Source of the DNA: Treponema sp.
Lineage (GTDB): Bacteria > Spirochaetota > Spirochaetia > Treponematales > Breznakiellaceae
DNA: 64,000 nt
Direction: 5' to 3'
NCBI GenBank assembly: GCA_009784975.1
Contig: WQXG01000001.1
Location: 1-64,000 of the forward strand
Shown here: in pieces, positions 1-64,000 of the stretch
How the letters are laid out: each line of letters opens with the position of its first letter
How positions within the stretch are numbered: the first letter of the stretch is position 1
Translations under genes and position numbers: made by a program
The notes under the pieces: model-generated
What the model was told of the DNA's origin: nothing
The model's input: the letters and a program-made list of their open reading frames with translations, nothing else
The model's database searches: none

Positions 1-59
1 ACCGCTTCTGTTTTAAATTCCTGTGTGTACTGTCGTCTTTCTTTCATTTTCTTTGCCAT
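1..59 (-). CDS. N-terminus of IS3-family-like transposase OrfA (partial, runs off left edge)
   Basis: Minus strand reads ATG...=MAKKMKERRQYTQEFKTEAV, the typical IS3 OrfA HTH start (RRxYTxEFKxEAV); Shine-Dalgarno AAGGAGAGG just upstream (fwd 64-72). Confidence 0.6.
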   Translation of the reverse strand, partial: MAKKMKERRQYTQEFKTEA

Positions 60-117
60 TTTTCCTCTCCTTACATTGTAATTTGTGCTTATCTTTGTGT
101 ATACCGGAGGGGGGTAA

Positions 118-240
118 ACCCATAGTGTTACCCATAGAATAAACGGTAATGAAATCAGAGATGTTTCTGATAGGGTCGTCAGCAGATTGAATGATAATGA
201 AGTTAGAGACATTGGTGATTCTGTAACTCATAGGTTTTAA
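118..240 (+). pseudogene. 5'-truncated copy of 16-aa solenoid-repeat protein (THSVTHRINGNEIRDVSDRVVSRLNDNEVRDIGDSVTHRF*)
   Basis: In-frame read without a start codon, preceded by TAA at 115-117; same repeat unit and same C-terminal VTHRF* as the ORF at 9099-9338. Confidence 0.65.
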
Positions 241-272
241 AAATATATAAATATCTATAGGAGGATATTAAA

Positions 273-545
273 ATGGTTTATTATGTTGTTGATTCATGTC
301 ATAATGACCGCTCGGGTGGCGGCGCAGAAGGATGGATGTATTTAAAAGAAGTGCAGGGAGAATCTATGCCAAAAAGTAGTTTGAATCATAACGCTAATGG
401 GTTCATAAGAATGGAATACTTTTCCACTTATAAAGAGGCAAAAGATTTTTTTCAAACGAATTTTATGGCATATTTGAATGGACGTAATTTTTATATAGAT
501 ACGCACGATATGGTAGGAAATGATAAATGTATTGTTGATAACTAG
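273..545 (+). CDS. hypothetical protein, 90 aa (paralogue of 696-968)
   Basis: SD aggagg; strong similarity to next 90-aa ORF (MVYYVxDSCHN...GGAEGWM.LKE.QGESMP...HNANGF.R.EY.STYKEA). Confidence 0.75.
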   Translation: MVYYVVDSCHNDRSGGGAEGWMYLKEVQGESMPKSSLNHNANGFIRMEYFSTYKEAKDFFQTNFMAYLNGRNFYIDTHDMVGNDKCIVDN

Positions 546-615
546 GTTAAATTAGATGTTTTCATAAAATATTTTACAAAAGTAAAAATAGAAGAACTAT
601 TTCAAGGAGCAAATT

Positions 616-663
616 ATGGCAGACATTAGAGACATTAATGGCAATGTTACCCATAGGTTTTAA
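616..663 (+). CDS. one-unit solenoid-repeat peptide MADIRDINGNVTHRF (15 aa)
   Basis: SD caaggagc 5-6 nt upstream; N-terminus MADIRDxNGNVTHR and C-terminus VTHRF identical in layout to 9099-9338 ORF. Confidence 0.5.
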   Translation: MADIRDINGNVTHRF

Positions 664-695
664 AAAATATAAATATCTACTAGGAGGATATTAAA

Positions 696-968
696 ATGGT
701 TTATTATGTTTTTGATTCGTGTCATAACTATACCGCAAATGGTGGTGCAGAAGGCTGGATGGTACTTAAAGAGGAACAGGGAGAATCTATGCCCGAAGGT
801 AGTATGGTTCATAATGCTAATGGGTTCACAAGAACGGAATACTATTCCACTTATAAAGAGGCAGAAGAAATATTTCGAAGAAATTTTTCGGACTACTCGC
901 GTGCAAAAAATCAATATATAGAAACACACGATATGGTAATGAATGATAGATATATTATTAATACTTAA
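696..968 (+). CDS. hypothetical protein, 90 aa (paralogue of 273-545)
   Basis: SD taggaggatatt; tandem duplicate. Confidence 0.75.
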   Translation: MVYYVFDSCHNYTANGGAEGWMVLKEEQGESMPEGSMVHNANGFTRTEYYSTYKEAEEIFRRNFSDYSRAKNQYIETHDMVMNDRYIINT

Positions 969-1110
969 GTTAAATCAGATATTTTTGTTAGTTGAAGTTA
1001 AAATAATTAGTTTAGTTTTTAAACTAATAATGCCAAATATAAATAAGTATTTAGCATACTAATAAAAAGACTGCTTGTTGAGCGGGTATATTCTAGAAAA
1101 GGAGAAAAAA

Positions 1111-1224
1111 ATGACTTACAGCAAACCTCAGGTACTTGCACAAAACAGCAAGCAAGGATCATTTGCAGCGGGTTGTCCAGCTGAAAACAGATGGTGGTGT
1201 CAAAACTGCGAAATGAAACCGTAA
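1111..1224 (+). CDS. candidate RiPP precursor peptide, 37 aa: MTYSKPQVLAQNSKQGSFAAGCPAENRWWCQNCEMKP
   Basis: SD aaaggag 7 nt upstream; leader-like N-terminus, Cys/Trp-rich C-terminus with 3 Cys; located 64 nt upstream of radical SAM/SPASM protein with PqqD-like N-terminus. Below ORF-track length cut-off. Confidence 0.75.
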   Translation: MTYSKPQVLAQNSKQGSFAAGCPAENRWWCQNCEMKP

Positions 1225-1288
1225 TTTATTCTGAGAAAAAGAGTTTTTTCTGTTCTCTTGAAAAACAGAATTTAAAATAAGGAGTAAA

Positions 1289-2728
1289 ATGCTCTATCGG
1301 CAAAAATTCGATACCTTTATTCGCCGCTACGATGACGTGGGATATATTATGAATAAAAGCGACTTAAGTGACCGTGTCGTCGATCTAGCAGGAGCTGTTT
1401 TTCTCGAAGTGCTTTCTCGGAAAGGTCAGAGTATAGAAGTGCTTGCTGTGAAAATTGCACGAACATTTATTGACGTTGATATAAATACATTAGAAAAAGA
1501 TGCTGCAGAATTTTATGCCATGTTAGAAGAGGATGGCTTCATAGTCTCTGGCGAAACGGAAGAGGAACTTGACAGAAAAGATACACGCTTTTCGTATTCT
1601 ACGTTGAATCCTAAAACTGTCAGAACCGATTTTACCCCTGGAATTAAACGTGTGAACAAAACTACCCAAGAATTTCTTAATGAAAATTTCAAGGATAATC
1701 CGCATTTAGCTTCATTCCAAATAGAGCTTACAAGTCGTTGTAACGAGCGTTGTATTCATTGTTATATTCCACACAAATATAAACTCGAAGATATTGCTCC
1801 AGATTTTTTTTATGACGTGCTTGACCAATGTAGAAATATGGGATTACTCAGTTTAACTCTATCTGGTGGTGAACCGATGTTACATCCAATGTTTTGCGAT
1901 TTTTTGAGTAAAGCAAAGGAATATGATTTTTCTATCAACATTCTTTCTAACTTCACCCTTCTTAACGACGAAATAATTGCAGAAATGAAGGCAAACCGCC
2001 TTTCTAGTGTTCAGGTATCGCTGTACAGTATGAAACCAGAAATACACGATGGTATTACGAAACTTCCTGGCTCTTTTGAAAAAACGAAAAACTCAATTCT
2101 GAAGTTGATTGAAAACAATATACCATTGCAAATAAGCTGTCCCACCATGAAACAAAACAAAAATTGCTATATTGATGTAATGAAGTGGGCACGAGAGAAC
2201 AAATGTCGCACGGTATCTGACTTCATAATGATGGCACGCTACGACGGTTGTGTCGAAAATTTGGAAAACCGACTTTCTATTGATGAGACGGAAAAACTTA
2301 TAAATGATGTTCTTGACAACGATCAAGAATATAGGATGGAATTGCTAGGTGCAAATATCGATGCTATCAATGTTCGGGATATTTCCGAAGACAAAATTTG
2401 TGGTGTGTGTATTGATACTCTGTGCATGGTGGCAAATGGTAATGTCTATCCTTGCTCTGGTTGGCAGAGCTATGTTTGTGGCAATTTAAAAGAAACCCCA
2501 CTACGTGAGATTTGGGAAAACTCATCCAAGGTCATGTATTTGCGTAGCTTGCGTAAAAAAGATTTCCCAATATGCCTTGAATGTATAGATAGAAATTTCT
2601 GTGCGATGTGCATGGTTCGCAATGGTAATGAGGATCCTGATGGTAATTTTCTAAAAATTAACGAGCACTTCTGTAAGGTAGCAGCACTAAATCGTAAAAT
2701 CGTTTTAGAATGGAAAAAAGCACACTAG
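1289..2728 (+). CDS. radical SAM/SPASM peptide maturase with N-terminal PqqD-like (RRE) domain
   Basis: CNERCIHC (CX3CX2C) motif; C-terminal SPASM cysteines (CGVCIDTLC...YPCSGW...CLECIDRNFCAMC); ~95-aa N-terminal PqqD-like region. Confidence 0.85.
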   Translation: MLYRQKFDTFIRRYDDVGYIMNKSDLSDRVVDLAGAVFLEVLSRKGQSIEVLAVKIARTFIDVDINTLEKDAAEFYAMLEEDGFIVSGETEEELDRKDTRFSYSTLNPKTVRTDFTPGIKRVNKTTQEFLNENFKDNPHLASFQIELTSRCNERCIHCYIPHKYKLEDIAPDFFYDVLDQCRNMGLLSLTLSGGEPMLHPMFCDFLSKAKEYDFSINILSNFTLLNDEIIAEMKANRLSSVQVSLYSMKPEIHDGITKLPGSFEKTKNSILKLIENNIPLQISCPTMKQNKNCYIDVMKWARENKCRTVSDFIMMARYDGCVENLENRLSIDETEKLINDVLDNDQEYRMELLGANIDAINVRDISEDKICGVCIDTLCMVANGNVYPCSGWQSYVCGNLKETPLREIWENSSKVMYLRSLRKKDFPICLECIDRNFCAMCMVRNGNEDPDGNFLKINEHFCKVAALNRKIVLEWKKAH

Positions 2729-2746
2729 TCAATTTGGAGATTAATT

Positions 2747-3190
2747 TTGCATTGTTCAGTATATGACATAGGTAAATTGACGGATTATAAATTCGTTGTT
2801 ATATTTGCTCGTTTTAATTATAAATGGGTATTATGCAAACATAAAGATAGAATTACCTGGGAGTTACCCGGAGGGGGTATCAAACTTGGTGAGACAACAA
2901 TAGATGCAGCAAAAAGAGAGTTATATGAGGAAACAGGAGCAATAAATTTCAGCATCATTCCTATTTGTGATTATAGTTTTTCATTATCAAACGCTCAGGT
3001 ATTTTTTGCAAGTATTGATAATATTGGTAATATCCCAGAAAGTGAAATTGATTATGTGCAATTTTTTGATACATTTCCTGAGGATATAACATATCCTGAG
3101 GATAAAAACGAATTAATACCATATGTTCTAAATAAAATAAAAGAGAGGAATATATATGATTGTAAAACATACTATAGACGATTTCAATAA
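2747..3190 (+). CDS. Nudix hydrolase (TTG start)
   Basis: Nudix box GGIKLGETTIDAAKRELYEETGA. Confidence 0.8.
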   Translation: MHCSVYDIGKLTDYKFVVIFARFNYKWVLCKHKDRITWELPGGGIKLGETTIDAAKRELYEETGAINFSIIPICDYSFSLSNAQVFFASIDNIGNIPESEIDYVQFFDTFPEDITYPEDKNELIPYVLNKIKERNIYDCKTYYRRFQ

Positions 3191-4013
3191 CCTTTGGCAA
3201 TTATCAGAGGCTGGTAAATCCGCAAATTCAAAAGTGTTTTGGGCAGATATAGCCGACAATTGGATTTCTGAATTCGTTTCAGAGGAAAAAGGTAAGCCTT
3301 GGGTTCATCATAGAGTATGTGCAACATCAAATTATTTAAAACAAAACGATTTGATAAACTCGAAATGTTCTGTTGTTGATATTGGATGCGGTCCAGGTCT
3401 TTTTGTAATAGAATTTGCTAAAACTGCAAAATACGCAATGGGTATAGATTATTCAAATCGTTTTATTCAATATGGTCGCGATGTTGCAAAAATTCAAGGA
3501 ATACATAATGTAGAATTTTGTGAATATGATTTTGAAAATATAGATATTGATAGCATGGGACTTACAGGAGCCTTTGATTTAGCATTTTCTTGTATAAGTG
3601 GTGCGATTTGTTCTTTGGAATCAATTAATAAACTAATGAAGATGAGTCATTCATGGTGCTATTGTTCAAATTTTGTAAGTGTGAATGATAGTCTTATAAA
3701 AGCAATTTGTTATGATATTTTTGGAGAACATTATAAATCTCATCATAATGGAACTGGCTTCTACTCTCTTTTTAATATTCTTTGGTTAATGGGTTATCGT
3801 CCTGAAACAAACTACTTTGTAGAGTCTCATACAGAAGTAATTGTACCTACATGGGAAAAAGCACAAGAATTTGCAAATAGGTGTCATCATAAAACACCAG
3901 AAGAAACAGAAAAAATATTTAATTGGCTTAATTCACATAGAGAGATAGAGCGGAAGGTAGAATATGCCTACGGTGGAATTCTTTGGGATATTCGTATAAA
4001 GGATGGGCGCTAA
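3156..4013 (+). CDS. class I SAM-dependent methyltransferase
   Basis: VVDIGCGPGLFVIEFA motif I. Confidence 0.8.
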   Translation: MIVKHTIDDFNNLWQLSEAGKSANSKVFWADIADNWISEFVSEEKGKPWVHHRVCATSNYLKQNDLINSKCSVVDIGCGPGLFVIEFAKTAKYAMGIDYSNRFIQYGRDVAKIQGIHNVEFCEYDFENIDIDSMGLTGAFDLAFSCISGAICSLESINKLMKMSHSWCYCSNFVSVNDSLIKAICYDIFGEHYKSHHNGTGFYSLFNILWLMGYRPETNYFVESHTEVIVPTWEKAQEFANRCHHKTPEETEKIFNWLNSHREIERKVEYAYGGILWDIRIKDGR

Positions 4014-4061
4014 GTAAATAAAGATACTGTGAAAGATAAATATTAACTAAGGAGTAATAAT

Positions 4062-5033
4062 ATGCAAAAAAACAATGTTTTAAATAATATTACAGTGGCA
4101 AAGATCGTTACTGGTACTTACGGACAAAAGGGTTGTACTTGTAATTGCCCTGGATGTTTTTTAGGAACTTATGATGCATTAGGTAAACCAAAATATCAAG
4201 GGACAATAGAGCAAGTTATTGAAATGGTATCCCTATTACCAAACTTGAAGTCTGTCATATTATATGGAAATCCGGATATATCTGTTGATCCGCAGTTTTG
4301 TAATGAAGCAGCAAAATATCTTCAATCCCTTAAAAAAAGTATAGTTATGTTTACTTCTGGTATTGGCGGTGCAAAAATAATTAAAGAAATTATGAATGGT
4401 ATTAATCCTGAATCTGTTTCAATAAATATTTCTGTTGATTCAATTGATGAGAAAAAACTTCGTATGTTACGGGGATGTAATATATCATTACAAAACATTG
4501 TTGATAGTATGATGTGTTGTAATGAAATAAAAGTTCCTTTTAGTATATCAACAAATATTTGGCCATTGACAGCAAATGATGACTTTTTTAATTTTAAAAA
4601 ATATTTTTTATCGTACGGTGCTCAAAAAATCCGTTTTCATTTTGGATCACCTGATGGTGCAATAACAGAAATGCCCCATATTAATGAAGATTCATTTTTA
4701 GAAATAAGAAATAAATTAAGAGAAGTGGGCGGCAGGGTACCTGCTATTCTTGTTACTAAAGAAGAATATGTCAAATGGAAGCTGGATACCTATCGCCCAC
4801 AGTGTATTAAAGCACATAAACTGCATGTTTTTCTTGAGCAAGATGGAATAAAAGCAGCAGCATGCTGCGGAATATTAGCACAACAAAATCCAGAAAAACA
4901 TATTGTTGACATCAGAAAAGTTGAACATCTTGAATCAAGCAATGTAAAACGGTGTCCTTGTGCAGAAAAAAGTTTGGGATATAAATGTAATTTTTTAATT
5001 CCTGTTTGCAGAAGTTTTAGCTGTCCGGAATAA
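4062..5033 (+). CDS. radical SAM protein (second maturase-type)
   Basis: CTCNCPGC gives CX3CX2C; radical SAM TIM-barrel-like strands; Cys-rich C-terminus. Confidence 0.75.
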   Translation: MQKNNVLNNITVAKIVTGTYGQKGCTCNCPGCFLGTYDALGKPKYQGTIEQVIEMVSLLPNLKSVILYGNPDISVDPQFCNEAAKYLQSLKKSIVMFTSGIGGAKIIKEIMNGINPESVSINISVDSIDEKKLRMLRGCNISLQNIVDSMMCCNEIKVPFSISTNIWPLTANDDFFNFKKYFLSYGAQKIRFHFGSPDGAITEMPHINEDSFLEIRNKLREVGGRVPAILVTKEEYVKWKLDTYRPQCIKAHKLHVFLEQDGIKAAACCGILAQQNPEKHIVDIRKVEHLESSNVKRCPCAEKSLGYKCNFLIPVCRSFSCPE

Positions 5034-5084
5034 GTTTTATAAGAAATAAAGAATCTAATTTAATATAAAATGAGGTAATGAAAA

Positions 5085-6434
5085 TTGTTTGATGTTGTAA
5101 TTATTGGTGCTGGTCCAGCAGGATTATCTGCGGCATATTCATTAGTAAAAAATAATTCTAAACTAAAGGTTGCATTATTTGAGGCTGGTAGTAGCAGAGA
5201 TAAAAGTATATGTAGTTTACCAACAGAATCACAATGTAAAAAATGTGAAAATTGCGAAACAATTACAGGTTTTGGTGGATGCTTTTTGCCCTTTCATGCA
5301 TCAAAACTCAGCTTTCCTCCATCGGGTAAGCGATTGGCAAAAATTATGGGAGATGATGAATACAAAAGAATTTGTAAAATTATTTGGTCTTTATATTGTG
5401 ATTTAATTAAAAAACCTGATTTGGTTTATCCAAAACTAATAGAGAACATCAATTTACTGGAACGTTCAATAATATCACGTAATTGTGAAATGGTTTTATA
5501 CAAATATCCAATTCATCTCTCAAATGAAAAAGAACATTCACTATTCATTAATGAAATATATAAAACATTGGTAGAAAATGATGTAGAAATATTTACTAAC
5601 CAGTTTATTGATATTGAACATAATATTGATATTAAAAATAAAACATTGACAATACGTGGAAATGACACTATTAAGTTCAAGAGTATCTTTTTGGCAACTG
5701 GAAGACGTGGTTTTAATCAAACGCAAAACTTTTTTAATGCAAATGGAATTTTAAGAAAAAAAGAAAATGCTAATTTTGGTATTAGATATATGATACCATC
5801 AAAATATCTCAATATAATATCCTCCTTACATCCAGATTTTAAAGTAAAACTTCAAACGCCAGAAGCAGAACTTGAGACGTTTTGTTTCAGTAATAGTCAT
5901 AACGGAGGACGTGTTGACTTTTTACAATATGATGAATTTTTAAATATAGATGGGCATATCTCTGTTAATGCTGAAGGTGATATGATAAAAAATATGGCTT
6001 ATGGAAATTTTGCAGTACTCTATAAAAACCTCAAAAAAATTATAACCTACAAAGAAATTGTTTCTCGTATAGATCAAATGACTATTCATAATTTTAAACG
6101 AATTCCCATTGGGAATTCTTTATTTGTATCAAACAATTCTGAGTTATCGCAATTTTTTCACGAATTTGAGTTTAAAAGCATAATTAAATTTTCTATGGAT
6201 ATTTTTAACATTATCGCAGACCTTAATAAGATTGATTTAGATAATCTTCTAAAAGAAATATATGTATATGGTCCTGAAATAGAAAATATCTGGGGTGAAA
6301 TTAAAATAATAAATAGCTCTTTTGAAATTGCTGATAATGTTTTTGCAATTGGCGATTGTACAGGTCTTGCTCAAGGGGTTATTTCATCCATGGCAATGGG
6401 ATATAAAGCAGGTGAAATGTATGGGTGTAAATAA
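5085..6434 (+). CDS. FAD-dependent NAD(P)-type oxidoreductase (TTG start)
   Basis: GAGPAGLSAA dinucleotide fold; C-terminal AIGDCTGLAQGVISSMAMG; extra Cys cluster CSLPTESQCKKCENC. Confidence 0.8.
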   Translation: MFDVVIIGAGPAGLSAAYSLVKNNSKLKVALFEAGSSRDKSICSLPTESQCKKCENCETITGFGGCFLPFHASKLSFPPSGKRLAKIMGDDEYKRICKIIWSLYCDLIKKPDLVYPKLIENINLLERSIISRNCEMVLYKYPIHLSNEKEHSLFINEIYKTLVENDVEIFTNQFIDIEHNIDIKNKTLTIRGNDTIKFKSIFLATGRRGFNQTQNFFNANGILRKKENANFGIRYMIPSKYLNIISSLHPDFKVKLQTPEAELETFCFSNSHNGGRVDFLQYDEFLNIDGHISVNAEGDMIKNMAYGNFAVLYKNLKKIITYKEIVSRIDQMTIHNFKRIPIGNSLFVSNNSELSQFFHEFEFKSIIKFSMDIFNIIADLNKIDLDNLLKEIYVYGPEIENIWGEIKIINSSFEIADNVFAIGDCTGLAQGVISSMAMGYKAGEMYGCK

Positions 6435-6460
6435 TAAACCCCAGTCTATACTGTGGCTGA

Positions 6461-7144
6461 ATGAAGGATAAAAGTATGAATGAAGATATTAGGAAATATT
6501 TTGATAGAGCAGAAAAGTACGAAAAATCTCGCCCAGAATATCCAAAAATTATTTTGGATTATTTATTAAGTTTTGATTTTTCAAAAAATACAATAATCGC
6601 CGATATTGGTTCTGGTACAGGAAAATTATCAAAAATATTTCTGGAAAATGGTAATAAAGTATATACTGTAGAACCAAATGAAAATATGAGAAAAATGACT
6701 GATTCATTATTTGGTAAATATAGTAATTATCATTCAATGAATGGAACCGCAGAAAATACAGGATTACCAGATAAAAGCATTGATATCATTACTGTTGCAC
6801 AAGCATTTCACTGGTTTGATACAATAAAAGCATTAATGGAATTTAGAAAAATATTAAAAGATAATGGATTATTGATTTTATTATGGAATAAAAGTAATGC
6901 GAAAACGATATTCCAAAAAGAAATTAATAATATATTTAGTAATATTATTAATAAAAATGAAACGATTCATAACAAATTATCAGAAAATGACATAATAAAT
7001 ACATTTAAAATATTTTATAAAAAAGTTGTTATTGAAAATTATGCGGATAATGATTTCAATGATGTGATAGATGGAATATTTTCTTATCCTTATGCTCCGG
7101 AAAAAGGTACATCAGAATATAAAGAAATATATAATAAGATATAA
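6461..7144 (+). CDS. class I SAM-dependent methyltransferase
   Basis: IADIGSGTGKLSKIFLENG; AQAFHWFD motif. Confidence 0.8.
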   Translation: MKDKSMNEDIRKYFDRAEKYEKSRPEYPKIILDYLLSFDFSKNTIIADIGSGTGKLSKIFLENGNKVYTVEPNENMRKMTDSLFGKYSNYHSMNGTAENTGLPDKSIDIITVAQAFHWFDTIKALMEFRKILKDNGLLILLWNKSNAKTIFQKEINNIFSNIINKNETIHNKLSENDIINTFKIFYKKVVIENYADNDFNDVIDGIFSYPYAPEKGTSEYKEIYNKI

Positions 7145-7222
7145 ATAATATTTAATAAATATAATAATAATGGAATAGTTAAATATAATTATGATACAGA
7201 AATATATATTGGGAGTATATAA

Positions 7223-8143
7223 ATGATATACAAATTATTAAAAAATTGGGATATAGCCGAAATTCTTTCATATACAGAATTGAAGAAAAATATTTATAAA
7301 ATAGAAACAACAGGAAATTATTACATCTTGAAATCTAAAAATTATTCTAATAAAAATATATATGAAAACTATCATTTTAATGATAAAAATATTGAATTTC
7401 AAATTGAAAGTCCTATTTTAACTAAAGAAGGAAAATATTATATAGAAAATAAAGAGAAAATACATGTTCTGTTTAATTTTATAGATGGGAAACATATTAA
7501 TGAATATTATAACGATAACTATTTAATACAAGCAGAGTTAATAGGGAAGACAATCGCTTCTTTTCATTCTATTATTAGAGAAAAAGAGAAATATAACTTA
7601 AAAAATATGGATATAACTGAAAATATAATAAATAATGTGTATAATACAATATTAAATAATAAAACAATTATTGATTTTAATTTTATTTCTATGTTAATAG
7701 ATGACTTTAAGCATAACTTTATTTCATTATATAACGATTTACCAAAACAAATTATTCATAAAGATATTCATACAAAAAATATCTTGTTTAAAAACGGTAA
7801 AATATCTGGAATTATTGATTTGGAATTATTAACATATGGGATTAGAATATATGATGTATGTTATTGTTCTGCAAATATTTTATGTGATAAAATTGATGAC
7901 AACATAAATATAAATAAATGGTTCAAAATATTTTATCAGATAATTAAAGCATATAATAGTATTATAAAAATAACAGAAAATGAAAAGAAAGGTATAGTTT
8001 ATGTTCTTTATTCAAACGAATTAAAATATATAGATTTTTATATTAAACAAAAAAATATGAAAGGAATAAAAACAGCAGAAAAAATGTTAAAATGGTTATA
8101 CGGGAATCAACAAAAAATTAAAAATGAAATTGATAAAATATAA
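7223..8143 (+). CDS. aminoglycoside phosphotransferase (APH)-like kinase
   Basis: IIHKDIHTKNILF catalytic loop and GIIDLE. Confidence 0.75.
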   Translation: MIYKLLKNWDIAEILSYTELKKNIYKIETTGNYYILKSKNYSNKNIYENYHFNDKNIEFQIESPILTKEGKYYIENKEKIHVLFNFIDGKHINEYYNDNYLIQAELIGKTIASFHSIIREKEKYNLKNMDITENIINNVYNTILNNKTIIDFNFISMLIDDFKHNFISLYNDLPKQIIHKDIHTKNILFKNGKISGIIDLELLTYGIRIYDVCYCSANILCDKIDDNININKWFKIFYQIIKAYNSIIKITENEKKGIVYVLYSNELKYIDFYIKQKNMKGIKTAEKMLKWLYGNQQKIKNEIDKI

Positions 8144-8158
8144 GAGGGTATTTTAAGT

Positions 8159-8677
8159 ATGGATAGAAAAAGAGTAATAGCAGCAATAATTTATGAAAGT
8201 AAAATTGCAATGATATACAATATTATTGAACCTAATAAAATGTTTTGGACTCTTCCTGGCGGAAGAGTAGAAAATGGAGAAAATCTGGAAGAAGCTGTAA
8301 TTCGTGAAGCATTAGAAGAAGTAAATTTAAATATAAAAATAATAAGATACCTATTCAGTCGAAAATACTCAGATGGAATTGAACATTGTTTTTTAGGAGA
8401 GCCATTAGATCCGGAAAATATTAAGACTGGAAGTGATCCAGAATATAAAGCAGAAAAACAAATAATTAAAAAAGCAGAATGGAAAAATATATTAGATGTT
8501 AAAAATGATATACAGGTATCAATTGTATTAAAACATTTAACTGAAATTGAATGTTTTAAATATAAAATTAATGATGGTTTTAAGAGTGATAAAGATTTAG
8601 TAATTTCAAATATTGAAATGGCAATTGAAATTGATTCCCAAAATAAAGATTATCGTGAAGCCCTTGAAGAATTATAA
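8159..8677 (+). CDS. Nudix hydrolase
   Basis: GGRVENGENLEEAVIREALEEVNL Nudix box. Confidence 0.8.
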   Translation: MDRKRVIAAIIYESKIAMIYNIIEPNKMFWTLPGGRVENGENLEEAVIREALEEVNLNIKIIRYLFSRKYSDGIEHCFLGEPLDPENIKTGSDPEYKAEKQIIKKAEWKNILDVKNDIQVSIVLKHLTEIECFKYKINDGFKSDKDLVISNIEMAIEIDSQNKDYREALEEL

Positions 8678-8744
8678 AGGAAGTAGAACTTTACCTGTTG
8701 CCATTATGATAGTAAACTTGATAAAATTATCAAAGGAGACAAAA

Positions 8745-9062
8745 ATGGCAAATGAAAACTGGGAAGAAACCATAACAGCCGAAATTGAAAGATTACACGA
8801 ACAAGCAGATGAAGCAGCATTTGTAAGATTCATTGAATTATCAGATATGGGTAAGGATGCTGGTAATGACAATATGCAAATAATTGGATTAATGAATGCT
8901 GCTGCTATTGCCTGTAAAATGGGTAATTACGAACTTTGTCTTGCTGTAGTAGACAAAGCTAATACAGTTGACGAAGAAATATGTACAAATTATATGCAGA
9001 CACAACCCCGTATGTATGAAATGATGAAGACATTATCAGAAGCAGGCGAGTTTGATAAATAG
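8745..9062 (+). CDS. hypothetical protein, 105 aa
   Basis: SD caaaggagac before internal ATG at 8745, in frame with the longer 8613 ORF. Confidence 0.65.
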   Translation: MANENWEETITAEIERLHEQADEAAFVRFIELSDMGKDAGNDNMQIIGLMNAAAIACKMGNYELCLAVVDKANTVDEEICTNYMQTQPRMYEMMKTLSEAGEFDK

Positions 9063-9098
9063 CTTAAAATATGATAAGCTTAAAAAAAGGAGCAAAAA

Positions 9099-9338
9099 AT
9101 GGCAGACATTAGAGACGTAAACGGCAATGTAACCCACAGGAGAAACGGAAATGAGATTAGGGATCTTTCTGACAGAGTAACTCACAGAATAAACGGCAAC
9201 GAAATCAGAGACGTTTCTGACAGGGTTACCCACAGGATTAACGGCGATGAAATCAGGGATATTAATGACAGAGTTGTTTATAGAATAAGCGGCAGCGAGA
9301 TAAGGGACGTTGGCGGTTCTGTAACTCATAGGTTTTGA
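9099..9338 (+). CDS. solenoid-repeat protein, five 16-aa units (NGNEIRDVSDRVTHRI)
   Basis: SD aaaggagc; internal 48-bp tandem repeats in phase with codons. Confidence 0.75.
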   Translation: MADIRDVNGNVTHRRNGNEIRDLSDRVTHRINGNEIRDVSDRVTHRINGDEIRDINDRVVYRISGSEIRDVGGSVTHRF

Positions 9339-9347
9339 TAAAACTTT

Positions 9348-9605
9348 ATGAACTTAAGAAATAGGAATTATACTAATCCTGACGGAAAAACATTTTACTT
9401 TATGACCAGTAAACCTACTGATGATGAAAAAATAGAAATTTACCTGGTTAACTCATCAAGCAAAGGAACAGATTATTCGTTATGGTATATTAAATCTTTG
9501 GATGATGAGCATTTTTCAATGCGTCCTTATGATGGGGACGATACCAAAGAACTAATTATGGAATTAACGGAAAAATTTCTAGAAACAGCATGGGAAATTT
9601 TGTAG
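9348..9605 (+). CDS. hypothetical protein, 85 aa
   Basis: ORF close behind the repeat gene; no clear SD. Confidence 0.5.
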   Translation: MNLRNRNYTNPDGKTFYFMTSKPTDDEKIEIYLVNSSSKGTDYSLWYIKSLDDEHFSMRPYDGDDTKELIMELTEKFLETAWEIL

Positions 9606-9649
9606 CAGCGGCATTTGACTAAAAAATCGAGAAAAAAACTATATTGGAC

Positions 9650-9678
9650 TTGACAAAGTATATATCATGGTATATACT
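9650..9678 (+). promoter_or_regulatory. vapBC promoter with overlapping operator: TTGACA-N17-TATACT; inverted repeat AGTATATA-tcatgg-TATATACT at 9657-9678
   Basis: Read directly; consensus boxes with 17-bp spacing and perfect 8-bp inverted repeat. Confidence 0.8.
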
Positions 9679-9697
9679 AGAAGCATAGGGGTACAAT

Positions 9698-9928
9698 ATG
9701 CAAACTGCAAAATTATTTTTAAATGGCAGAAGCCAAGCCGTAAGACTTCCAAAAGAATATCAATTTAATGGAAATAATGTTTATATCAGAAGGATTGGAG
9801 AGGCTGTTATGTTATTTCCGGTTGATAAAGAATGGGAAGTGTTTTTACATGGATTAAATAATTTCTCGGATGATTTTATGGCAGAAGGCAGAAATCAGGG
9901 AATTGATCAAAAAAGAGAAGGATTTTAA
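9698..9928 (+). CDS. vapB: VapB-type (AbrB-fold) antitoxin
   Basis: AKLFLNGRSQAVRLPKEYQF motif; immediately precedes PIN toxin, TAATG overlap. Confidence 0.85.
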   Translation: MQTAKLFLNGRSQAVRLPKEYQFNGNNVYIRRIGEAVMLFPVDKEWEVFLHGLNNFSDDFMAEGRNQGIDQKREGF

Positions 9929-10329
9929 TGTACTTATTTGATACAAACATGTGCATATTCATAATTAAAAGAAAATTCCCAAATGTTATGGATAAATTAA
10001 AGAAAAACAGGAAAAAAGGACTTTATTTATCAAGTATTACTCTTGCTGAACTGGAATTTGGAATAGAAAATGCAAATCCGGATTATAAAGAAAAAAATAC
10101 AATAGCCTTAATGGAATTTTTATCAATTTTTGAAGTAAAAAGTTTTGATGAAAATGCAGCAAAAGAATATGGGATAATCAAAAAGGACCTAAAAGACAGA
10201 AATTGTTTAATTGGTCCTTATGATATGTTAATAGGAGCTCATGCAAAATCACTAAAAATGATATTGGTTACAAATAATACAGACGAATTTCAAAGAATAA
10301 AAGGTCTAAAAATAGAAGATTGGAAATAA
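9928..10329 (+). CDS. vapC: VapC PIN-domain ribonuclease toxin
   Basis: YLFDTNMCIF..., SSITLAELEFG, VTNNTDEF motifs. Confidence 0.85.
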   Translation: MYLFDTNMCIFIIKRKFPNVMDKLKKNRKKGLYLSSITLAELEFGIENANPDYKEKNTIALMEFLSIFEVKSFDENAAKEYGIIKKDLKDRNCLIGPYDMLIGAHAKSLKMILVTNNTDEFQRIKGLKIEDWK

Positions 10330-10463
10330 AGAATAGCGCAGCATTATTACCCCCAACTATAGAAGTATCTCAATGCCGTACGCATTATGGGGATAAACCA
10401 TACATGCGCTAATCTGAAATGTGAAGCTCTTGAAATTCCGCGAAGCGGCTACAGTTGTTTTCT

Positions 10464-10599
10464 CCACCGGTTTCAGAAATGTATGCCCAGAAACATACTT
10501 GAGGGGTGTCGGGTGGCAAAAAGTGCCGTGTGCGGAGCATACGGTGCTTTTTGGCCCCCGACAGGACCCCAAGCATAATCTTTAGGCATACATTTCTGG
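10464..10599 (+). repeat. dispersed palindromic element, copy 1
   Basis: Outer arms CAGAAATGTATGCC/GGCATACATTTCTG; long inner stem with GGA loop; matches 42181-42315. Confidence 0.8.
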
Positions 10600-10604
10600 A
10601 TAGC

Positions 10605-12587
10605 CTACTTTTCCGTAAGATTAAAAACCCCGTCCCAATCAGCCACTGGCGGATTATCCTGGAATTTAGTACATCGTTTTAAATATACGCGGGAAGGACC
10701 ATCGTTGGGGAATTGTTTAAGTATCTCTTTAAAGCTTGATTCCGCGTCTTTCCATTTGCGCGCTTCAAAAAGAGAAAAACCTTCATTAAAAAGCTGTACC
10801 AGTTTTCGTAAATCTTCGGAAGCGTCATCCATTGTTTCCAGAATTTCGTAAATGCGGATAGGTTCCTGAATTCCTACAACTCTGATACGATCAAGCTGCC
10901 GTGTAAGAAGATGATCCCCTGTTTCCTGTATTGTCGCTTCAGAGGCAAGAATCCACGTTCCGTATTGTTTGTTTACGCCTTCTAGCCGCGCCGCCAGGTT
11001 TACAGCATTGCTGATTATCGTATAGTTCATCTTTTTCTGTGTACCCATGTTTCCTACTATCATTTCGCCGGAGTTAATTCCAATTCTGGTATAGATAGGT
11101 ATGGGGCTGATATTTTTTTCGCGAATATCTTTATTTACTTTTTTTTCTATCCGTTTCATTATAATTGCGGCGACACAGGCTCTGAGCGCGTGATCTTTTA
11201 ATTCCAAAGGCGCGCCGAAGAACGAAATTATCGCATCGCCCTGATATTTGTCTATCGTTCCTTTTTGCTCAAGGATTATATCGCTCATGGTAGAAAGATA
11301 GTAGTTAAGCAAATCTACCAGCTGCTTTGGATTTAATGCTTCTGATATACTGGCAAACTTTCTTATATCAGTAAACAATGCCGTCATGTGACGGTTTATT
11401 CCGCCAAGCTGCAGCTTGGAAGGATCGCTTACAATTTCTTCGACAACTTCTTCTGACAGATAAGTGTTAAATGCGCGGCGCAGGTTCTCGTTAAAATACT
11501 GAAGTTTTTGATGCGCTTCCTCGATATTAAGAATCAATGTCTTGGTCTCGGTTATATCCTGAACCATAATGATCCAGCCCAGTGTAGCTCCCGATTCAGA
11601 TTTTATTCTATTTTGCCAGCTTGAATAAATTTTCCCCGGCTTATGGGTCAAAGTAAACTCAAGTTCCTTGTCAACATCTACATCGTCGGTGGCATTTTTT
11701 AACTTATCTGACAGTTCCAATGGCCAGTTCTTAAACGAAAAAATAGAAGAGCCTTTTTGATGTTCTTTTATACCGGGAAAAAGTTCATTTGCTCTTTTAT
11801 TTGATCCGGTATAAGCCATGCCGTTATCAAGAACTACGAAGGCATCCCGGATTAAATCCAGGGTGATGGCGTGCGCCTTGGGCGCAAGATCAAACATATC
11901 GCTTCTTATTATATTGTAATAAAAAATAAAATTGGTCAGGATCATCATAAAAGCGGTAAAGTTAACCCCTTTTAAAGTTGATTCAAAAAAGAACATTAGT
12001 AAAACATAGGTAAAATTGGCGACTAATGGAGCCAGGGCGCTTATCAGAAGAAGTACAAGGCCGTATCGCCGCCCCCGGCTTTGTTGTATTATGCTGCGAA
12101 TCAGAACAATACAGGAAAAAATTATACAAAAAAGAGGGTAAAAAGTGCCCACAAGATACAAAGGACCCGGTTTAATGGTCATACTTTGGATTGCGCTGTC
12201 CGGATTGTAATAATAATTTGTGTAAAGCAGCTGATGACGATCAAAGGTTAGTACAACCGCATAAAGAAGAATAGGTATTATAAGCAGAGGAATTTGGTAA
12301 TATTTCTTTGGTATTCGAACTTCGCAGTAATCGGCTACAAAGAAGAAAAAGAAGGGAGACATAAAACAGCTTCCGGCATACATTATCTTTATTGCAACTA
12401 CAGCCCCCTCGGTATTTCCGCAGGTTATTTCAATAAAATAGCCCAGTGTATACAGGAAGACTGTAACGATACAATAAACAAAGCCAAACCTTTTTTCGCT
12501 TCGGCACCGCTGCAGGGTAACTGCGATCATATAACCCGAAAGGACAAGGGAGGCTAAAATCAGAACTTGTATAATTATTAACAGCAT
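10605..12587 (-). CDS. membrane adenylate/guanylate cyclase (7TM histidine-kinase-type N-terminus, PAS, class III cyclase)
   Basis: Multiple TM helices; TALFTDIRKFASISE...GDAIISFFGAP...GINSGEMIVGNMG cyclase motifs. Confidence 0.85.
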   Translation of the reverse strand: MLLIIIQVLILASLVLSGYMIAVTLQRCRSEKRFGFVYCIVTVFLYTLGYFIEITCGNTEGAVVAIKIMYAGSCFMSPFFFFFVADYCEVRIPKKYYQIPLLIIPILLYAVVLTFDRHQLLYTNYYYNPDSAIQSMTIKPGPLYLVGTFYPLFCIIFSCIVLIRSIIQQSRGRRYGLVLLLISALAPLVANFTYVLLMFFFESTLKGVNFTAFMMILTNFIFYYNIIRSDMFDLAPKAHAITLDLIRDAFVVLDNGMAYTGSNKRANELFPGIKEHQKGSSIFSFKNWPLELSDKLKNATDDVDVDKELEFTLTHKPGKIYSSWQNRIKSESGATLGWIIMVQDITETKTLILNIEEAHQKLQYFNENLRRAFNTYLSEEVVEEIVSDPSKLQLGGINRHMTALFTDIRKFASISEALNPKQLVDLLNYYLSTMSDIILEQKGTIDKYQGDAIISFFGAPLELKDHALRACVAAIIMKRIEKKVNKDIREKNISPIPIYTRIGINSGEMIVGNMGTQKKMNYTIISNAVNLAARLEGVNKQYGTWILASEATIQETGDHLLTRQLDRIRVVGIQEPIRIYEILETMDDASEDLRKLVQLFNEGFSLFEARKWKDAESSFKEILKQFPNDGPSRVYLKRCTKFQDNPPVADWDGVFNLTEK

Positions 12588-12880
12588 ATAAAAATTGTAC
12601 TCGAATTTACGATAAAATGGTATACTTATTTATTGATAGGATGGCTGGGGCGAGGGTTTTGACCCTCCTACACTAGATGTAGTGTATATCAGGATATATA
12701 GACGCTATGGATAGCGGTGGCGGCTGTCACCAAAAAAAAATAAAAAAAAAATAAAAACCACTTGATCTTTTTTTTACATTTTGTTACATTTTGAATCCAG
12801 CCTCTTGTTTTTCTTTAGGGGCTTAGGGGACAGTCTAGGACTGTGTCCGTAAATACGAGCTTTTTAGGAGTTTTTAACGA

Positions 12881-13255
12881 ATGCCTACTATTAACCAATT
12901 GGTTCGCTTTGGACGAAAAAAGATTACTTCCAAAACGAAATCCCCGGCTTTACATTCCTGCCCGCAGAGACGCGGTGTTTGTACTCGTGTAATGACTGTA
13001 ACGCCGAAAAAGCCCAATTCAGCCCTTCGTAAAGTAGCCCGTGTACGCCTTTCCCATGGAACCGAAGTTACCGCCTATATCCCCGGAATCGGGCATAATT
13101 TGCAGGAACACTCGGTGGTTTTGGTCAGGGGCGGACGTGTAAAAGACCTTCCAGGCGTAAGGTACCATATTATCCGCGGAGCGAAAGATACCTTAGGTGT
13201 AACAGATCGGAAACGCGGCCGGTCAAAATACGGCGCTAAACGGCCCAAGGCTTAG
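12881..13255 (+). CDS. rpsL: 30S ribosomal protein S12
   Basis: [12 protein letters not shown]...[16 protein letters not shown]. Confidence 0.99.
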
Positions 13256-13263
13256 GTGTATTT

Positions 13264-13734
13264 ATGGGTAGAAAGAAAAAGACAATCGACAGGGGAATAC
13301 TTCCGGACCCGAAATACAACAGTGTCGTGGTTTCAAAGTTTGTAAACCGCATGATGTGGGAGGGGAAACGTTCTCTTGGTCTTCGCATTGTTCATGAAGC
13401 GCTTAATGTTCTTCATACAAAAACCGAGAAAGAACCCCTTGAAGTTTTTTTAAAAGCTTTAGATAATGTAAAGCCGATGATCGAAGTTAAGTCCCGGCGC
13501 GTTGGCGGCGCGACTTATCAGGTTCCCGTAGAAATCCGGGAAACCAGGCGTGAAGCACTTGGAATGCGGTGGATAATCAGTGCGGCGCGCGCCCGTTCAG
13601 GAAAAGGCATGGGAGACCGTCTTGCAGCGGAACTCCTGGATGCATATAATAATACAGGTACTGCTTTCAAAAAGAAAGAAGATACTCATAAAATGGCGGA
13701 AGCCAACAAAGCTTTCGCTCATTATCGCTGGTAG
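13264..13734 (+). CDS. rpsG: 30S ribosomal protein S7
   Basis: Characteristic S7 sequence. Confidence 0.98.
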
Positions 13735-13818
13735 TACCTGCGGTAAATTAATGATTTTGGTTTCCAAACCGATCATGGCAAACTGCAAAGCGGTTAAACC
13801 GCCTTACGGTTTGCCCCA

Positions 13819-13848
13819 TAGTTAAAACCAACAAGTTGGTTTTAACTA
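13819..13848. terminator. palindrome TAGTTAAAACCAAC-aa-GTTGGTTTTAACTA after rpsG (terminator or other stem)
   Basis: 14-bp perfect inverted repeat, no strong T-tract. Confidence 0.45.
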
Positions 13849-14091
13849 GTGAGATAGGTGGAACGAGAGTGGATAGAATTTGCTGAACGTTAAGCTTGCA
13901 AACAGGCAGCGTTCGATGTCAGAATTCCCGCCTTTGTTCATTTCTAATCTCATAATTTATGTACACTGCGGTACAGGGCTTAAGTGCGCTTTACCTCAGA
14001 TATTTTACAATCTAATCGCATACCGTTGGTTTAATTTGCGGTTATTTTGAAAGAAGTATTTTATTAAGTGCCCATTAAGGAGGACACACAA

Positions 14092-15282
14092 ATGGCAAAG
14101 GATAAATTCAATCGGACTAAACCCCACATGAATGTTGGAACGATTGGTCACGTAGATCATGGTAAGACCACTCTTTCTGCGGCTATAACTCAGCACTGCG
14201 CAAAAAAATTCGGCGACAAGGTTATGAGTTATGATCAAATCGACAATGCTCCGGAGGAAAAAGCCCGCGGTATTACCATTAATACCCGTCACCTGGAGTA
14301 TCAGTCAACAAAGCGCCATTATGCGCATATCGACTGTCCCGGACACGCCGACTATATCAAAAACATGATAACAGGCGCCGCTCAGATGGACGGAGCTATT
14401 CTTGTAGTTTCCGCGCCCGACTCGGTTATGCCCCAGACACGCGAGCATATCATTCTTGCCCGTCAGGTAGGCGTTCCTCACATGATCGTATTTCTTAACA
14501 AAATCGATCTTCTTGACGATCCCGATCTCGTGGAACTTGTAGAAGAAGAAGTAAAAGATGTTCTTTCCGCAAACGGATTCCCCGGCGACAAAACTCCCAT
14601 CATTAAAGGTTCTGCTTTTAAAGCCATGTCCGAACCGGATAACCCCGAAGCAACAAAATGCATTGACGATCTTCTTGAAGCAATGGACTCCTATTTCCCG
14701 GATCCCGTACGTGATGCAGATAAGCCCTTTATTATGCCTATCGAAGACGTGTTCACCATTCAGGGACGCGGTACAGTTGTTACCGGTAAAGTGGAACGCG
14801 GTATTCTTAAGCTTAACGAAGAAGTTGAAATTGTCGGTATCAGACCTACCAAAAAGACAGTTATTACCGGTATCGAAATGTTCAATAAGCTGCTTGAAGA
14901 TGCACAGGCCGGCGATAACGTTGGCACACTTCTGCGCGGCGTAGACAAAAAAGATGTTGAACGCGGTCAGGTTCTTGCGAAACCGGGTTCAATTCAGCCC
15001 CATAAAAAATTCAAAGGTCAGATTTACTGTCTGTCCAAAGAAGAAGGCGGAAGGCATAAGCCGTTTATCACCGGTTATCGTCCGCAGTTCTATTTCCGCA
15101 CTACAGACATTACCGGAACTGTTGTGCTCCCGGATGGCGTAGCGATGGTTATGCCCGGTGACAATACCGAAGTTATCGGCGAACTTCTTAATCCAATCGC
15201 CATGGAAAAGGGCTTGCGTTTCGCTATTCGCGAAGGCGGCAAAACAGTAGCCTCCGGTCAGGTTACCGAGATTATCGAATAA
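14092..15282 (+). CDS. tuf: elongation factor Tu
   Basis: [31 protein letters not shown] at 14092 after aaggagg. Confidence 0.99.
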
Positions 15283-15330
15283 GGCGATTTGTCTGACCGC
15301 TTCTTGCGAAGTGGTCAGATTGGAGGAACA

Positions 15331-15639
15331 ATGGCTAAGGAAGGAATTCGCGTAAGGCTGCGCGGTTTTGATGTTGAACTAATTGATCAGAGCGCGAAAT
15401 CTATCGCCATGGCAGTGCGGAAAGCAGGAGCAAAAGTTACAGGTCCTATCCCTCTGCCGACACGAATTAACAAGGTGACTGTGTTACGTTCACCGCATGT
15501 AAACAAAAAGAGCCGCGAGCAATTTGAAATGCGGACTCACAAGAGGTTGATTGATATCATTAACCCTTCTGCAGAAGTAATGGATTCTTTAATGAAACTT
15601 GAACTTCCTGCCGGTGTGGATGTAGAGATCAAACAATAA
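15331..15639 (+). CDS. rpsJ: 30S ribosomal protein S10
   Basis: S10 sequence from internal start [14 protein letters not shown]. Confidence 0.97.
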
Positions 15640-15728
15640 AATACCCGTAGACGGTGTGGCTGCCTGGAACCAGACGGTCACATAACGTGCGGTATGCTTG
15701 GCCGCCGGTCAAGCTTAGGAGAGCAACG

Positions 15729-16355
15729 ATGTTAGGGCTATATGCCAGAAAAGTTGGAATGACACAGGTTTTCGACGACGCAGGTAATCAGTTTCCGGTT
15801 ACTGTGATGAGGATAGAACCGAATGTTGTTCTTGGCACAAGAACAAAGGATGCAGACGGTTATGCTGCTGTTGTAGTTGGTATTGACGATGTAAAGAAAA
15901 ATCGGATAACAAAACCAAATGCAGGTCAGTTTCCGGAAGCTATCCCGCCAAAGAAAAAAATTCGCGAATTGCGCGATTTTGAAAAAGAAGTAGCTGTTGG
16001 AGATACGCTTGGAATTGAATTGCTGGAAGGCATCAGATATGTTGATGTTTCCGGTGTTTCAAAAGGCAAGGGATTTCAGGGTGTTGTAAAACGCTTTGGT
16101 TTTAGCGGCGGACGCAAAACTCACGGCTCCAAGTTTCATCGTGAACCTGGTTCAACAGGTCAGAATACTTATCCGGCAAGAACATTCAAAAACAAAAAAT
16201 TGCCGGGACGCATGGGACGTGAAAAAGTAACGGTTTTGAGCCTCAAGGTAGTTAAAATGGATATTGAGAAACAGCTCATTATGGTCAGGGGCGCGGTTCC
16301 CGGCATCAACAAAGGGTTGGTGTTTGTTCGTTCTGCGGTTAAAAAGGGACGGTAA
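15729..16355 (+). CDS. rplC: 50S ribosomal protein L3
   Basis: MLGLYARKVGMTQVFD start with SD ttaggag. Confidence 0.97.
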   Translation: MLGLYARKVGMTQVFDDAGNQFPVTVMRIEPNVVLGTRTKDADGYAAVVVGIDDVKKNRITKPNAGQFPEAIPPKKKIRELRDFEKEVAVGDTLGIELLEGIRYVDVSGVSKGKGFQGVVKRFGFSGGRKTHGSKFHREPGSTGQNTYPARTFKNKKLPGRMGREKVTVLSLKVVKMDIEKQLIMVRGAVPGINKGLVFVRSAVKKGR

Positions 16356-16357
16356 AC

Positions 16358-17011
16358 ATGAACTTTAAAGTGTATTCAAAAGAAGGCAAAGAACTGCGGA
16401 CAATTGATTTAGACAATAATGTTTTTGGTCTTCCTGTAAATGAAGACCTTATATGGTATGCGATAAACAATGAACTTGCCAACAGACGGCAAGGCAGCGC
16501 CTGTACAAAAGGCCGCGCCGAAATTCATGGTTCAAATGCAAGGCCATTTAAACAAAAAGGCACAGGTCGCGCGCGTCAGGGTGATAAAAAATCTCCTATT
16601 CTTGTAGGCGGCGGTACAATTTTTGGACCTAAACCAAGAGATTTTTCCTATTCAATGCCAAAAAAAGCAAAACGTTTAGCGCTTAAAACAATTCTTAGTT
16701 TAAAAGCACAAAGCGATATTTTAAAAGTAATCGAAGATTTTTCTGTCGAATCAGGAAAAACCAAAGATTTGGCAGGTCTGCTTGATAATTTTAAAAATGC
16801 AGGATTTGAACCCGGTTTAAGAACTGTATTGATTTTAAAAGATGATGATCCAATGCTTAAGAGAGCAGCGGCAAACATTCCCTGGCTTAAATATCTTTCC
16901 TATAATCGTTTGGAAGCGCATGAGCTGTTTTACGGACGCCAGGTTATTATTCTTGAAACTGCCGTAAAAAAACTTAATGAATTTTATAATGAGAGGGAGG
17001 CCGGGCAGTAA
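16358..17011 (+). CDS. rplD: 50S ribosomal protein L4
   Basis: L4 motif GTGRARQGDKKSP. Confidence 0.97.
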   Translation: MNFKVYSKEGKELRTIDLDNNVFGLPVNEDLIWYAINNELANRRQGSACTKGRAEIHGSNARPFKQKGTGRARQGDKKSPILVGGGTIFGPKPRDFSYSMPKKAKRLALKTILSLKAQSDILKVIEDFSVESGKTKDLAGLLDNFKNAGFEPGLRTVLILKDDDPMLKRAAANIPWLKYLSYNRLEAHELFYGRQVIILETAVKKLNEFYNEREAGQ

Positions 17012-17295
17012 TGTATTACGAAGATATTTTGATTGAACCTGTGCTTTCTGAAAAGGCGAATCAATTACGCGAAGAAGGAAAGTATGTCTTTAAAGTTGCC
17101 CAATCGGCGAACAAGACGCAGATCAAGGAAGCGGTTGCTAAATTATTCAATGTGCACCCTGTTTCTTGTACAACAATGGTGGTAGGCGGAAAGCCCAAAA
17201 GGCTGCGCTACCGGAAAGGTCTTACTTCCACCTGGAAGAAGGCAATTGTCAAGCTTCCCAAAGATGAGAAGATTACAATTTTTGAGGGCGTGTAA
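17011..17295 (+). CDS. rplW: 50S ribosomal protein L23
   Basis: L23 sequence. Confidence 0.96.
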
Positions 17296-17297
17296 AT

Positions 17298-18128
17298 ATG
17301 GCAATTAAGACATATAAACCAATAACGCCGGGAATGCGTCAGTATACAAGTCTGGATTATTCAGAACTTACAAAAGGCGCAAAACCGGAAAAGTCTCTTA
17401 CAAAGGGCAAAAAAAACAGAGCCGGACGTGATGCGAATGGCCGTATCAGTATGTGGCATAAGGGCGGCGGTCACAAGCGCAAATACCGAATAATAGATTT
17501 TAAACGTGACAAGATCGGTATTCCGGGTAAAGTTGCCTCTCTTGAATACGATCCCAACCGCAGCGCAAACATCGCTCTCATTTTTTACAAAGACGGCGAA
17601 AAACGCTACATTATTGCTCCCAAAACATTAAAGGTCGGCGCAACAATTATCAGCGGTCCGGATGCTTCCATTGAGCCGGGCAATGCTCTTCCTTTGGAAA
17701 ATATTCCTCTTGGCTTTACTGTTTACAATATAGAGCTGACACTCGGTAAGGGCGGTCAGATAGCCCGTTCCGCAGGAGCAGGCGCTCTTATCGCCGCAAA
17801 AGAAGGCGATTATGTCACCATAAAACTGCCGTCCGGCGAAATGAGAATGGTATTTAAGAAATGTTATGCGACGATTGGAAGCGTAGGCAACGAAGACCAT
17901 ATGAATACTGTTGACGGCAAAGCGGGCCGCAAACGCTGGAGAGGCATTCGCCCGACAGTTCGCGGCATGTCGATGAATCCGGTAGATCATCCGCATGGCG
18001 GCGGCGAAGGAAGGAGCAAGGGCGGTCACCCTGTTACACCATGGGGCCAGCCTACAAAGGGATATAAAACCCGCAAAAAGCACAAACCGTCATCCCGGTT
18101 TATTGTAAGCCGCGGTAAGAAGAAATAG
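17298..18128 (+). CDS. rplB: 50S ribosomal protein L2
   Basis: [18 protein letters not shown]. Confidence 0.99.
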
Positions 18129-18144
18129 AGGTTAGGAAGGAAGT

Positions 18145-18426
18145 ATGTCAAGATCCGTTAAGAAGGGTCCTTTTATCGAAAAGAGCCTGTATAAAAAAGT
18201 GCTGGAGTTGAGTAAGTCCGGGGAAAGGAAAATGATTAAAACATATTCCCGGTGTTCCACTATTATTCCTGAAATGGTAGGAGGAACCATCTCTGTTTAT
18301 AACGGCAAAACATGGATCCCCGTGTATATTACGGAGAACCTTGTTGGCCATAAGCTTGGTGAGTTTGCACCTACCCGTATTTTCCGGGGGCATGCAGGTT
18401 CTGACAAGAAGGCCGGAGGCAAATAG
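18145..18426 (+). CDS. rpsS: 30S ribosomal protein S19
   Basis: [15 protein letters not shown]. Confidence 0.98.
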
Positions 18427-18434
18427 GCAATATT

Positions 18435-18830
18435 ATGAAAGATAAGAAATCAGGTTACAGGGCTATAAGTAAATACCTCATTGGTTCGCCCTATAAAGTC
18501 AGACCAGTTGCCGATCTTGTGCGCCGTTTGCCGTATCCGGAAGCAATTTCCATTTTGGAAAATATGCCTCATAAGGGGGCGGAGCTTATAAGCAAGACTG
18601 TAAAATCCGCAGCTTCGAATGCTCTTGCGGATAACAAGAAACTTGATGAGGATATGCTTTATGTACGCGAAATTTATATTGACGAGGGACCGCGTCTTAA
18701 AAGAATTTGGTTCCGCGGCAGAGGTCGTGCGGATATGCAGTTAAAACGAATGTGTCATATAACTGTAGTGGTCGATGAAACGGTAGGCTCGAATTCAAAG
18801 AGCGCACCTTCCAAAAAGGCGGCTAAATAA
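18435..18830 (+). CDS. rplV: 50S ribosomal protein L22
   Basis: [10 protein letters not shown]...[17 protein letters not shown]. Confidence 0.97.
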
Positions 18831-19534
18831 TGGGACAAAAAGTTAACCCTACAGGGCTTAGAATAGGTATTAATAAAACATGGAGTTCCCGCTGGTATGT
18901 TGACCCAAGGGAGTATGTTGATGCTCTTCACGAAGATTTAAAACTTCGTGAGCTTATCATGGATATGCCGGAAACCAAGGGAGCGGATATTGCTGAACTG
19001 GAAATCATCAGGCATCCGCAGAGAATTACAATTACCATTCATACGGCGCGTCCCGGCGTAATCATTGGTGTTAAAGGCGCCAATATCGAAAAGATAGGCA
19101 ATGATTTACAAAAGAAAGTCAGTAAAAAAGTTCAAATTAAAATTAAAGAAGTAAGAAACCCCGATAACAACGCGCAGATTATCGCGCAGAATATTGCACG
19201 TCAGCTTTTGGCACGTTCATCATTCAGGCGGACAATGAAACAGGCGATAACCAATGCAATCAAGAAAGGCAATGCACAGGGTGTAAAAGTGCGGCTTTCC
19301 GGAAGGCTTGGCGGCGCGGAAATGTCCCGTACAGAAGAAGCAAAAGAAGGACGCATTCCTCTTCATACCTTGCGTGCGGATATAGATTATGGTTTTGCCG
19401 AAGCTCATACTCCTTTTGGTTCAATTGGCGTAAAGGTTTGGGTTTACAACGGCATGAAATACGGTAAAGAACAGAAAGAAGACGCAGGCGCTCTTGTTCG
19501 CAAACGGCGGGAAAGAGCTCCCGCCAGGAGTTAA
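18830..19534 (+). CDS. rpsC: 30S ribosomal protein S3
   Basis: [18 protein letters not shown]. Confidence 0.98.
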
Positions 19535-19540
19535 TATAAT

Positions 19541-19969
19541 ATGCTTAGTCCAAAACGTGTAAAGCGCCGCAAGGTGCAAAGAGGCAATATGCCGGGTAAT
19601 GCTACCAGATGCAACAGTGTTGTATTTGGTGATTTTGCTCTGGTTGCATTGGACAGAATGTGGATCACAAACCGTCAGCTGGAAGCGGCTCGTGTTGCCA
19701 TTAACCGTCATGTAAAACGCGGCGGTAAAATGTGGATTCGTATTTTCCCGGATAAGCCGTTTTCAAAGAAACCGGCAGAAACCCGCATGGGTAAAGGGAA
19801 AGGCGCTCCCGAATATTGGGTAGCTGTTGTAAAACCAGGTACTGTTATGTTTGAACTGGGCGGCGGTATTACCCGCGCTCTTGCGGAAGAAGCAATGGCT
19901 TTGGCAGGATCAAAATTGCCGATTAAAACAAAATTTGTGGCTCGTTCAGAAATGGAACTTGGGGCTTAG
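19541..19969 (+). CDS. rplP: 50S ribosomal protein L16
   Basis: [15 protein letters not shown]. Confidence 0.98.
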
Positions 19970-19977
19970 GGGGATAC

Positions 19978-20208
19978 ATGAAGAACTCATTCAAAAATCT
20001 GTCATATCCTGAACTGAAAGCCAAGCGGGATGAGCTTAAAAGAAAGTTTATGGAATTTCGTTTTAAGCTTGTTATAGGTCATGTGGATAATCCTCTGCAA
20101 AAGCGTACAATGCGCCGGCAAATTGCAAGGCTCAACACTTTGATACACGCGCATGAAACTATGGTTGAGGCATCCGATTCAAAACAAAAAGCTGCGGAGG
20201 CTAAATAA
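19978..20208 (+). CDS. rpmC: 50S ribosomal protein L29
   Basis: Position and L29-like helix pattern. Confidence 0.9.
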
Positions 20209-20468
20209 TGCCAGAAAAAACAACTAGCAAAAAAGAATTTATCGGCATTGTAAAAAGTGACAAGATGGAAAAGTCGATTGTAGTTTCTATCGAAACTCTG
20301 ACCCTTCATCCTCTTTATAAAAAATATGTCAAACGGTCTAAAAAAGTAAAAGCCCATGACGAGAAAAACGAAGCTAAGATCGGCGATCGAGTTCGTGTAA
20401 TAGAATGCAGGCCAATCAGCAAGGAAAAATGCTGGACGCTTGTAGAAATTATTGAGCGCGCCAAATAA
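20208..20468 (+). CDS. rpsQ: 30S ribosomal protein S17
   Basis: S17 sequence. Confidence 0.96.
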
Positions 20469-20480
20469 GGGGAGATAGAG

Positions 20481-20852
20481 ATGATTCAAGTAGAAAGCTT
20501 CCTGAATGTGGCAGATAATTCAGGCGCCAAAAAAGCCCAGTGCATCAAAGTTTTGGGCGGTACCCGCAGAAGATATGCCGGGATTGGCGATATTGTTGTT
20601 GTGGCAGTAAAAGAAGCATTGCCCACATCAACCATAAAAAAAGGCACTATTGAGAAGGCGGTTGTAGTACGCATAAGTAAAGAGTACCGCCGCCCTGATG
20701 GAACCTATATCAGGTTTGATGATAATGCCTGCGTCATTATTGATGCTGCATTAAATCCAAAGGGTAAGCGTATCTTTGGACCTGTGGCGCGGGAATTGAG
20801 GGAAAGAAGTGAATTTATGAAAATCATTTCTCTTGCCCCAGAGGTTCTGTAA
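20481..20852 (+). CDS. rplN: 50S ribosomal protein L14
   Basis: [27 protein letters not shown]. Confidence 0.98.
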
Positions 20853-20863
20853 AGGAGAGAACG

Positions 20864-21187
20864 ATGGCAGAAGCATTGCATAAATTTAAACTTAAAAAAG
20901 AAGATACTGTCGAAGTTATTGCCGGTAAAGACAAGGGAAAACGCGGCAGGATTTTAAAGGTAGTACGTGATGCAGACCGGATTCTTGTTGAAGGTTTGAA
21001 CATGGTTAAAAAAGCGAAGAAAAAAAGAAAGCAGCAGGATCGCGGCGGTATTGTCGAGATAGAAGCGGCTATTCATTCTTCCAACCTTATGATTGTCTGT
21101 AAAAAATGCGGACCGACACGTATTGGTTATAAGCTTGATGGTGACAAGAAAATCAGAATTTGCAAAAAATGCGGGGAGGCCCTTTAA
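20864..21187 (+). CDS. rplX: 50S ribosomal protein L24
   Basis: [18 protein letters not shown]. Confidence 0.96.
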
Positions 21188-21741
21188 TGGATAAAAACTA
21201 TGTGCCTCGGTTAAAAAAGATTTACAAGGAAACAATTGCGCCTGAAATGCTCAAGGAATTTGCTTATAAGTCCAGTATGCAGATACCAAAGCTGCAAAAG
21301 ATAATAGTAAGTATGGGAGTTGGCGAAGCTCTTCAGAATAAAAAGCTTTTGGATGCTGCTGTTGGAACATTGTCGCAGATAACCGGGCAAAAAGCGGTTA
21401 AAACAAAAGCAAAAAAGAGTATCGCGAATTTCAAGATCAGGGCAGGTCAGGAAATCGGAACAAAGGTAACTTTACGCGGAGCCATGATGTATGAGTTTTT
21501 TGACAGGCTTGTAAATGTTGCGCTTCCGCGCGTTAAGGACTTCCATGGCATTAATCAAAATGCTTTTGACGGTCATGGAAATTATTCGCTGGGTATTCAG
21601 GAACAGATTATATTTCCGGAAATTGATTTTGATAAAATAGAAAAAATTGCCGGATTAAATATTGTTATAGTTACATCGGCAAAAACTGATGCAGAAGCAA
21701 AAGCATTCCTTAGCAAGTTTGGAATGCCTTTCAGGAAATAA
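21187..21741 (+). CDS. rplE: 50S ribosomal protein L5
   Basis: L5 sequence from [14 protein letters not shown] overlap with rplX. Confidence 0.97.
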
Positions 21742-21750
21742 GGGGTAAAA

Positions 21751-21936
21751 ATGGCAAGAAAAGCTATGATGATTAAAGCGCAGCGGACTCCAAAGTATAA
21801 AACACGAAAAGTGAATCGCTGCAGGATCTGCGGAAGGCCAAGGGGTTTTTTGCGGAAATATGAAATGTGCCGTCTTTGCTTCCGAAAACTCGCGAGCGAA
21901 GGGCTAATTCCCGGCGTAACAAAATCAAGTTGGTAG
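21751..21936 (+). CDS. rpsN: 30S ribosomal protein S14, zinc-binding type
   Basis: [20 protein letters not shown], 61 aa. Confidence 0.97.
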
Positions 21937-21946
21937 GAGAATACGG

Positions 21947-22345
21947 ATGAGCATATCAGATCCCGTTGCGGACATGCTGACAAAGATTAGAAATGCCGGC
22001 ATGGCAAGACATGAAAAAGTCGATATTCCCACATCCAGGCTTAAGCTTGAGATAGTCAAGATTTTAAAGACTGAAGGGTATATTAAGAATTTTAAAAAGG
22101 CAAATCAGGAAGGCGCAAATGTTATCCGGGTTTTCCTTAAATATGATGACAATACCGTACCGATTATTCACGGTATTGAAAAGGTTTCAAAACCAGGACG
22201 CCGTGTTTACATGGGCTATAAAAAAATGCCGAGGGTATTGAACGGCTACGGAACCCTGATCGTTTCTACGTCACAGGGTGTTACAACAGGCAAGAAAGCT
22301 GCCGAGAAAAAAGTCGGCGGTGAAGTAATTTGTACTGTCTGGTAA
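21947..22345 (+). CDS. rpsH: 30S ribosomal protein S8
   Basis: [17 protein letters not shown]. Confidence 0.98.
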
Positions 22346-22370
22346 GATTGGTCAAACGATAGAGGTTAAT

Positions 22371-22910
22371 ATGTCGAGAATTGGAAAAATACCAGTTAAG
22401 GTTCCCAGCGGGGTGAAAGTTACTTTTCTAAACGAAGAGATTACCGTTGAAGGTCCAAAGGGAAAACTTAAACAAAAGTTCCATCCCGTAATTACTTTTG
22501 AAGATAAGGGCGGGGAAATAGTAGTTGGCCGGCAAAATGAAGAAAAGCAGGCGAAGGCATTTCATGGCCTTTACCGCAATCTTCTTAATAATATGGTAAT
22601 AGGTGTTTCTGTCGGTTTTAACAGATCGCTTATTGTTAACGGTGTTGGTTACCGCGCTGAAGTTCAGGGAAAGCTTCTTTCCATGAGCCTTGGGTACTCA
22701 AATGATATTTTTGTCGCCATTCCGGAAGGACTTTCTGTCTCTACAGATCCGGGCGGAAAAATTGTAATTAGCGGAATTGACAAACAGCGGGTAGGTGAGT
22801 TTGCAGCTCAAGTGCGTAAATTAAGAGGACCTGAACCTTACAAGGGCAAAGGTATCCGTTATGACGATGAAATCATCAGGCGGAAAGTCGGTAAATCAGG
22901 CGTAAAATAG
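22371..22910 (+). CDS. rplF: 50S ribosomal protein L6
   Basis: [15 protein letters not shown]...[12 protein letters not shown]. Confidence 0.98.
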
Positions 22911-22930
22911 ACGGAGTTTGAGGTAGGTAT

Positions 22931-23293
22931 ATGTTACAGAAAATGTTGGAAAAAAGCAGAAAACGGCTCAGAAGAAAGGTTCATATCCGCAAAAGAATAT
23001 CAGGAACTGCGGAACGTCCGCGGATGACTGTTACAAAAAGCAACCGCCGTCTTTCGGTTCAGATTATTGATGATATAAAGGGGCATACTCTTGTTTCTGC
23101 CTCTACCCTGGAAGGGGAACTTAAAAATATCAAGGTTACCGTTGAAGGCGCAGGACAGCTTGGTGAAATAATTGGTAAACGTCTGTTGGAAAACAATATC
23201 AAAACTGTGGTTTTTGATCGCAATGGATATTTATATCATGGAATTATTAAGGCATTAGCCGATGGAACCCGGAAAGCCGGGATAGTTTTCTAG
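22931..23293 (+). CDS. rplR: 50S ribosomal protein L18
   Basis: L18 sequence. Confidence 0.96.
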
Positions 23294-23301
23294 GGGGTAC
23301 A

Positions 23302-23940
23302 ATGGCACATATTAAAGATGTCGTAGATAAAGATAACGAAGTTGATGCGGATGCATCAGCAGAAGCGGGCGCCGGCGATACTTTTGAAGATACCCGTGCA
23401 GAGAGCAAGGGGGGCAGAAGAGGCCGCGGACATCGTGATCGCGGTGATCGTGAGCCGATAGAAAAAGAATTTGTTGAAAAACTGGTAAAGCTTAACCGCA
23501 CTGCGAAAGTAGTAAAAGGCGGACGGCGTTTTTCCTTCTCGGCGCTTACAGTTATTGGCGACAGAAAAGGAAAAGTAGGTTTTGGCTTTGGCAAAGCGAA
23601 CGATGTTTCTGAAGCGATTCGCAAAAGTATAGATAAGGCAAAACGTAAAATGATCCTTTTGCCTGTTAAAAACGGCACCATTCCACATGAAGTAACCGGG
23701 TTTTTTAAAGCTTCCCGCGTTCTTCTTAAACCTGCCTGTTCAGGAACCGGCATTATAGCGGGAGGACCTGTGCGGGCAATCATGGAAGCCGGCGGCGTTA
23801 CCGATGTACTCTCCAAGTCAATCGGTTCGTCAAGTCAATATAACGTGGTCAAGGCAACATTTGATTGCATTAGCAGGATGATGGATGCCAGGACAATATC
23901 AAGAAACCGGGGTAAGTCCCTGAATGAATTATGGGGTTAA
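23302..23940 (+). CDS. rpsE: 30S ribosomal protein S5 with ~50-aa acidic/Arg-Gly N-terminal extension
   Basis: S5 core EFVEKLVKLNRTAKVVKGGRRFSFSALTVIGD. Confidence 0.97.
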   Translation: MAHIKDVVDKDNEVDADASAEAGAGDTFEDTRAESKGGRRGRGHRDRGDREPIEKEFVEKLVKLNRTAKVVKGGRRFSFSALTVIGDRKGKVGFGFGKANDVSEAIRKSIDKAKRKMILLPVKNGTIPHEVTGFFKASRVLLKPACSGTGIIAGGPVRAIMEAGGVTDVLSKSIGSSSQYNVVKATFDCISRMMDARTISRNRGKSLNELWG

Positions 23941-23953
23941 TTGGAGGATTGGT

Positions 23954-24157
23954 ATGGCAAAGATAAAAATCCGTCTGGTTCGCAGTACTATCGGCGCTCT
24001 TCCTAAACATCGTGCCACAGTCCGTTCCTTGGGTCTTCGCAAAATTGGTTCCAGTAAAGTGCAGGAAGATTCTCCTGAAATACTTGGAATGGTCAGACAT
24101 GTATCTCATTTAGTTGAAGTCGAAAAAGTAAATGAAGAAAACGGTAAGGTAAAATAA
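23954..24157 (+). CDS. rpmD: 50S ribosomal protein L30
   Basis: MAKIKIRLVRSTIGALPKHRATVRSLGL. Confidence 0.95.
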   Translation: MAKIKIRLVRSTIGALPKHRATVRSLGLRKIGSSKVQEDSPEILGMVRHVSHLVEVEKVNEENGKVK

Positions 24158-24657
24158 TGGCGCACGATTTTAATTTACACGCGCCCGAAGGTGCGAACAA
24201 GAAAAAAAAGATACTGGGACGCGGTCAGGGTTCCGGCAAGGGAACTACATCCGGCAAGGGGCACAAGGGTCAGAAAGCCCGTTCCGGCGGTAAAACTTAT
24301 GTTGGTTTTGAAGGCGGACAGATGCCTCTTTACCGCAGAATTGCACGCAGAGGGTTTTCCAATTATCCGTTCAAGCAGGAATGGCAGGTCATTAACCTGA
24401 GCGAAATTGAAAAACGCTATGAAGCAGGCGAGACTGTTGATCTTTCATCCCTTGTTAAAAAGGGACTGGTTAAGAGTTCTGCCAATGTTCCAATAAAGAT
24501 TTTGGCAAACGGTGAGCTTACAAAAAAACTTAGCTTTAAGGTTGATGCAGCGTCTGAAGCTGCAAAGGCAAAAATTGAAAAACCGGGAGGCGATATATCA
24601 GTTATTCCTCCTGTACAAAAGGCGCAGCCAAAAAATAAAAAGGCAGGCGGGAAATAA
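24157..24657 (+). CDS. rplO: 50S ribosomal protein L15
   Basis: GRGQGSGKGTTSGKGHKGQKARSGG. Confidence 0.97.
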   Translation: MAHDFNLHAPEGANKKKKILGRGQGSGKGTTSGKGHKGQKARSGGKTYVGFEGGQMPLYRRIARRGFSNYPFKQEWQVINLSEIEKRYEAGETVDLSSLVKKGLVKSSANVPIKILANGELTKKLSFKVDAASEAAKAKIEKPGGDISVIPPVQKAQPKNKKAGGK

Positions 24658-25986
24658 ATGGCTAATCCTATAGTTGGAATTTTTAGAATTAAAGAACTGC
24701 GTGAGCGCATCCTCTTTACTATTGGAATGTTAACGGTATTCAGGATTGGCGCAGTGTTTCCGATACCCGGAATCAATGTAAGGGAATTATCCCGCTATTT
24801 CATGGATCAGGTAAATACCGGAAACCCGATAGTTGACTATCTGGACTTCTTTGCCGGCGGTGCATTCTCGAACTTCTCGGTATTCATGCTTGGAATTATG
24901 CCTTACATCTCCATGTCCATTATCATGCAGCTCTTGCTTATTGTTTTCCCAAGTCTTAAAAAAATATCTCAGGAAGACGGCGGCAAAAAGAAAATTCAAA
25001 AATGGCAGAGATACGGAACCGTTCTTGTTTGTTTAATTCAATCTTATGCAGTTACCCAGTATGCTCAGGCTATCTCCCGCAGTGTTGATAACCTTCTTAA
25101 TATCGGTATATTGCCGTTTACCCTGATTGCCATGCTTACCGTTACAACGGGAACCATGTTCCTTATGTGGATTGGCGAGCAGATCACAAAACGAGGTGTC
25201 GGTAACGGTATATCGCTTTTAATATTTGCGGGAATTGTCGCGCGGCTGCCTCAGGCTGTTTGGGAATTAATCGATATGATGAGGAAGGGAAACCTTAACC
25301 CTGTCTTTGTAATTATTGTTCTTGTAATGTTTGTTGCTATAATTGCTCTTGTTGTTTTTGAACAGCAAGGTCAGCGTAAAATTCCTGTAAATTATGCAAA
25401 GAGGGTTGTTGGCAGAAAAATGTTCGGGGCGCAGAATACATACATCCCGTTTAAAATTAACCCGTCCGGCGTTATTCCTGTAATTTTCGCTTCATCAATT
25501 CTTACCTTTCCGCTGCAAATAGCGCAGACTGTCGGCGGTAATGTTGCATGGCTTGGCGCTGTTGCAAATGCATTGAGCCCCAGGGGTATGCTTTACAATG
25601 TTATTTATGTGCTATTGATTATTTTCTTTGCATATTTTTATACACAGGTAACGCTTAACCCCATAGAAATAGCAAAGCAAATTCGTGAAAATGGCGGTTC
25701 CATTCCCGGGATTAGGACAGATCGTATTGAAGATCACCTCACTAAAATCCTGAACCGCATTGTACTTCCGGGCGCAATATATCTTGCCTTTATTGCCGTT
25801 ATTCCGACCATTATTCAATGGGCGTTTAACTTTCCAACTTCAATTTCGTACCTGATGGGCGGTACATCGCTGCTCATTTTGGTTGGCGTTGATTTGGATA
25901 CAATGAGTCAGATAGAAGGGCTTTTAAAGATGCATCATCATGAAGGTTTGGTAAAGCGCGGTCGGTTACGCGGCAGGAACTTGTAG
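24658..25986 (+). CDS. secY: protein translocase subunit SecY
   Basis: SecY TM pattern and RVGAVFPIPGI-like motif. Confidence 0.98.
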   Translation: MANPIVGIFRIKELRERILFTIGMLTVFRIGAVFPIPGINVRELSRYFMDQVNTGNPIVDYLDFFAGGAFSNFSVFMLGIMPYISMSIIMQLLLIVFPSLKKISQEDGGKKKIQKWQRYGTVLVCLIQSYAVTQYAQAISRSVDNLLNIGILPFTLIAMLTVTTGTMFLMWIGEQITKRGVGNGISLLIFAGIVARLPQAVWELIDMMRKGNLNPVFVIIVLVMFVAIIALVVFEQQGQRKIPVNYAKRVVGRKMFGAQNTYIPFKINPSGVIPVIFASSILTFPLQIAQTVGGNVAWLGAVANALSPRGMLYNVIYVLLIIFFAYFYTQVTLNPIEIAKQIRENGGSIPGIRTDRIEDHLTKILNRIVLPGAIYLAFIAVIPTIIQWAFNFPTSISYLMGGTSLLILVGVDLDTMSQIEGLLKMHHHEGLVKRGRLRGRNL

Positions 25987-26029
25987 GAATAGGTATTGTA
26001 AAGATTATGGATTTAGGAGATTATAAGTA

Positions 26030-26143
26030 ATGAAAGTCAGAACCAGCGTAAAACCCATTTGCGATAAATGTAAAATTATTAAACGTAATGGGATTATTCG
26101 CATTATATGCCAGAATCCCAAGCATAAACAAAAGCAGGGCTAG
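26030..26143 (+). CDS. rpmJ: 50S ribosomal protein L36 (37 aa, below ORF-track cut-off)
   Basis: [39 protein letters not shown] taggag. Confidence 0.97.
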
Positions 26144-26158
26144 GAAGGAGTATAAATA

Positions 26159-26524
26159 ATGGCGCGTCTTGTGGGAGTTGACCTCCCGAATAAACATGTG
26201 AATATCGCATTGACCTACATTTTTGGAATTGGTCGTTCCAGTGCGGATAAAATTGTTGAAAAAGCAAAACTGGATCCCATGCGGCGGATTAATGATTTAT
26301 CTCAGGAAGAGTTAAATGAACTGAGAAATATCATTGAAAGTGATTATAAGGTAGAAGGCCGTCTGCGCACGGAAGTTGCGCTGAATATCAAACGGCTTAT
26401 GGATATTGGCTGTTACCGCGGTTTGCGGCATCGTAAAGGATTGCCTCTGCGCGGTCAGCGTACAAGGACAAATGCGCGTACTCGCAAGGGTAAAAAGAAA
26501 ACCGTCGCCGGTAAAAAGAAATAA
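26159..26524 (+). CDS. rpsM: 30S ribosomal protein S13
   Basis: [25 protein letters not shown]. Confidence 0.98.
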
Positions 26525-26536
26525 TTGGAGGAGTAA

Positions 26537-26929
26537 GTGGCAGCAGCTTCAAAAGCTACAAAGAAAAAGAAAGAGAAAAAATCAGTTTATGAAGGCAATG
26601 TCTATATTCAGGCAACCTTTAATAATACTATTGTTACAATTACTGATCTTATGGGAAACGCTGTTTCCTGGGCGAGTTCGGGTATGCTGCAGTTTAGAGG
26701 AGCGAAAAAATCAACTCCTTTTGCTGCCCAGTCTGTAACCGAAACTGCCGCTCAAAAAGCTCTTCAGGCGGGTTTGCGTGAAGTGCATGTATTTGTAAAG
26801 GGACCAGGCATTGGCAGGGAATCAGCAATCCGGCAGCTTGGTGTAATGGGTATCAAAGTAAAATCAATAAGTGATGTTACTCCTATACCTCACAATGGCT
26901 GTAGGCCGAGAAAAACTCGTCGAATATAA
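26537..26929 (+). CDS. rpsK: 30S ribosomal protein S11 (GTG start)
   Basis: S11 C-terminus [19 protein letters not shown]. Confidence 0.98.
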
Positions 26930-26941
26930 GGGAGAAGGAAT

Positions 26942-27577
26942 ATGGCAAGATATACCGGCCCTGTTTGCAGGATGTGCCGAGTTGAACAGAAAAAATTGAT
27001 GTTGAAAGGGAACCGCTGTAAAAGTGATAAATGCCCAATGAATAAAAAGCGGGCAGCACCAGGGAAGGATCCAAAATCCCGGCCCGGCAAGCGTTCCGAT
27101 TACGGCGTGCAATTACGTGAAAAACAAAAGTTAAAAAGAATTTACGGAATGCTGGAAAAGCAGTTTAGTCTTTTCTTTGACCGTGCTATGCGTATGCCCG
27201 GCATTACAGGTGAAAACCTTTTAGCATTGCTGGAACGCCGACTTGATAACGTTGTTTACCGCATGCGGTTTGCTTCATCAAGAAGCCAGGCTCGCCAGCT
27301 TGTATTACATGGACATATATGTGTTAACGGAAAAAAAATTACTATTCCTTCCTATCTTGTGGATCCGGAAAATGAAATTAGCATAGCAGAAGGAAGCCGT
27401 AAGATGGCTATTATCAGGGAATCATTAAAAGAATTTGGAAAGTCAGGCGTGATGCCGTGGCTTAGTCTTGATCCTGATACTATGAAAGGGAAGTTCCTTT
27501 TAATCCCCAAACGTATTGATATTTCAGACCTTGGTGATATTAAGGAACAAATGATTATTGAGTTGTATTCGAAATAA
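26942..27577 (+). CDS. rpsD: 30S ribosomal protein S4
   Basis: MARYTGPVCRMCRVE...LLERRLDNVVYRM. Confidence 0.98.
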   Translation: MARYTGPVCRMCRVEQKKLMLKGNRCKSDKCPMNKKRAAPGKDPKSRPGKRSDYGVQLREKQKLKRIYGMLEKQFSLFFDRAMRMPGITGENLLALLERRLDNVVYRMRFASSRSQARQLVLHGHICVNGKKITIPSYLVDPENEISIAEGSRKMAIIRESLKEFGKSGVMPWLSLDPDTMKGKFLLIPKRIDISDLGDIKEQMIIELYSK

Positions 27578-27586
27578 GGAGTGACA

Positions 27587-28642
27587 ATGGCTCGTAAGAA
27601 TCTTATGCAAGGATTAAAACGCCCTAAAAGTTTTACATTTGAGCATAGTGAACTCAATCAAAATTATGGTAAATTTGTTGCTTCCCCGTTTGAGCCGGGT
27701 TTTGGCACAACGGTAGGCAATACTTTACGAAGAGTTCTTCTTTCCTCAATTCAGGGCTATGCTATTACTGCGGTAAAGATAGAATCTATAGATGCAAATG
27801 GAACTGCTCACAGTGTATCCAGCGAATTTGAAACAATTCCAAACATTATAGAAGATACTCTTGAAGTAATAAATAACCTTAAGCAAATTCGCATTAAACT
27901 GCCGGAGGACAACGAGCAGGATGTTCTGCTCTATGAATGGTCCGGTAAACGCGAAATTAAAAGCGATGATTTTGCCCGTCTTGGTCAGGTAGAAATACTT
28001 TCAACCGGTCAGCACATAATGTCTTTAATGGATAATGCAAATATCAGGTTTGAGATTCAGATTGATCTTGGACGCGGTTATATGCCTTCTGAAGTTAACG
28101 AACGCTATATCGAAGTTATCAATACTATTCCGGTAGATGCAATTTATTCGCCTGTTAAAAAGGTTAAGTTTAATGTTGAGTCAACGCGTGTTGGGCAGCG
28201 CAATGATTATGATAAATTGGTTCTGGAAATCTGGACAGACGGAACAATTAAGCCGGAAGATGCGCTGGCAGAAGCCGCAAAAATAGCAAAAGATCATTTT
28301 TCGGTATTTATTAATTTTGATGAAAACAATCTGGGTATCGAAGATGATATTGACGATGAAAACGACCATATCAGGAAAATTCTTGGCACTCCGGTAGAGG
28401 AACTTGAGCTTTCGGTACGCTCTTCAAATTGTTTAAAAAATGCAAATATAAAAACAATTGGGGAACTTACGCGCAAAACCGAAGATGATATTGCCAGAAC
28501 GCGTAACTTTGGCAAGAAATCACTTCAGGAGATCAAGGAAAAGCTTAAAGAGTGGAACTTAAGTCTCGGGATAACCGATTTGAATGTTCTTAAGAATGCC
28601 CGTATAGAAACCAAAGTAAAGGAAGCAGAAAATGAAGCATAG
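27587..28642 (+). CDS. rpoA: RNA polymerase alpha subunit
   Basis: Alpha NTD/CTD motifs ([33 protein letters not shown]). Confidence 0.98.
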
Positions 28643-29066
28643 AAGCGGGTTTAATCCCCTGGGAATGATGGCGGCGCACCGTAAATCAATGCACCGCAAC
28701 ATGGTTACAAGCCTGTTTAGACAGGAACGAATTAAAACAACCAAGGCAAAAGCGCTGGAAGTTCGCCGGACAGCAGAAAAAATGATTACACGCGCAAAGA
28801 TCGATTCAGTTCATAACAGGCGAATTGTTTCCAGCCGCCTTTTTGATGAAGCCATTGTTGCCAAGCTTTTTACTAATATTGCGCCCAGAATGAAAGAACG
28901 TAACGGCGGTTATACCCGTATTATTAAACTTGGTGAACGCAAGGGAGATGCGGCAGAAATCGTTATTTTGGAACTGGTAGATTATAAACTTGATACCGGT
29001 GATGATAAAAAGAAGGCAAAAAAGAAAGAAGAAAAGTCTGCCGGCAAAGGCGATAAGGGGAAATAG
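28632..29066 (+). CDS. rplQ: 50S ribosomal protein L17
   Basis: [24 protein letters not shown]. Confidence 0.97.
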
Positions 29067-29294
29067 ATGTCAAAAAACCACAGAGGCAAGGGAATTCGGG
29101 ATCAATTTGCTCATGGCCGCGGCGAATGTCCGGTTTGTAAAAGAAATAGTGTTAAAATTCTTTACGAGCAGGAAGCCGAGGGGCAGAAATTTAAGATATG
29201 CAAAGTTTGTAAGGCTGCAGTTAAAAACGGCAAAAAAAGCCTTCCTGTTGTAAAATCTGCAGAAGCTCCAAAAACTGATGCTACAGCCGGGTAG
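29067..29294 (+). CDS. small zinc-ribbon-like hypothetical protein
   Basis: CPVCKRNS...CKVCKAA paired CXXC. Confidence 0.65.
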   Translation: MSKNHRGKGIRDQFAHGRGECPVCKRNSVKILYEQEAEGQKFKICKVCKAAVKNGKKSLPVVKSAEAPKTDATAG

Positions 29295-29309
29295 GCTGTT
29301 TCTATGTAA

Positions 29310-29339
29310 TTGACAAAATTATTGTTTTTTGTCTATAAT
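29310..29339 (+). promoter_or_regulatory. promoter TTGACA-N18-TATAAT, -10 ends 8 nt before ATG
   Basis: Read directly. Confidence 0.7.
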
Positions 29340-29347
29340 TATAAAGC

Positions 29348-30202
29348 ATGGGATTACTTACCAGCCAAAAAATATCATCTTATTATGAACGCTTTAAGGA
29401 TATATCTGTAACTTTTACCAAAGAAATAATACAGGTTACGGGGCTTTTGACTCAGCAAATTCATATAAAGTGCGGAAATGATTTTTGGCCTTGTGTTGTT
29501 TATTCCGCATCTTTTGAAAATGCAAAGATAGTCGCAAATGTAAAAACCGGTTTGCTTGGAAAACTTCAGGCAACCAATAACTTTATAAACCTTCGTTTTT
29601 GTTTTAGGCCTTCCGGAGAGACAAATACCGTCACATTTTTTGTTGCAGCCCGTGTTCTTGCCAGTGTTCCCTATGGAAATTCTCAGGATGTAAATATGTT
29701 TACGCTTCAGTTTTCCAACAGGCCGCCGGATGATTTTATAGAAATTATGGGACGTGTTCTGGACGCAAATGTAAACTCTGCAAAACGCAAGGATGTCCGC
29801 ATTCCGTTAACTCAGGATAATATGCGCAAATTGAATATCATGTCAACTGAAACGGCTGTCTTTATTCAGGGGCTTCCGCGCCGCTGTATATTAAGGGATA
29901 TATCCTTTTCCGGCTCCAAAATAATTATGATGGGTGTTGCAAAATTTCTGCTTGATAAAGAAGCTTCAATACGAATTGATTTTAACGACCCAAGGGAAGC
30001 TTTTTCTTTAAAAGGAAGTTTTGTCCGTGCCGAAGCCGTTGAAGGAAAAAAAGAAATGGTTGCTTTGGGCCTTAATTTTGATGAAACGGCAGTTCCCATG
30101 GCTTTTAAAATTCGTCTGAATGAAATGATTGCGTCAACGCGCGCTGATTTCCGCGGCGCTTTGGAAGAAGGGCAGGAGATTCAGCGGGTTCCCAATAAAT
30201 AA
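29348..30202 (+). CDS. PilZ-like domain protein
   Basis: RKDVRIPL...ILRDISFSGSKI pattern. Confidence 0.6.
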   Translation: MGLLTSQKISSYYERFKDISVTFTKEIIQVTGLLTQQIHIKCGNDFWPCVVYSASFENAKIVANVKTGLLGKLQATNNFINLRFCFRPSGETNTVTFFVAARVLASVPYGNSQDVNMFTLQFSNRPPDDFIEIMGRVLDANVNSAKRKDVRIPLTQDNMRKLNIMSTETAVFIQGLPRRCILRDISFSGSKIIMMGVAKFLLDKEASIRIDFNDPREAFSLKGSFVRAEAVEGKKEMVALGLNFDETAVPMAFKIRLNEMIASTRADFRGALEEGQEIQRVPNK

Positions 30203-30918
30203 TGAAAAGTTCCCTTGTTTTTTTAAAAGTTCCCCCAAATTTTCCCAAACAATTAAAAGGGGGCTCCCTCAGAGATGATGATGTTTTTTTAATTAATTCC
30301 GATATCCCGATCCCTGTAGAAATTTCCGGAGAGATTGATTTTGCAGATCTTACAATGGATATGATACTTGCCGGAATGTTACGCGCTATTGAAGAACGTC
30401 AGGCAAAACAGGAATGGATAGATTATTACAGCGCCTTTGTGCTTTTTTTGCGGCCGGATATTATTACCAAATTAAATGAAATGAAAGATATGGGTCTTGC
30501 AGAAGAAAGTTATTTGAATGCATATAAATTTGTAAGAGACGGCAAGGCAGAAGAAGGTCTTGCCAGTATCCGTGATTTTCTTGAAGATTACCCCGGCTCC
30601 TGGAACGGCTGGTTCATTTTGGGCTGGGCTCTTCGGCTGCTTGGCAGATGGCAGGATGCTTTGGCTGCTTTAAAAAAAGCTATCGAACTCGGCGGCGATT
30701 ACAGCAACACAAGAAATGAGCTTGCTATTTGCAAGATGGAAATGGCAGATTATGCCGGTGCAAAACAGGAACTTGAAATTGCTATTAAGGATGACCCAGA
30801 AAATGTAACAATAATTTCCAATCTGGGGGTGCTTGCTCTTAAAACCGGTTATGAAAATGAAGCAGCATCGTATTTTAAAAAAGTGCTTGAGCTGGATGAA
30901 GATGACCCGGTCGCGTAA
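30202..30918 (+). CDS. TPR-repeat protein
   Basis: ALAALKKAIELGGDY...AASYFKKVLELDEDDP TPR pattern. Confidence 0.75.
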   Translation: MKSSLVFLKVPPNFPKQLKGGSLRDDDVFLINSDIPIPVEISGEIDFADLTMDMILAGMLRAIEERQAKQEWIDYYSAFVLFLRPDIITKLNEMKDMGLAEESYLNAYKFVRDGKAEEGLASIRDFLEDYPGSWNGWFILGWALRLLGRWQDALAALKKAIELGGDYSNTRNELAICKMEMADYAGAKQELEIAIKDDPENVTIISNLGVLALKTGYENEAASYFKKVLELDEDDPVA

Positions 30919-30941
30919 ATGTTTTTTACCTGAGATTAAAT

Positions 30942-33368
30942 TTAAACCGGAAGCGCCAGTTTCAGCACTTCTTCGAATCTTTCTACCGCGTGGAACTCTA
31001 TTCCTTTTTTTACATGATCCGGTATTTCATCCAAATCGCGTTCGTTTTGTTTAGGGAAAATAATATGCTTTGATTTATTGCGCCGGGCTGCGATTGTTTT
31101 TTCCTTAAGGCCGCCTATGCCCAAAATTAAACCGGTCAGGGATAACTCTCCTGTCATTGCCAGTTTTGGCGTGATGATTTTTCCGCGCATAAGGGAAAGA
31201 AGCGCTGTTGCCATTGTAATGCCGGCAGAGGGACCGTCTTTTGGGGTAGCGCCTTCCGGGATATGCAGATGAATGTGGTTTTTTTCAAACCATTCGCGTT
31301 TAACTCCGTAGTGTTCAACAGCAAGTTTGCGCGCGACTGTCATGGCTATTATGGCGCTTTCTTTCATTGTGTCGCCCATTTTGCCGGTGAGGGTAAGTCC
31401 TTCTTCGCCGGGGATGGATGTTGCTTCAATTACAAGAGTGTCGCCTCCCATGCTTGTCCAGGCTAAACCTACAGACATTCCCGGTTTATCCGCTGTTTTA
31501 ATATCGTCTTCGCGGAATAAAGGTTTGCCAAGCTGTTTTTCTACAAATTTTCTATCGATATTAAAATGAAAAGATTTAGCTTGCCCTGTTTCATTGATTT
31601 TTTCTTCTTCTTCCACAATTTGTTTTGCCAGCTTGCGGTGAATCTTGTCAAGGTTTTTTTCAAAATTACGCACTCCCGCTTCGCGTGCATAGGAATTTGC
31701 TATAAACAAAAGGCTTTCTTTTGTATATTTTATTTGATTCTTTTTTAGCCCGTTTTTTTCTATGCTTTTTGGAACAAGATAACGTTTTGCAATTTCCAGT
31801 TTTTCCGTATCAATGTATCCGGGCAATTGGATTATTTCCATACGATCCAAAAGCGGCGGCGGAATAGTATCCATTGTGTTTGCTGTAACAATAAAAAAAA
31901 CATTGGAAATATCAAATGGTAAATCCAGGTAATGGTCGCGGAATGCGTTGTTTTGCTCGGGGTCAAGCACTTCAAGCAGAGCGCTTGCAGGATCTCCGTG
32001 ATAACTGGAACTCATTTTATCGATTTCGTCGATCATAAAGACGGGGTCTTTGGTTTTAACGATTTTAAGCCCCTGTATTATTTTGCCCGGTAATGCGCCG
32101 ATATAAGTGCGCCTGTGCCCTTTTATTTCCGCTTCGTCTCTCATGCCGCCGACAGAAAAACGGAAAAATTGCTTGCCAAGAGCGCGCGCTATAGATTTGC
32201 CAACAGAGGTTTTTCCTACTCCGGGCGGTCCCACAAGGCAGACAATAGAACCCGCGCTCTGCTGCACAGCACCCTGCTGTACACCGCTGCTTTGCTGCGC
32301 AGCACTCTGCTGCGCAGTACGCAGTTTTCTGACAGCCAGGTATTCTATAATACGCTCTTTTACATCTTTTAGCCCGTAATGATCGGCTTCCAGAATAGCC
32401 CGCGCGTTTTTTAATTCAAAGTTTTCCGCAGGAGGATTATTCCATGGAAGAGCGGCAATAACGTCAAGATAATTGCGCGTAACTGTAAATTCCGCCGAAT
32501 TAGGCTCCATTAGCTGAAACTTTTCCAGCTCTTGTTCCACTGTTTCCTTTACTTCGCCTTCAAAATTAAAAGCGTCAAATTTTTCTTTTAAGCGCTGATA
32601 GTCTGAACTTTTGGCATCGGTTGTCATTCCAAGTTCTGTTTTAATGGCTTTAAGTTCTTCTTTTAAGAAGTAATCGCGCTGGGATTTTTCTATTTTTTCG
32701 TTTATTTCTTTTTGAATTTTTTTCTGAATGCGCAGGAGTTCCTGTTCTTTTTTTATAAAAACAAGCACCTGTTCCATGCGTTTTCGTACATTTAATATTT
32801 CCAGTATTTTTTGCTGTTCTGCCTTGTCAATGTTAAGAATGCTGGCGATAAAGTCTGCGATTTTTCCGGGATGATCGATATTGATCATATTAAGGCGCAT
32901 TTCTTCGGAAAACAGCGGGTTGTTTTCGCTGATTTGCTTCATTTCAGAAATCAATGCGCGTGTAAGCGCTTTAACTTCGCTTGTATTGTCTTCTTCTTCG
33001 TCAAGGTATTCAACTGCGGCAACAATGGGATTGGACGAATGAAGGGTTTTCTTTATCTTAAACCGTTTAAGCGTAGAAATAAAAATATTAACGCCGCCGT
33101 CCGGCAAATTTATTTTTTTTACAATTTTGGCGGCTGTACCTATCGTATATAAATCTGAGATAGACGGAGCATCGGTTTCATTTAACATCATCACAAGCCC
33201 GATAAGTCCGTTGCCGGAATTGGCGTCTTCTACAACTTTTACATCAGTAGGGTTGCCGATCATGATGGGCGTAAAAATTCCCGGAAAGATAGGTCTCCCC
33301 AAAAGAGCCACAAGCGGCAGCTTGTTGGGTAAAATTTGATCAATAGGCACTACACTTTGTTCTGACAT
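30942..33368 (-). CDS. lon: ATP-dependent Lon protease
   Basis: GPPGVGKTSVGKSIARALG; catalytic EGATPKDGPSAGITMATALLS. Confidence 0.97.
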   Translation of the reverse strand: MSEQSVVPIDQILPNKLPLVALLGRPIFPGIFTPIMIGNPTDVKVVEDANSGNGLIGLVMMLNETDAPSISDLYTIGTAAKIVKKINLPDGGVNIFISTLKRFKIKKTLHSSNPIVAAVEYLDEEEDNTSEVKALTRALISEMKQISENNPLFSEEMRLNMINIDHPGKIADFIASILNIDKAEQQKILEILNVRKRMEQVLVFIKKEQELLRIQKKIQKEINEKIEKSQRDYFLKEELKAIKTELGMTTDAKSSDYQRLKEKFDAFNFEGEVKETVEQELEKFQLMEPNSAEFTVTRNYLDVIAALPWNNPPAENFELKNARAILEADHYGLKDVKERIIEYLAVRKLRTAQQSAAQQSSGVQQGAVQQSAGSIVCLVGPPGVGKTSVGKSIARALGKQFFRFSVGGMRDEAEIKGHRRTYIGALPGKIIQGLKIVKTKDPVFMIDEIDKMSSSYHGDPASALLEVLDPEQNNAFRDHYLDLPFDISNVFFIVTANTMDTIPPPLLDRMEIIQLPGYIDTEKLEIAKRYLVPKSIEKNGLKKNQIKYTKESLLFIANSYAREAGVRNFEKNLDKIHRKLAKQIVEEEEKINETGQAKSFHFNIDRKFVEKQLGKPLFREDDIKTADKPGMSVGLAWTSMGGDTLVIEATSIPGEEGLTLTGKMGDTMKESAIIAMTVARKLAVEHYGVKREWFEKNHIHLHIPEGATPKDGPSAGITMATALLSLMRGKIITPKLAMTGELSLTGLILGIGGLKEKTIAARRNKSKHIIFPKQNERDLDEIPDHVKKGIEFHAVERFEEVLKLALPV

Positions 33369-33388
33369 AATATTATATTATTTTTTTT

Positions 33389-33482
33389 GCGCAGAGACGC
33401 AAAAACGCAGAGAACAAGGAGATAATAATTCTCTCTTTATTCTTCTCTGCGATCTCTGCGCCTCTGCGTCTCTGCGAGAGGT
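33389..33482. repeat. CGCAGAGACGCAGAG-type interspersed palindromic repeat
   Basis: gcgcagagacgcaaaaacgcagag ... ctctgcgcctctgcgtctctgcgagagg. Confidence 0.75.
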
Positions 33483-33491
33483 CTTACCCAA

Positions 33492-34811
<1,320 letters not shown>

Positions 34812-34926
34812 TTATATGATAATGTTGCGATATTTTGGGAAGTAAGTCAATGTGCTATCGGGTGTTTCTCCGGCGAAAACACCTATTCAAATGTTTAAAA
34901 AAACGTTAAAATTACCTTAACTATTT

Positions 34927-36543
34927 ATGGAATTTAAAAACTTCAACCTACACCAGGATTTACAAAGAGGCATAGATGAAGCCGGATATATCACATGTAT
35001 GCCTGTTCAGGAACAGGTGTTGTCTAATACGTTCGGCGGGAGCAGACCGGCAAGCGACCTCTATGTGCAATCTCAGACGGGGACGGGAAAAACGGCTGCT
35101 TTTTTAATCGTTATTTTTCAGCGGATGCTGACAGAAGATCCCCTGTTTAAGCGCAAAGCCCTTATAATGGCTCCGACAAGGGAGCTGGCTGTACAAATAG
35201 AAGAAGAAGCGAAAATGCTGGGTAAATATCTGCCTTTTAAAACCGGCGCATTTTACGGCGGCGTGGGTTATGCCCAGCAGGAAAAATTATTAAGGGATAA
35301 CGCGCAAATTCTGGTGGGAACACCCGGACGTGTTCTAGATCTGAATAAATCCGGGAAAATGAATTTGATGGATATTTCGTTTCTGGTTCTTGATGAGGCT
35401 GATCGTATGTTTGATATGGGTTTTTATCCCGATTTACGCAAACTTATCAAAGTAGTGCCTGCGGTTGATCGCCGCCAGACTATGCTGTTCAGCGCGACAT
35501 TGAATGCATGGGTTAAAAATCTTGCCTGGGAATATACTAAATCGCCCATTGAGATTGAGATTAAACCTGAAATTGTTACAGTAGAAGAAATTACCCAGAT
35601 TCTTTATCATGTTCCTTCCGAAGAAAAGATGCCGCTTTTGCTTGGTATTATCGAACGCGAAAAACCGGAAAGCATGATTGTTTTCTGCAATACCAAAAAA
35701 CATACCGAAATTATTGCAAAGCGTTTACGCCTGAACGGAATCCCTTGCGAGTTTATAATCGGCGATTTGCCGCAGGTAAAACGGCTTAAGGTGATAAATA
35801 ATGTTAAAGCCGGAAAAATTAAAACGCTTGTCGCTACCGATGTTGCGGCGCGCGGTCTTGATATTGAAAGTCTTTCAATGGTAATTAATTACGATGTGCC
35901 TACAGAGGCAGAAAATTATGTTCACCGTATCGGCAGGACGGCGCGCGCGGGAAAAACAGGAAAAGCGGTAACTCTTGCAAGTGAGCAGGATGTATACGAG
36001 CTGCCCGCCATTGAGCGCTATATCGGCAAAAAGGTGCCGTCGGAAATGGCGGGGCAGGAACTTTATGCAGAAGATAAAAGCGCGCATCAGTATATACAGA
36101 CCGATTATTATGAAGGCAGACAAAAAGACGACAGGCGCGGTGCAAAGCCGAAAGGAAAACCTCCTCGCCGGGATGCCGAGCCGCCGAGAAATAATATCAG
36201 GAAAGATTCTCGAAGAGACGTACGTCAAGACGTGCGTCAAGACGTGCGCAATGATGCGCGTGGAAAACGGAAAGAGACTTGGGGTACAGCTCCGGGGAAA
36301 GTTCAAATTGTTGCCGCAGACAAGGACTTGTCAGACAAGTATTTGTCACAGCTATCCATGGAAGAGCGGATGGCTCTTTATAAAAAGAAATATGCCAGGA
36401 CAGGAAAGCCTGCCGCCGTCAGTGAAACCAAAAAACATGAAGAAATACCTTTGGCTGAAGTAAAGCAGGAAGTATCACCCAGGAATGCCGGTACTGCCGG
36501 AGGATTCTTTTCTAAACTTATAGGACTATTCAGAAAAAAATGA
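34927..36543 (+). CDS. DEAD-box RNA helicase
   Basis: QTGTGKTAAF, VLDEADRMFDMGF, HRIGRTARAG. Confidence 0.95.
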   Translation: MEFKNFNLHQDLQRGIDEAGYITCMPVQEQVLSNTFGGSRPASDLYVQSQTGTGKTAAFLIVIFQRMLTEDPLFKRKALIMAPTRELAVQIEEEAKMLGKYLPFKTGAFYGGVGYAQQEKLLRDNAQILVGTPGRVLDLNKSGKMNLMDISFLVLDEADRMFDMGFYPDLRKLIKVVPAVDRRQTMLFSATLNAWVKNLAWEYTKSPIEIEIKPEIVTVEEITQILYHVPSEEKMPLLLGIIEREKPESMIVFCNTKKHTEIIAKRLRLNGIPCEFIIGDLPQVKRLKVINNVKAGKIKTLVATDVAARGLDIESLSMVINYDVPTEAENYVHRIGRTARAGKTGKAVTLASEQDVYELPAIERYIGKKVPSEMAGQELYAEDKSAHQYIQTDYYEGRQKDDRRGAKPKGKPPRRDAEPPRNNIRKDSRRDVRQDVRQDVRNDARGKRKETWGTAPGKVQIVAADKDLSDKYLSQLSMEERMALYKKKYARTGKPAAVSETKKHEEIPLAEVKQEVSPRNAGTAGGFFSKLIGLFRKK

Positions 36544-38192
36544 TTACAGTTACAGATTTAAGCCTAATCTTCGGAGAGCGGACGCTCTTTAAAGATGTTA
36601 ATTTAAAGTTCACGCCCGGTAACTGTTACGGGATAATCGGCGCAAACGGAGCGGGGAAGTCTACTTTTTTAAAAATACTTTCCGGCGAAATAGAACATGA
36701 CAAAGGTGATGTAAGTATCGGGAAAAATCAGCGTATTGCTGTTCTTAAGCAGGATCACTTTGCATTCGAGGAATATACCGCGCTGGAAACAGTTGTTATG
36801 GGTTACCAGAAACTTTACGCAGTGCAAAAAGAACGCGAAGCAATTTATGCAAAAGAAGATTTTACAGAAGAGGATGGTCTTCGCGCAAGTGAGCTTGAGG
36901 CGGACTTTGCAGAGCTGGGCGGCTGGGAAGCCGAAGCGCAGGCAGGTCAGCTTCTTTCCGGTCTAGGTCTTGATGAAGCTGATCATGAACGCCTGATGGC
37001 AGAACTGGATGAATCAAAAAAAGTGCGTGTGCTTTTGGCGCAGGCTCTTTTCGGCAATCCTGACATTTTGCTATTGGACGAACCAACCAACGGTTTGGAT
37101 CTTGAATCGATTTCATGGCTGGAAGATTTTTTAATTGAATTTCCAAATACGGTAATTGTCGTATCTCACGACCGTCACTTTTTAAATGCTGTTTGCACAA
37201 ATGTCTGCGATATCGACTACGGCAAAATTACTCCTTATTCCGGCAACTATGATTTCTGGTATCAGATGAGCCAGATTCTCCAAAGGCAGGCGCGGGATCA
37301 GTTAAAAAAGATGGAAGATAAAGCAAGGGAACTGAAAGAATTTATTCAGCGGTTTTCGTCTAACGCAAGCAAGAGCCGGCAGGCAACTAGCCGTAAAAAA
37401 GTGCTGGAAAAACTCAACCTTGATAATGTGCCTGTAACAAGCCGAAAGTTTCCCTATGTCGGTTTTAAACCGGATCGCGAAATCGGCAATAATGTGCTTC
37501 ATGCAGAAAACCTGAATTTTTCATTTGAAAACAAAGCGCTTTTAAAAGATTTTTCGCTGACAGTGAACAAGGGCGATAAGATATCTTTTGTGGGGCTGGA
37601 ACATTCTTCTAAGACCGCGTTATTTGACATTATTGCAGGCGTAAAACCTGCGGAAAACGGCGATTACTCCTGGGGGCAAACAACATCGGTTTCCTACTTT
37701 CCAAAAGAAAACTCATCTTTTTTTGATTCCGATTTATCTATTACCGACTGGTTAAGGCAATATTCGCAGGATCAGGATGAAACCTATGTGCGCAGTTTTT
37801 TGGGGCGGATGCTTTTTTCCGGCGAAGAAGCTCTTAAACCTGTGCGGGTTTTAAGCGGCGGCGAAAAAGTGCGCTGCATGCTTTCCATGATGATGCTCTC
37901 CGGCGCCAATGTTTTAATCCTGGACGAACCGACCAACCATTTAGACCTGGAAGCCATCACAGCTCTTAATGACGGTCTTATTGCCTTTCCCGGCGTGATA
38001 CTTTTTAATTCGCACGATCACGAATTTATCAATTCTATCGCAAACCGAATAATAGAAATTTTACCTCAGGAAAAAAATCCCGGCGGTCTTATCGATCGCA
38101 TGATGCCGTTTGACGATTACCTAAAAGACGCCAATGTGAAGCAGCTTCGAAGCGCTGCGTACCAGGAGGGGAACCTTCGCCTGCGGCTATAA
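36540..38192 (+). CDS. ABC-F family ATPase
   Basis: Two ATP-binding cassettes (GANGAGKST; LSGGEKVRCMLSMMMLSGANVLILDEPTNHLD). Confidence 0.95.
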   Translation: MITVTDLSLIFGERTLFKDVNLKFTPGNCYGIIGANGAGKSTFLKILSGEIEHDKGDVSIGKNQRIAVLKQDHFAFEEYTALETVVMGYQKLYAVQKEREAIYAKEDFTEEDGLRASELEADFAELGGWEAEAQAGQLLSGLGLDEADHERLMAELDESKKVRVLLAQALFGNPDILLLDEPTNGLDLESISWLEDFLIEFPNTVIVVSHDRHFLNAVCTNVCDIDYGKITPYSGNYDFWYQMSQILQRQARDQLKKMEDKARELKEFIQRFSSNASKSRQATSRKKVLEKLNLDNVPVTSRKFPYVGFKPDREIGNNVLHAENLNFSFENKALLKDFSLTVNKGDKISFVGLEHSSKTALFDIIAGVKPAENGDYSWGQTTSVSYFPKENSSFFDSDLSITDWLRQYSQDQDETYVRSFLGRMLFSGEEALKPVRVLSGGEKVRCMLSMMMLSGANVLILDEPTNHLDLEAITALNDGLIAFPGVILFNSHDHEFINSIANRIIEILPQEKNPGGLIDRMMPFDDYLKDANVKQLRSAAYQEGNLRLRL

Positions 38193-38240
38193 TCATTGAA
38201 TTTTTTTATTATCTATAATATAATGTTATAAGGAGAAAAT

Positions 38241-38618
38241 ATGAATATAAAGAATATTTTAAAAGATAAGAAAAAAATGAGAATTATCGGGATAATTGTA
38301 ATGATAATAGCAGTTGTGATTTTTACAACTAACGAAAAGGCTCACTCGCTTCTTGCTCCCATTATTAATGCGGCGCAGATAATAGCCGGAACAGAATCAA
38401 CTCCGGCAGCAAGCCAAAGGTCAACCTCAGCTCCGGCTTCAACGGGTTCTTCAACAGGCTCTTCAGCTTCAGGCAGCTCCGTACTGCCATCGACAACTCC
38501 CAATTACTCAACTACAAACAGTCAGCAGCTGTGGACAGAAATAAGAAGAGGTTACGCAGACGGGGATCAGGCTGCGGAAGCAGAAATGCAGAAAACACGC
38601 AGGTATAGGGATAGGTAG
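38241..38618 (+). CDS. hypothetical membrane-anchored Ser/Thr-rich protein
   Basis: N-terminal TM, SD aaggag. Confidence 0.6.
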   Translation: MNIKNILKDKKKMRIIGIIVMIIAVVIFTTNEKAHSLLAPIINAAQIIAGTESTPAASQRSTSAPASTGSSTGSSASGSSVLPSTTPNYSTTNSQQLWTEIRRGYADGDQAAEAEMQKTRRYRDR

Positions 38619-38619
38619 C

Positions 38620-38677
38620 CCAGAAATGTATGCCTAAAGATTTTGCTTGGGGTCCTGTCGGCGGCCATTAAGCGCCC
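38620..38677 (-). repeat. dispersed palindromic element, copy 3 (fragment, inverted)
   Basis: CCAGAAATGTATGCCTAAAGATTTTGCTTGGGGTCCTGTCGGCGGCCATTAAGCGCC matches reverse complement of right half of copies 1/2. Confidence 0.8.
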
Positions 38678-38769
38678 ATAAAAATGGTAGTTGCTGCCAG
38701 TTTTCTATTTTTCTTGCTAAATGAACAAAAAAATGATAAGATAAACTACCACGATAAAGGAGCGAAAGC

Positions 38770-39528
38770 ATGAAAAAAGGAATTATATTGGTTTTAATTT
38801 TGTTATTGGTTTTAACTGCATGTTTTAATAAAGGGAAGCCGGAAGGTGCCTCAACTGACCTGCAAACGCTTTCTTTTGAGTTCAGGTTTAATTTGCTTGA
38901 AGATGATCCGGCAAATAATTACTTCGCCTGGACACTGGAAAGAACAGGTGCCAATGGAGCAAGGGAAAAAAGAGTTGTAAAGGACACTCTTGATCCTGCA
39001 AGAACAACGGTTCCTCAGGGGCTTGTTGACATGCAAACAGGCGCAAGCGTATTTTTATCAACATTTGAGTTTAATAGGGCAAGAAATGATATTCATGGCA
39101 GAAGTGTTTTTCCCGGGTCGCTTCGCGGGCTTTTACTGTTTGCGGTTTCTCCCTGGAGCTATGTGATTGATGAAGATCTTCGCGTTGAAAAGGACGGTAA
39201 AAAACTCACATTCTTCTGGACACACCATGCAACATCGCACATGCTTTGGACAGATGAAAACGGCAAGATCGATCTTTCCAGCTGCAGCGCAACGCTTACT
39301 ACCTGCGACAGAGCTGCTCCCGGAATAATTCGCGTTAAACCCGAATTTCTTAAAGACGGTGCTGATGCTTCGAACAGAGCCAGTATTGATTGGGAAAAAG
39401 TTATCCCCAACATGAACACAAGCAGCCTTGCTTCAACCGATTTTCATTACACCGGCAAAACAACCGCAGAATATAACAATGGAATAATCTTAATTAAAGG
39501 CGACCTTGTTTTGGAACCTAAAGAATAA
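38770..39528 (+). CDS. putative lipoprotein
   Basis: Lipobox LVLTACFNK. Confidence 0.7.
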   Translation: MKKGIILVLILLLVLTACFNKGKPEGASTDLQTLSFEFRFNLLEDDPANNYFAWTLERTGANGAREKRVVKDTLDPARTTVPQGLVDMQTGASVFLSTFEFNRARNDIHGRSVFPGSLRGLLLFAVSPWSYVIDEDLRVEKDGKKLTFFWTHHATSHMLWTDENGKIDLSSCSATLTTCDRAAPGIIRVKPEFLKDGADASNRASIDWEKVIPNMNTSSLASTDFHYTGKTTAEYNNGIILIKGDLVLEPKE

Positions 39529-39536
39529 TATTATTT

Positions 39537-40253
39537 ATGGCTTGGGTATTCGGCGGTAAAAAATTCGGACAATATACTTATGAACATTGGTTTGATCATG
39601 AGTATGAAGATAACCTTTTGGAAAATGTTATACTGCGGCTGGAAGAAGAAAAAGATTACAGAAATGTCGAAGATTTAACAAGGGAAGCATTCTGGAACGA
39701 ACATTTTCCCGGATGCGATGAACATTTGCTGATACACAATTTAAGAAAAGCCAAAGAATTTGTTAAAGAATTGGATTTTGTTGCAATTCACGAAAATTTA
39801 ATTGTTGGAAATATTGTTTATGTTAAAACAACAGTTAAAGACGATGATAAAGAACATGATATGCTGACATTTGGACCTGTGAGCGTACTGCCGGAGTATC
39901 AAAAAAAAGGCATAGGTAAAAAACTAATAATTCATACTATTAATATATCCAGAACAATGGGATACAAAGCGATAATAATTTACGGGGATCCTGAATACTA
40001 CAAAAAATTCGGCTTCTTTGAATCTAAAAAATATAATATTACAAATAAAGAAGGTAAATTTCCTGCGGCGCTCCTTGTTTTGGAATTATATCCCGATGCA
40101 TTAAACGGCATAAAAGGAATATTCGACGAAGGAAAAGCCTATGAAATAAATGCAGATGAATTGCCGGAGTTTGATTTACTGTTTGGCAAAAAAGAAAAGG
40201 GGTATAAGGCATCACAGGATAGATTTAAAGTGTTGGCTGATAAGTATGTATAA
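39537..40253 (+). CDS. GNAT-family acetyltransferase
   Basis: VLPEYQKKGIGKKLI motif. Confidence 0.8.
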   Translation: MAWVFGGKKFGQYTYEHWFDHEYEDNLLENVILRLEEEKDYRNVEDLTREAFWNEHFPGCDEHLLIHNLRKAKEFVKELDFVAIHENLIVGNIVYVKTTVKDDDKEHDMLTFGPVSVLPEYQKKGIGKKLIIHTINISRTMGYKAIIIYGDPEYYKKFGFFESKKYNITNKEGKFPAALLVLELYPDALNGIKGIFDEGKAYEINADELPEFDLLFGKKEKGYKASQDRFKVLADKYV

Positions 40254-40261
40254 AAGCCGCG

Positions 40262-40290
40262 TTGACATTTATTAAAAAACATTATATAAA
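40262..40290 (+). promoter_or_regulatory. promoter TTGACA-N17-TATAAA, 6 nt before ATG
   Basis: Read directly. Confidence 0.7.
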
Positions 40291-40296
40291 CTATAC

Positions 40297-40773
40297 ATGG
40301 AAATAATTGTTTATTATTCGCCTAAAAAGTACAGAGTTATCGCGATTAGAGATTATCTAATAAAAAACAACATCCCGGTAACAAGTATAAAACTTGGTTT
40401 TTATATGGCAATGCGTTCCGGAAGGAGCGGAAGAAATGATGAATTAGATATATCAATCGAAGATTTTAACGAAGAATTAAATGATGCTCAGGTTTTTGAG
40501 ATATATATTGACGAAAAACATGAAGACAATGTTCAGCAATTATTTGAAAACTTTGATATAGAAACATTTTTTAACGACTGTATTTATAAATCAAATGATT
40601 ACGACGAAGCATTTGAAGTATGCCGGTTATTAAATAAAAGCGGTTTTAAATGCGACGACGTTTTTACCGTCACCGATATAGACACAAATACCGAAGAATA
40701 CTTATTATTCATCGACCCGGAAATAAAAGAAGACGCCATGAAAATAATTGAAGAATATCAAGCAAAAAGGTAG
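40297..40773 (+). CDS. hypothetical protein
   Basis: Long ORF, promoter directly upstream. Confidence 0.7.
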   Translation: MEIIVYYSPKKYRVIAIRDYLIKNNIPVTSIKLGFYMAMRSGRSGRNDELDISIEDFNEELNDAQVFEIYIDEKHEDNVQQLFENFDIETFFNDCIYKSNDYDEAFEVCRLLNKSGFKCDDVFTVTDIDTNTEEYLLFIDPEIKEDAMKIIEEYQAKR

Positions 40774-40811
40774 CAGCTACCATTTTTGGAAGTGGTAGCT
40801 GCTACCTTTTT
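40764..40811. terminator. bidirectional intrinsic terminator, 19-bp perfect stem between convergent genes
   Basis: AAAAAGGTAGCAGCTACCA...TGGTAGCTGCTACCTTTTT. Confidence 0.9.
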
Positions 40812-40821
40812 ACATCATTTT

Positions 40822-41694
40822 TTAATTTTTCGCTGACTGCAGCCTGTTTGACATCATTTGCCGCCGTGTTTGAAACCCGGTCATTTCTCTTTTATCCAAT
40901 ACCGTGTCAGTAATATTAATTGACTGCGACATATAATTTTGCAATAACCATCTGAGAGAAGGATTTCTCAAAGAGAAGGTTCTAGTTTCGGTACTTGTTA
41001 TGCTTGTAGGATTTTCAAATGACCCTTCTGTTATTACGTCTAACCGTTCAATTTTTTGATAAATGGCATTCCAACCTGTTTTTAATGAAAGAGAAAAGTT
41101 GTTTGCAATAGAAATATAGGTGTAGGTTGTTCCACCATTTATCTCAGTTTGTGGGTCAAATGTCCCACCAATTCCTGTTATTGTAATATCATCATCAACA
41201 TACACATAGAAAACTTCCTCAAATGTACCTGTAGAAGAATTATTATTTATACTTCTCCCTGAAGAACCCTTATATATATATCCTCCAGAATTTTCTATAC
41301 GCAAATTAAAAAGAGTATAACCTTGTAATACTGGTGTACTCAAGATTATTTGATAATAACCATCAAGCAAATATTCAACATCTTCCTGATCAAATGCGTA
41401 CAAAACAGACGGTATCCCGACTGAATAACTGAGATTCCCGTTAGTAACCGTTCCGCTTCCGCCAATACCACCATCGTCAATAGTTAGATTGTCGCCGTTG
41501 TAATTGCTGTAGGAAACACTGTAGTCGGAATCGTTATAGGTCTGCAAATATACCTTACCAGAAAGATTCAGCGTGTCCATACCAGATGCAATGCCGTCAC
41601 CATCGCCATTGCCGTCTTCATCGCAGGCGGTAAAAGAAAGCCCGATTATTACTGCCAATGTAATAATCTCTAAAAGTTTAATTGTGTTTTTCAT
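40822..41694 (-). CDS. putative lipoprotein
   Basis: MKNTIKLLEIITLAVIIGLSFTACDEDG lipobox; SD aggaggt. Confidence 0.75.
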   Translation of the reverse strand: MKNTIKLLEIITLAVIIGLSFTACDEDGNGDGDGIASGMDTLNLSGKVYLQTYNDSDYSVSYSNYNGDNLTIDDGGIGGSGTVTNGNLSYSVGIPSVLYAFDQEDVEYLLDGYYQIILSTPVLQGYTLFNLRIENSGGYIYKGSSGRSINNNSSTGTFEEVFYVYVDDDITITGIGGTFDPQTEINGGTTYTYISIANNFSLSLKTGWNAIYQKIERLDVITEGSFENPTSITSTETRTFSLRNPSLRWLLQNYMSQSINITDTVLDKREMTGFQTRRQMMSNRLQSAKN

Positions 41695-41847
41695 TGAAAA
41701 ACCTCCTGTTTGTAATATCAATACAGACTTTAACTAGCTGTTTGACTATAATACTTAATATAACTTGCTGTACGCAGGTTGTCAACTGGTTTAATAGTCC
41801 ATTAGCATATAAATTGAACAAAAATATGGCAAAAGCAGGTAAAATGG

Positions 41848-42150
41848 ATGACTTTTCAGGAACTTTTTATTATAAATTTGAAGGATTTACGAAAATCGCG
41901 TAAAATTTCACAGGCAAAACTGGCAGAAATGTGTGAATCTTCACAGGCATATATTGCAGAAATTGAAGTAGGAAAGAAATTCCCTTCTCCCGAAATGATT
42001 GAAAGAATAGCGGCTGCATTTGAAATTGAATCCTATTATCTATTCCAAAATACTTCTTCTGTAAACAACCGGACACTAACACCAACACAAAAAAAAGAAA
42101 TAACAAATAGAATTTTTGAATACACAAAAAAAGTTATCAATGAATATTAG
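41848..42150 (+). CDS. XRE-family HTH regulator
   Basis: LRKSRKISQAKLAEMCESSQAYIAEIEVGKKFPSPEMIERIA. Confidence 0.85.
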   Translation: MTFQELFIINLKDLRKSRKISQAKLAEMCESSQAYIAEIEVGKKFPSPEMIERIAAAFEIESYYLFQNTSSVNNRTLTPTQKKEITNRIFEYTKKVINEY

Positions 42151-42180
42151 TTTCTATCTGACTACGGCAAGGTTGCCCAC

Positions 42181-42315
42181 CCACCGGTTTCAGAAATGTA
42201 TGTCCAATAACATACTTGAGGGGTGTCAGGGGCATTAAGTGTCGTGTGCGAAGCGCACGGCGCTTAATGGCCGCTGACAGGACCCCAAGTAAAATCTTTA
42301 GGCATACATTTCTGG
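42181..42315 (+). repeat. dispersed palindromic element, copy 2
   Basis: Same outer arms and layout as 10464-10599; inner stem covaries. Confidence 0.85.
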
Positions 42316-42316
42316 C

Positions 42317-43720
42317 CTACTGAATATTAATATAAAACCTTTCCAAATAAGCAATCCGTCTTCGCGCATCAGTTAAACGGCTGCTTTGGGGGAACTCGTT
42401 TGCCAAGCGGCGGTAGTATTCCAGAGAAAGAAGAATGTTTCTGCTTGGAGTGTTGGCTTCGTAGAACTGTCCGTACAGCCAATAAACTTCGTCGCTGCCG
42501 CCGGGGAAATGCGTCATGTATTGATCGAGTAATGAAATGGCGGCTGCGGTGTTTCCGTCATCAAATGTTTGTTTGGCTCTCTGCAGCAATAAGTCAGGTG
42601 AAACAGACGGTTCTTCGCGGGCAGTTTCCTGCGTCCTCTGCGCTGCTGATTCCTGGGCAGGTGTCGTCCTCTGCGCTGCCGATGATTCCTGAGCGGGAGT
42701 TGTCCTCTGCGCTGCCGATGATTCCTCTTCAGGTGTTGTTCTCTGCGCTGACGATTCCTGGGCAGGCGTTGATGATCCTCCTCTTTGGATTTCTGCTTCT
42801 TCGGCTGCGGACGGCCAGCGGGGCTGTGCTATTACTCTGCCGCGATCGTAGGGCGGATTAAACCAGCCGGTGCCGGCTGCCGGCGCTTCGCCTGCGATTA
42901 CCTGAACATAGTCATTGAGAATGTAGCCTCTTGTAAAATCTTCACGGAAGAATTTTAGTGCATAGGTTCCGGCTTCTTCTATGTTAAAAATAAAACTTAA
43001 TCCCTGAGGATCATTGCGGCGGGAATTATAGGCTATGCCGCGCCGGGAAGCCAGTTCTCCCAAAAATACCCAGCCGTTTCCGCGGAACGGGATTTCCAGT
43101 ATTTGCCCCACCGTGACGCTTACTGTTCGTGAAAAAACAACTTCATCGTTTTGCGGTTCGTGTCTGACTGCAGGTGCAGTTGGCAGGTGACGGAATTGCT
43201 GTTCTGTTTGCTGCTGTTCCTGCTCCTGAGCAGCTTGCTCCTGGATAACCGGCTCTTGCTCCCGGGCAACCGGCTCCTGAGGATGCACAGGTTGTGTTTG
43301 ACGTTCCTGCTGTTCCCGGGCAACCGGCTCCTGAGGACGTGGTTGTGTTTGACGTTCCTGCTGTTCTCTGGCAACCGGTTCCTGAGGACGCACCGGTTGT
43401 GTCTGACGTTCCTGCTCCTGAGTAACCTGCTCCTGTTGTACCGGTTGTGTCTGGGGAACCTGTTCCGGCTGTTCCTGGGGAATTGACTCCGGAAAGACCG
43501 GCTCTACAGCAATTTCTGTCAAATATTCATCTGCTTCCGCTTCTCCCAGGGGGGATACCCATTCTTCCGGTATAATTTCTTCGATTACTTCGATTGCTTC
43601 AATCTCTTCGATTTCTTTAATTATTTCTTCTTCGCTTGTTATTGGCTGTTCATTGTTTGCTGTTGCACAGGAAAAAACAAACATTGTTATAAAGGTTAAT
43701 GTTATAATCTTCTTGATCAT
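42317..43720 (-). CDS. putative lipoprotein with Q/P/E-rich tandem repeats and C-terminal TPR/YbgF-like region
   Basis: Lipobox VFSCATA; repeats RQTQPxxPQEPVAREQQE and RTTPAQESSAAQ. Confidence 0.75.
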   Translation of the reverse strand: MIKKIITLTFITMFVFSCATANNEQPITSEEEIIKEIEEIEAIEVIEEIIPEEWVSPLGEAEADEYLTEIAVEPVFPESIPQEQPEQVPQTQPVQQEQVTQEQERQTQPVRPQEPVAREQQERQTQPRPQEPVAREQQERQTQPVHPQEPVAREQEPVIQEQAAQEQEQQQTEQQFRHLPTAPAVRHEPQNDEVVFSRTVSVTVGQILEIPFRGNGWVFLGELASRRGIAYNSRRNDPQGLSFIFNIEEAGTYALKFFREDFTRGYILNDYVQVIAGEAPAAGTGWFNPPYDRGRVIAQPRWPSAAEEAEIQRGGSSTPAQESSAQRTTPEEESSAAQRTTPAQESSAAQRTTPAQESAAQRTQETAREEPSVSPDLLLQRAKQTFDDGNTAAAISLLDQYMTHFPGGSDEVYWLYGQFYEANTPSRNILLSLEYYRRLANEFPQSSRLTDARRRIAYLERFYINIQ

Positions 43721-44109
43721 GGGACACGCTCCAAAAATTTATCAATTTCGGCTTCTATTTTTTCCCGCCATTGTTCTTCGCCGGATTTTAACGGATCCTG
43801 CCAATGTTCGGCGGCATCTTCATCTGTCCAGCTTGTTCTTCTTTCCCGCTGCAGAAGCACTTGCGGAAGGAAATCCGGTTCTTCGGGTATAAACAGCTCG
43901 CCTGCCGGTATCGGCAAATTAATCATTGTTCTTTCGGGTTCCGTCTGTTCTGCTGTACTGTCTTTGCCTGTAATTGAAATTATAACAGATAATGTTAATA
44001 GCAGGGCAAAAACCGCAGTGCAGACAAGGATGAGCCGCTGCTTTTGTACAGCGGTTAATTTCTGAAGAAATTCCTGAATAGATTGTATTATTTTCCCCCA
44101 AAATCCCAT
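43717..44109 (-). CDS. hypothetical membrane-anchored protein
   Basis: Single TM; overlaps start of downstream gene. Confidence 0.6.
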   Translation of the reverse strand: MGFWGKIIQSIQEFLQKLTAVQKQRLILVCTAVFALLLTLSVIISITGKDSTAEQTEPERTMINLPIPAGELFIPEEPDFLPQVLLQRERRTSWTDEDAAEHWQDPLKSGEEQWREKIEAEIDKFLERVP

Positions 44110-44197
44110 TACTGAATATTATATCAAAAGAATCGTTTTAATGACACTATTATTGTGATTTATTGTGTGATATTGTATAGATGTTTAAGGAGGAAAA

Positions 44198-45061
44198 ATG
44201 AGCAAAAAACGGCGGTCTAAAGCTGGGGCCATAATGCTTGTTTTTGCTGCCGGGATGCTGGTTTTAATTTTTGCCTGCAGAAAATCGGTTCAGGATATAC
44301 CCCCGCAGGAAATAAATGAATCTTCATATGTAGATTTAATAACGGTTCATATTTTGGATGTTTTATCCAATTCGCAGCTGCCTGAGCATATATCAGGCAA
44401 TATTCAGGAAAATATGGCTGAAAGCCCGGATTTTATTTTTGAGCTCTTTACGATTCTTCAAAAAGATCCTTTTTTATGGAAACTTGTAGATAAAAAAAAT
44501 TCTCTTGGCAGCGGTTATGAACCCTATGATCTTGTTGATTTAAGGAGCGGTTCTTACGGGGTTGTTTCCAACCGTATGCTTCGCAGAGCCGCTTACAATT
44601 CACTGCAGGAAATGCAGGATGCTGCAAGAAGCGAAAGGTTAACATTAACGGTTTTATCGGCTTACAGATCGCATTTATATCAGGGGAGAGTTTATACTTA
44701 CAATGTAATAACGATGGGTCAAAAGGAAGCGGACAGGGAGTCTGCACGTCCCGGTTACAGTCAGCACCAGCTTGGGTTAGCCGCTGATTTTAATTCCCTG
44801 GAAAATGCTTTTGCGAAGACCCCTGAAGGTATCTGGCTTGCCAATAATGCTTCCCGCTTTGGATGGTCTCTTTCATACCCTGACGGTTATGAAGACGTAA
44901 CAGGTTATATGTGGGAAAGCTGGCATTACCGCTATGTCGGCAAGGAACTTACCGGGTTTATAGATAATTATTTTGACGGCATTCAGCAGTATGCGCTTCA
45001 GTTTATTCATAATATTGATGAACGCCTGGATAGAGAAAATCTGACTTTGGGCTGGCACTAA
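44198..45061 (+). CDS. VanY-family D-Ala-D-Ala carboxypeptidase
   Basis: SAYRSHLYQ...ARPGYSQHQLGLAADF...WESWHYRYVG. Confidence 0.9.
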   Translation: MSKKRRSKAGAIMLVFAAGMLVLIFACRKSVQDIPPQEINESSYVDLITVHILDVLSNSQLPEHISGNIQENMAESPDFIFELFTILQKDPFLWKLVDKKNSLGSGYEPYDLVDLRSGSYGVVSNRMLRRAAYNSLQEMQDAARSERLTLTVLSAYRSHLYQGRVYTYNVITMGQKEADRESARPGYSQHQLGLAADFNSLENAFAKTPEGIWLANNASRFGWSLSYPDGYEDVTGYMWESWHYRYVGKELTGFIDNYFDGIQQYALQFIHNIDERLDRENLTLGWH

Positions 45062-45062
45062 A

Positions 45063-46094
45063 CTATCTGCCGGAAGATAGAATCCCTGTTTCGAATCTGC
45101 TGCGAATATCTTCTTTTTGCCTGAATATATTATCCCAGATTACCGGAATGCTGTTTGCAAGAATTTCTTCTGTGGGAATTGAGCCATTGGGAATTCTTGG
45201 GAAATCTGCTCTTACAGAATGCATCCATCCGTTTACGATAGCGTTCTGTCCTTCTTCGCCAAGAAACCAGTTTGTTATTGCTTCTGCCGCAGAAGTATTC
45301 TTGTTTGCGCTCCATTTGTTGTTGATAATCATTATTGTAGACGGAATTACTACAACGCCGTCTGTAGGATAAATTATTTCCAGCCTGGAATTGTTCACCT
45401 GACGTATTCTAAGAATTGACTCTTCCAGGATCATTGCAACTCTGCATTCTCCCGATTCCAGTTTTGACAGGGTTTCATCGGAGCCGTAATCTATCTTTAC
45501 CCTCTGGCTGCCGAGTGCATCAAAGTATCCATGGCCGTATTTATCTCTTAGCGCGGTGACTGTTGCCATTGTTGTTCCGGAAACAAGGGGATTTCTCATT
45601 GAAATAGCGCCTCTTGCGCCGGTATTATGTGCAAAATCATAAAAAGAATTTGGGACGGTGTTTCTCGCGTTTCTTGCCGGATTGAATGCAAGTACCATGT
45701 TGCTTATTCTGACAGGATACCAGCAGCCTTCCGGATCGTAATCAAAAGCAAGGCTGGATCTTTCGCTGGAAATAAAGGGGTGCAGCATTCCTTTTTCTTT
45801 GAGTTCCAGAGAATAGGCAGGTTCCGCTACCATCAATATGTCGCAGCCAAGTCTGCCGGATGCCTGCTCTGATGCAATTCTTGCCTGAAGAACGCCTGTT
45901 CCGCCGTAGACAAATTCTATTGTGCATCCGGGAAACCGTTTTTGCAGATCGGCTTTTACGGCTTCTGTAACATACTCGTACATGGATGTGTAGATTGTTA
46001 TTTTACCCGATGGTTTTTTATCCTTGCTGCCGGAAGCAAAGGCAAGCGGGATCGCAAAAGCAAGAATTATTAAAATACATATTATTTTTTTCAT
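45063..46094 (-). CDS. ABC transporter extracellular solute-binding protein (family 1)
   Basis: Signal peptide, ITIYTSMYEYVTEAVKADLQKRFPGCTIEFVYGGTG. Confidence 0.85.
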   Translation of the reverse strand: MKKIICILIILAFAIPLAFASGSKDKKPSGKITIYTSMYEYVTEAVKADLQKRFPGCTIEFVYGGTGVLQARIASEQASGRLGCDILMVAEPAYSLELKEKGMLHPFISSERSSLAFDYDPEGCWYPVRISNMVLAFNPARNARNTVPNSFYDFAHNTGARGAISMRNPLVSGTTMATVTALRDKYGHGYFDALGSQRVKIDYGSDETLSKLESGECRVAMILEESILRIRQVNNSRLEIIYPTDGVVVIPSTIMIINNKWSANKNTSAAEAITNWFLGEEGQNAIVNGWMHSVRADFPRIPNGSIPTEEILANSIPVIWDNIFRQKEDIRSRFETGILSSGR

Positions 46095-46103
46095 GTGTTC
46101 CTC

Positions 46104-47159
46104 CTAATTTGAATCAAGCTGAATTATCATCATTTCTACACGGCGGTTTCTGTTCCTGACATCCCAGTCGCTGGTTGCAGTTCTTGTTCCGCCGAAACCC
46201 ACAACAACGATTTGATCATCGCTTACACCCCTTGATCTTAGCTCCTGTGCAACTGTGTTTGCGCGCATCATGCTAAGCGCCATTAGATCATCCGCTTCGC
46301 TGCGGTTTATGGTAAAGGGATTGGCATGTCCTTCTATCCTTACGCGGTACTCTGGATTTTCCCTAAGTTCTTTTGCGACAGAATTAAGAACGAGCTGATT
46401 TAATTCGCGGGCATCACGATCAATTCCTACATTATAACTTCCTATATCAGGTCCAAATAAAACAAACTCAATGGAAGAAATTTTTATTAGTTTGATAATT
46501 TCACTGGGAGGAAGAGTTTTTACAACTTCGATATATTCATATTTATATTCGTATTCGTATTCGGTTGTGAATCTTGTTTTTTGCGGCAGCGGGAATTTGT
46601 ACCCGGCTGTTACGGAAAATCCAAAGATATGAGGATATCCGCCGCGTACCAGCGGTTCAATATGCCATCTGGATGTAAGAGGTATTGTGACACCGAATGC
46701 GGCATCTGCCAGTACGGAACCGCGGGTTAATTTTGGATTATCGAACGGGTTGCTGTCTCCCCTGTATGCTGCAAGTAAACCCAGCCCCCCCTGAACAAAT
46801 AAATTGATTTTTCTGTCTTCGTTTCGCCCAAGCTTCAGGAAATTCCAGCGCAGATATACCTGGCCTTCCAGCGTGAGTATTTGATCGGTGCTGAAATTTA
46901 TACCCACTTTGCTGCCGACCATTAATGCCGGTGACAGCCAAAGTTTTGGATCCACGATTAATTGATATGATGTTCCTTCTACAAGGATATCACTCATTCC
47001 CGTTCCAATATCAAGCGACCAGAAATCACCTGCCGGAAAATCTGTTTGGGCGTATAGTCCGTTTATAAAAGCAAATAATAATATTAGAAGTAAAACGCCT
47101 TTAATATTGAATGTATTTTTTTTTGATAATCTCATTGTTTTTCTCACCTTAATTAACAA
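46104..47159 (-). CDS. OmpA-family outer membrane protein
   Basis: C-terminal RVRIEGHANPF...RANTVAQELRSRGVS...NRRVEMMI. Confidence 0.85.
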   Translation of the reverse strand: MLIKVRKTMRLSKKNTFNIKGVLLLILLFAFINGLYAQTDFPAGDFWSLDIGTGMSDILVEGTSYQLIVDPKLWLSPALMVGSKVGINFSTDQILTLEGQVYLRWNFLKLGRNEDRKINLFVQGGLGLLAAYRGDSNPFDNPKLTRGSVLADAAFGVTIPLTSRWHIEPLVRGGYPHIFGFSVTAGYKFPLPQKTRFTTEYEYEYKYEYIEVVKTLPPSEIIKLIKISSIEFVLFGPDIGSYNVGIDRDARELNQLVLNSVAKELRENPEYRVRIEGHANPFTINRSEADDLMALSMMRANTVAQELRSRGVSDDQIVVVGFGGTRTATSDWDVRNRNRRVEMMIIQLDSN

Positions 47160-47218
47160 AATTATATAATAACATTATAAAGGTTAAACTTGTTATTTAC
47201 AAGTGAGCAATTTGGAAC

Positions 47219-47247
47219 TTGCCTCTATAATGCATTTTTGCTACAAT
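47219..47247 (+). promoter_or_regulatory. putative promoter TTGCCT-N17-TACAAT, 6 nt before prfA ATG
   Basis: Read directly; no SD. Confidence 0.5.
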
Positions 47248-47253
47248 TAAACC

Positions 47254-48348
47254 ATGCAAAATGAACGGTTAAATTCCCTGTTAAAACGATATAACGAGTT
47301 AAATCTTTTAATTCAGGATCCGCAGCTGGTAAAGGATCAAAACCGTTATCGCGCTGTAATGAAAGAACATTCGCATCTTAGCGAAATTGCCCAGTCGCAT
47401 GAAGGTATTGAGCTGCTGGAAAAGCAGGTTAATGAGACCAAAACCCTTGTTCATGAAGAAAAAGACCCTCAAATGCGGGAACTGGCTCGTGAAGAACTCA
47501 AGGAGCTGGAAACCAGGCTCGTCTCTGAAAATGAAAAGCTCAAATTTCTGCTAATTCCAAAAGATCCCCTTGATGAAAAAAATATAATCATGGAAATAAG
47601 GGCGGGAACCGGAGGCGAAGAAGCGGCGCTTTTTGCGGCAGACCTTTACCGTATGTACTCCCGTTTTGCGGAAAACAGGGGCTGGAAATTCGAGATTATG
47701 AATTCCAATGAAACAGAACTTGGCGGCATAAAAGAAATTGTTTTTTCCATTAGCGGAAACAATGTGTACGAAAATCTCCGTTATGAGTCCGGGGTTCACA
47801 GGGTGCAAAGAGTTCCTGATACCGAAGCCTCCGGGAGGATTCACACCTCGGCTGTTACTGTCGCTGTTTTGCCGGAAGCAGACGAAACTGAACTTGATAT
47901 AAAGCAGGATGATCTTCGCATAGATGTAATGCGCGCAGGAGGTCCCGGAGGACAAAGCGTTAATACGACGGACTCTGCTGTGCGGATAACGCACCTGCCT
48001 ACGGGAGTTACTGTTCATTGTCAGGATGAAAAGAGCCAGATTAAAAATAAAGCAAAGGCTATGCGCATATTGCGGGCGCGCATTTTCGAGATGGAAGAAG
48101 CAAAAGCCGCAGCGCAGAGGGCGGAGGCAAGGAAGAGCCAGGTAGGTTCAGGAGATCGTTCGCAGAGAATAAGGACGTATAATTTTCCGCAGAACCGCCT
48201 TACGGATCATCGTATAAACCTTACTCTTTATAAACTTGAACTTATCATGCAGGGTGATACAGCCGAACTTTTTGACGCATTGAAACTTTCTGCCAAAGAA
48301 GAACTTTTGCAAAGCAGCGCAAGCACATCCGCAGATTCAGAAGATTGA
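47254..48348 (+). CDS. prfA: peptide chain release factor 1
   Basis: [23 protein letters not shown]. Confidence 0.98.
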
Positions 48349-48351
48349 GCC

Positions 48352-49197
48352 ATGAATGTTCGTGAAGCAATCGCGCAAGGGAGCGCCGATTTAAAATTTG
48401 CAGACATTCAGTCTCCGGGGCTTGATGCCTCGCTTTTGCTGGCGTTTGTTTTAAAAACCAGCCGCACATCTTTAATTGCCTCAGGAACAAAAAAGGTTTC
48501 GGAAGATGACTGCGCTGCATTTTGCGAACTTATAGAAAGAAGGTGTAATGGTGAATGTGTCGCGTACCTGACAGGTAAAAAAGAATTCAGAGGTCTTGAG
48601 TTTGAGGTAAATAAATCCGTGCTTGTTCCGCGCCCGGATACGGAAACTTTGGTAGAGGCAGCATTGGAATTACTGCCCGCTGCCAGCAGCGGCGCTGTTC
48701 TTGATCTTTGTACCGGTACGGGAGCTGTTGCGGTTTCCCTAAAAAATGAAAGACCTGAGCTTGAAGTTTGGGCGGCAGATATATCAATTGAAGCTTTGGA
48801 AACTGCCAAAAGAAACGCAAAGCGGCTTGGTAAAGATGTTCGCTTCCATAACGGCGATTTGTATGCGGCGCTTCCGTCTTTGAATAACCCATTCAACATG
48901 ATTGTTTCCAACCCTCCCTATATTCCTACCCGCGAAATACAATCGCTGGCGGCAGAAGTGCAGAATGAACCGCGCATTGCTCTTGACGGAGGAGACAGCG
49001 GACTTGATATAATTGAACGTATCATAGACGGTGCGCCTGATCACCTGCTAAACGGCGGATACCTTTTGCTGGAAATTCATCCGCCCTTAGTGCAGGAAAT
49101 TAAAGTTCTGCTTGAAAAAAAAGGTTTTAAAGATATACAATTATATAAAGACCTTTCCGGTTTGCAGAGAGTGATTGGAGGCAGGTATGAAAATTAA
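48352..49197 (+). CDS. prmC: release factor glutamine methyltransferase
   Basis: VSNPPYIP motif; follows prfA. Confidence 0.96.
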   Translation: MNVREAIAQGSADLKFADIQSPGLDASLLLAFVLKTSRTSLIASGTKKVSEDDCAAFCELIERRCNGECVAYLTGKKEFRGLEFEVNKSVLVPRPDTETLVEAALELLPAASSGAVLDLCTGTGAVAVSLKNERPELEVWAADISIEALETAKRNAKRLGKDVRFHNGDLYAALPSLNNPFNMIVSNPPYIPTREIQSLAAEVQNEPRIALDGGDSGLDIIERIIDGAPDHLLNGGYLLLEIHPPLVQEIKVLLEKKGFKDIQLYKDLSGLQRVIGGRYEN

Positions 49198-50317
49198 AAT
49201 CGGTTTTTTACTGGCAATCATTATAGTAAATATGTCTTGTCATTCAAGACCCATAACCGCCTCAAATGAAATTGAAATACAGCCCCAGCCATTCACTGTT
49301 ACTCTTGTTGCCGCAGGAGATAATTTATATCACGACTCAACAATACGATCCGCGCTGGCGGGAAATGTTTATAATTTTGCTCCGGTTTATTCGGAGATAA
49401 AGAGCATTGTAGAAAATGCGGACCTTGCATTTATAAATCAGGAAACTGTGATGGCAGGAACCCGCTTTGGTTATTCGGGATATCCTTCGTTCAATACGCC
49501 TCAAGCTCTTGCTTACGGTTTGGTTGAAACGGGTTTTAATATTTTAAATTTGGCGAATAATCATGCCATGGATATGGGAGCCGCCGGGCTTTACGCTACG
49601 CTTGATTTTCTGGATACTATAGAAGAATTTACTGTAATAGGAGCCAGAAGGGAAGGGGAAAGCGCCAGGATAATTATAAAAAACAATATCACTTTTGGAT
49701 TTTTAGCCTATACGTTCAGCCTTAACGGGATTCCGCTTCCCAGGAATAATCCAAATCTTGTTTCCATGATTAACAGGGAAACAATGGCGCAGGAGATTGA
49801 AGCTCTGCGTCCGTTATGTGATTTTTTAATTGTTTCGGTTCATTGGGGCGAGGAATACCGGCTGGAACCGGACAGGGATCAAACCTCCCTTGCGCTTTTT
49901 CTTGCCGAGCAAAATGTAGATTTAATTATCGGCCATCATCCGCATGTGCTCCAGAAGGCAGAAACCATCACTTTGCCGGACGGAAGAAAAACTTTATGCT
50001 ATTATTCGCTTGGGAATTTTGTTTCGCATCAGCGGGAAAGAGAAAGAATTATCGGCGGAATGATGGTTGTTACGTTTACCAAAGATGATACAACCGGAGA
50101 ACTAAATATTTCAGATCATGGGATGCTGCCTATAGTAACTCATTTTGACCGTAATTTTAGAAATACAAAAGTATATCCGCTGTATTCATACACGGAAGAA
50201 TTACTGGAAACTCATGCTTTAAAAAGATTTGATGCAGCTCTTTCCATGGACTTTTTTAATACTGTGTTAAACAGGCTGCAAACCAAAGTGTATACGCAAA
50301 ATCCTTTTATCGATTAA
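49175..50317 (+). CDS. CapA-family metallophosphatase-like lipoprotein
   Basis: VAAGDNLYHDS; NLANNHAMDMG; VHWGEEY; GHHPHVLQ. Confidence 0.9.
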   Translation: MEAGMKIKIGFLLAIIIVNMSCHSRPITASNEIEIQPQPFTVTLVAAGDNLYHDSTIRSALAGNVYNFAPVYSEIKSIVENADLAFINQETVMAGTRFGYSGYPSFNTPQALAYGLVETGFNILNLANNHAMDMGAAGLYATLDFLDTIEEFTVIGARREGESARIIIKNNITFGFLAYTFSLNGIPLPRNNPNLVSMINRETMAQEIEALRPLCDFLIVSVHWGEEYRLEPDRDQTSLALFLAEQNVDLIIGHHPHVLQKAETITLPDGRKTLCYYSLGNFVSHQRERERIIGGMMVVTFTKDDTTGELNISDHGMLPIVTHFDRNFRNTKVYPLYSYTEELLETHALKRFDAALSMDFFNTVLNRLQTKVYTQNPFID

Positions 50318-51723
50318 GCATCCCGCAGGAATGCGATGTATCCCTTGTACGTCGTATAAAGATCTATTTTACTGATTACTTCAAACGGGGAGTGCATTGA
50401 TAAAACAGGCACGCCGCAGTCAAGAACATCCATTCCCAAATTAGCGGCATAAAGCGCGATTGTTCCGCCGCCGCCCTTGTCTACTTTACCCAATGCGCCG
50501 AACTGCCACTGGATATTATTGCGGTTTAAAATTGCCTGTACCTTTGCGCAGAATTCCGCATTGGCATCGCTTGCGCCGTATTTGCCGCCGGAGCCGGTGT
50601 AATTGCTGAGCGCAATTCCTTTTCCTATGTATGAAGAGTTTCTTTTATCAAAGACACCGGCATAGGTGGGATCGAAAGCCGCATTGACATCAGAGGAGAG
50701 CATGGAAGATCGTGAAAAACAAAGCCGCAGAGACGATTCGTTTTCGCCGCAAAGGAGAGCCAGAAAATTTTCAAAGTTACGCGAGCGGGCGCCTGTGTTT
50801 CCTGCCGATCCTGTTTCTTCCTTGTCTGATAAATAGCAAACCAAAGTTTTTGCGGGTATTGTTTTAAAAGCGATAAGCGCCTGAAGAGCAGGCCATGCGC
50901 AGCAGCGGTCGTCGTGTCCGTAAGCGCCGATCATGCTGCGGTCAAGACCTACATCGCTTGCTTTAAAAGCCGGAACAAATTCAATTTCTGCGCCGGCAAA
51001 ATCTTTTTCTGTTACGCCGTATTTTTCGTGCAGCAGGGCAAGAAGAGCAAGTTTTACTTTTTCTTTTGCGTCTTTGTCAGAATGAGGACGGGAGCCGGCA
51101 AGAATATCAAGGTCTTCTGCTTCTACAGCAGCTGATGCTTTTTTTTCCATCTGCTCTTTGGCAAGATGCGGTAAAAGGTCTGTAATGGTAAAGACAGGAT
51201 CGCCGGGCTCTTCGCCGATTCTTATCGCTGTTTTTTTGCCGTTTTCGTTTACAAATACACCGTGCATCGCAAGCGGAATTGTTGTCCACTGATATTTTTT
51301 AATGCCGCCGTAATAGTGCGTATCAAAGAGAGCGAGCTCGTTATCTTCGTATAGCGGGTTTTGTTTTAAATCCAGACGGGGAGAATCCAGATGAGCGCCG
51401 AGTATATTGCATCCTTCTGCGGCGGATTTTTTTCCAATTACGGCAGCAAGGATGGATTTGCCCCGGATATTCTGATAAACCTTCATGCCCGGTTTAAAAG
51501 TTTTTTGTTTAAGCGTGTCTATGTTTATAAAACCGTTTTTTTCCAGCAGGACGTTTATTACATCAACACATTCGCGTTCTGTTTTTCCCTTGTCCAGAAA
51601 TTGTTTATATGATGAAGCCAGATCCTCAACTTCTTTTTCTGTTTTTTTGTCGATTCCTTCCCAGCCGTTTTTTAGATTTAAAAAGAGCTTGTCAGACAGT
51701 TTTTCTTTTTTGCCTTTTGCCAT
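50314..51723 (-). CDS. M18-family aminopeptidase
   Basis: GAHLDSPRLDLK; AYGHDDRCCAWPAL; SDKEETGSAGNTGA. Confidence 0.9.
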   Translation of the reverse strand: MAKGKKEKLSDKLFLNLKNGWEGIDKKTEKEVEDLASSYKQFLDKGKTERECVDVINVLLEKNGFINIDTLKQKTFKPGMKVYQNIRGKSILAAVIGKKSAAEGCNILGAHLDSPRLDLKQNPLYEDNELALFDTHYYGGIKKYQWTTIPLAMHGVFVNENGKKTAIRIGEEPGDPVFTITDLLPHLAKEQMEKKASAAVEAEDLDILAGSRPHSDKDAKEKVKLALLALLHEKYGVTEKDFAGAEIEFVPAFKASDVGLDRSMIGAYGHDDRCCAWPALQALIAFKTIPAKTLVCYLSDKEETGSAGNTGARSRNFENFLALLCGENESSLRLCFSRSSMLSSDVNAAFDPTYAGVFDKRNSSYIGKGIALSNYTGSGGKYGASDANAEFCAKVQAILNRNNIQWQFGALGKVDKGGGGTIALYAANLGMDVLDCGVPVLSMHSPFEVISKIDLYTTYKGYIAFLRDA

Positions 51724-51784
51724 GTTATCCTCCTGTAAAATAGGTGCCTGTTACCATTTATTACTTTATGATACTATATATTCT

Positions 51785-53395
51785 ATGAATATACGAGTAC
51801 GCTATGCGCCTTCCCCGACAGGTCTTCAGCACGTGGGCGGGATACGAACTGCCCTTTTTAACTATCTTTATGCCCGTTGTAATGGGGGCAAATTTATCCT
51901 CCGCCTGGAAGATACGGACAGAACCCGGTTTGACGAAAGTTATGTAAAAAACCTTTATGATACATTTGAATGGCTGGGCTTTAAATGGGACGAAGGTCCG
52001 GTACCTGACAACGAGGTCGAAGACCGAAGTTTCCAGTCTCGCGGCGGGCTTTATAGTCCTTATATTCAATCCGAGCGTACTGTTTTGTACAAAAAGTATG
52101 CGCAGGAACTGCTCGATAAAGGACAGGCTTATTATTGTTTTTGTTCCGCGCAAAGGATAGAAGAAGTGCGCCTGCAAAGGGAAGCCGCCCGTTCCTCGCA
52201 AAGCGGTTATGATCGTTTTTGCCGGAATATCGATCCGCAGGAAGCTGCCAAAAGAGCGGCATCAGGCGAGGTTTGCACCGTCAGGCTGAAAATCCCGCTC
52301 GGCGAAACTACGCTTTTTAATGACCATCTGCTTGGCGGCATTGAATGGAAAAATGATGATGTTAACCCCGATCCTGTACTGTTAAAATCTGACGGGTTTC
52401 CTACCTATCATCTTGCGAATGTGGTAGATGATCATTTAATGGAAGTGACTCATGTGTTACGTGCACAGGAGTGGCTTGCGTCAACTCCGCTTCATGTAAT
52501 TATGTACCGCGCTTTTGGATGGACGCCGCCTGAATTCTGCCATCTTCCGATGGTAATGGGCCAGGACGGAAAAAAACTTTCCAAACGGCACGGAGCGACA
52601 AGTATTGATGAATTCCGAAAGCAGGGATACCTTCCCGAAGCGCTGATAAATTACATTGCTCTTTTGGGCGCATCCTACGAGGAAGGCAAAGATGTTTACA
52701 CGTTAGGTGAACTTGCGCAGCATTTCAGCCTTGAAAAACTGAATAAAGCACCCGCTGTTTTTGATTATAAAAAGCTGGAATGGTACAATGGCTTGTATAT
52801 ACGGATGAAAAGCGATGAGGAACTTGCTGCTCTTTGCTTGCCGTTTGCTGTTGAGGCTGGACTGATTGGGAAAATTGGCGAAGAGGTTCTCGCGGAGGCG
52901 CGGAGACGCAGAGGACGCGGAGAAGAGGAAGAAGAAGAGGGAATAGGGAAGAGGGGAGAAGAGGAAGAGGAAGAGGAAGAGGGGAGAGAGGGGTTTGCTA
53001 AGTTTGTTGGGGCGATGGGGCTTGTTAGGGAGAGGTTGGTTTTGCTTGGGGAGGTTACAGAGAAGATTGGCTACTTGTTTAAGGAGCCGGAGATTCCTGA
53101 AGCACAGGAATTTATTCCCAAAAAGTGCGACCTTGCCAAAACGATTGAACTTTTGCAGACAGGAATGGAACTTGTGCGCCGGTTGGCAGAAATGCCGGAT
53201 GATGAGCAGGCGGAAAATTTTATAAAGGCGGAAGCGGAAAAACGAGAAATAAAACTTGGAGACCTTATGATGCCGCTGCGTGTTGCCATTACGGGCAGCC
53301 GTGTTAGTCCTCCGCTGTTTGGGTCTTTGCGGCTACTTGGAGCGGAATGTTCTGCGAAGCGGGTGCAAAATGCGCTTGATATGCTAAATAAATAG
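51785..53395 (+). CDS. gltX: glutamyl-tRNA synthetase (start MNIRVRYAPSPTG) with low-complexity insertion
   Basis: RYAPSPTGLQHVGGIRTALFNYL; DGKKLSKRHGA. Confidence 0.97.
   Translation: MNIRVRYAPSPTGLQHVGGIRTALFNYLYARCNGGKFILRLEDTDRTRFDESYVKNLYDTFEWLGFKWDEGPVPDNEVEDRSFQSRGGLYSPYIQSERTVLYKKYAQELLDKGQAYYCFCSAQRIEEVRLQREAARSSQSGYDRFCRNIDPQEAAKRAASGEVCTVRLKIPLGETTLFNDHLLGGIEWKNDDVNPDPVLLKSDGFPTYHLANVVDDHLMEVTHVLRAQEWLASTPLHVIMYRAFGWTPPEFCHLPMVMGQDGKKLSKRHGATSIDEFRKQGYLPEALINYIALLGASYEEGKDVYTLGELAQHFSLEKLNKAPAVFDYKKLEWYNGLYIRMKSDEELAALCLPFAVEAGLIGKIGEEVLAEARRRRGRGEEEEEEGIGKRGEEEEEEEEGREGFAKFVGAMGLVRERLVLLGEVTEKIGYLFKEPEIPEAQEFIPKKCDLAKTIELLQTGMELVRRLAEMPDDEQAENFIKAEAEKREIKLGDLMMPLRVAITGSRVSPPLFGSLRLLGAECSAKRVQNALDMLNK
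52887..52992 (+). repeat. interspersed CGCGGAGACGCAGAG / GAGGAA repeat inside gltX coding frame
   Basis: ttctcgcggaggcgcggagacgcagaggacgcggagaagagga matches reverse complement of 58443-58480 type repeat. Confidence 0.75.
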
Positions 53396-53403
53396 GAGGC
53401 AGT

Positions 53404-54048
53404 ATGGATAAGTTTTTAAAATTAGCGCAGGAAATTAAAAGTTTTACTTCTGTAAAAAGAAGCTCAAATGAATATAACAAATTTGTTACAAATATTTTCC
53501 GGCAGGTTTTAAACAGGGATCTTTTTGATCCTGTCTGGGAATTGCTTGAATATCTGGAAAAAGAAACAGATTTTTTTATTGCTCCGGCATCAACAAAATA
53601 TCATAGCAGCGAAGAAAACGGCCTTATTCGCCATTCGCTTTTGGTAACCGCAAACGGAATAAATCTGGCTCCTGCCATGCTTGGCGGCGATGTTGATATG
53701 TATTATCTGATAGTTTCCTGCCTGTTTCACGATTTTTGCAAAGTAAATATGTACGAAATTAAATTAAGAAATGCAAAAAATGAGGAAAGCGGGGTTTGGG
53801 AAAAAGTACCGTTTTATAAAGTAAGGGATGATTATCTGTCTTACGGACACGGCATTGAATCAATACTGCGTCTTAATAAATATATTGCAATTCCGGAGCC
53901 ATGGAACCACGCCATACGCTGGCACATGGGCGCTTACGATATGAGTCAGATGGATAAGCATTCCCATGAAAAAGCCCTGGTCGCATACAGGGAAGTATTA
54001 TTTTTACACACAGCCGATATGTTAGCCGGATTTGCCGACGAGACTTAA
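53404..54048 (+). CDS. HD-domain phosphohydrolase-like protein
   Basis: IRHSLLVT...CLFHDFCKV...HAIRWHMG. Confidence 0.75.
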   Translation: MDKFLKLAQEIKSFTSVKRSSNEYNKFVTNIFRQVLNRDLFDPVWELLEYLEKETDFFIAPASTKYHSSEENGLIRHSLLVTANGINLAPAMLGGDVDMYYLIVSCLFHDFCKVNMYEIKLRNAKNEESGVWEKVPFYKVRDDYLSYGHGIESILRLNKYIAIPEPWNHAIRWHMGAYDMSQMDKHSHEKALVAYREVLFLHTADMLAGFADET

Positions 54049-54821
54049 TGGAAACTTGCGAATATTTTCTGCATTGTGCCGTCTGCGAATAATTCATCCA
54101 GCGCATTGTTCAGCGCGTCTGTAAGTGCATCGTTTCCTTTTTTCAGCGCGATGCCGATATATTCATCTGCCTGGCCCTGCCAGATAACTTCAAAATAAGA
54201 GTTTTCTTTTTCTGCATAATTAAAAGCTACGATGTTATCAACCGCAATTAAGTCCGCACGTCCAAGCAGAAGATCGTCAAAACAATTTAATATTTTGTCA
54301 TAGGCAAATGATGTAAAATTGATACCCTGTTCTTTTAATCTTTCTGTAAAATACTGCGCGGTTGTATCTCCCTGAAAAGCCACCCGGTATCCCGCTATAT
54401 CCTGCAGATTTTCTATTTTTAAAGAGGAGCTTTTTAAAGCAACGATGGTCATGGAACTGCTGATGTATGGCTTTGTAAAATTATATCTTTTTTCACGTTC
54501 AGGCAGAATAGTAATATTGACGGCAACATCGTATCTGTTTGCATCCAGCCCCGCAAGGATACCTTCCCATGCTGTATCAATAAAATTAACCTTAAGCCCG
54601 AGTTTTTGCGCAAGCGCTTTTATCATTTCGATGTTATACCCGATTGGAGTTACTCCGTCTGTATCATAATACTCCATTGGAGGGTAGCCGATTTCAACGC
54701 CGATAGACAGTGTGTCTTTTATAATTGTTAAGCCTTCACTTTTTTGTTTTGCGCGCGGTTCGCAACCGAAGGAGAGCAAAGTTAACAGGATGATAACTAC
54801 AGCGGCGAGGATGTTTTTCAT
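54045..54821 (-). CDS. amino-acid-type ABC transporter substrate-binding lipoprotein
   Basis: LTIIKDTLSIGVEIGYPPMEYYD...; lipobox SFGCEPR. Confidence 0.85.
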   Translation of the reverse strand: MKNILAAVVIILLTLLSFGCEPRAKQKSEGLTIIKDTLSIGVEIGYPPMEYYDTDGVTPIGYNIEMIKALAQKLGLKVNFIDTAWEGILAGLDANRYDVAVNITILPEREKRYNFTKPYISSSMTIVALKSSSLKIENLQDIAGYRVAFQGDTTAQYFTERLKEQGINFTSFAYDKILNCFDDLLLGRADLIAVDNIVAFNYAEKENSYFEVIWQGQADEYIGIALKKGNDALTDALNNALDELFADGTMQKIFASFH

Positions 54822-54824
54822 GGT

Positions 54825-56060
54825 TTATGCCCACAATGCCGCTGTGGGAACAGCAAGCATATTTTCTGCGAATTGAATTGTTCTGTCTCCTGAGTATAAA
54901 ACAATTCCCGTAAATAGTTTTTGATTTTTAAGTATATTTTCTATAAACCATTCCTGCGGGGCAAAATCACTTTTAGACACATTATGCCCGGCTTTCACTT
55001 CTATACCAAGTATCGCCCCGTCTTCGCGTTCGATAATAAAATCAATTTCTTTATCTGTTCTGTCACGATACTGATAAAGCGTATATTGATTGTCAAGATC
55101 GACAAGAGTCGCCAATTCCTGAAAAACAAATGTTTCTATCAATTTACCGGATCGATCCTGATTCATAAAAACCTCTTTAGGATTCCAGCCAAGCACAGAT
55201 GTCATAATCCCGGTATCTGCTGCATAGAACTTTGCTCTTTTTCCAACACGTTCATAATCTGTTTTTAGCCAGGGAGATACTTTTTCAAACATAAACATTG
55301 AAACAAGCGTGTTGATATAACTATCAAGCGTTATTTTATTTATGGACATAGCCGTTGTTATTTTTGAAACTTCCATAAACTTTGCAGACCATGAAGCCAA
55401 AATACCGATTAAATCCTGCAAATCATCTTTTCTGCGGATATTGGAAATATCTTTTAAATCACGTTCAACTATCGCCTGCAAATAATCTTTATGCCAGTCT
55501 TTTCTGTGCCGTATAGTTTTAAGCGCAACTGCTTCGGGATAACCGCCGCGAAAAGCAAGGTCGATAATGGCTTCCTTATTGTATCCTGTTATCCTGTCCG
55601 GAAAATCCCGATTAAACGCACGAGTCAAAAAAACAGGCTTTTTATGGAGCGTTTCCCCGACAGTTAACTGGTGCAAACGCATATATTTAACCCGCCCTGC
55701 AAGGCTGTCTGAAATAGCCGGTAGGGTAAGAATATTGGCGGAACCTGTAAGCAAAAACTGTCCCGCCCTGTTATTTTTATCAACAACCAGTTTTATTTCC
55801 GGAATGAGTTTAGGCGCTTTCTGGATTTCATCAATAACCATTGTACCGGCTTTATTTCTGACAAATCCATTAGGATCCTGCAATGCAAAATCCAATATAT
55901 CAGTTTCATCCAGAGATCGATAATCGTCCGTCTTGGAAATAACCTGCTGCAAAAGCGTAGTTTTACCTGTCTGCCTGGCACCGGAAACAACCACAATACG
56001 CCGCAATTTCAGCGCTTCCTTAACACACCCAGCCTGCCATCTTTTATATTCATCAGCCAT
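54825..56060 (-). CDS. AAA_14/DUF4143 ATPase (start at MADEYKRWQ preferred over 56078)
   Basis: VVVSGARQTGKTTLLQQV; VIDEIQKAPKLIPEIKLVVD; C-terminal EIDFIIEREDGAILGIEVK. Confidence 0.9.
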   Translation of the reverse strand: MADEYKRWQAGCVKEALKLRRIVVVSGARQTGKTTLLQQVISKTDDYRSLDETDILDFALQDPNGFVRNKAGTMVIDEIQKAPKLIPEIKLVVDKNNRAGQFLLTGSANILTLPAISDSLAGRVKYMRLHQLTVGETLHKKPVFLTRAFNRDFPDRITGYNKEAIIDLAFRGGYPEAVALKTIRHRKDWHKDYLQAIVERDLKDISNIRRKDDLQDLIGILASWSAKFMEVSKITTAMSINKITLDSYINTLVSMFMFEKVSPWLKTDYERVGKRAKFYAADTGIMTSVLGWNPKEVFMNQDRSGKLIETFVFQELATLVDLDNQYTLYQYRDRTDKEIDFIIEREDGAILGIEVKAGHNVSKSDFAPQEWFIENILKNQKLFTGIVLYSGDRTIQFAENMLAVPTAALWA

Positions 56061-56151
56061 GCAATAAGTATAATACAAGTCCTGCGAAAAGTATAGTAGA
56101 GGGCTTGCGAAAAGTATAGTAGAAGGGGTGCGAAAAGTATAGTTGGGGAGG
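56060..56151. repeat. 4 x 23-bp direct repeats (iteron-like), TGCGAAAAGTATAGTAGA...
   Basis: Units begin 56060, 56083, 56106, 56129, exactly 23 bp apart. Confidence 0.9.
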
Positions 56152-56162
56152 GGGATTTTGAG

Positions 56163-56477
56163 TTAAAAATCCTTTAGCTGGTTTAAAACGGTTAAAACGG
56201 CTTTCATATTTTCATTGGCATATTGTTTTAAAACGTCTTTTTCCTTGATAGTTAAAAGCGCATCTGGCTTTAAAAGCTCATAGGGTTCTATATTCAATGC
56301 GGCAGCAAGCTTTACAAGGGTATCCGGGGAAACCCATGCCTTACAGCGTTCAATATCGCTTAAGAAATTTGTCGAAATTTCCAGTTTTTCGGCTAGAGCC
56401 ATCTGGGACAGGTTATCCCGAAGCCGGCAACGTTTGATATTGCTGCTCAAAATACCCCTTAATTCTTGTTCTTTCAT
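56163..56477 (-). CDS. XRE-family HTH regulator
   Basis: NLSQMALAEKLEISTNFLSDIERCKAWVSPDTLVKLAAAL. Confidence 0.85.
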   Translation of the reverse strand: MKEQELRGILSSNIKRCRLRDNLSQMALAEKLEISTNFLSDIERCKAWVSPDTLVKLAAALNIEPYELLKPDALLTIKEKDVLKQYANENMKAVLTVLNQLKDF

Positions 56478-56622
56478 GTAAATATCTCTATAAATTCAGT
56501 CTTATACCGAATAATTATGTTAATAGCTTGACTGTTTTTCAAACAAGTGATAGCATGAAATATCGGTATTACCGAAATTATAAAGACGTTTTTATGGTGT
56601 ATAATGGAAATATAAGCAGAAT

Positions 56623-58311
56623 TTGTTAAAGGAGAAAGCTATGAAAAAAAATCTAATAATTTTTGTATTTTTTATTGTTATGATAAATAATGCATATTCT
56701 CAGGATTCTGATGCAATAAACAGAGCCATAAGCGAAGGAGATATCGAAACTTTATATAACTTTGTTAACAATCCGGATGGTAAAGATCAAAGATTGTTAA
56801 CCAGCGTAAATCAGGCAATTAGAAGATACACAACAAACGATTCTGCGACTGTAAGATATCGAACGAATAGAATGGATTCCAGGGTTAGAAATGTTGGAAA
56901 TGAACTAATGGAAAATGTTTTTAAGGATCCTGAAAGATATTTGCCAGATGTTGTAACAAGATTAACGACAGGTATCAGCGATCAATTTCAAAGGGCAAAA
57001 ACAATCAATGATTGGATATGTGACAATATAGCTTATGATGTAGATACGGCTTTTAATAGGGCAAACAGGAGGCAGGATTATGTTTCCGTTTTGAGGATAA
57101 AAAGAGCTGTATGTTCCGGATATACAAATTTATTTAATCAAATGTGCAGGTTAGCGTCAATTGAATCAATCGGAATAAGCGGCTTCTCGAAAGGGTTAGG
57201 ATATACCGGTAGTATAGGGTCTCGTCCTGATCATGATTGGAATGCTGTAAAGATAAACAACAAATGGTATTTAATAGATGTTACCTGGAATGCCGGTCAT
57301 GTAGATCAAAGAACATTTATAAAAAAATATTCAACAGATTATTTGTTTTTAGACTCAAGAGCGTTTTTATATTCTCATTTACCGCTTAATAATAAGCATC
57401 AATTTTTTGCTCCAATAATTACTAAAGAGCAATTTACGGAAGAACCTTATATTTCCGGCGCTTTCTTTAGATATCAGCTTGGACTTAAAAACGAATTTCC
57501 TAAATATAATAATTCTGTTAATGAAGGCGGTTTTATTGTTGAGTTAATAAGTAACAATAACAATGTACAATTAAACAGTACATTAAGAACACCGCAGCAA
57601 CAAAACATTGATGGAGCCACATGGCAAGGAAAAACCGGAAATACAGTTTCTTTTATTTTTGATGTTCCGGATAATCGGGCATATAAAGGTTTTATATTTG
57701 CCAGGTTAAATAATGAAAGGAGAATACAGGACAGAATTGCAACAAGTTTATATGAGCAGAGAATTATTCCTTTATTGGAAGGATTATTGCAAAGCAGAAG
57801 AATCACAGAAAGAGAAAAAGAATTGTTTATTAATTCATACTTTAAAGTTCAAGAAAACGGAAATTACTACTTTATTGAAGATCAATTTGATACAGCAAGG
57901 AATAATGCCGTAATTAAGATACACCCGCTTGTTGAATTGTCTCTTGAAATGTTAGAGCCTGTTCTGGATTTTAATTTAAGGACATCTGCCGGTTATTCAG
58001 GTTTTAGAACCAATTATATTAGAAGATTTCCAGATACATATACGACTTTTCAGGGAGTATCTAATACCAACCTAATTTCACCAATTAATGGGGTTTTAAA
58101 ATCAGGTGCTGTAGAAAAATTCCTTATTGAATCCAGAGATTTTCAGAGATTTGCAATTATAATTGACGGACAATTCACTTTTTTTGAAAGAAATAATAGC
58201 GGAGTGTTTGAATTAGAATTTGAGATTCCTTCCGGGATAAATGAATTACAAATATTTGGGACAAGAAATAATAGAAATTATGAAGGTCTTTTAAAATATA
58301 ATGTAGAATAA
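56623..58311 (+). CDS. secreted transglutaminase-like domain protein
   Basis: Signal peptide; RAKTINDWICDNIAYD...AVCSGYTNLFNQMC...HDWNAVKINNKWYLIDVTW. Confidence 0.85.
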   Translation: MLKEKAMKKNLIIFVFFIVMINNAYSQDSDAINRAISEGDIETLYNFVNNPDGKDQRLLTSVNQAIRRYTTNDSATVRYRTNRMDSRVRNVGNELMENVFKDPERYLPDVVTRLTTGISDQFQRAKTINDWICDNIAYDVDTAFNRANRRQDYVSVLRIKRAVCSGYTNLFNQMCRLASIESIGISGFSKGLGYTGSIGSRPDHDWNAVKINNKWYLIDVTWNAGHVDQRTFIKKYSTDYLFLDSRAFLYSHLPLNNKHQFFAPIITKEQFTEEPYISGAFFRYQLGLKNEFPKYNNSVNEGGFIVELISNNNNVQLNSTLRTPQQQNIDGATWQGKTGNTVSFIFDVPDNRAYKGFIFARLNNERRIQDRIATSLYEQRIIPLLEGLLQSRRITEREKELFINSYFKVQENGNYYFIEDQFDTARNNAVIKIHPLVELSLEMLEPVLDFNLRTSAGYSGFRTNYIRRFPDTYTTFQGVSNTNLISPINGVLKSGAVEKFLIESRDFQRFAIIIDGQFTFFERNNSGVFELEFEIPSGINELQIFGTRNNRNYEGLLKYNVE

Positions 58312-58442
58312 ATACTTTCGGGCGATTGCCGCTATTTCTGGGAATACTCTCGCAGAGCAGTGGTGCGATATCTTACATTAAAACCAGAAATCTTCGAGCC
58401 ACATCAAATATTTCTTGGGAAAAAATAAAAAAAATCAAACAA

Positions 58443-58563
58443 TCCCTCCGCGCCCTCCGCGTCTCTGCGCCCCCGCGAGAACCTCTCCCACTTTCCCCCC
58501 GTTCGTGCCCGTTCGTGTGGTTCGTGGTAGAATCTCTTCCCTCTTCCCCTGTGCGTTCTGGTG
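58443..58563. repeat. interspersed CTCTGCG/TTCGTG repeat copy A
   Basis: ctccgcgtctctgcgcccccgcgagaacctctcccactttccccccgttcgtgcccgttcgtgtggttcgtgg. Confidence 0.7.
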
Positions 58564-58629
58564 GCAGAAACCTATCTGACTTTCAAATAAACTCTTGATA
58601 GAATGTAGCTTTTAGGCTACGCTAAAAAT

Positions 58630-58800
58630 ATGTACAGAATTAAAAATACAGACTATTACCAGAATTGGTACGATAATCTCAAAGATACCAGAGCGAAAGC
58701 CAGAATAGACTTGCGCTTAAACTCAGTAAGTAAAGGCACAATGTACAAGACAGCAATAGTGAAAAATTTAATCAGAATCAAACATTATCATTTTCAATGA
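58630..58800 (+). pseudogene. remnant of RelE/HigB-type toxin (56 aa)
   Basis: MYRIKNTDYYQNWYDNLKDTRAKARIDLRLNSVSKG resembles the N-terminus of phage-derived HigB-like toxins, then diverges. Confidence 0.55.
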
Positions 58801-59509
58801 GCTTTTTCAAAATGTTATTAATATTATCTTTGTTAATAACATTAGGGTAATCAGCTGTAAAATTGTCAAGAATATTTTTTGCATTATTTTCATCATATAC
58901 AATTTGATAAAACATGTTTTCAATATTATTGCATGCCAGAACATTTTCTATAAAAATTACAGAATCTTTGGGCAGATTATTCATACTCCCATATAGATAA
59001 TTTACAGCATTTTCTATATTTTCTTTTTTTAAAGGCTTGTTGTTTTTCTGTTGTTCCCAAAAAATACCAACAATATCTGATAGATCATGTTTATATAAAC
59101 GTCCTGCCATAAGTTTCATTGCAACAAGATATTCAGCATCAACAGTTCTTATTTCTAATATTTTAGATAAAGTTTTATAGTGCCTGGATATTTCCCGTAA
59201 TTTTGGAGAATATAACGGACTTTTTTCAAAATCAGTATTTAACCAGTCATTTGGTAAATTATATCGATCTTTTATTATTTGTATTGCTTCTTTTACAACA
59301 GAAGATGATTTTATAATTGCATCAATATCTCCTGTAGAATTTCTAAAATTATAATTAACCAATACAGATGCACCTCCGATTAAAATAATTTCAGCAGGCA
59401 TTTTTGAACCATTTAACTTTTTAAATACTTTTGAAAATTCTTTTAAATAAAAATCAACATTATCTTTAGTTATTTTACCATTTCTTTCATTAGCAAACAT
59501 TTCTAACAT
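58778..59509 (-). CDS. nucleotidyltransferase-like protein (DUF6036-like)
   Basis: IILIGGASVLVNYNFRNSTGDIDAIIKSS: GG...S...DID nucleotidyltransferase signature. Confidence 0.7.
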   Translation of the reverse strand: MLEMFANERNGKITKDNVDFYLKEFSKVFKKLNGSKMPAEIILIGGASVLVNYNFRNSTGDIDAIIKSSSVVKEAIQIIKDRYNLPNDWLNTDFEKSPLYSPKLREISRHYKTLSKILEIRTVDAEYLVAMKLMAGRLYKHDLSDIVGIFWEQQKNNKPLKKENIENAVNYLYGSMNNLPKDSVIFIENVLACNNIENMFYQIVYDENNAKNILDNFTADYPNVINKDNINNILKKLIENDNV

Positions 59510-59891
59510 CCGCTTCTATAATATTAAAATGTTTGAATTCCGGTATACATTCTTTTATGCTTCTTTCTTTTGGTTCGTTATTATTCAATGCTAAACACAT
59601 TGCTTTAACGCTTAATGGGAAAACAGGGTTTTCTAACTTATACTTACGAATATAATCATATTCAACACATAAAGGTATATTATTTTCACGGGAAATATAG
59701 TCTAACATAGCTAAAAGATAAAAACATTCATAATACATTTCTTTATTATAATATTTTTTTATGTTATTTTTTTTCAAAACTGATATTAAAAATTTTAAAT
59801 CTCCCATATTTTTTAAGTCATGGCAGATACTACTTTTAAAAATCTCAAAATTTTGAGAAAACGATATTTTGTTTTTTAAAACAGTTTTCAT
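59490..59891 (-). CDS. hypothetical partner protein overlapping the DUF6036-like gene
   Basis: 20-nt overlap with downstream gene, same strand. Confidence 0.6.
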   Translation of the reverse strand: MKTVLKNKISFSQNFEIFKSSICHDLKNMGDLKFLISVLKKNNIKKYYNKEMYYECFYLLAMLDYISRENNIPLCVEYDYIRKYKLENPVFPLSVKAMCLALNNNEPKERSIKECIPEFKHFNIIEADVRNVC

Positions 59892-59948
59892 AATTAAATA
59901 CCTTTTTGAATCGTATCATATTAAAAAAGTATCTGTCAAGGATGGTAC

Positions 59949-60006
59949 GCCCCCGCGAGAACCTCTCCCACTCTTCCCCCTCGTTCGTGCTCATTCGTGT
60001 TTTGCC
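59949..60006. repeat. interspersed TTCGTG repeat copy B
   Basis: cccccgcgagaacctctcccactcttccccctcgttcgtgctcattcgtg. Confidence 0.7.
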
Positions 60007-60125
60007 AACGAAGTTTCCAGACGGTTTGCGGTAAAAACTCTTCATTATAGTTGCCCAAAAAAAATTGTTGAAAATTTAGAAAAAGTATAGTAAAATATTG
60101 TATAGAAATAATAAGGAGCGTCTTC

Positions 60126-61454
60126 ATGAAAAAAACAGCTATTTTAATTGGAATTTTATGTATTATTTTTTCTGCCTGCGAAGGTCCTATGGGTTTGGAT
60201 GGAGAGCAAGGTATACAGGGCGAGCAGGGCGAACAAGGACAATCCGGCGCCACTCCCTGGATTTGCATTGACGGCTTCTGGCATATTGGCGGCACTCCCA
60301 ATGAATGCAACGAAAACTGCACCGGCATACCGGCAACACCCGAAACGATAGGACAAAGCCAGTTATCTATAACTGAGCCAACCAGAACAACATATTGCAA
60401 AGATATAGCATTTAACAATGCAGGTTTGATAGTAAATTTTATATTTGGAAACATTCTTATCCCTATCCCTGCTGCAAATTACGTCCTTGTATGGAATGAG
60501 GGATTATTAGCTAACGGCAGCACTGACATTACAGCGGAAACCGGAACTAAAACAATCTATGTCGTTGACTTTGCCGGCAGAATCGCAGAATTTGAAATAA
60601 CTGTATTGGAACATGACTACCCGACAATAATACCAGCAACCTGTACAACAGATAGTGAACCAGGAACTTGTATCAATGAAAGCTGTGGTTTAATGGATCC
60701 TACCCCGGTAGTACCAGCGTTTGAACACGCTTTCTCTCCAACAATACCCGCTACTTGTAATGAAGACAGCATACCAGGTACATGTACCCATGAAGGCTGT
60801 GGTGAGAAAGCGGCGCCGATAGTATTGGCACATCATGATATTATAAACGGAATAATAATTACTCCCCCTGACTTCGCAACGTTAACCGCCGGTGTTGCAT
60901 CTGGAATTTGTTCAATCTGCGGAGTAGATAGAGAGCAGCCATATACAATTCGCGCGATTGGTGATGTAGGTCCCGGCGGCGGTAGAATTTTCTATGTCGC
61001 AGACGGCCTGGACGGCAGGACACACGGCTTTACTGTACAAGGTTATGGAGCCCCCGGTGACACAGGCTATTTTGTTTCTTATACAGCTTACTATCTTGAA
61101 GCCGCGCCTGAAAATTTTGCCGGAGATTATCAATGGTCAACAAGCGAGTATGTAGCTACTTTAAATGGTATTGGCGCAGGGAGAAGAAACACAGCGTTAA
61201 TGAATGCGCCAGCGGCTTCAGTATGCCTGAATTACAATGGAGGAGGTAAGAGCGATTGGTTCCTTCCGAGTATGGAAGAACTTAATGAACTTTATTTAAG
61301 TAAAGATAATGTTGGTATGGGGTCAGAATGGAGAGTTTTCTGGTCTTCGTCGCAGTACATTAGTTATTACGTGTGGAATCAGAATTTCAGCACTGGCGCT
61401 CAGTACTACGACTGGGACGTCGAAGTTAGTGTCCGTGCTGTCCGGGCTTTTTAA
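60126..61454 (+). CDS. Lcl-like lipoprotein: collagen-like GXY repeat, two CXXXX...CG repeats, C-terminal DUF1566 domain
   Basis: Lipobox IFSACEGP; GPMGLDGEQGIQGEQGEQGQSG; WFLPSMEELNELY...VFWSSSQY...VRAVRAF. Confidence 0.8.
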   Translation: MKKTAILIGILCIIFSACEGPMGLDGEQGIQGEQGEQGQSGATPWICIDGFWHIGGTPNECNENCTGIPATPETIGQSQLSITEPTRTTYCKDIAFNNAGLIVNFIFGNILIPIPAANYVLVWNEGLLANGSTDITAETGTKTIYVVDFAGRIAEFEITVLEHDYPTIIPATCTTDSEPGTCINESCGLMDPTPVVPAFEHAFSPTIPATCNEDSIPGTCTHEGCGEKAAPIVLAHHDIINGIIITPPDFATLTAGVASGICSICGVDREQPYTIRAIGDVGPGGGRIFYVADGLDGRTHGFTVQGYGAPGDTGYFVSYTAYYLEAAPENFAGDYQWSTSEYVATLNGIGAGRRNTALMNAPAASVCLNYNGGGKSDWFLPSMEELNELYLSKDNVGMGSEWRVFWSSSQYISYYVWNQNFSTGAQYYDWDVEVSVRAVRAF

Positions 61455-61456
61455 CA

Positions 61457-61492
61457 TTTTATTTTTACCGCCTTTTGGCGGTAAAAATAAAA
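61457..61492. other. 16-bp perfect palindrome with TTTT loop directly after the DUF1566 stop codon
   Basis: TTTTATTTTTACCGCC-TTTT-GGCGGTAAAAATAAAA. Confidence 0.9.
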
Positions 61493-61513
61493 AATATTAG
61501 GGGACGCCTTGGT

Positions 61514-61622
61514 AAACTCTCCCACTTTCCCCCCGTTCGTGCCCGTTCGTGTGGTTCGTGGTAAAAAAATCTTCTCTCTTTTCCGTGTCTTTGTGGTTCG
61601 TGGCAGAATCTCTGTTCGTGGT
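61514..61622. repeat. interspersed TTCGTG repeat copy C
   Basis: aactctcccactttccccccgttcgtgcccgttcgtgtggttcgtgg ... tggttcgtggcagaatctctgttcgtgg. Confidence 0.7.
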
Positions 61623-61632
61623 AAAACCTGTA

Positions 61633-61662
61633 TTGACATTATCAAGATAAACATAATAAAGT
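61633..61662 (+). promoter_or_regulatory. putative promoter TTGACA-N18-TAAAGT, 6 nt before ATG
   Basis: Read directly; no SD. Confidence 0.5.
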
Positions 61663-61668
61663 ATAAAC

Positions 61669-62085
61669 ATGGAAAACCAATTACTAAAAGACCCAAAAAT
61701 AAAACCAAACAAAAACACATTAGAAGAAGCATTAGGGAAAAAACATGATTTATTCATGGAATTTACAGATAAATTAAAAGAGCAAAATCTAATAATAGAA
61801 TGGAATTATTACAATGACGGAAAAAGCTGGCTTGGGAAATTATTAAATAAAAAGAAAAATCTATGCTGGATCTCGATATGGGACACAGGTTTTAAAGTAA
61901 CAGTATTTTTTACAGAAAAAACAATAAGCGGCTTTTATGAATTAAAAATAGATGAACAAATAAAAAATACGGCAAAAAATACAAAACAAACAGGAAAACT
62001 AATGCCGGTAATATTATCAGTAGGAAGCAAAAAACATTTAAATGATTGTTTAAAAATACTAGAGTATAAAAAACAATTAAAATAA
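61669..62085 (+). CDS. DUF3788-like protein
   Basis: NLCWISIWDTGFKVTVFFTEK. Confidence 0.65.
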   Translation: MENQLLKDPKIKPNKNTLEEALGKKHDLFMEFTDKLKEQNLIIEWNYYNDGKSWLGKLLNKKKNLCWISIWDTGFKVTVFFTEKTISGFYELKIDEQIKNTAKNTKQTGKLMPVILSVGSKKHLNDCLKILEYKKQLK

Positions 62086-62088
62086 CAG

Positions 62089-62133
62089 AGAGAACCTCTT
62101 CCCCCGTTCGTGTCCGTTCGTGCGGTTTGTGGT
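62089..62133. repeat. interspersed TTCGTG repeat copy D
   Basis: agaacctcttcccccgttcgtgtccgttcgtgcggtttgtgg. Confidence 0.65.
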
Positions 62134-62219
62134 AAAAAATTATTCCAAAAAACAGTAAATTTTTATACCCGGCAGCAATAAAAATGCTTATATTCTAAAT
62201 ATAAACATAGGAGGAAACC

Positions 62220-62705
62220 ATGAGATACTCAAATGAATTAATAAGCTGGTCTTCAAAATTTGCATGCGGTATAAATCTGATAGATGAGCAGCACAAAGGA
62301 TTAGTGAAACTGGTTAACGAAATGTTTAACCATGTAACCGGAAACAATATACAGGAAAATAATTATTTTAACAGAGTCATTAAAGAAGCGGTAGATTATA
62401 TAAAGGTGCATTTTGCAACAGAAGAAAAAATAATGCTTGCAACCAATTTTAATGGGTACGCAGAACATAAAAAGAAACATGATTGTTTTGTACTTGCCGT
62501 AGTGGAAAATATACGCGATTACAGATACGGAAAACGGGTATCTTTATATTCTTTTACCAAGTTTCTTAAAGAATGGGTTTTAACGCATATAGCGGTAATG
62601 GATAAACAGTATTTTGAATACTTAAGAATAATAGCATCCCGCAAGGCAAACGGGAAATTGAGCATTACTTCTGAAGATATAGCATCTGCGCATAAATACG
62701 GTTAA
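62220..62705 (+). CDS. bacteriohemerythrin
   Basis: LIDEQHKGLVKLVNEMF...HFATEEKIM...HKKKHDCF. Confidence 0.9.
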   Translation: MRYSNELISWSSKFACGINLIDEQHKGLVKLVNEMFNHVTGNNIQENNYFNRVIKEAVDYIKVHFATEEKIMLATNFNGYAEHKKKHDCFVLAVVENIRDYRYGKRVSLYSFTKFLKEWVLTHIAVMDKQYFEYLRIIASRKANGKLSITSEDIASAHKYG

Positions 62706-62708
62706 AGA

Positions 62709-63479
62709 TTATATATTGATAAGTTTCAGCCAATCGGCGAATAATCTGAAAGGGAGAGCTTTATCCGCCGCGCAGTCAATATATTGAAACTGCCAGCTTA
62801 AAAGAGCGCTGTTAAGCATGGAAAAACGGTTTGTTAAAATAAGTACGCCGATAATGATGAGCACACAGCCGCTGATTTTTTTTATTAAGGGCAGTTTTTC
62901 ACGAAACCATTTAGCCGGGACAAGGTAACGGTCAAAAAATAATGCCGCAAGGAGAAAGGGGAGCCCGAGCCCAAGAGAGTAAATTGCAAGATATAAAGCG
63001 GCAATTCCTGTTTTGCCGGTTTGACCTGCGAGAAATAATACACCGGCAAGAATAGGACCAATGCAGGGAGTCCATCCGGCGCCAAAAGCGGCTCCGGCAA
63101 GAAACGCGCCGATTAAACTGCGCGGTCTGGCAGTTTGGAGACGTTTTTCATAGTTAAGAATTGCAAGAAAATCAAAAATATAATTTATACCAAGAACTAT
63201 TATAATTATTCCTGCGATTATTTGAATATATTTTCCAGCTCCTCCCATCAGTAAAACAGTAGCAGAGATAATAATACTAAAGATAATGAAAACTACGGTA
63301 AACCCAAGAATAAAGAAGAGGGTAGTAACAACCAGAACAAAACGTTTTTTATCGGTATGTTCCAGGGATGGTATTCCTCCGCCAAGAATGCTGAGGTATG
63401 ACGGAATCAGCGGCAGTACGCATGGGGAAAAAAATGAGAGTAAACCGGCAGCAAAAACCAACAGTATAGAAGGAGCCAT
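62709..63479 (-). CDS. ccdA: CcdA-family cytochrome c biogenesis / thiol:disulfide transmembrane protein
   Basis: LLSFFSPCVLPLIPSYLSILGG; GAAFGAGWTPCIGPILAG. Confidence 0.9.
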   Translation of the reverse strand: MAPSILLVFAAGLLSFFSPCVLPLIPSYLSILGGGIPSLEHTDKKRFVLVVTTLFFILGFTVVFIIFSIIISATVLLMGGAGKYIQIIAGIIIIVLGINYIFDFLAILNYEKRLQTARPRSLIGAFLAGAAFGAGWTPCIGPILAGVLFLAGQTGKTGIAALYLAIYSLGLGLPFLLAALFFDRYLVPAKWFREKLPLIKKISGCVLIIIGVLILTNRFSMLNSALLSWQFQYIDCAADKALPFRLFADWLKLINI

Positions 63480-63480
63480 T

Positions 63481-64000
63481 TTATTCCATTGAAAGTGAAT
63501 CCAGTCTTTCCAATGCCCAGTAGGTATATTTGCGAATACGGCTGTCCGGATCATCTTTTAATTTTTCCAGAATATCGCGGCTTGGAGAGGTACCCTTATC
63601 ATTTTTTAGTTTTTCCAGCGCTTTAACTACGCAAACACGCACTTCCTGATCCGGATCTTTTGCGGCAAGAACAAGTCCGCGGAAAGCAGGCAAAGTATCA
63701 AGAAGCGAAAGCAGCATGGCGGCTTCTCGTCTTATTTCTACATTTCTTTTGGAAAGCCTGCGTTTTGTTTCGTCAATATAACCTGTTTCTTCCAGTATTT
63801 TTACAAGATAGGGTTTAAAAGATGAAACATCGTCTTTTAAAATTTCCAGTATCTGCGGCTCGGCTTTTTTGCCCTGCGCTTTAAAAACCGGGATTAATTT
63901 TTCTCTAAGATGAGGTTCTGCATCTTTGAAGATTTCGATTAACTGGGTTATGTCGCGCCTTGTTGTTCTCATTGCAAGAGCTTTTTCCGCATGGATACGG
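63481..64000 (-). CDS. HEAT-repeat protein, open through the right edge (partial)
   Basis: Frame continues upstream of the listed Met without stop (RIHAEKALAMRTTRRD...); HEAT-like repeats. Confidence 0.7.
   Translation of the reverse strand, partial: RIHAEKALAMRTTRRDITQLIEIFKDAEPHLREKLIPVFKAQGKKAEPQILEILKDDVSSFKPYLVKILEETGYIDETKRRLSKRNVEIRREAAMLLSLLDTLPAFRGLVLAAKDPDQEVRVCVVKALEKLKNDKGTSPSRDILEKLKDDPDSRIRKYTYWALERLDSLSME

Follow-up and report, generated by a model that had tools for sequence, protein, structure and literature searches.

What is the short open reading frame that precedes a radical SAM/SPASM gene near the start of this Treponema contig, and what does the neighbouring enzyme make of its product? 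The question is addressed here for the window, meaning the whole stretch of 64,000 nucleotides, in which the first-pass annotation had read the frame as a RiPP precursor. That reading is supported by conserved peptides beside homologous maturases. The best reading of the pair is that it forms a branch of a new RRE-dependent radical-SAM RiPP family, probably one that makes Cys thioethers, as far as chemistry can be deduced from sequence. The family spans several bacterial phyla, has no Pfam or NCBIfam model, and no description of it was found in the literature searched. It is of the same kind as known systems; what is new is the precursor family, a partner enzyme in most relatives and an unexpected carriage on plasmids.

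A conserved precursor gene

The precursor gene comprises the following features:

1097..1104, + strand: Shine-Dalgarno sequence aaaaggag, 6 nt before the ATG
1111..1224, + strand: precursor peptide gene, 37 aa
1111..1173, + strand: leader, M1-G21, with YSKP (residues 3-6) as the likely RRE-binding motif
1174..1221, + strand: core, CPAENRWWCQNCEMKP, in which Cys22 and C30xxC33 are conserved and WW is not

The encoded peptide is MTYSKPQVLAQNSKQGSFAAGCPAENRWWCQNCEMKP, its stop codon lies at 1222-1224, and 64 nt separate the gene from the maturase ATG at 1289. The frame, its Shine-Dalgarno sequence and this spacing had all been described in the first-pass annotation and are present in the DNA as written there; its plausible division into a leader up to about G21 and a Cys-rich core from C22 is likewise supported. 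The three cysteines are the conserved feature of the core. An AGGAG-type Shine-Dalgarno site also precedes nearly all the homologues. A longer start at TTG 1075 was rejected because the homologues begin at the MxY position. A hairpin or attenuator between the two genes was also rejected, the region folding no better than shuffled sequences (z -0.10). The peptide has no NCBIfam match and Pfam gave only a chance match (E 0.6), which agrees with the earlier statement that no named family could be recognized.

A frame of only 37 codons might be thought to arise by chance. In 203 genomes of the same family as the window, the peptide is present in 13, the window's included, and most of these also hold an orthologous maturase with 57-71% identity. 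The set was enlarged with peptides encoded ahead of maturases in other spirochaetes, in a Proteiniphilum bin and in a gammaproteobacterium. It comprises 26 distinct peptides with homologous maturases (again counting the window's), here referred to as AAGC-type, with the consensus M-x-Y-x-K-P-x-[VI]-[LVI]-A-Q-N...[FY]-A-A-G-C-P...C-x-x-C-[ED]-R. In all 26 the core's first Cys follows the Tyr at a distance of exactly 19 residues. Conservation beside maturases and a coding signal were the checks that had been proposed for this peptide, and both have now been run: it is conserved, and in the leader the pooled pN is 0.25 and the pS 0.76 (uncorrected proportions), that is, a pN/pS of about 0.3. Where 250 nt or more of sequence precedes a maturase homologue of at least about 38% identity, a peptide of this kind is encoded there, either next to the maturase or separated from it by a second enzyme gene; YxKP peptides persist beside several homologues at 33-37% identity. 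In its six frames the window has a single match to the pattern Y-x-[KP]-P-x-hyd-hyd-A with a short tail after it. Chance origin is excluded because the pattern is unique in the window and because 26 such peptides accompany homologous maturases; with homologues in register and at fixed spacing, purifying selection in the leader and Shine-Dalgarno sites, the probability left to a chance frame is negligible. These comparisons show a gene under selection that occurs together with its maturase and diversifies along with it.

The maturase and its putative leader-binding domain

The adjoining enzyme shows the features listed below:

1279..1284, + strand: Shine-Dalgarno sequence aaggag
1289..2728, + strand: radical SAM/SPASM maturase, 479 aa
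1289..1582, + strand: RRE-like (PqqD-like) N-terminal domain, residues about 1-98
1721..2188, + strand: radical SAM domain, residues 145-300, with CNERCIHC as CX3CX2C (C151, C155, C158)
2399..2674, + strand: SPASM region, residues 371-462, with C374-x9-G384-x4-C389, C429-x2-C432-x5-C438-x2-C441 and C462

The combination of radical SAM, SPASM and PqqD-like RRE domains that the first-pass annotation had assigned to this protein was recovered by domain matches for Radical_SAM (5.6e-20) and SPASM (8.6e-9), and for the N-terminus by a match to the PqqD-like model PF05402 that lies below its cut-off (0.0012), by the predicted fold and by Foldseek. The fold is predicted as beta-beta-beta-alpha-alpha-alpha-beta, with a pLDDT of about 74-90 over residues 31-100 in a model of medium overall quality (mean pLDDT 60). 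Foldseek aligned this part with TbiB1 (5v1u; 87 columns, target TM 0.81, rmsd 2.5), the lasso-peptide RRE solved with its leader. For the whole predicted model the matches were SuiB, at the top, anSMEcpe, SkfB, CteB and PqqE, and none of the NCBIfam equivalogs attains its cut-off with this protein. Among 14 aligned maturases, the radical SAM cysteines C151, C155 and C158 and the SPASM cysteines C374, C389, C429, C432, C438, C441 and C462 are invariant, as are C371 and C379 within the SPASM region, and C284 and C293.

YxxP is a characterized RRE recognition motif of lasso peptides, and related W/Y/LxxP-type motifs have been assigned to PqqD and to the sactipeptide protein StsC (PMC12710340). 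The conserved YxKP of the leader, common to both core classes described below and to homologues of 33-37% identity, fits this motif, and the N-terminal domain may bind the leader there. The iron-sulphur enzyme very probably modifies the 37-residue peptide chemically.

Core classes and distribution of the family

A sister branch of maturases is accompanied by peptides with the same leader and a different, nearly invariant core, CRPNSKPSGRPCNPP, with two cysteines (the GRPC class). Its peptides resemble MxYxKPEILAQSTxxMAECRPNSKPSGRPCNPPKPGGR, and its maturases (about 38-56% identity) occur in Bacteroidota, a Pseudodesulfovibrio bin, a Deferribacteraceae bin, Pectobacterium and two Spirochaetota genomes; the names Proteiniphilum, Parcubacteria and Pseudodesulfovibrio are provisional, since these hosts are metagenome bins. 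The core is near-invariant between Bacteroidota and Pseudomonadota. Maturases of the GRPC class group as a single clade in the maturase tree (support 100/99), and three changes account for the three core classes, compared with 17.2 in shuffles; core type thus tracks the maturase tree, and enzyme and core evolve together. A third core type, MSYQKPQ[IV]LA...LYMMPC...C, is seen in two tandem precursors before one maturase (L085:1123-1224 and L085:1317-1415, + strand).

Other arrangements were also noticed. In the genome G057 the maturase is broken into pieces in different frames (L066:8229-8738, - strand), with an intact precursor upstream. At L089:180-1499 and L098:4772-6091 (both + strand), precursor and maturase are separated by the gene of a 439-aa protein that has a PqqD-like RRE and no match to radical SAM. 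A second radical SAM/SPASM enzyme adjoins the maturase at L057:2964-4037 and L079:2964-4373 (both - strand), and in L057 a small protein is encoded immediately upstream of this second enzyme.

Plasmids carry the GRPC-type two-gene unit as well, namely conjugative IncF plasmids from E. coli and Salmonella and a plasmid from Photobacterium, with a maturase of 46% identity and the precursor 75-77 nt upstream of it. The plasmid precursor/maturase cassettes are:

L069:11809-13437
L070:9809-11437
L071:2782-4410
L072:9807-11428

They come after a resolvase-type recombinase, and L069 also has a Tn3-family transposase. In the gene tables for these four plasmid relatives (incomplete by their own statement), the precursor is not listed as a gene. 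The cassette is present in five PLSDB records of E. coli plasmids and was not matched in E. coli complete genomes. A phage origin was discarded, as phage records gave no match, and so was a defence system, PADLOC giving only a general viperin-like similarity of the radical SAM protein. The distribution is patchy: two sets of sampled genomes, of 399 and 387, each gave two carriers. This plasmid occurrence, the second core class and the amidohydrolase found in most AAGC-type relatives were all missed by the first-pass annotation.

The amidohydrolase partner

An Amidohydro_2-type gene follows the maturase in 16 of the 20 AAGC-type loci with enough downstream sequence, compared with none of 14 GRPC-type loci (p about 2e-6 with loci counted as independent, a value that overstates independence because the loci are phylogenetically related). 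The metal site is kept (HxH, two further His and an Asp), and no PDB relative was found by sequence. Of the 16 systems that have the hydrolase, 13 carry the C-terminal motif CxxC[EDQ]R, as does one of the five that lack it (Fisher p 0.025, from few, related loci). Since the motif tracks the hydrolase, the hydrolase step might take place at this motif. The gene is absent from the window locus and was not found in the window's assembly (95% complete), and the window core has CEMKP in place of CxxC[EDQ]R. Lacking both the amidohydrolase and the usual C-terminal ER, the window could therefore hold a reduced or altered system.

Gene neighbourhood and possible role

Downstream of the maturase, a tight same-strand run at 2747-8677 encodes a Nudix protein, a methyltransferase, a second radical SAM enzyme, an FAD enzyme, a methyltransferase, a kinase-like protein and a Nudix protein. 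Intergenic distances between -35 nt (an overlap) and about +80 nt, and a Nudix start only 18 nt past the maturase stop, could suggest that the run shares the pathway of the precursor in a larger RiPP cluster with extra tailoring. This is quite improbable: its genes recur in none of the related loci, and a search of 200 genomes of the family gave no relative of the second radical SAM protein at E<=1e-15. Having no relative in the other loci, the downstream genes were rejected as part of the precursor/maturase unit. No transporter, peptidase or immunity gene recurs across about 40 loci, and this lack, together with Cys-rich cores and with a GRPC core kept near-invariant from Bacteroidota to Pseudomonadota, unlike typical antimicrobials, is consistent with a modified peptide that acts as an internal cofactor, metal ligand or redox carrier and not as a secreted signal or antimicrobial. 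Such a role is suggested only tentatively, as the mobile and patchy distribution given above is unsuited to a core cofactor and the core loop of the AAGC class is hypervariable.

Near the contig start, two tandem genes for 90-aa paralogues, 64% identical and with no Pfam or NCBIfam match above cut-off, lie at 273-545 and 696-968. A repeat gene of NGNEIRDVSDRVTHRI-like units is located at 9099-9338, with partial copies at 124-237 and 616-657.

Chemistry of the core

In the AAGC class Cys22 is present in 26 of 26 peptides and CxxC in 22. The WW pair, emphasized in the first-pass annotation, does not belong to this conserved set: it is confined to the window copy, any W occurs in only six of the 26 cores, and the pair was rejected as a crosslink site. 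In sactipeptides the Cys sulphur is joined to an alpha-carbon, and in ranthipeptides to a beta- or gamma-carbon. A Cys-based thioether of either sort would be the most economical chemistry for this system, as suggested by the conserved cysteines and the type of enzyme. It is important to note that Cys22 and CxxC lie 5 to 20 residues apart, depending on the peptide, and that no acceptor residue is conserved between them, which is unusual for a defined crosslink and a real weakness of the thioether proposal. Both points would suit a maturase that makes a C-C or C-O crosslink, an epimerisation or another radical change, leaving the cysteines for metal binding or disulphides. This is a possible, less favoured explanation. 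In its favour, the nearest fold is SuiB, a C-C cyclase, metals are commonly bound by CxxC motifs, and the invariant C284 and C293 of the maturase could be catalytic. Against it, the top folds also include SkfB and CteB, which make thioethers, and the cores of both classes keep cysteine but not the Trp acceptor usual in known C-C cyclases.

Comparison with known systems

The general features of RRE-dependent radical-SAM RiPP systems are found here, namely a conserved adjacent precursor, intact radical SAM and SPASM cysteines, and an RRE with a leader motif. The SuiA/SuiB system of streptide has the same RRE-radical SAM-SPASM architecture, and SuiB is the top structural match. However, streptide contains a Lys-Trp C-C bond, while here Cys and not Trp is conserved (20 of 26 cores lack Trp, so that the conserved acceptor is missing), and the sequence similarity of the maturase to SuiB is marginal (E 0.006). 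The ranthipeptide systems SCIFF/CteB and PapA/PapB likewise process a small Cys-containing precursor with an RRE/radical SAM/SPASM maturase, and CteB is among the top folds. SCIFF ranthipeptides have six Cys in about forty-five residues; SCIFF was ruled out because the window peptide has three in 37. The maturase scores 51.2 bits against the PapB model NF047865, whose cut-off is 340. Sactipeptide systems (SkfB, AlbA, StsB) share a Cys-containing core and a radical SAM maturase, and no PDB sequence matches better than that of SkfB (E 9.4e-12), but the scores stay far from the sactisynthase cut-offs (SkfB 53/300, AlbA 52/850 and StsB 66/625 bits) and no transporter or immunity genes lie alongside. 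With lasso B1/RRE proteins (TbiB1 with TbiA) the RRE fold and a YxxP-type leader motif are shared (PMC12710340), whereas here the motif starts at residue 3 of a very short leader and neither a lasso cyclase nor a B2 protease is seen beside the pair.

A search of the text of openly available papers returned none with the motif strings of the family. With the same coverage, nothing matching the precursor family appeared in work on spirochaete, anaerobe or plasmid radical-SAM RiPPs. Nor is it described in published passages on spirochaete RiPPs (PMC4289311) and Bacteroidales RiPPs (PMC10352776).

Proposed mechanism and biological meaning

In the proposed mechanism, the N-terminal RRE domain would bind the leader around Y3-S-K-P6 and present the core from C22. 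The radical SAM centre would then make a 5'-deoxyadenosyl radical that abstracts H from a core residue, and the SPASM clusters would help to join that residue to a Cys sulphur, most likely giving at least one thioether at C22, C30 or C33. In most AAGC-core relatives the adjacent Amidohydro_2-type metal hydrolase would add a further step, which the lineage of the window is without. With neither a peptidase nor a transporter conserved next to the two genes, leader removal and export would fall to enzymes encoded at other loci. The pair would represent one branch of the unnamed family, the other branch having the near-invariant two-Cys core and occurring on conjugative plasmids. That the two genes encode a RiPP precursor and the maturase acting on it in this way is proposed with high confidence. 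A bolder proposal, and an unlikely one, is that they define a new RiPP class, in which a radical-SAM-modified Cys core and a dedicated amidohydrolase (tracking CxxC[ED]R) yield a new intracellular structure, while mobile two-gene versions on conjugative plasmids or transposons benefit the plasmid or the host.

The curated models tested miss this family of modified peptides, which combines one leader with two or more core types and is present in several phyla, including on plasmids whose hosts are human-associated. Its near-invariant plasmid core and its class-specific amidohydrolase allow specific tests of the bond made, of the role of the hydrolase and of the reason why conjugative plasmids bear a peptide maturase without an exporter. 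The plasmid branch is open to study in E. coli laboratory strains, where iron-sulphur enzymes are tractable.

Follow-up and report, generated by a model that had tools for sequence, protein, structure and literature searches.

A conserved RiPP-type operon and an adjoining, probably acquired block of candidate small-molecule genes in a Treponema genome

Closest described systems

The closest described counterparts of the locus analysed here are the ranthipeptide and sactipeptide systems (for example PapB, SkfB, AlbA and RumMC), which share with it a short, cysteine-containing precursor encoded 5' of an RRE-fused radical SAM/SPASM enzyme. The locus lies in a window of 64,000 nucleotides at the start of a contig (WQXG01000001.1, positions 1 to 64,000) in the 2.6 Mb, 73-contig draft assembly of Treponema sp. 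GCA_009784975.1. In contrast to the known systems, the family found in this window has three conserved cysteines, in the arrangement AAGC...CxxCE, and its usual partner is a hydrolase of the Amidohydro_2 family. RiPP-like clusters have been listed for a Treponema metagenome bin of the same order (PMC10904984, Table 2); the listing gives an automatic label only, with no precursor, enzyme or family described there. For Spirochaetes, the table in PMC4289311 contains RiPP clusters of the LAP type only. A search of the open-access literature, which leaves aside subscription papers and preprints, returned no description of the precursor family, and the three-cysteine RiPP operon of Treponematales, although widespread, is apparently undescribed in the open literature.

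Organization of the locus

A preliminary description of this region listed a precursor followed by eight genes on the same strand and assigned an enzyme class to each; both the coordinates and the Pfam domains, with cut-offs applied, were confirmed (Table 1). Its further statement that a Nudix gene and a methyltransferase gene occur together twice holds in that both pairs are present, but MT2 and Nudix2 are not adjacent, as the APH gene lies between them. From rSAM1 to Nudix2, the successive intergenic gaps are 18, -35, 48, 51, 26, 78 and 15 nt. The terminator-like matches within the block that follows rSAM1 are weak consensus matches, and the spacing is compatible with a single transcription unit. 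Nudix1 and FAD start with TTG codons, and no match to the SPASM domain was found by Pfam in rSAM2. By inspection, six of the seven genes of the block are open and retain their catalytic motifs. The frame of MT2 is interrupted by a TAA codon at 7142-7144, yet similarity to the C-terminus of a Priestia homologue persists over the next 25 codons; judged from this alignment, either the gene is broken or the assembly is wrong at this point. The block lies between beta-flower-like repeats, and a PIN toxin-antitoxin pair is encoded nearby.

Table 1. Genes of the locus, with positions in the window and third-position GC content (GC3)
Feature	Coordinates	Strand	GC3	Basis
RiPP precursor peptide, 37 aa, MTYSKPQVLAQNSKQGSFAAGCPAENRWWCQNCEMKP	1111..1224	+		22 orthologous precursors 5' of rSAM1 orthologues
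rSAM1, RRE (PqqD-like)-radical SAM-SPASM maturase, 479 aa, cluster cysteines intact	1289..2728	+	0.342	Pfam; orthologues
Nudix1 hydrolase, Nudix box intact (inspection)	2747..3190	+	0.196	PF00293, 41.8 bits
MT1, class I SAM-dependent methyltransferase	3156..4013	+	0.196	PF13847, 50.4 bits; 35 nt overlap with Nudix1
rSAM2, radical SAM protein, CX3CX2C, Cys-rich C-terminus	4062..5033	+	0.185	PF04055, 33.8 bits (cut-off 29.5)
FAD, FAD-dependent oxidoreductase, FAD/NAD(P)-binding Rossmann	5085..6434	+	0.180	Pfam; distant relative of VP0956 (PDB 3nlc)
MT2, class I methyltransferase, BioC-like	6461..7144	+	0.145	PF08241, 59.7 bits; frame runs on to 7222
APH, APH/ThrB-like kinase, 18.7% GC	7223..8143	+	0.147	PF01636, 49.1 bits
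Nudix2 hydrolase	8159..8677	+	0.110	PF00293, 49.1 bits; 60% identical same-family relative

A conserved precursor-maturase pair

The precursor and rSAM1 are conserved together as a pair of RiPP type. Within the family, rSAM1 has orthologues in 13 of 200 genomes, at 57-72% identity. Across the order, orthologues were detected in 31 of 384 genomes, several of which are assembled in one to three contigs, near-complete genomes of one or two contigs among them. Among the 32 relative loci whose neighbourhoods were examined, a regular-expression search detected an upstream precursor in 23, and tblastn added three more (loci L121, L122 and L124). The precursor alignment comprises 23 sequences, namely the window copy and 22 precursors encoded upstream of rSAM1 orthologues. 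The pattern is a leader-like N-terminus (MxYxKPxVxAQNxxxGxxAAGCP), which is followed by a short variable part and C-x2-C-E; ten positions are invariant (M1, Y3, K5, P6, A10, G16, A20, G21, C22 and C33) and C30 is nearly so (90% or more). The recurrence of 22 further precursors with ten invariant positions 5' of rSAM1 orthologues shows that the precursor is a real gene and not a chance reading frame. The earlier proposal of a RiPP-type precursor with its own radical SAM/SPASM maturase, followed by genes of biosynthetic appearance, is supported. At its C-terminus the window precursor has EMKP where most relatives have ERTx, with the conserved positions kept. It matched no NCBIfam or Pfam model, and the hairpin between the precursor and rSAM1 genes is no better than those of shuffled sequences (z -0.27).

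In rSAM1, both the radical SAM domain (PF04055) and the SPASM domain (PF13186) score above their cut-offs, which, together with a core containing the conserved Cys22, Cys30 and Cys33, is the combination that characterizes ranthipeptide and sactipeptide systems. A PqqD-like RRE is present at the N-terminus in all ten orthologues compared (best E 1.8e-6); in the window protein taken alone it is sub-threshold (19.5 vs 23.4 bits), and the recognition element is assigned to this maturase through its orthologues. Among the best 25 NCBIfam matches, no equivalog model was over its cut-off: the models for PapB, SkfB and AlbA, among those of other maturases, were matched in part, and many models of the radical SAM/SPASM group matched far below the cut-offs shown. 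With these models, neither rSAM1 nor the precursor could be placed in a named family. Some of the relatives have a second maturase-like radical SAM gene.

The usual third gene of the operon

Of the relative loci, 26 are informative about the downstream side, with rSAM1 in full length followed by 0.7 kb of DNA or more. A gene of the Amidohydro_2 family (Pfam 36.4 bits) lies 6-1741 bp downstream of rSAM1 in 23 of these and is absent from three, as well as from one further locus with its 5' end at a contig edge. When 13 genomes were searched with the amidohydrolase, all seven matches adjoined rSAM1. The conserved operon, which extends across Treponematales and matches none of the curated family models tried, thus comprises the precursor, the RRE-radical SAM-SPASM maturase and the amidohydrolase. 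No amidohydrolase match was found in the genome from which the window comes, the window itself shows no remnant of the gene, and Nudix1 begins 18 nt after rSAM1, at the position expected for the amidohydrolase. Most likely the amidohydrolase has been lost from this operon. That the block occupies the exact place of the conserved third gene, in the same orientation, would also fit a functional replacement.

An AT-rich block after the maturase gene

The preliminary description had suggested a single peptide pathway of all eight genes. In an elaborate RiPP pathway of this kind, rSAM1 would cross-link the peptide, and tailoring by Nudix1, MT1, rSAM2, FAD, APH and Nudix2 would take the place of the amidohydrolase step. 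In its favour, both members of the precursor-maturase pair are intact and belong to a conserved family, the genes follow one another on one strand with spacings from -35 to 78 nt, the block stands exactly where the third operon gene is missing, and two radical SAM enzymes are common within single RiPP clusters. The genomic distribution of the block argues the other way. None of Nudix1, MT1, rSAM2, FAD, MT2, APH and Nudix2 had a match (E below 1e-4) in the flanks of any of the 32 rSAM1-relative loci, so the co-occurrence of tailoring genes with precursor and maturase that a single pathway predicts was seen in 0 of 32. The flanks available vary, many exceeding 4 kb downstream and some reaching only a few hundred bases, for which the argument from absence is weaker. 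Outside these loci, no MT1 relative was found at E<=1e-15 in 199 other genomes of the family, nor, at the threshold used, any relative of rSAM2; searches of plasmids, IMG/VR viral contigs, 84,980 species genomes and a sample of the phylum likewise returned no close relative of rSAM2. (A single-sequence AlphaFold model of rSAM2 had a mean pLDDT of 41 and was not used.) Nudix2 has a relative, 60% identical, at a contig end in one same-family genome that lacks an rSAM1 match. For the APH kinase, a search of 13 genomes returned nothing, which by itself counts for little. A viral origin of the block found no support: rSAM2, FAD and Nudix2, each scanned singly against IMG/VR, had no relatives there.

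Base composition changes directly after rSAM1. In the rest of the window, the 41 ORFs that reach 150 aa or more, taken as host genes, have a mean GC3 of 0.373 (sd 0.064), and the step to the low values of the block (Table 1) falls at the junction of rSAM1 and Nudix1 (2728/2747), from which it follows that Nudix1 and MT1 belong with the foreign block. A boundary at 4062 was considered and rejected in favour of 2728/2747 for the same reason. These comparisons use GC3 and GC only, as a codon-usage likelihood against host genes, on which AT-rich genes score high, failed to separate the block. Given this break, the interrupted MT2, the absence of all seven block genes from the relatives and the occurrence of FAD relatives in other kinds of cluster, we consider the single pathway unlikely, and the claim that the eight genes constitute one is not upheld. 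We regard the locus as probably consisting of two adjacent modules, a RiPP operon (module A, 1111-2728) and an acquired block of small-molecule genes (module B, 2747-8677). What looked like an oddity of a single strain would thereby resolve into a compact RiPP family and a subfamily of FAD enzymes, each open to test; heterologous expression of the cluster would be misled if all eight genes were counted as a single pathway.

Module B may itself be a mosaic, with GC3 of 0.18-0.20 from Nudix1 to FAD and 0.11-0.15 from MT2 to Nudix2. This difference, like the interruption of MT2, is what one would expect if the AT-rich genes were separate acquisitions that had been lined up by chance and were decaying, with no pathway behind them. 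Genes for Nudix hydrolases, APH kinases and class I methyltransferases often stand alone, and the flanking repeats and the nearby toxin-antitoxin pair suggest a hot spot of acquisition. Such a chance assembly is nevertheless hard to reconcile with the tight spacing, the overlap of Nudix1 and MT1, the intact frames and catalytic motifs of the other six genes and the recurrence of FAD with radical SAM and Nudix genes in unrelated phyla, and we think it somewhat less likely even than the single pathway.

Relatives of the FAD protein and their neighbours

In a profile comparison with the PDB, the FAD protein and its relatives matched VP0956 best (PDB 3nlc; E 4.5e-24). In comparison with that type they constitute a divergent subfamily, recognizable by the motif CxxC...GFGGC...FPSGxRL, in which GFGGC/FPSGxRL replaces the GFSGAGAFSDGKL of the common type. 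Actinomycetes and Lachnospiraceae encode relatives (in the latter, one of two copies is fragmentary), as do a few other bacteria and one archaeal bin. Their roughly 20 loci place them beside genes for radical SAM proteins, Nudix hydrolases, methyltransferases, GTP cyclohydrolase II, DUF7768 proteins or a SIR2-Nudix-radical SAM fusion, so that this subfamily recurs in unrelated phyla in the company of radical SAM, Nudix and nucleotide enzymes. On Nocardia and Kitasatospora plasmids, FAD is accompanied by two radical SAM genes and by genes for a GluTR-like protein and a nucleotidyltransferase, and gltX lies close by; these clusters resemble the window in having FAD of the same subfamily beside radical SAM genes, but differ in that the radical SAM proteins are other ones, glutamyl-tRNA enzymes are present and the core has no Nudix-methyltransferase pair. 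In Streptomyces and Micromonospora, the genes after FAD encode an unknown protein, a methyltransferase, GTP cyclohydrolase II and a protein resembling UDP-glucose dehydrogenase; in some of these loci the gene set is incomplete, and in several Nudix genes are nearby. Lachnospiraceae 28-4 encodes a DUF7768 protein, FAD and a fusion of SIR2, a weakly matching Nudix domain and radical SAM.

In tblastn searches of the FAD-relative loci, the window precursor and rSAM1 gave generic radical SAM matches at most. The preliminary description had held that the single pathway should be abandoned if homologues of the genes at 4062-8677 consistently occurred without the precursor and maturase. Relatives of FAD and of Nudix2 do occur without the pair; since no close relative of rSAM2 was found, and the position of the block could reflect functional replacement, the observations come close to that situation without fully matching it. 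The shared company of radical SAM, flavin, Nudix and nucleotide enzymes leads us to prefer a nucleotide-like small molecule as the substrate of module B, but the FAD relatives are only 20-27% identical and their context may not carry over to the window.

Predicted roles of the two modules

The RRE of rSAM1 is predicted to recognize the conserved leader (MxYxKPxVxAQN..G..AAGCP). Its radical SAM and SPASM domains would introduce one or more radical-derived cross-links, of the thioether type known from ranthipeptides and sactipeptides, into the short C-terminal part of the precursor with its conserved Cys22, Cys30 and Cys33. In the relatives, the hydrolase of the Amidohydro_2 family probably completes or trims the product. 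Module B, the putatively acquired AT-rich block of Nudix1, MT1, rSAM2, FAD, the broken MT2, APH and Nudix2, is probably read from the same transcript as module A. Its predicted chemistry comprises radical C-H chemistry, flavin oxidation, methylation, phosphorylation and Nudix hydrolysis, which, given the company of FAD elsewhere, would more likely be directed at a small molecule, perhaps a nucleotide or nucleoside, than at the peptide; tailoring of the peptide by the block is the less likely alternative. One could also imagine a hybrid, in which the block functionally replaces the amidohydrolase and the Cys/Trp peptide cross-linked by rSAM1 is joined to, or modified by, a nucleotide-like unit that is methylated, phosphorylated and built by rSAM2, FAD, MT1, APH and the Nudix enzymes; to this we give only a slim chance.

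A role of the locus as an anti-phage defence island appears very improbable. PADLOC matched rSAM1 to pVip and the Nudix proteins to PDC-S07, but these matches are partial, at the level of superfamilies, and do not make up a complete system. A further hint in the direction of defence is the SIR2 fusion encoded beside one of the FAD relatives.

Flanks of the island

The island (1111-8677) is flanked on both sides by repeats, absent from the rest of the genome, that code for a protein built of 16-residue repeats, and these are a possible recombination hot spot. The protein itself gave a weak match to the 5-fold beta-flower (E 0.011). The two copies of the 90-aa gene form a direct repeat of 300 nt (78%). 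The ORF cut by the contig start contains MAKKMKERRQYTQEFKTEA, which reads like the beginning of an IS3-type transposase, and an insertion sequence may be the place where the contig broke at its start. Within the island, the second methyltransferase gene, MT2, carries an in-frame TAA, and the 25 codons after this stop can still be aligned to homologues (stretch 7142-7222); MT2 is either a broken gene or an assembly error.

Features flanking the island in the window
Feature	Position	Strand	Remark
ORF cut by contig start	3-212	minus	
Repeats coding for 16-residue-repeat protein	124-243, 604-657, 9087-9341		
90-aa gene of unknown kind, two diverged copies	273-545 and 696-968		just upstream of precursor
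Toxin-antitoxin-like pair: MazE-like antitoxin (weak) and PIN-domain toxin	9698-10329		downstream of block 2747-8677

Gene neighborhoods of relatives

Two of the related RiPP operons have genes that read as ion-channel-like adjoining the amidohydrolase gene (L033:14385-15188 and L116:5193-6087); these putative channels could represent a target or immunity. In some relatives (L028, L032, L108 and L119), a second maturase-like radical SAM gene adjoins rSAM1 or its precursor.

On two actinomycete plasmids (L052:5397-12147 and L053:9018-16028), relatives of the FAD-dependent oxidoreductase occur with GluTR-like, nucleotidyltransferase, two radical SAM and gltX genes, a candidate biosynthetic cluster dependent on glutamyl-tRNA. 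Lachnospiraceae 28-4 has an out-of-the-ordinary combination (L075:9453-14110) of DUF7768, an oxidoreductase relative and a 924-aa fusion of SIR2-like, Nudix (weak) and radical SAM domains. At L080 (1251-6390) and L064, the relative adjoins an HD-domain protein, a DNA-methyltransferase-like protein and a guanylate kinase-dCTP deaminase fusion.

Follow-up and report, generated by a model that had tools for sequence, protein, structure and literature searches.

A spirochaete family of dispersed hairpin repeats with a near-invariant bulged motif: candidate MITE-like elements, probably recognized as a folded single strand

The window analyzed here (the whole stretch of 64,000 nucleotides) carries two full-length copies of a palindromic repeat belonging to a family of short, gene-free elements in spirochaetes. 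The copies of this family are dispersed, occur in nested and modular forms, lack any orientation bias relative to genes, and conserve a structure that is specific to one strand. Our literature searches returned no description of such a repeat family, so as far as could be found it is new to the literature. We consider it somewhat probable that the family consists of non-autonomous, MITE-like mobile hairpin elements, each recognized in its folded single-stranded state by a factor acting in trans.

A sequence-only reading of the window had described two palindromic copies with nested inverted arms, and both are present on the plus strand as it noted (Table 1). The exact outer arms lie at 10474-10487/10585-10598 in copy 1 and at 42191-42204/42301-42314 in copy 2, where the left arm reads CAGAAATGTATGTC and gives one T-G pair, and the inner arms CTTGAGGGGTGTC/GACAGGACCCCAAG are alike in both copies. 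The compensatory stem changes reported between them (GTCG..CGAC versus GTCA..TGAC and AAAAAG..CTTTTT versus ATTAAG..CTTAAT) were also found. Each copy folds into one long hairpin that is much more stable than shuffled sequence, with z of about -9.3 as DNA and -9.7 as RNA for copy 1 and of about -10.7 as RNA for copy 2, and none of 200 shuffles was equally stable in either case. That reading overlooked a third match, half a copy lying on the minus strand. The neighbors of copy 1 are a PIN-domain gene and a cyclase gene pointing towards each other, and those of copy 2, in the same arrangement, are an HTH gene and one of unassigned family. The same reading had given weight to a GNA mini-hairpin at the tip, of the form GCGNAGC, which did not hold up: this tip is found in 6 of the 11 full copies of the source genome, in 16 of 75 over four genomes, and in no copy of the genomes G029 and G007. 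As the tip is not conserved, we rejected the mini-hairpin as a key feature, and its presence is incidental.

Table 1. Positions in the window of the hairpin element copies, their left extensions and the two halves of the conserved motif.
Feature	Coordinates	Strand	Remarks
Copy 1 of hairpin element, full-length core	10474..10598	+	Covariance model 118.9 bits, E 4.6e-24
Copy 2 of hairpin element, full-length core	42191..42314	+	Covariance model 121.0 bits, E 1.4e-24
Right-half copy (without left half)	38621..38676	-	Third match in the window
Left extension of copy 1	10434..10473	+	Common to the copy on contig C35 (L004); identity begins ~39-40 bases left of the core
Left extension of copy 2, ending GCCCACCCACCGGTTT	42166..42190	+	Common to the copy on contig C8 (L003)
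Left half of invariant motif, GGGGTGTC, copy 1	10503..10510	+	Columns near-invariant across genera
Right half of invariant motif, GACAGGACCCC, copy 1	10560..10570	+	GGA bulge 10564-10566; columns near-invariant across genera
Left half of invariant motif, GGGGTGTC, copy 2	42220..42227	+	Columns near-invariant across genera
Right half of invariant motif, GACAGGACCCC, copy 2	42276..42286	+	GGA bulge 42280-42282; columns near-invariant across genera

The window holds other repeats as well. A palindrome, GGTAGCWGCTACC, occurs at 40769-40806 and 38686-38698 and in the flanks of several source-genome copies of the element; lying beside elements and half elements, it may represent another repeat family. 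A 53-nt repeat, CTCTCCCACTTTCCCCCCGTTCGTGCCCGTTCGTGTGGTTCGTGG, is present four times between 58480 and 62137 at a spacing of 0.6 to 1.6 kb, and there are also tandem 23-bp repeats of the TGCGAAAAGTATAGTAGAGG type at 56060-56148, and CGCAGAGACGCAGAG-like units that form inverted repeats at 52882-52922 and 58446-58486 and at 33390-33476.

A dispersed family had been predicted from the two window copies, and this is confirmed by 11 full-length copies in the source genome and by the occurrence of the element in 26 of 39 genomes of the genus. A 136-base query matched the 2.6-Mb source genome 37 times in a blast search, opposite-strand readings included, and the full-length copies, counted with a covariance model trained on 32 copies, are accompanied by roughly 15 shortened, lengthened or half copies (mini forms of ~71 to 75 nt, long forms of 226 to 233 nt with an extra ~110-nt module, and halves). 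Copy number within this one genus ranges from none to tens per genome, a figure left at "tens of copies" because the match counts include opposite-strand readings. Two relatives carrying the element are Treponema MAGs, presumably from the termite gut, to judge from the isolate name. The covariance-model search of related spirochaetes that the earlier reading had proposed found copies in 12 of the 81 genera sampled in the order (24 of 241 sampled genomes), all within the same family, and a second model, derived from copies in those other genera, recovered single copies with the motif intact in two genomes of another family, at a seemingly identical locus. The repeat is thus neither restricted to the window copies nor decaying at random without covariation. 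Sequence searches found no match to the element in phages or plasmids, on which ground an origin from either was rejected; a pattern search of viral contigs gave 0 matches, and a short-motif search gave 14, about the number expected by chance by our estimate and none with matching long stems. In genome G063 there is an array (L346 and L347, G063:C1:1190000-1228900) of six same-orientation copies within ~22 kb, each directly ahead of a shortened version of a large repeated gene whose C-terminal part varies, an arrangement that resembles displaced gene tips. This array is best explained if a unit already containing the element was duplicated in tandem.

Pairing is maintained throughout the family while much of the sequence changes. 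Within the genus, the 37 pairs form in 97.1% of cases and 21 of them show two-sided changes, with none of 500 shuffles reaching any of these measures; among 38 copies from other genera, 95% of the pairs form and 31 of the 37 have two-sided changes (A2 to A4, being alignments fitted to the covariance model, lean towards the structure; A1 was not fitted). The cross-genus covariation score was 0.652, against 0.201 for shuffled alignments (0 of 500 as high) and no more than 0.154 when the alignment was slid. Across genera, covariation extends to each of the 13 outer pairs and each of the 13 pairs in the innermost stem. Both the outer and the inner stem have entirely different sequences from genus to genus yet remain paired: the outer arm CAGAAATGTATGCC of the window copies is replaced by GAAAAGAATATGCC, GGGAAGGGGGC, CACAGAAGCATGG or CTGAAAAGCGTAC in other genera, with a matching partner each time. 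Covariation is also strong between copies inside the same genomes, where we counted 79 two-sided changes. The middle of the element, 5'-GGGGTGNC...GNCA-GGA-CCCC-3', is near-invariant, its two halves GGGGTGNC/GNCAGGACCCC carrying a GGA bulge that is unpaired and present on one strand only. This central motif is what all copies have in common, because the outer ends, interiors and extensions differ among copies and species.

The bulge gives the hairpin a polarity that also appears in its imperfect pairs. For a double-stranded palindrome, changes are expected to yield G-T and A-C mismatches equally, and we observed 101 G-T against 10 A-C pairs (40:9 without the three fixed wobbles) and 60:15 family-wide. 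When each variant is counted once per genome the ratio is 29:8 (P = 7.5e-4), and for singletons it is 21:8 (P = 0.024), the P values being indicative, since the sequences are related and the matches were picked by score on the same strand. The G-T excess and the one-sided GGA bulge therefore identify the plus strand of the element as the selected strand. This bears out the earlier observation that non-Watson-Crick positions are mostly G-T wobbles on the plus strand, and the proposed selection for a folded single strand is backed by that excess together with the covariation within the genus, between same-genome copies and across genera.

The unit ends are best seen in G029, where the closest copies lose identity at constant points, ~33 bases to the left and ~25 bases to the right of the core, and the unit is therefore of ~175 bp with long terminal inverted repeats. 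Between these ends lies the core hairpin, a different conserved interior, the core with a long insert, or nothing at all. Upstream of full units there are left halves of older ones, as though units had inserted into each other, and copies form nested, modular palindromes. In the source genome, some pairs of copies have only the bare core in common and others also the left extension, and in other species the outer ends differ from those of G029. Among the other interiors, the strongly conserved one read GTGGTTATAAAAAAGTGAACTACAC...AGACCGTCAGCC, enclosed by the terminal repeats at eight G029 loci (L238-L241, L244, L245, L250 and L252), folds far better than shuffles (z -8.9). A similar insert of ~110 nt within the core stem, with conserved pieces GAGATAAAGG...GAGCGCGCGCC, is found at L011, L026, L080, L100, L251 and L254; long copies with this insert occur in three or more species, and the insert resembles a further structured module. 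The flanks inspected contain no consistent target-site duplication or TA at the termini, the exact ends being approximate.

The copies are placed without regard to the direction of neighboring genes. By crude ORF calls, four genomes gave 18 copies between convergent genes, 20 in tandem in the same orientation, 16 in tandem in the opposite one and 9 between divergent genes, and the same classes in other genera held 9, 8, 8 and 7. As their orientation relative to genes is random, a cis-acting RNA, a terminator or a UTR element was rejected. Copies are mostly at different sites in different species, and a few have one gene as neighbor in more than one species, with side and strand unchanged. This is clearest for copy 2: the HTH gene upstream of it is 76% identical to a gene of G007 that likewise has an element downstream. 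Such common sites could represent old insertions, hotspots or selected copies, and are too few to decide among them. The HTH gene was considered as a partner of the element and rejected, its family being common in the genus and the single G007 homologue with the site establishing no general link.

No mobilizer was identified among the transposase families searched (Y1, IS110 and IS630). A genome search did not detect Y1 transposases in the copy-rich G029, and within the genus they occur in 17 of 39 genomes, namely 11 of the 26 with the element and 6 of the 13 without (P = 1); only 1 of 22 sampled Y1 loci had a weak match to the element nearby. TnpA-REP/RAYT was thus discarded as the mover, as were IS110 and IS630, for which searches of G029 and of the source genome gave no match, and none of the G029 loci inspected has a transposase between its ends, although in incomplete MAGs such as these a failure to detect a transposase is not proof of absence. 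From the first description of the repeat as a "REPIN/MITE-like or structured-RNA family", the MITE-like assignment can be retained and the REPIN/TnpA-REP one finds no support.

Target duplication and a partner transposase are typical of MITEs. Our elements are short dispersed repeats that have terminal inverted repeats and contain no transposase, and no partner with matching ends was found among the Y1, IS110 and IS630 families in G029 or in the G029 loci read; we call them MITE-like, not MITEs, because neither that transposase nor a target duplication was found. Like ERIC and other bacterial MITEs, they are dispersed, intergenic, non-coding in function and transposase-free, and each forms one large imperfect hairpin. 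ERIC, however, is a conserved enterobacterial sequence of 127 bp that ends in TA with TA duplication (PMC2229807), and by this description it differs from the spirochaete repeat, in which stems change wholly between genera and the central motif alone is fixed. The YPAL or RU-2 elements of Yersinia, long palindromic intergenic repeats of 168 bp (PMC2229807), are of similar size and share internal inverted repeats, the lack of a terminal TA, a composition that is not A+T-rich and targets near dyad symmetry. YPAL, though, duplicates 3 to 26 bp of its target (PMC2229807), while no consistent duplication was seen here, and the spirochaete element spans at least 12 genera and has an invariant one-sided bulge and nested interiors. 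REPINs consist of two inverted REPs, each a hairpin, adjoining a RAYT (Y1) gene (PMC3116915). They too are non-autonomous mobile hairpins thought to be recognized as single-stranded DNA with strand polarity, but our element is one hairpin with pairing between halves that do not fold alone, and it shows no association with Y1 genes, by either adjacency or co-occurrence. The resemblance to the attC sites of integrons is limited to the way they work. In attC, paired stems are free in sequence, bases unpaired on one strand give polarity, the tip is variable and GTT cores lie at the ends. The spirochaete outer ends, in contrast, vary freely between genera with no conserved GTT core, the conserved part is the middle and not the ends, and no cassette arrays were seen in the genus.

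The unit is a long imperfect palindrome of about 120 to 200 bp, one strand of which folds into a hairpin with the bulged motif GGGGTGNC/GNCA-GGA-CCCC set between stems that are free in sequence if paired. In the mechanism that we propose, a protein encoded elsewhere would recognize this motif in the folded strand, which could be either single-stranded DNA, exposed as the element is replicated or excised, or a copy made of RNA. The recognized unit would then be pasted into intergenic DNA in either orientation, and the swapping of interiors and ends between units would generate the nested and modular forms. The whole of this mobile reading, which we favor by a modest degree, draws on the tens of copies per genome, their mostly different sites and random orientation, the covariation, the near-invariant motif with its one-sided bulge, the G-T excess, the fixed unit ends with varied interiors in G029, and the lack of matches in phages or plasmids. 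Counting against it are the failure to detect Y1, IS110 or IS630 transposases in G029, the lack of a consistent target-site duplication or of a pair of empty and filled sites among the loci seen, and the few neighbor-gene sites common between species, which would also fit long retention or site selection.

The main rival, in our judgment rather unlikely, is a multicopy structured RNA family, whose copies would be transcribed and whose hairpin would act as a small RNA or protein-binding element, or would spread via a reverse-transcribed RNA intermediate. The strong covariation, a selected strand rich in G-U pairs and the inner stem's fixed tandem wobble all suit an RNA, as does the RNA folding energy of copy 2 (-70.6 kcal/mol for the selected strand versus -58.5 for the other). 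The source genome also has about six clear copies without the left half versus one without the right, which would fit 5' truncation in reverse transcription; in G029, however, it is left halves that accumulate, the opposite of such truncation. The lack of gene-orientation bias speaks against a cis role in neighboring transcripts. No Rfam family matches the window at the gathering score, and permissive searches of the element loci gave just sub-threshold matches to unrelated families, so that a known structured RNA was rejected.

We regard it as improbable that the copies are selected fixed elements, for instance binding sites for a nucleoid or replication protein, that are kept at many places and rarely moved. 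Such sites would account for a motif near-invariant over a whole bacterial family, for the copies beside the same gene across species (copy 2 and G007 above all) and for the single copies at one apparent locus in another family, but they agree poorly with a copy number that varies so widely in one genus, with sites mostly not common between genomes, and with exchanged interiors and nested units that resemble insertion. Even less credible, and in our opinion very improbable, are passive palindromes, in which hairpin-templated correction or gene conversion would keep the arms complementary without selection for the fold. Arm correction would also produce many two-sided changes such as the 79 within genomes, but it predicts equal G-T and A-C mismatches, in conflict with the 29:8 and 101:10 observed, and no strand-specific bulge, whereas the GGA bulge is near-invariant across genera.

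Many of the palindromic repeats described in bacteria come from a single genus or from a few related ones, and their mover is often not established. The span of at least 12 genera allows us to separate what is kept in this element, a hairpin bulged on one strand, from what is free, namely both stems, the tip and the ends. More specifically, and only tentatively, we suggest a spirochaete-specific miniature element whose sole fixed part is the bulged hairpin, moved by a recombinase or reverse transcriptase that reads the folded single strand, with units that nest and swap interiors; if this is true, one recognition hairpin spreads while all surrounding sequence is replaced. The bulged motif would provide a specific bait for the protein that moves or uses the element, and with the covariance models many intergenic sites of spirochaete genomes that are so far unexplained could be annotated.
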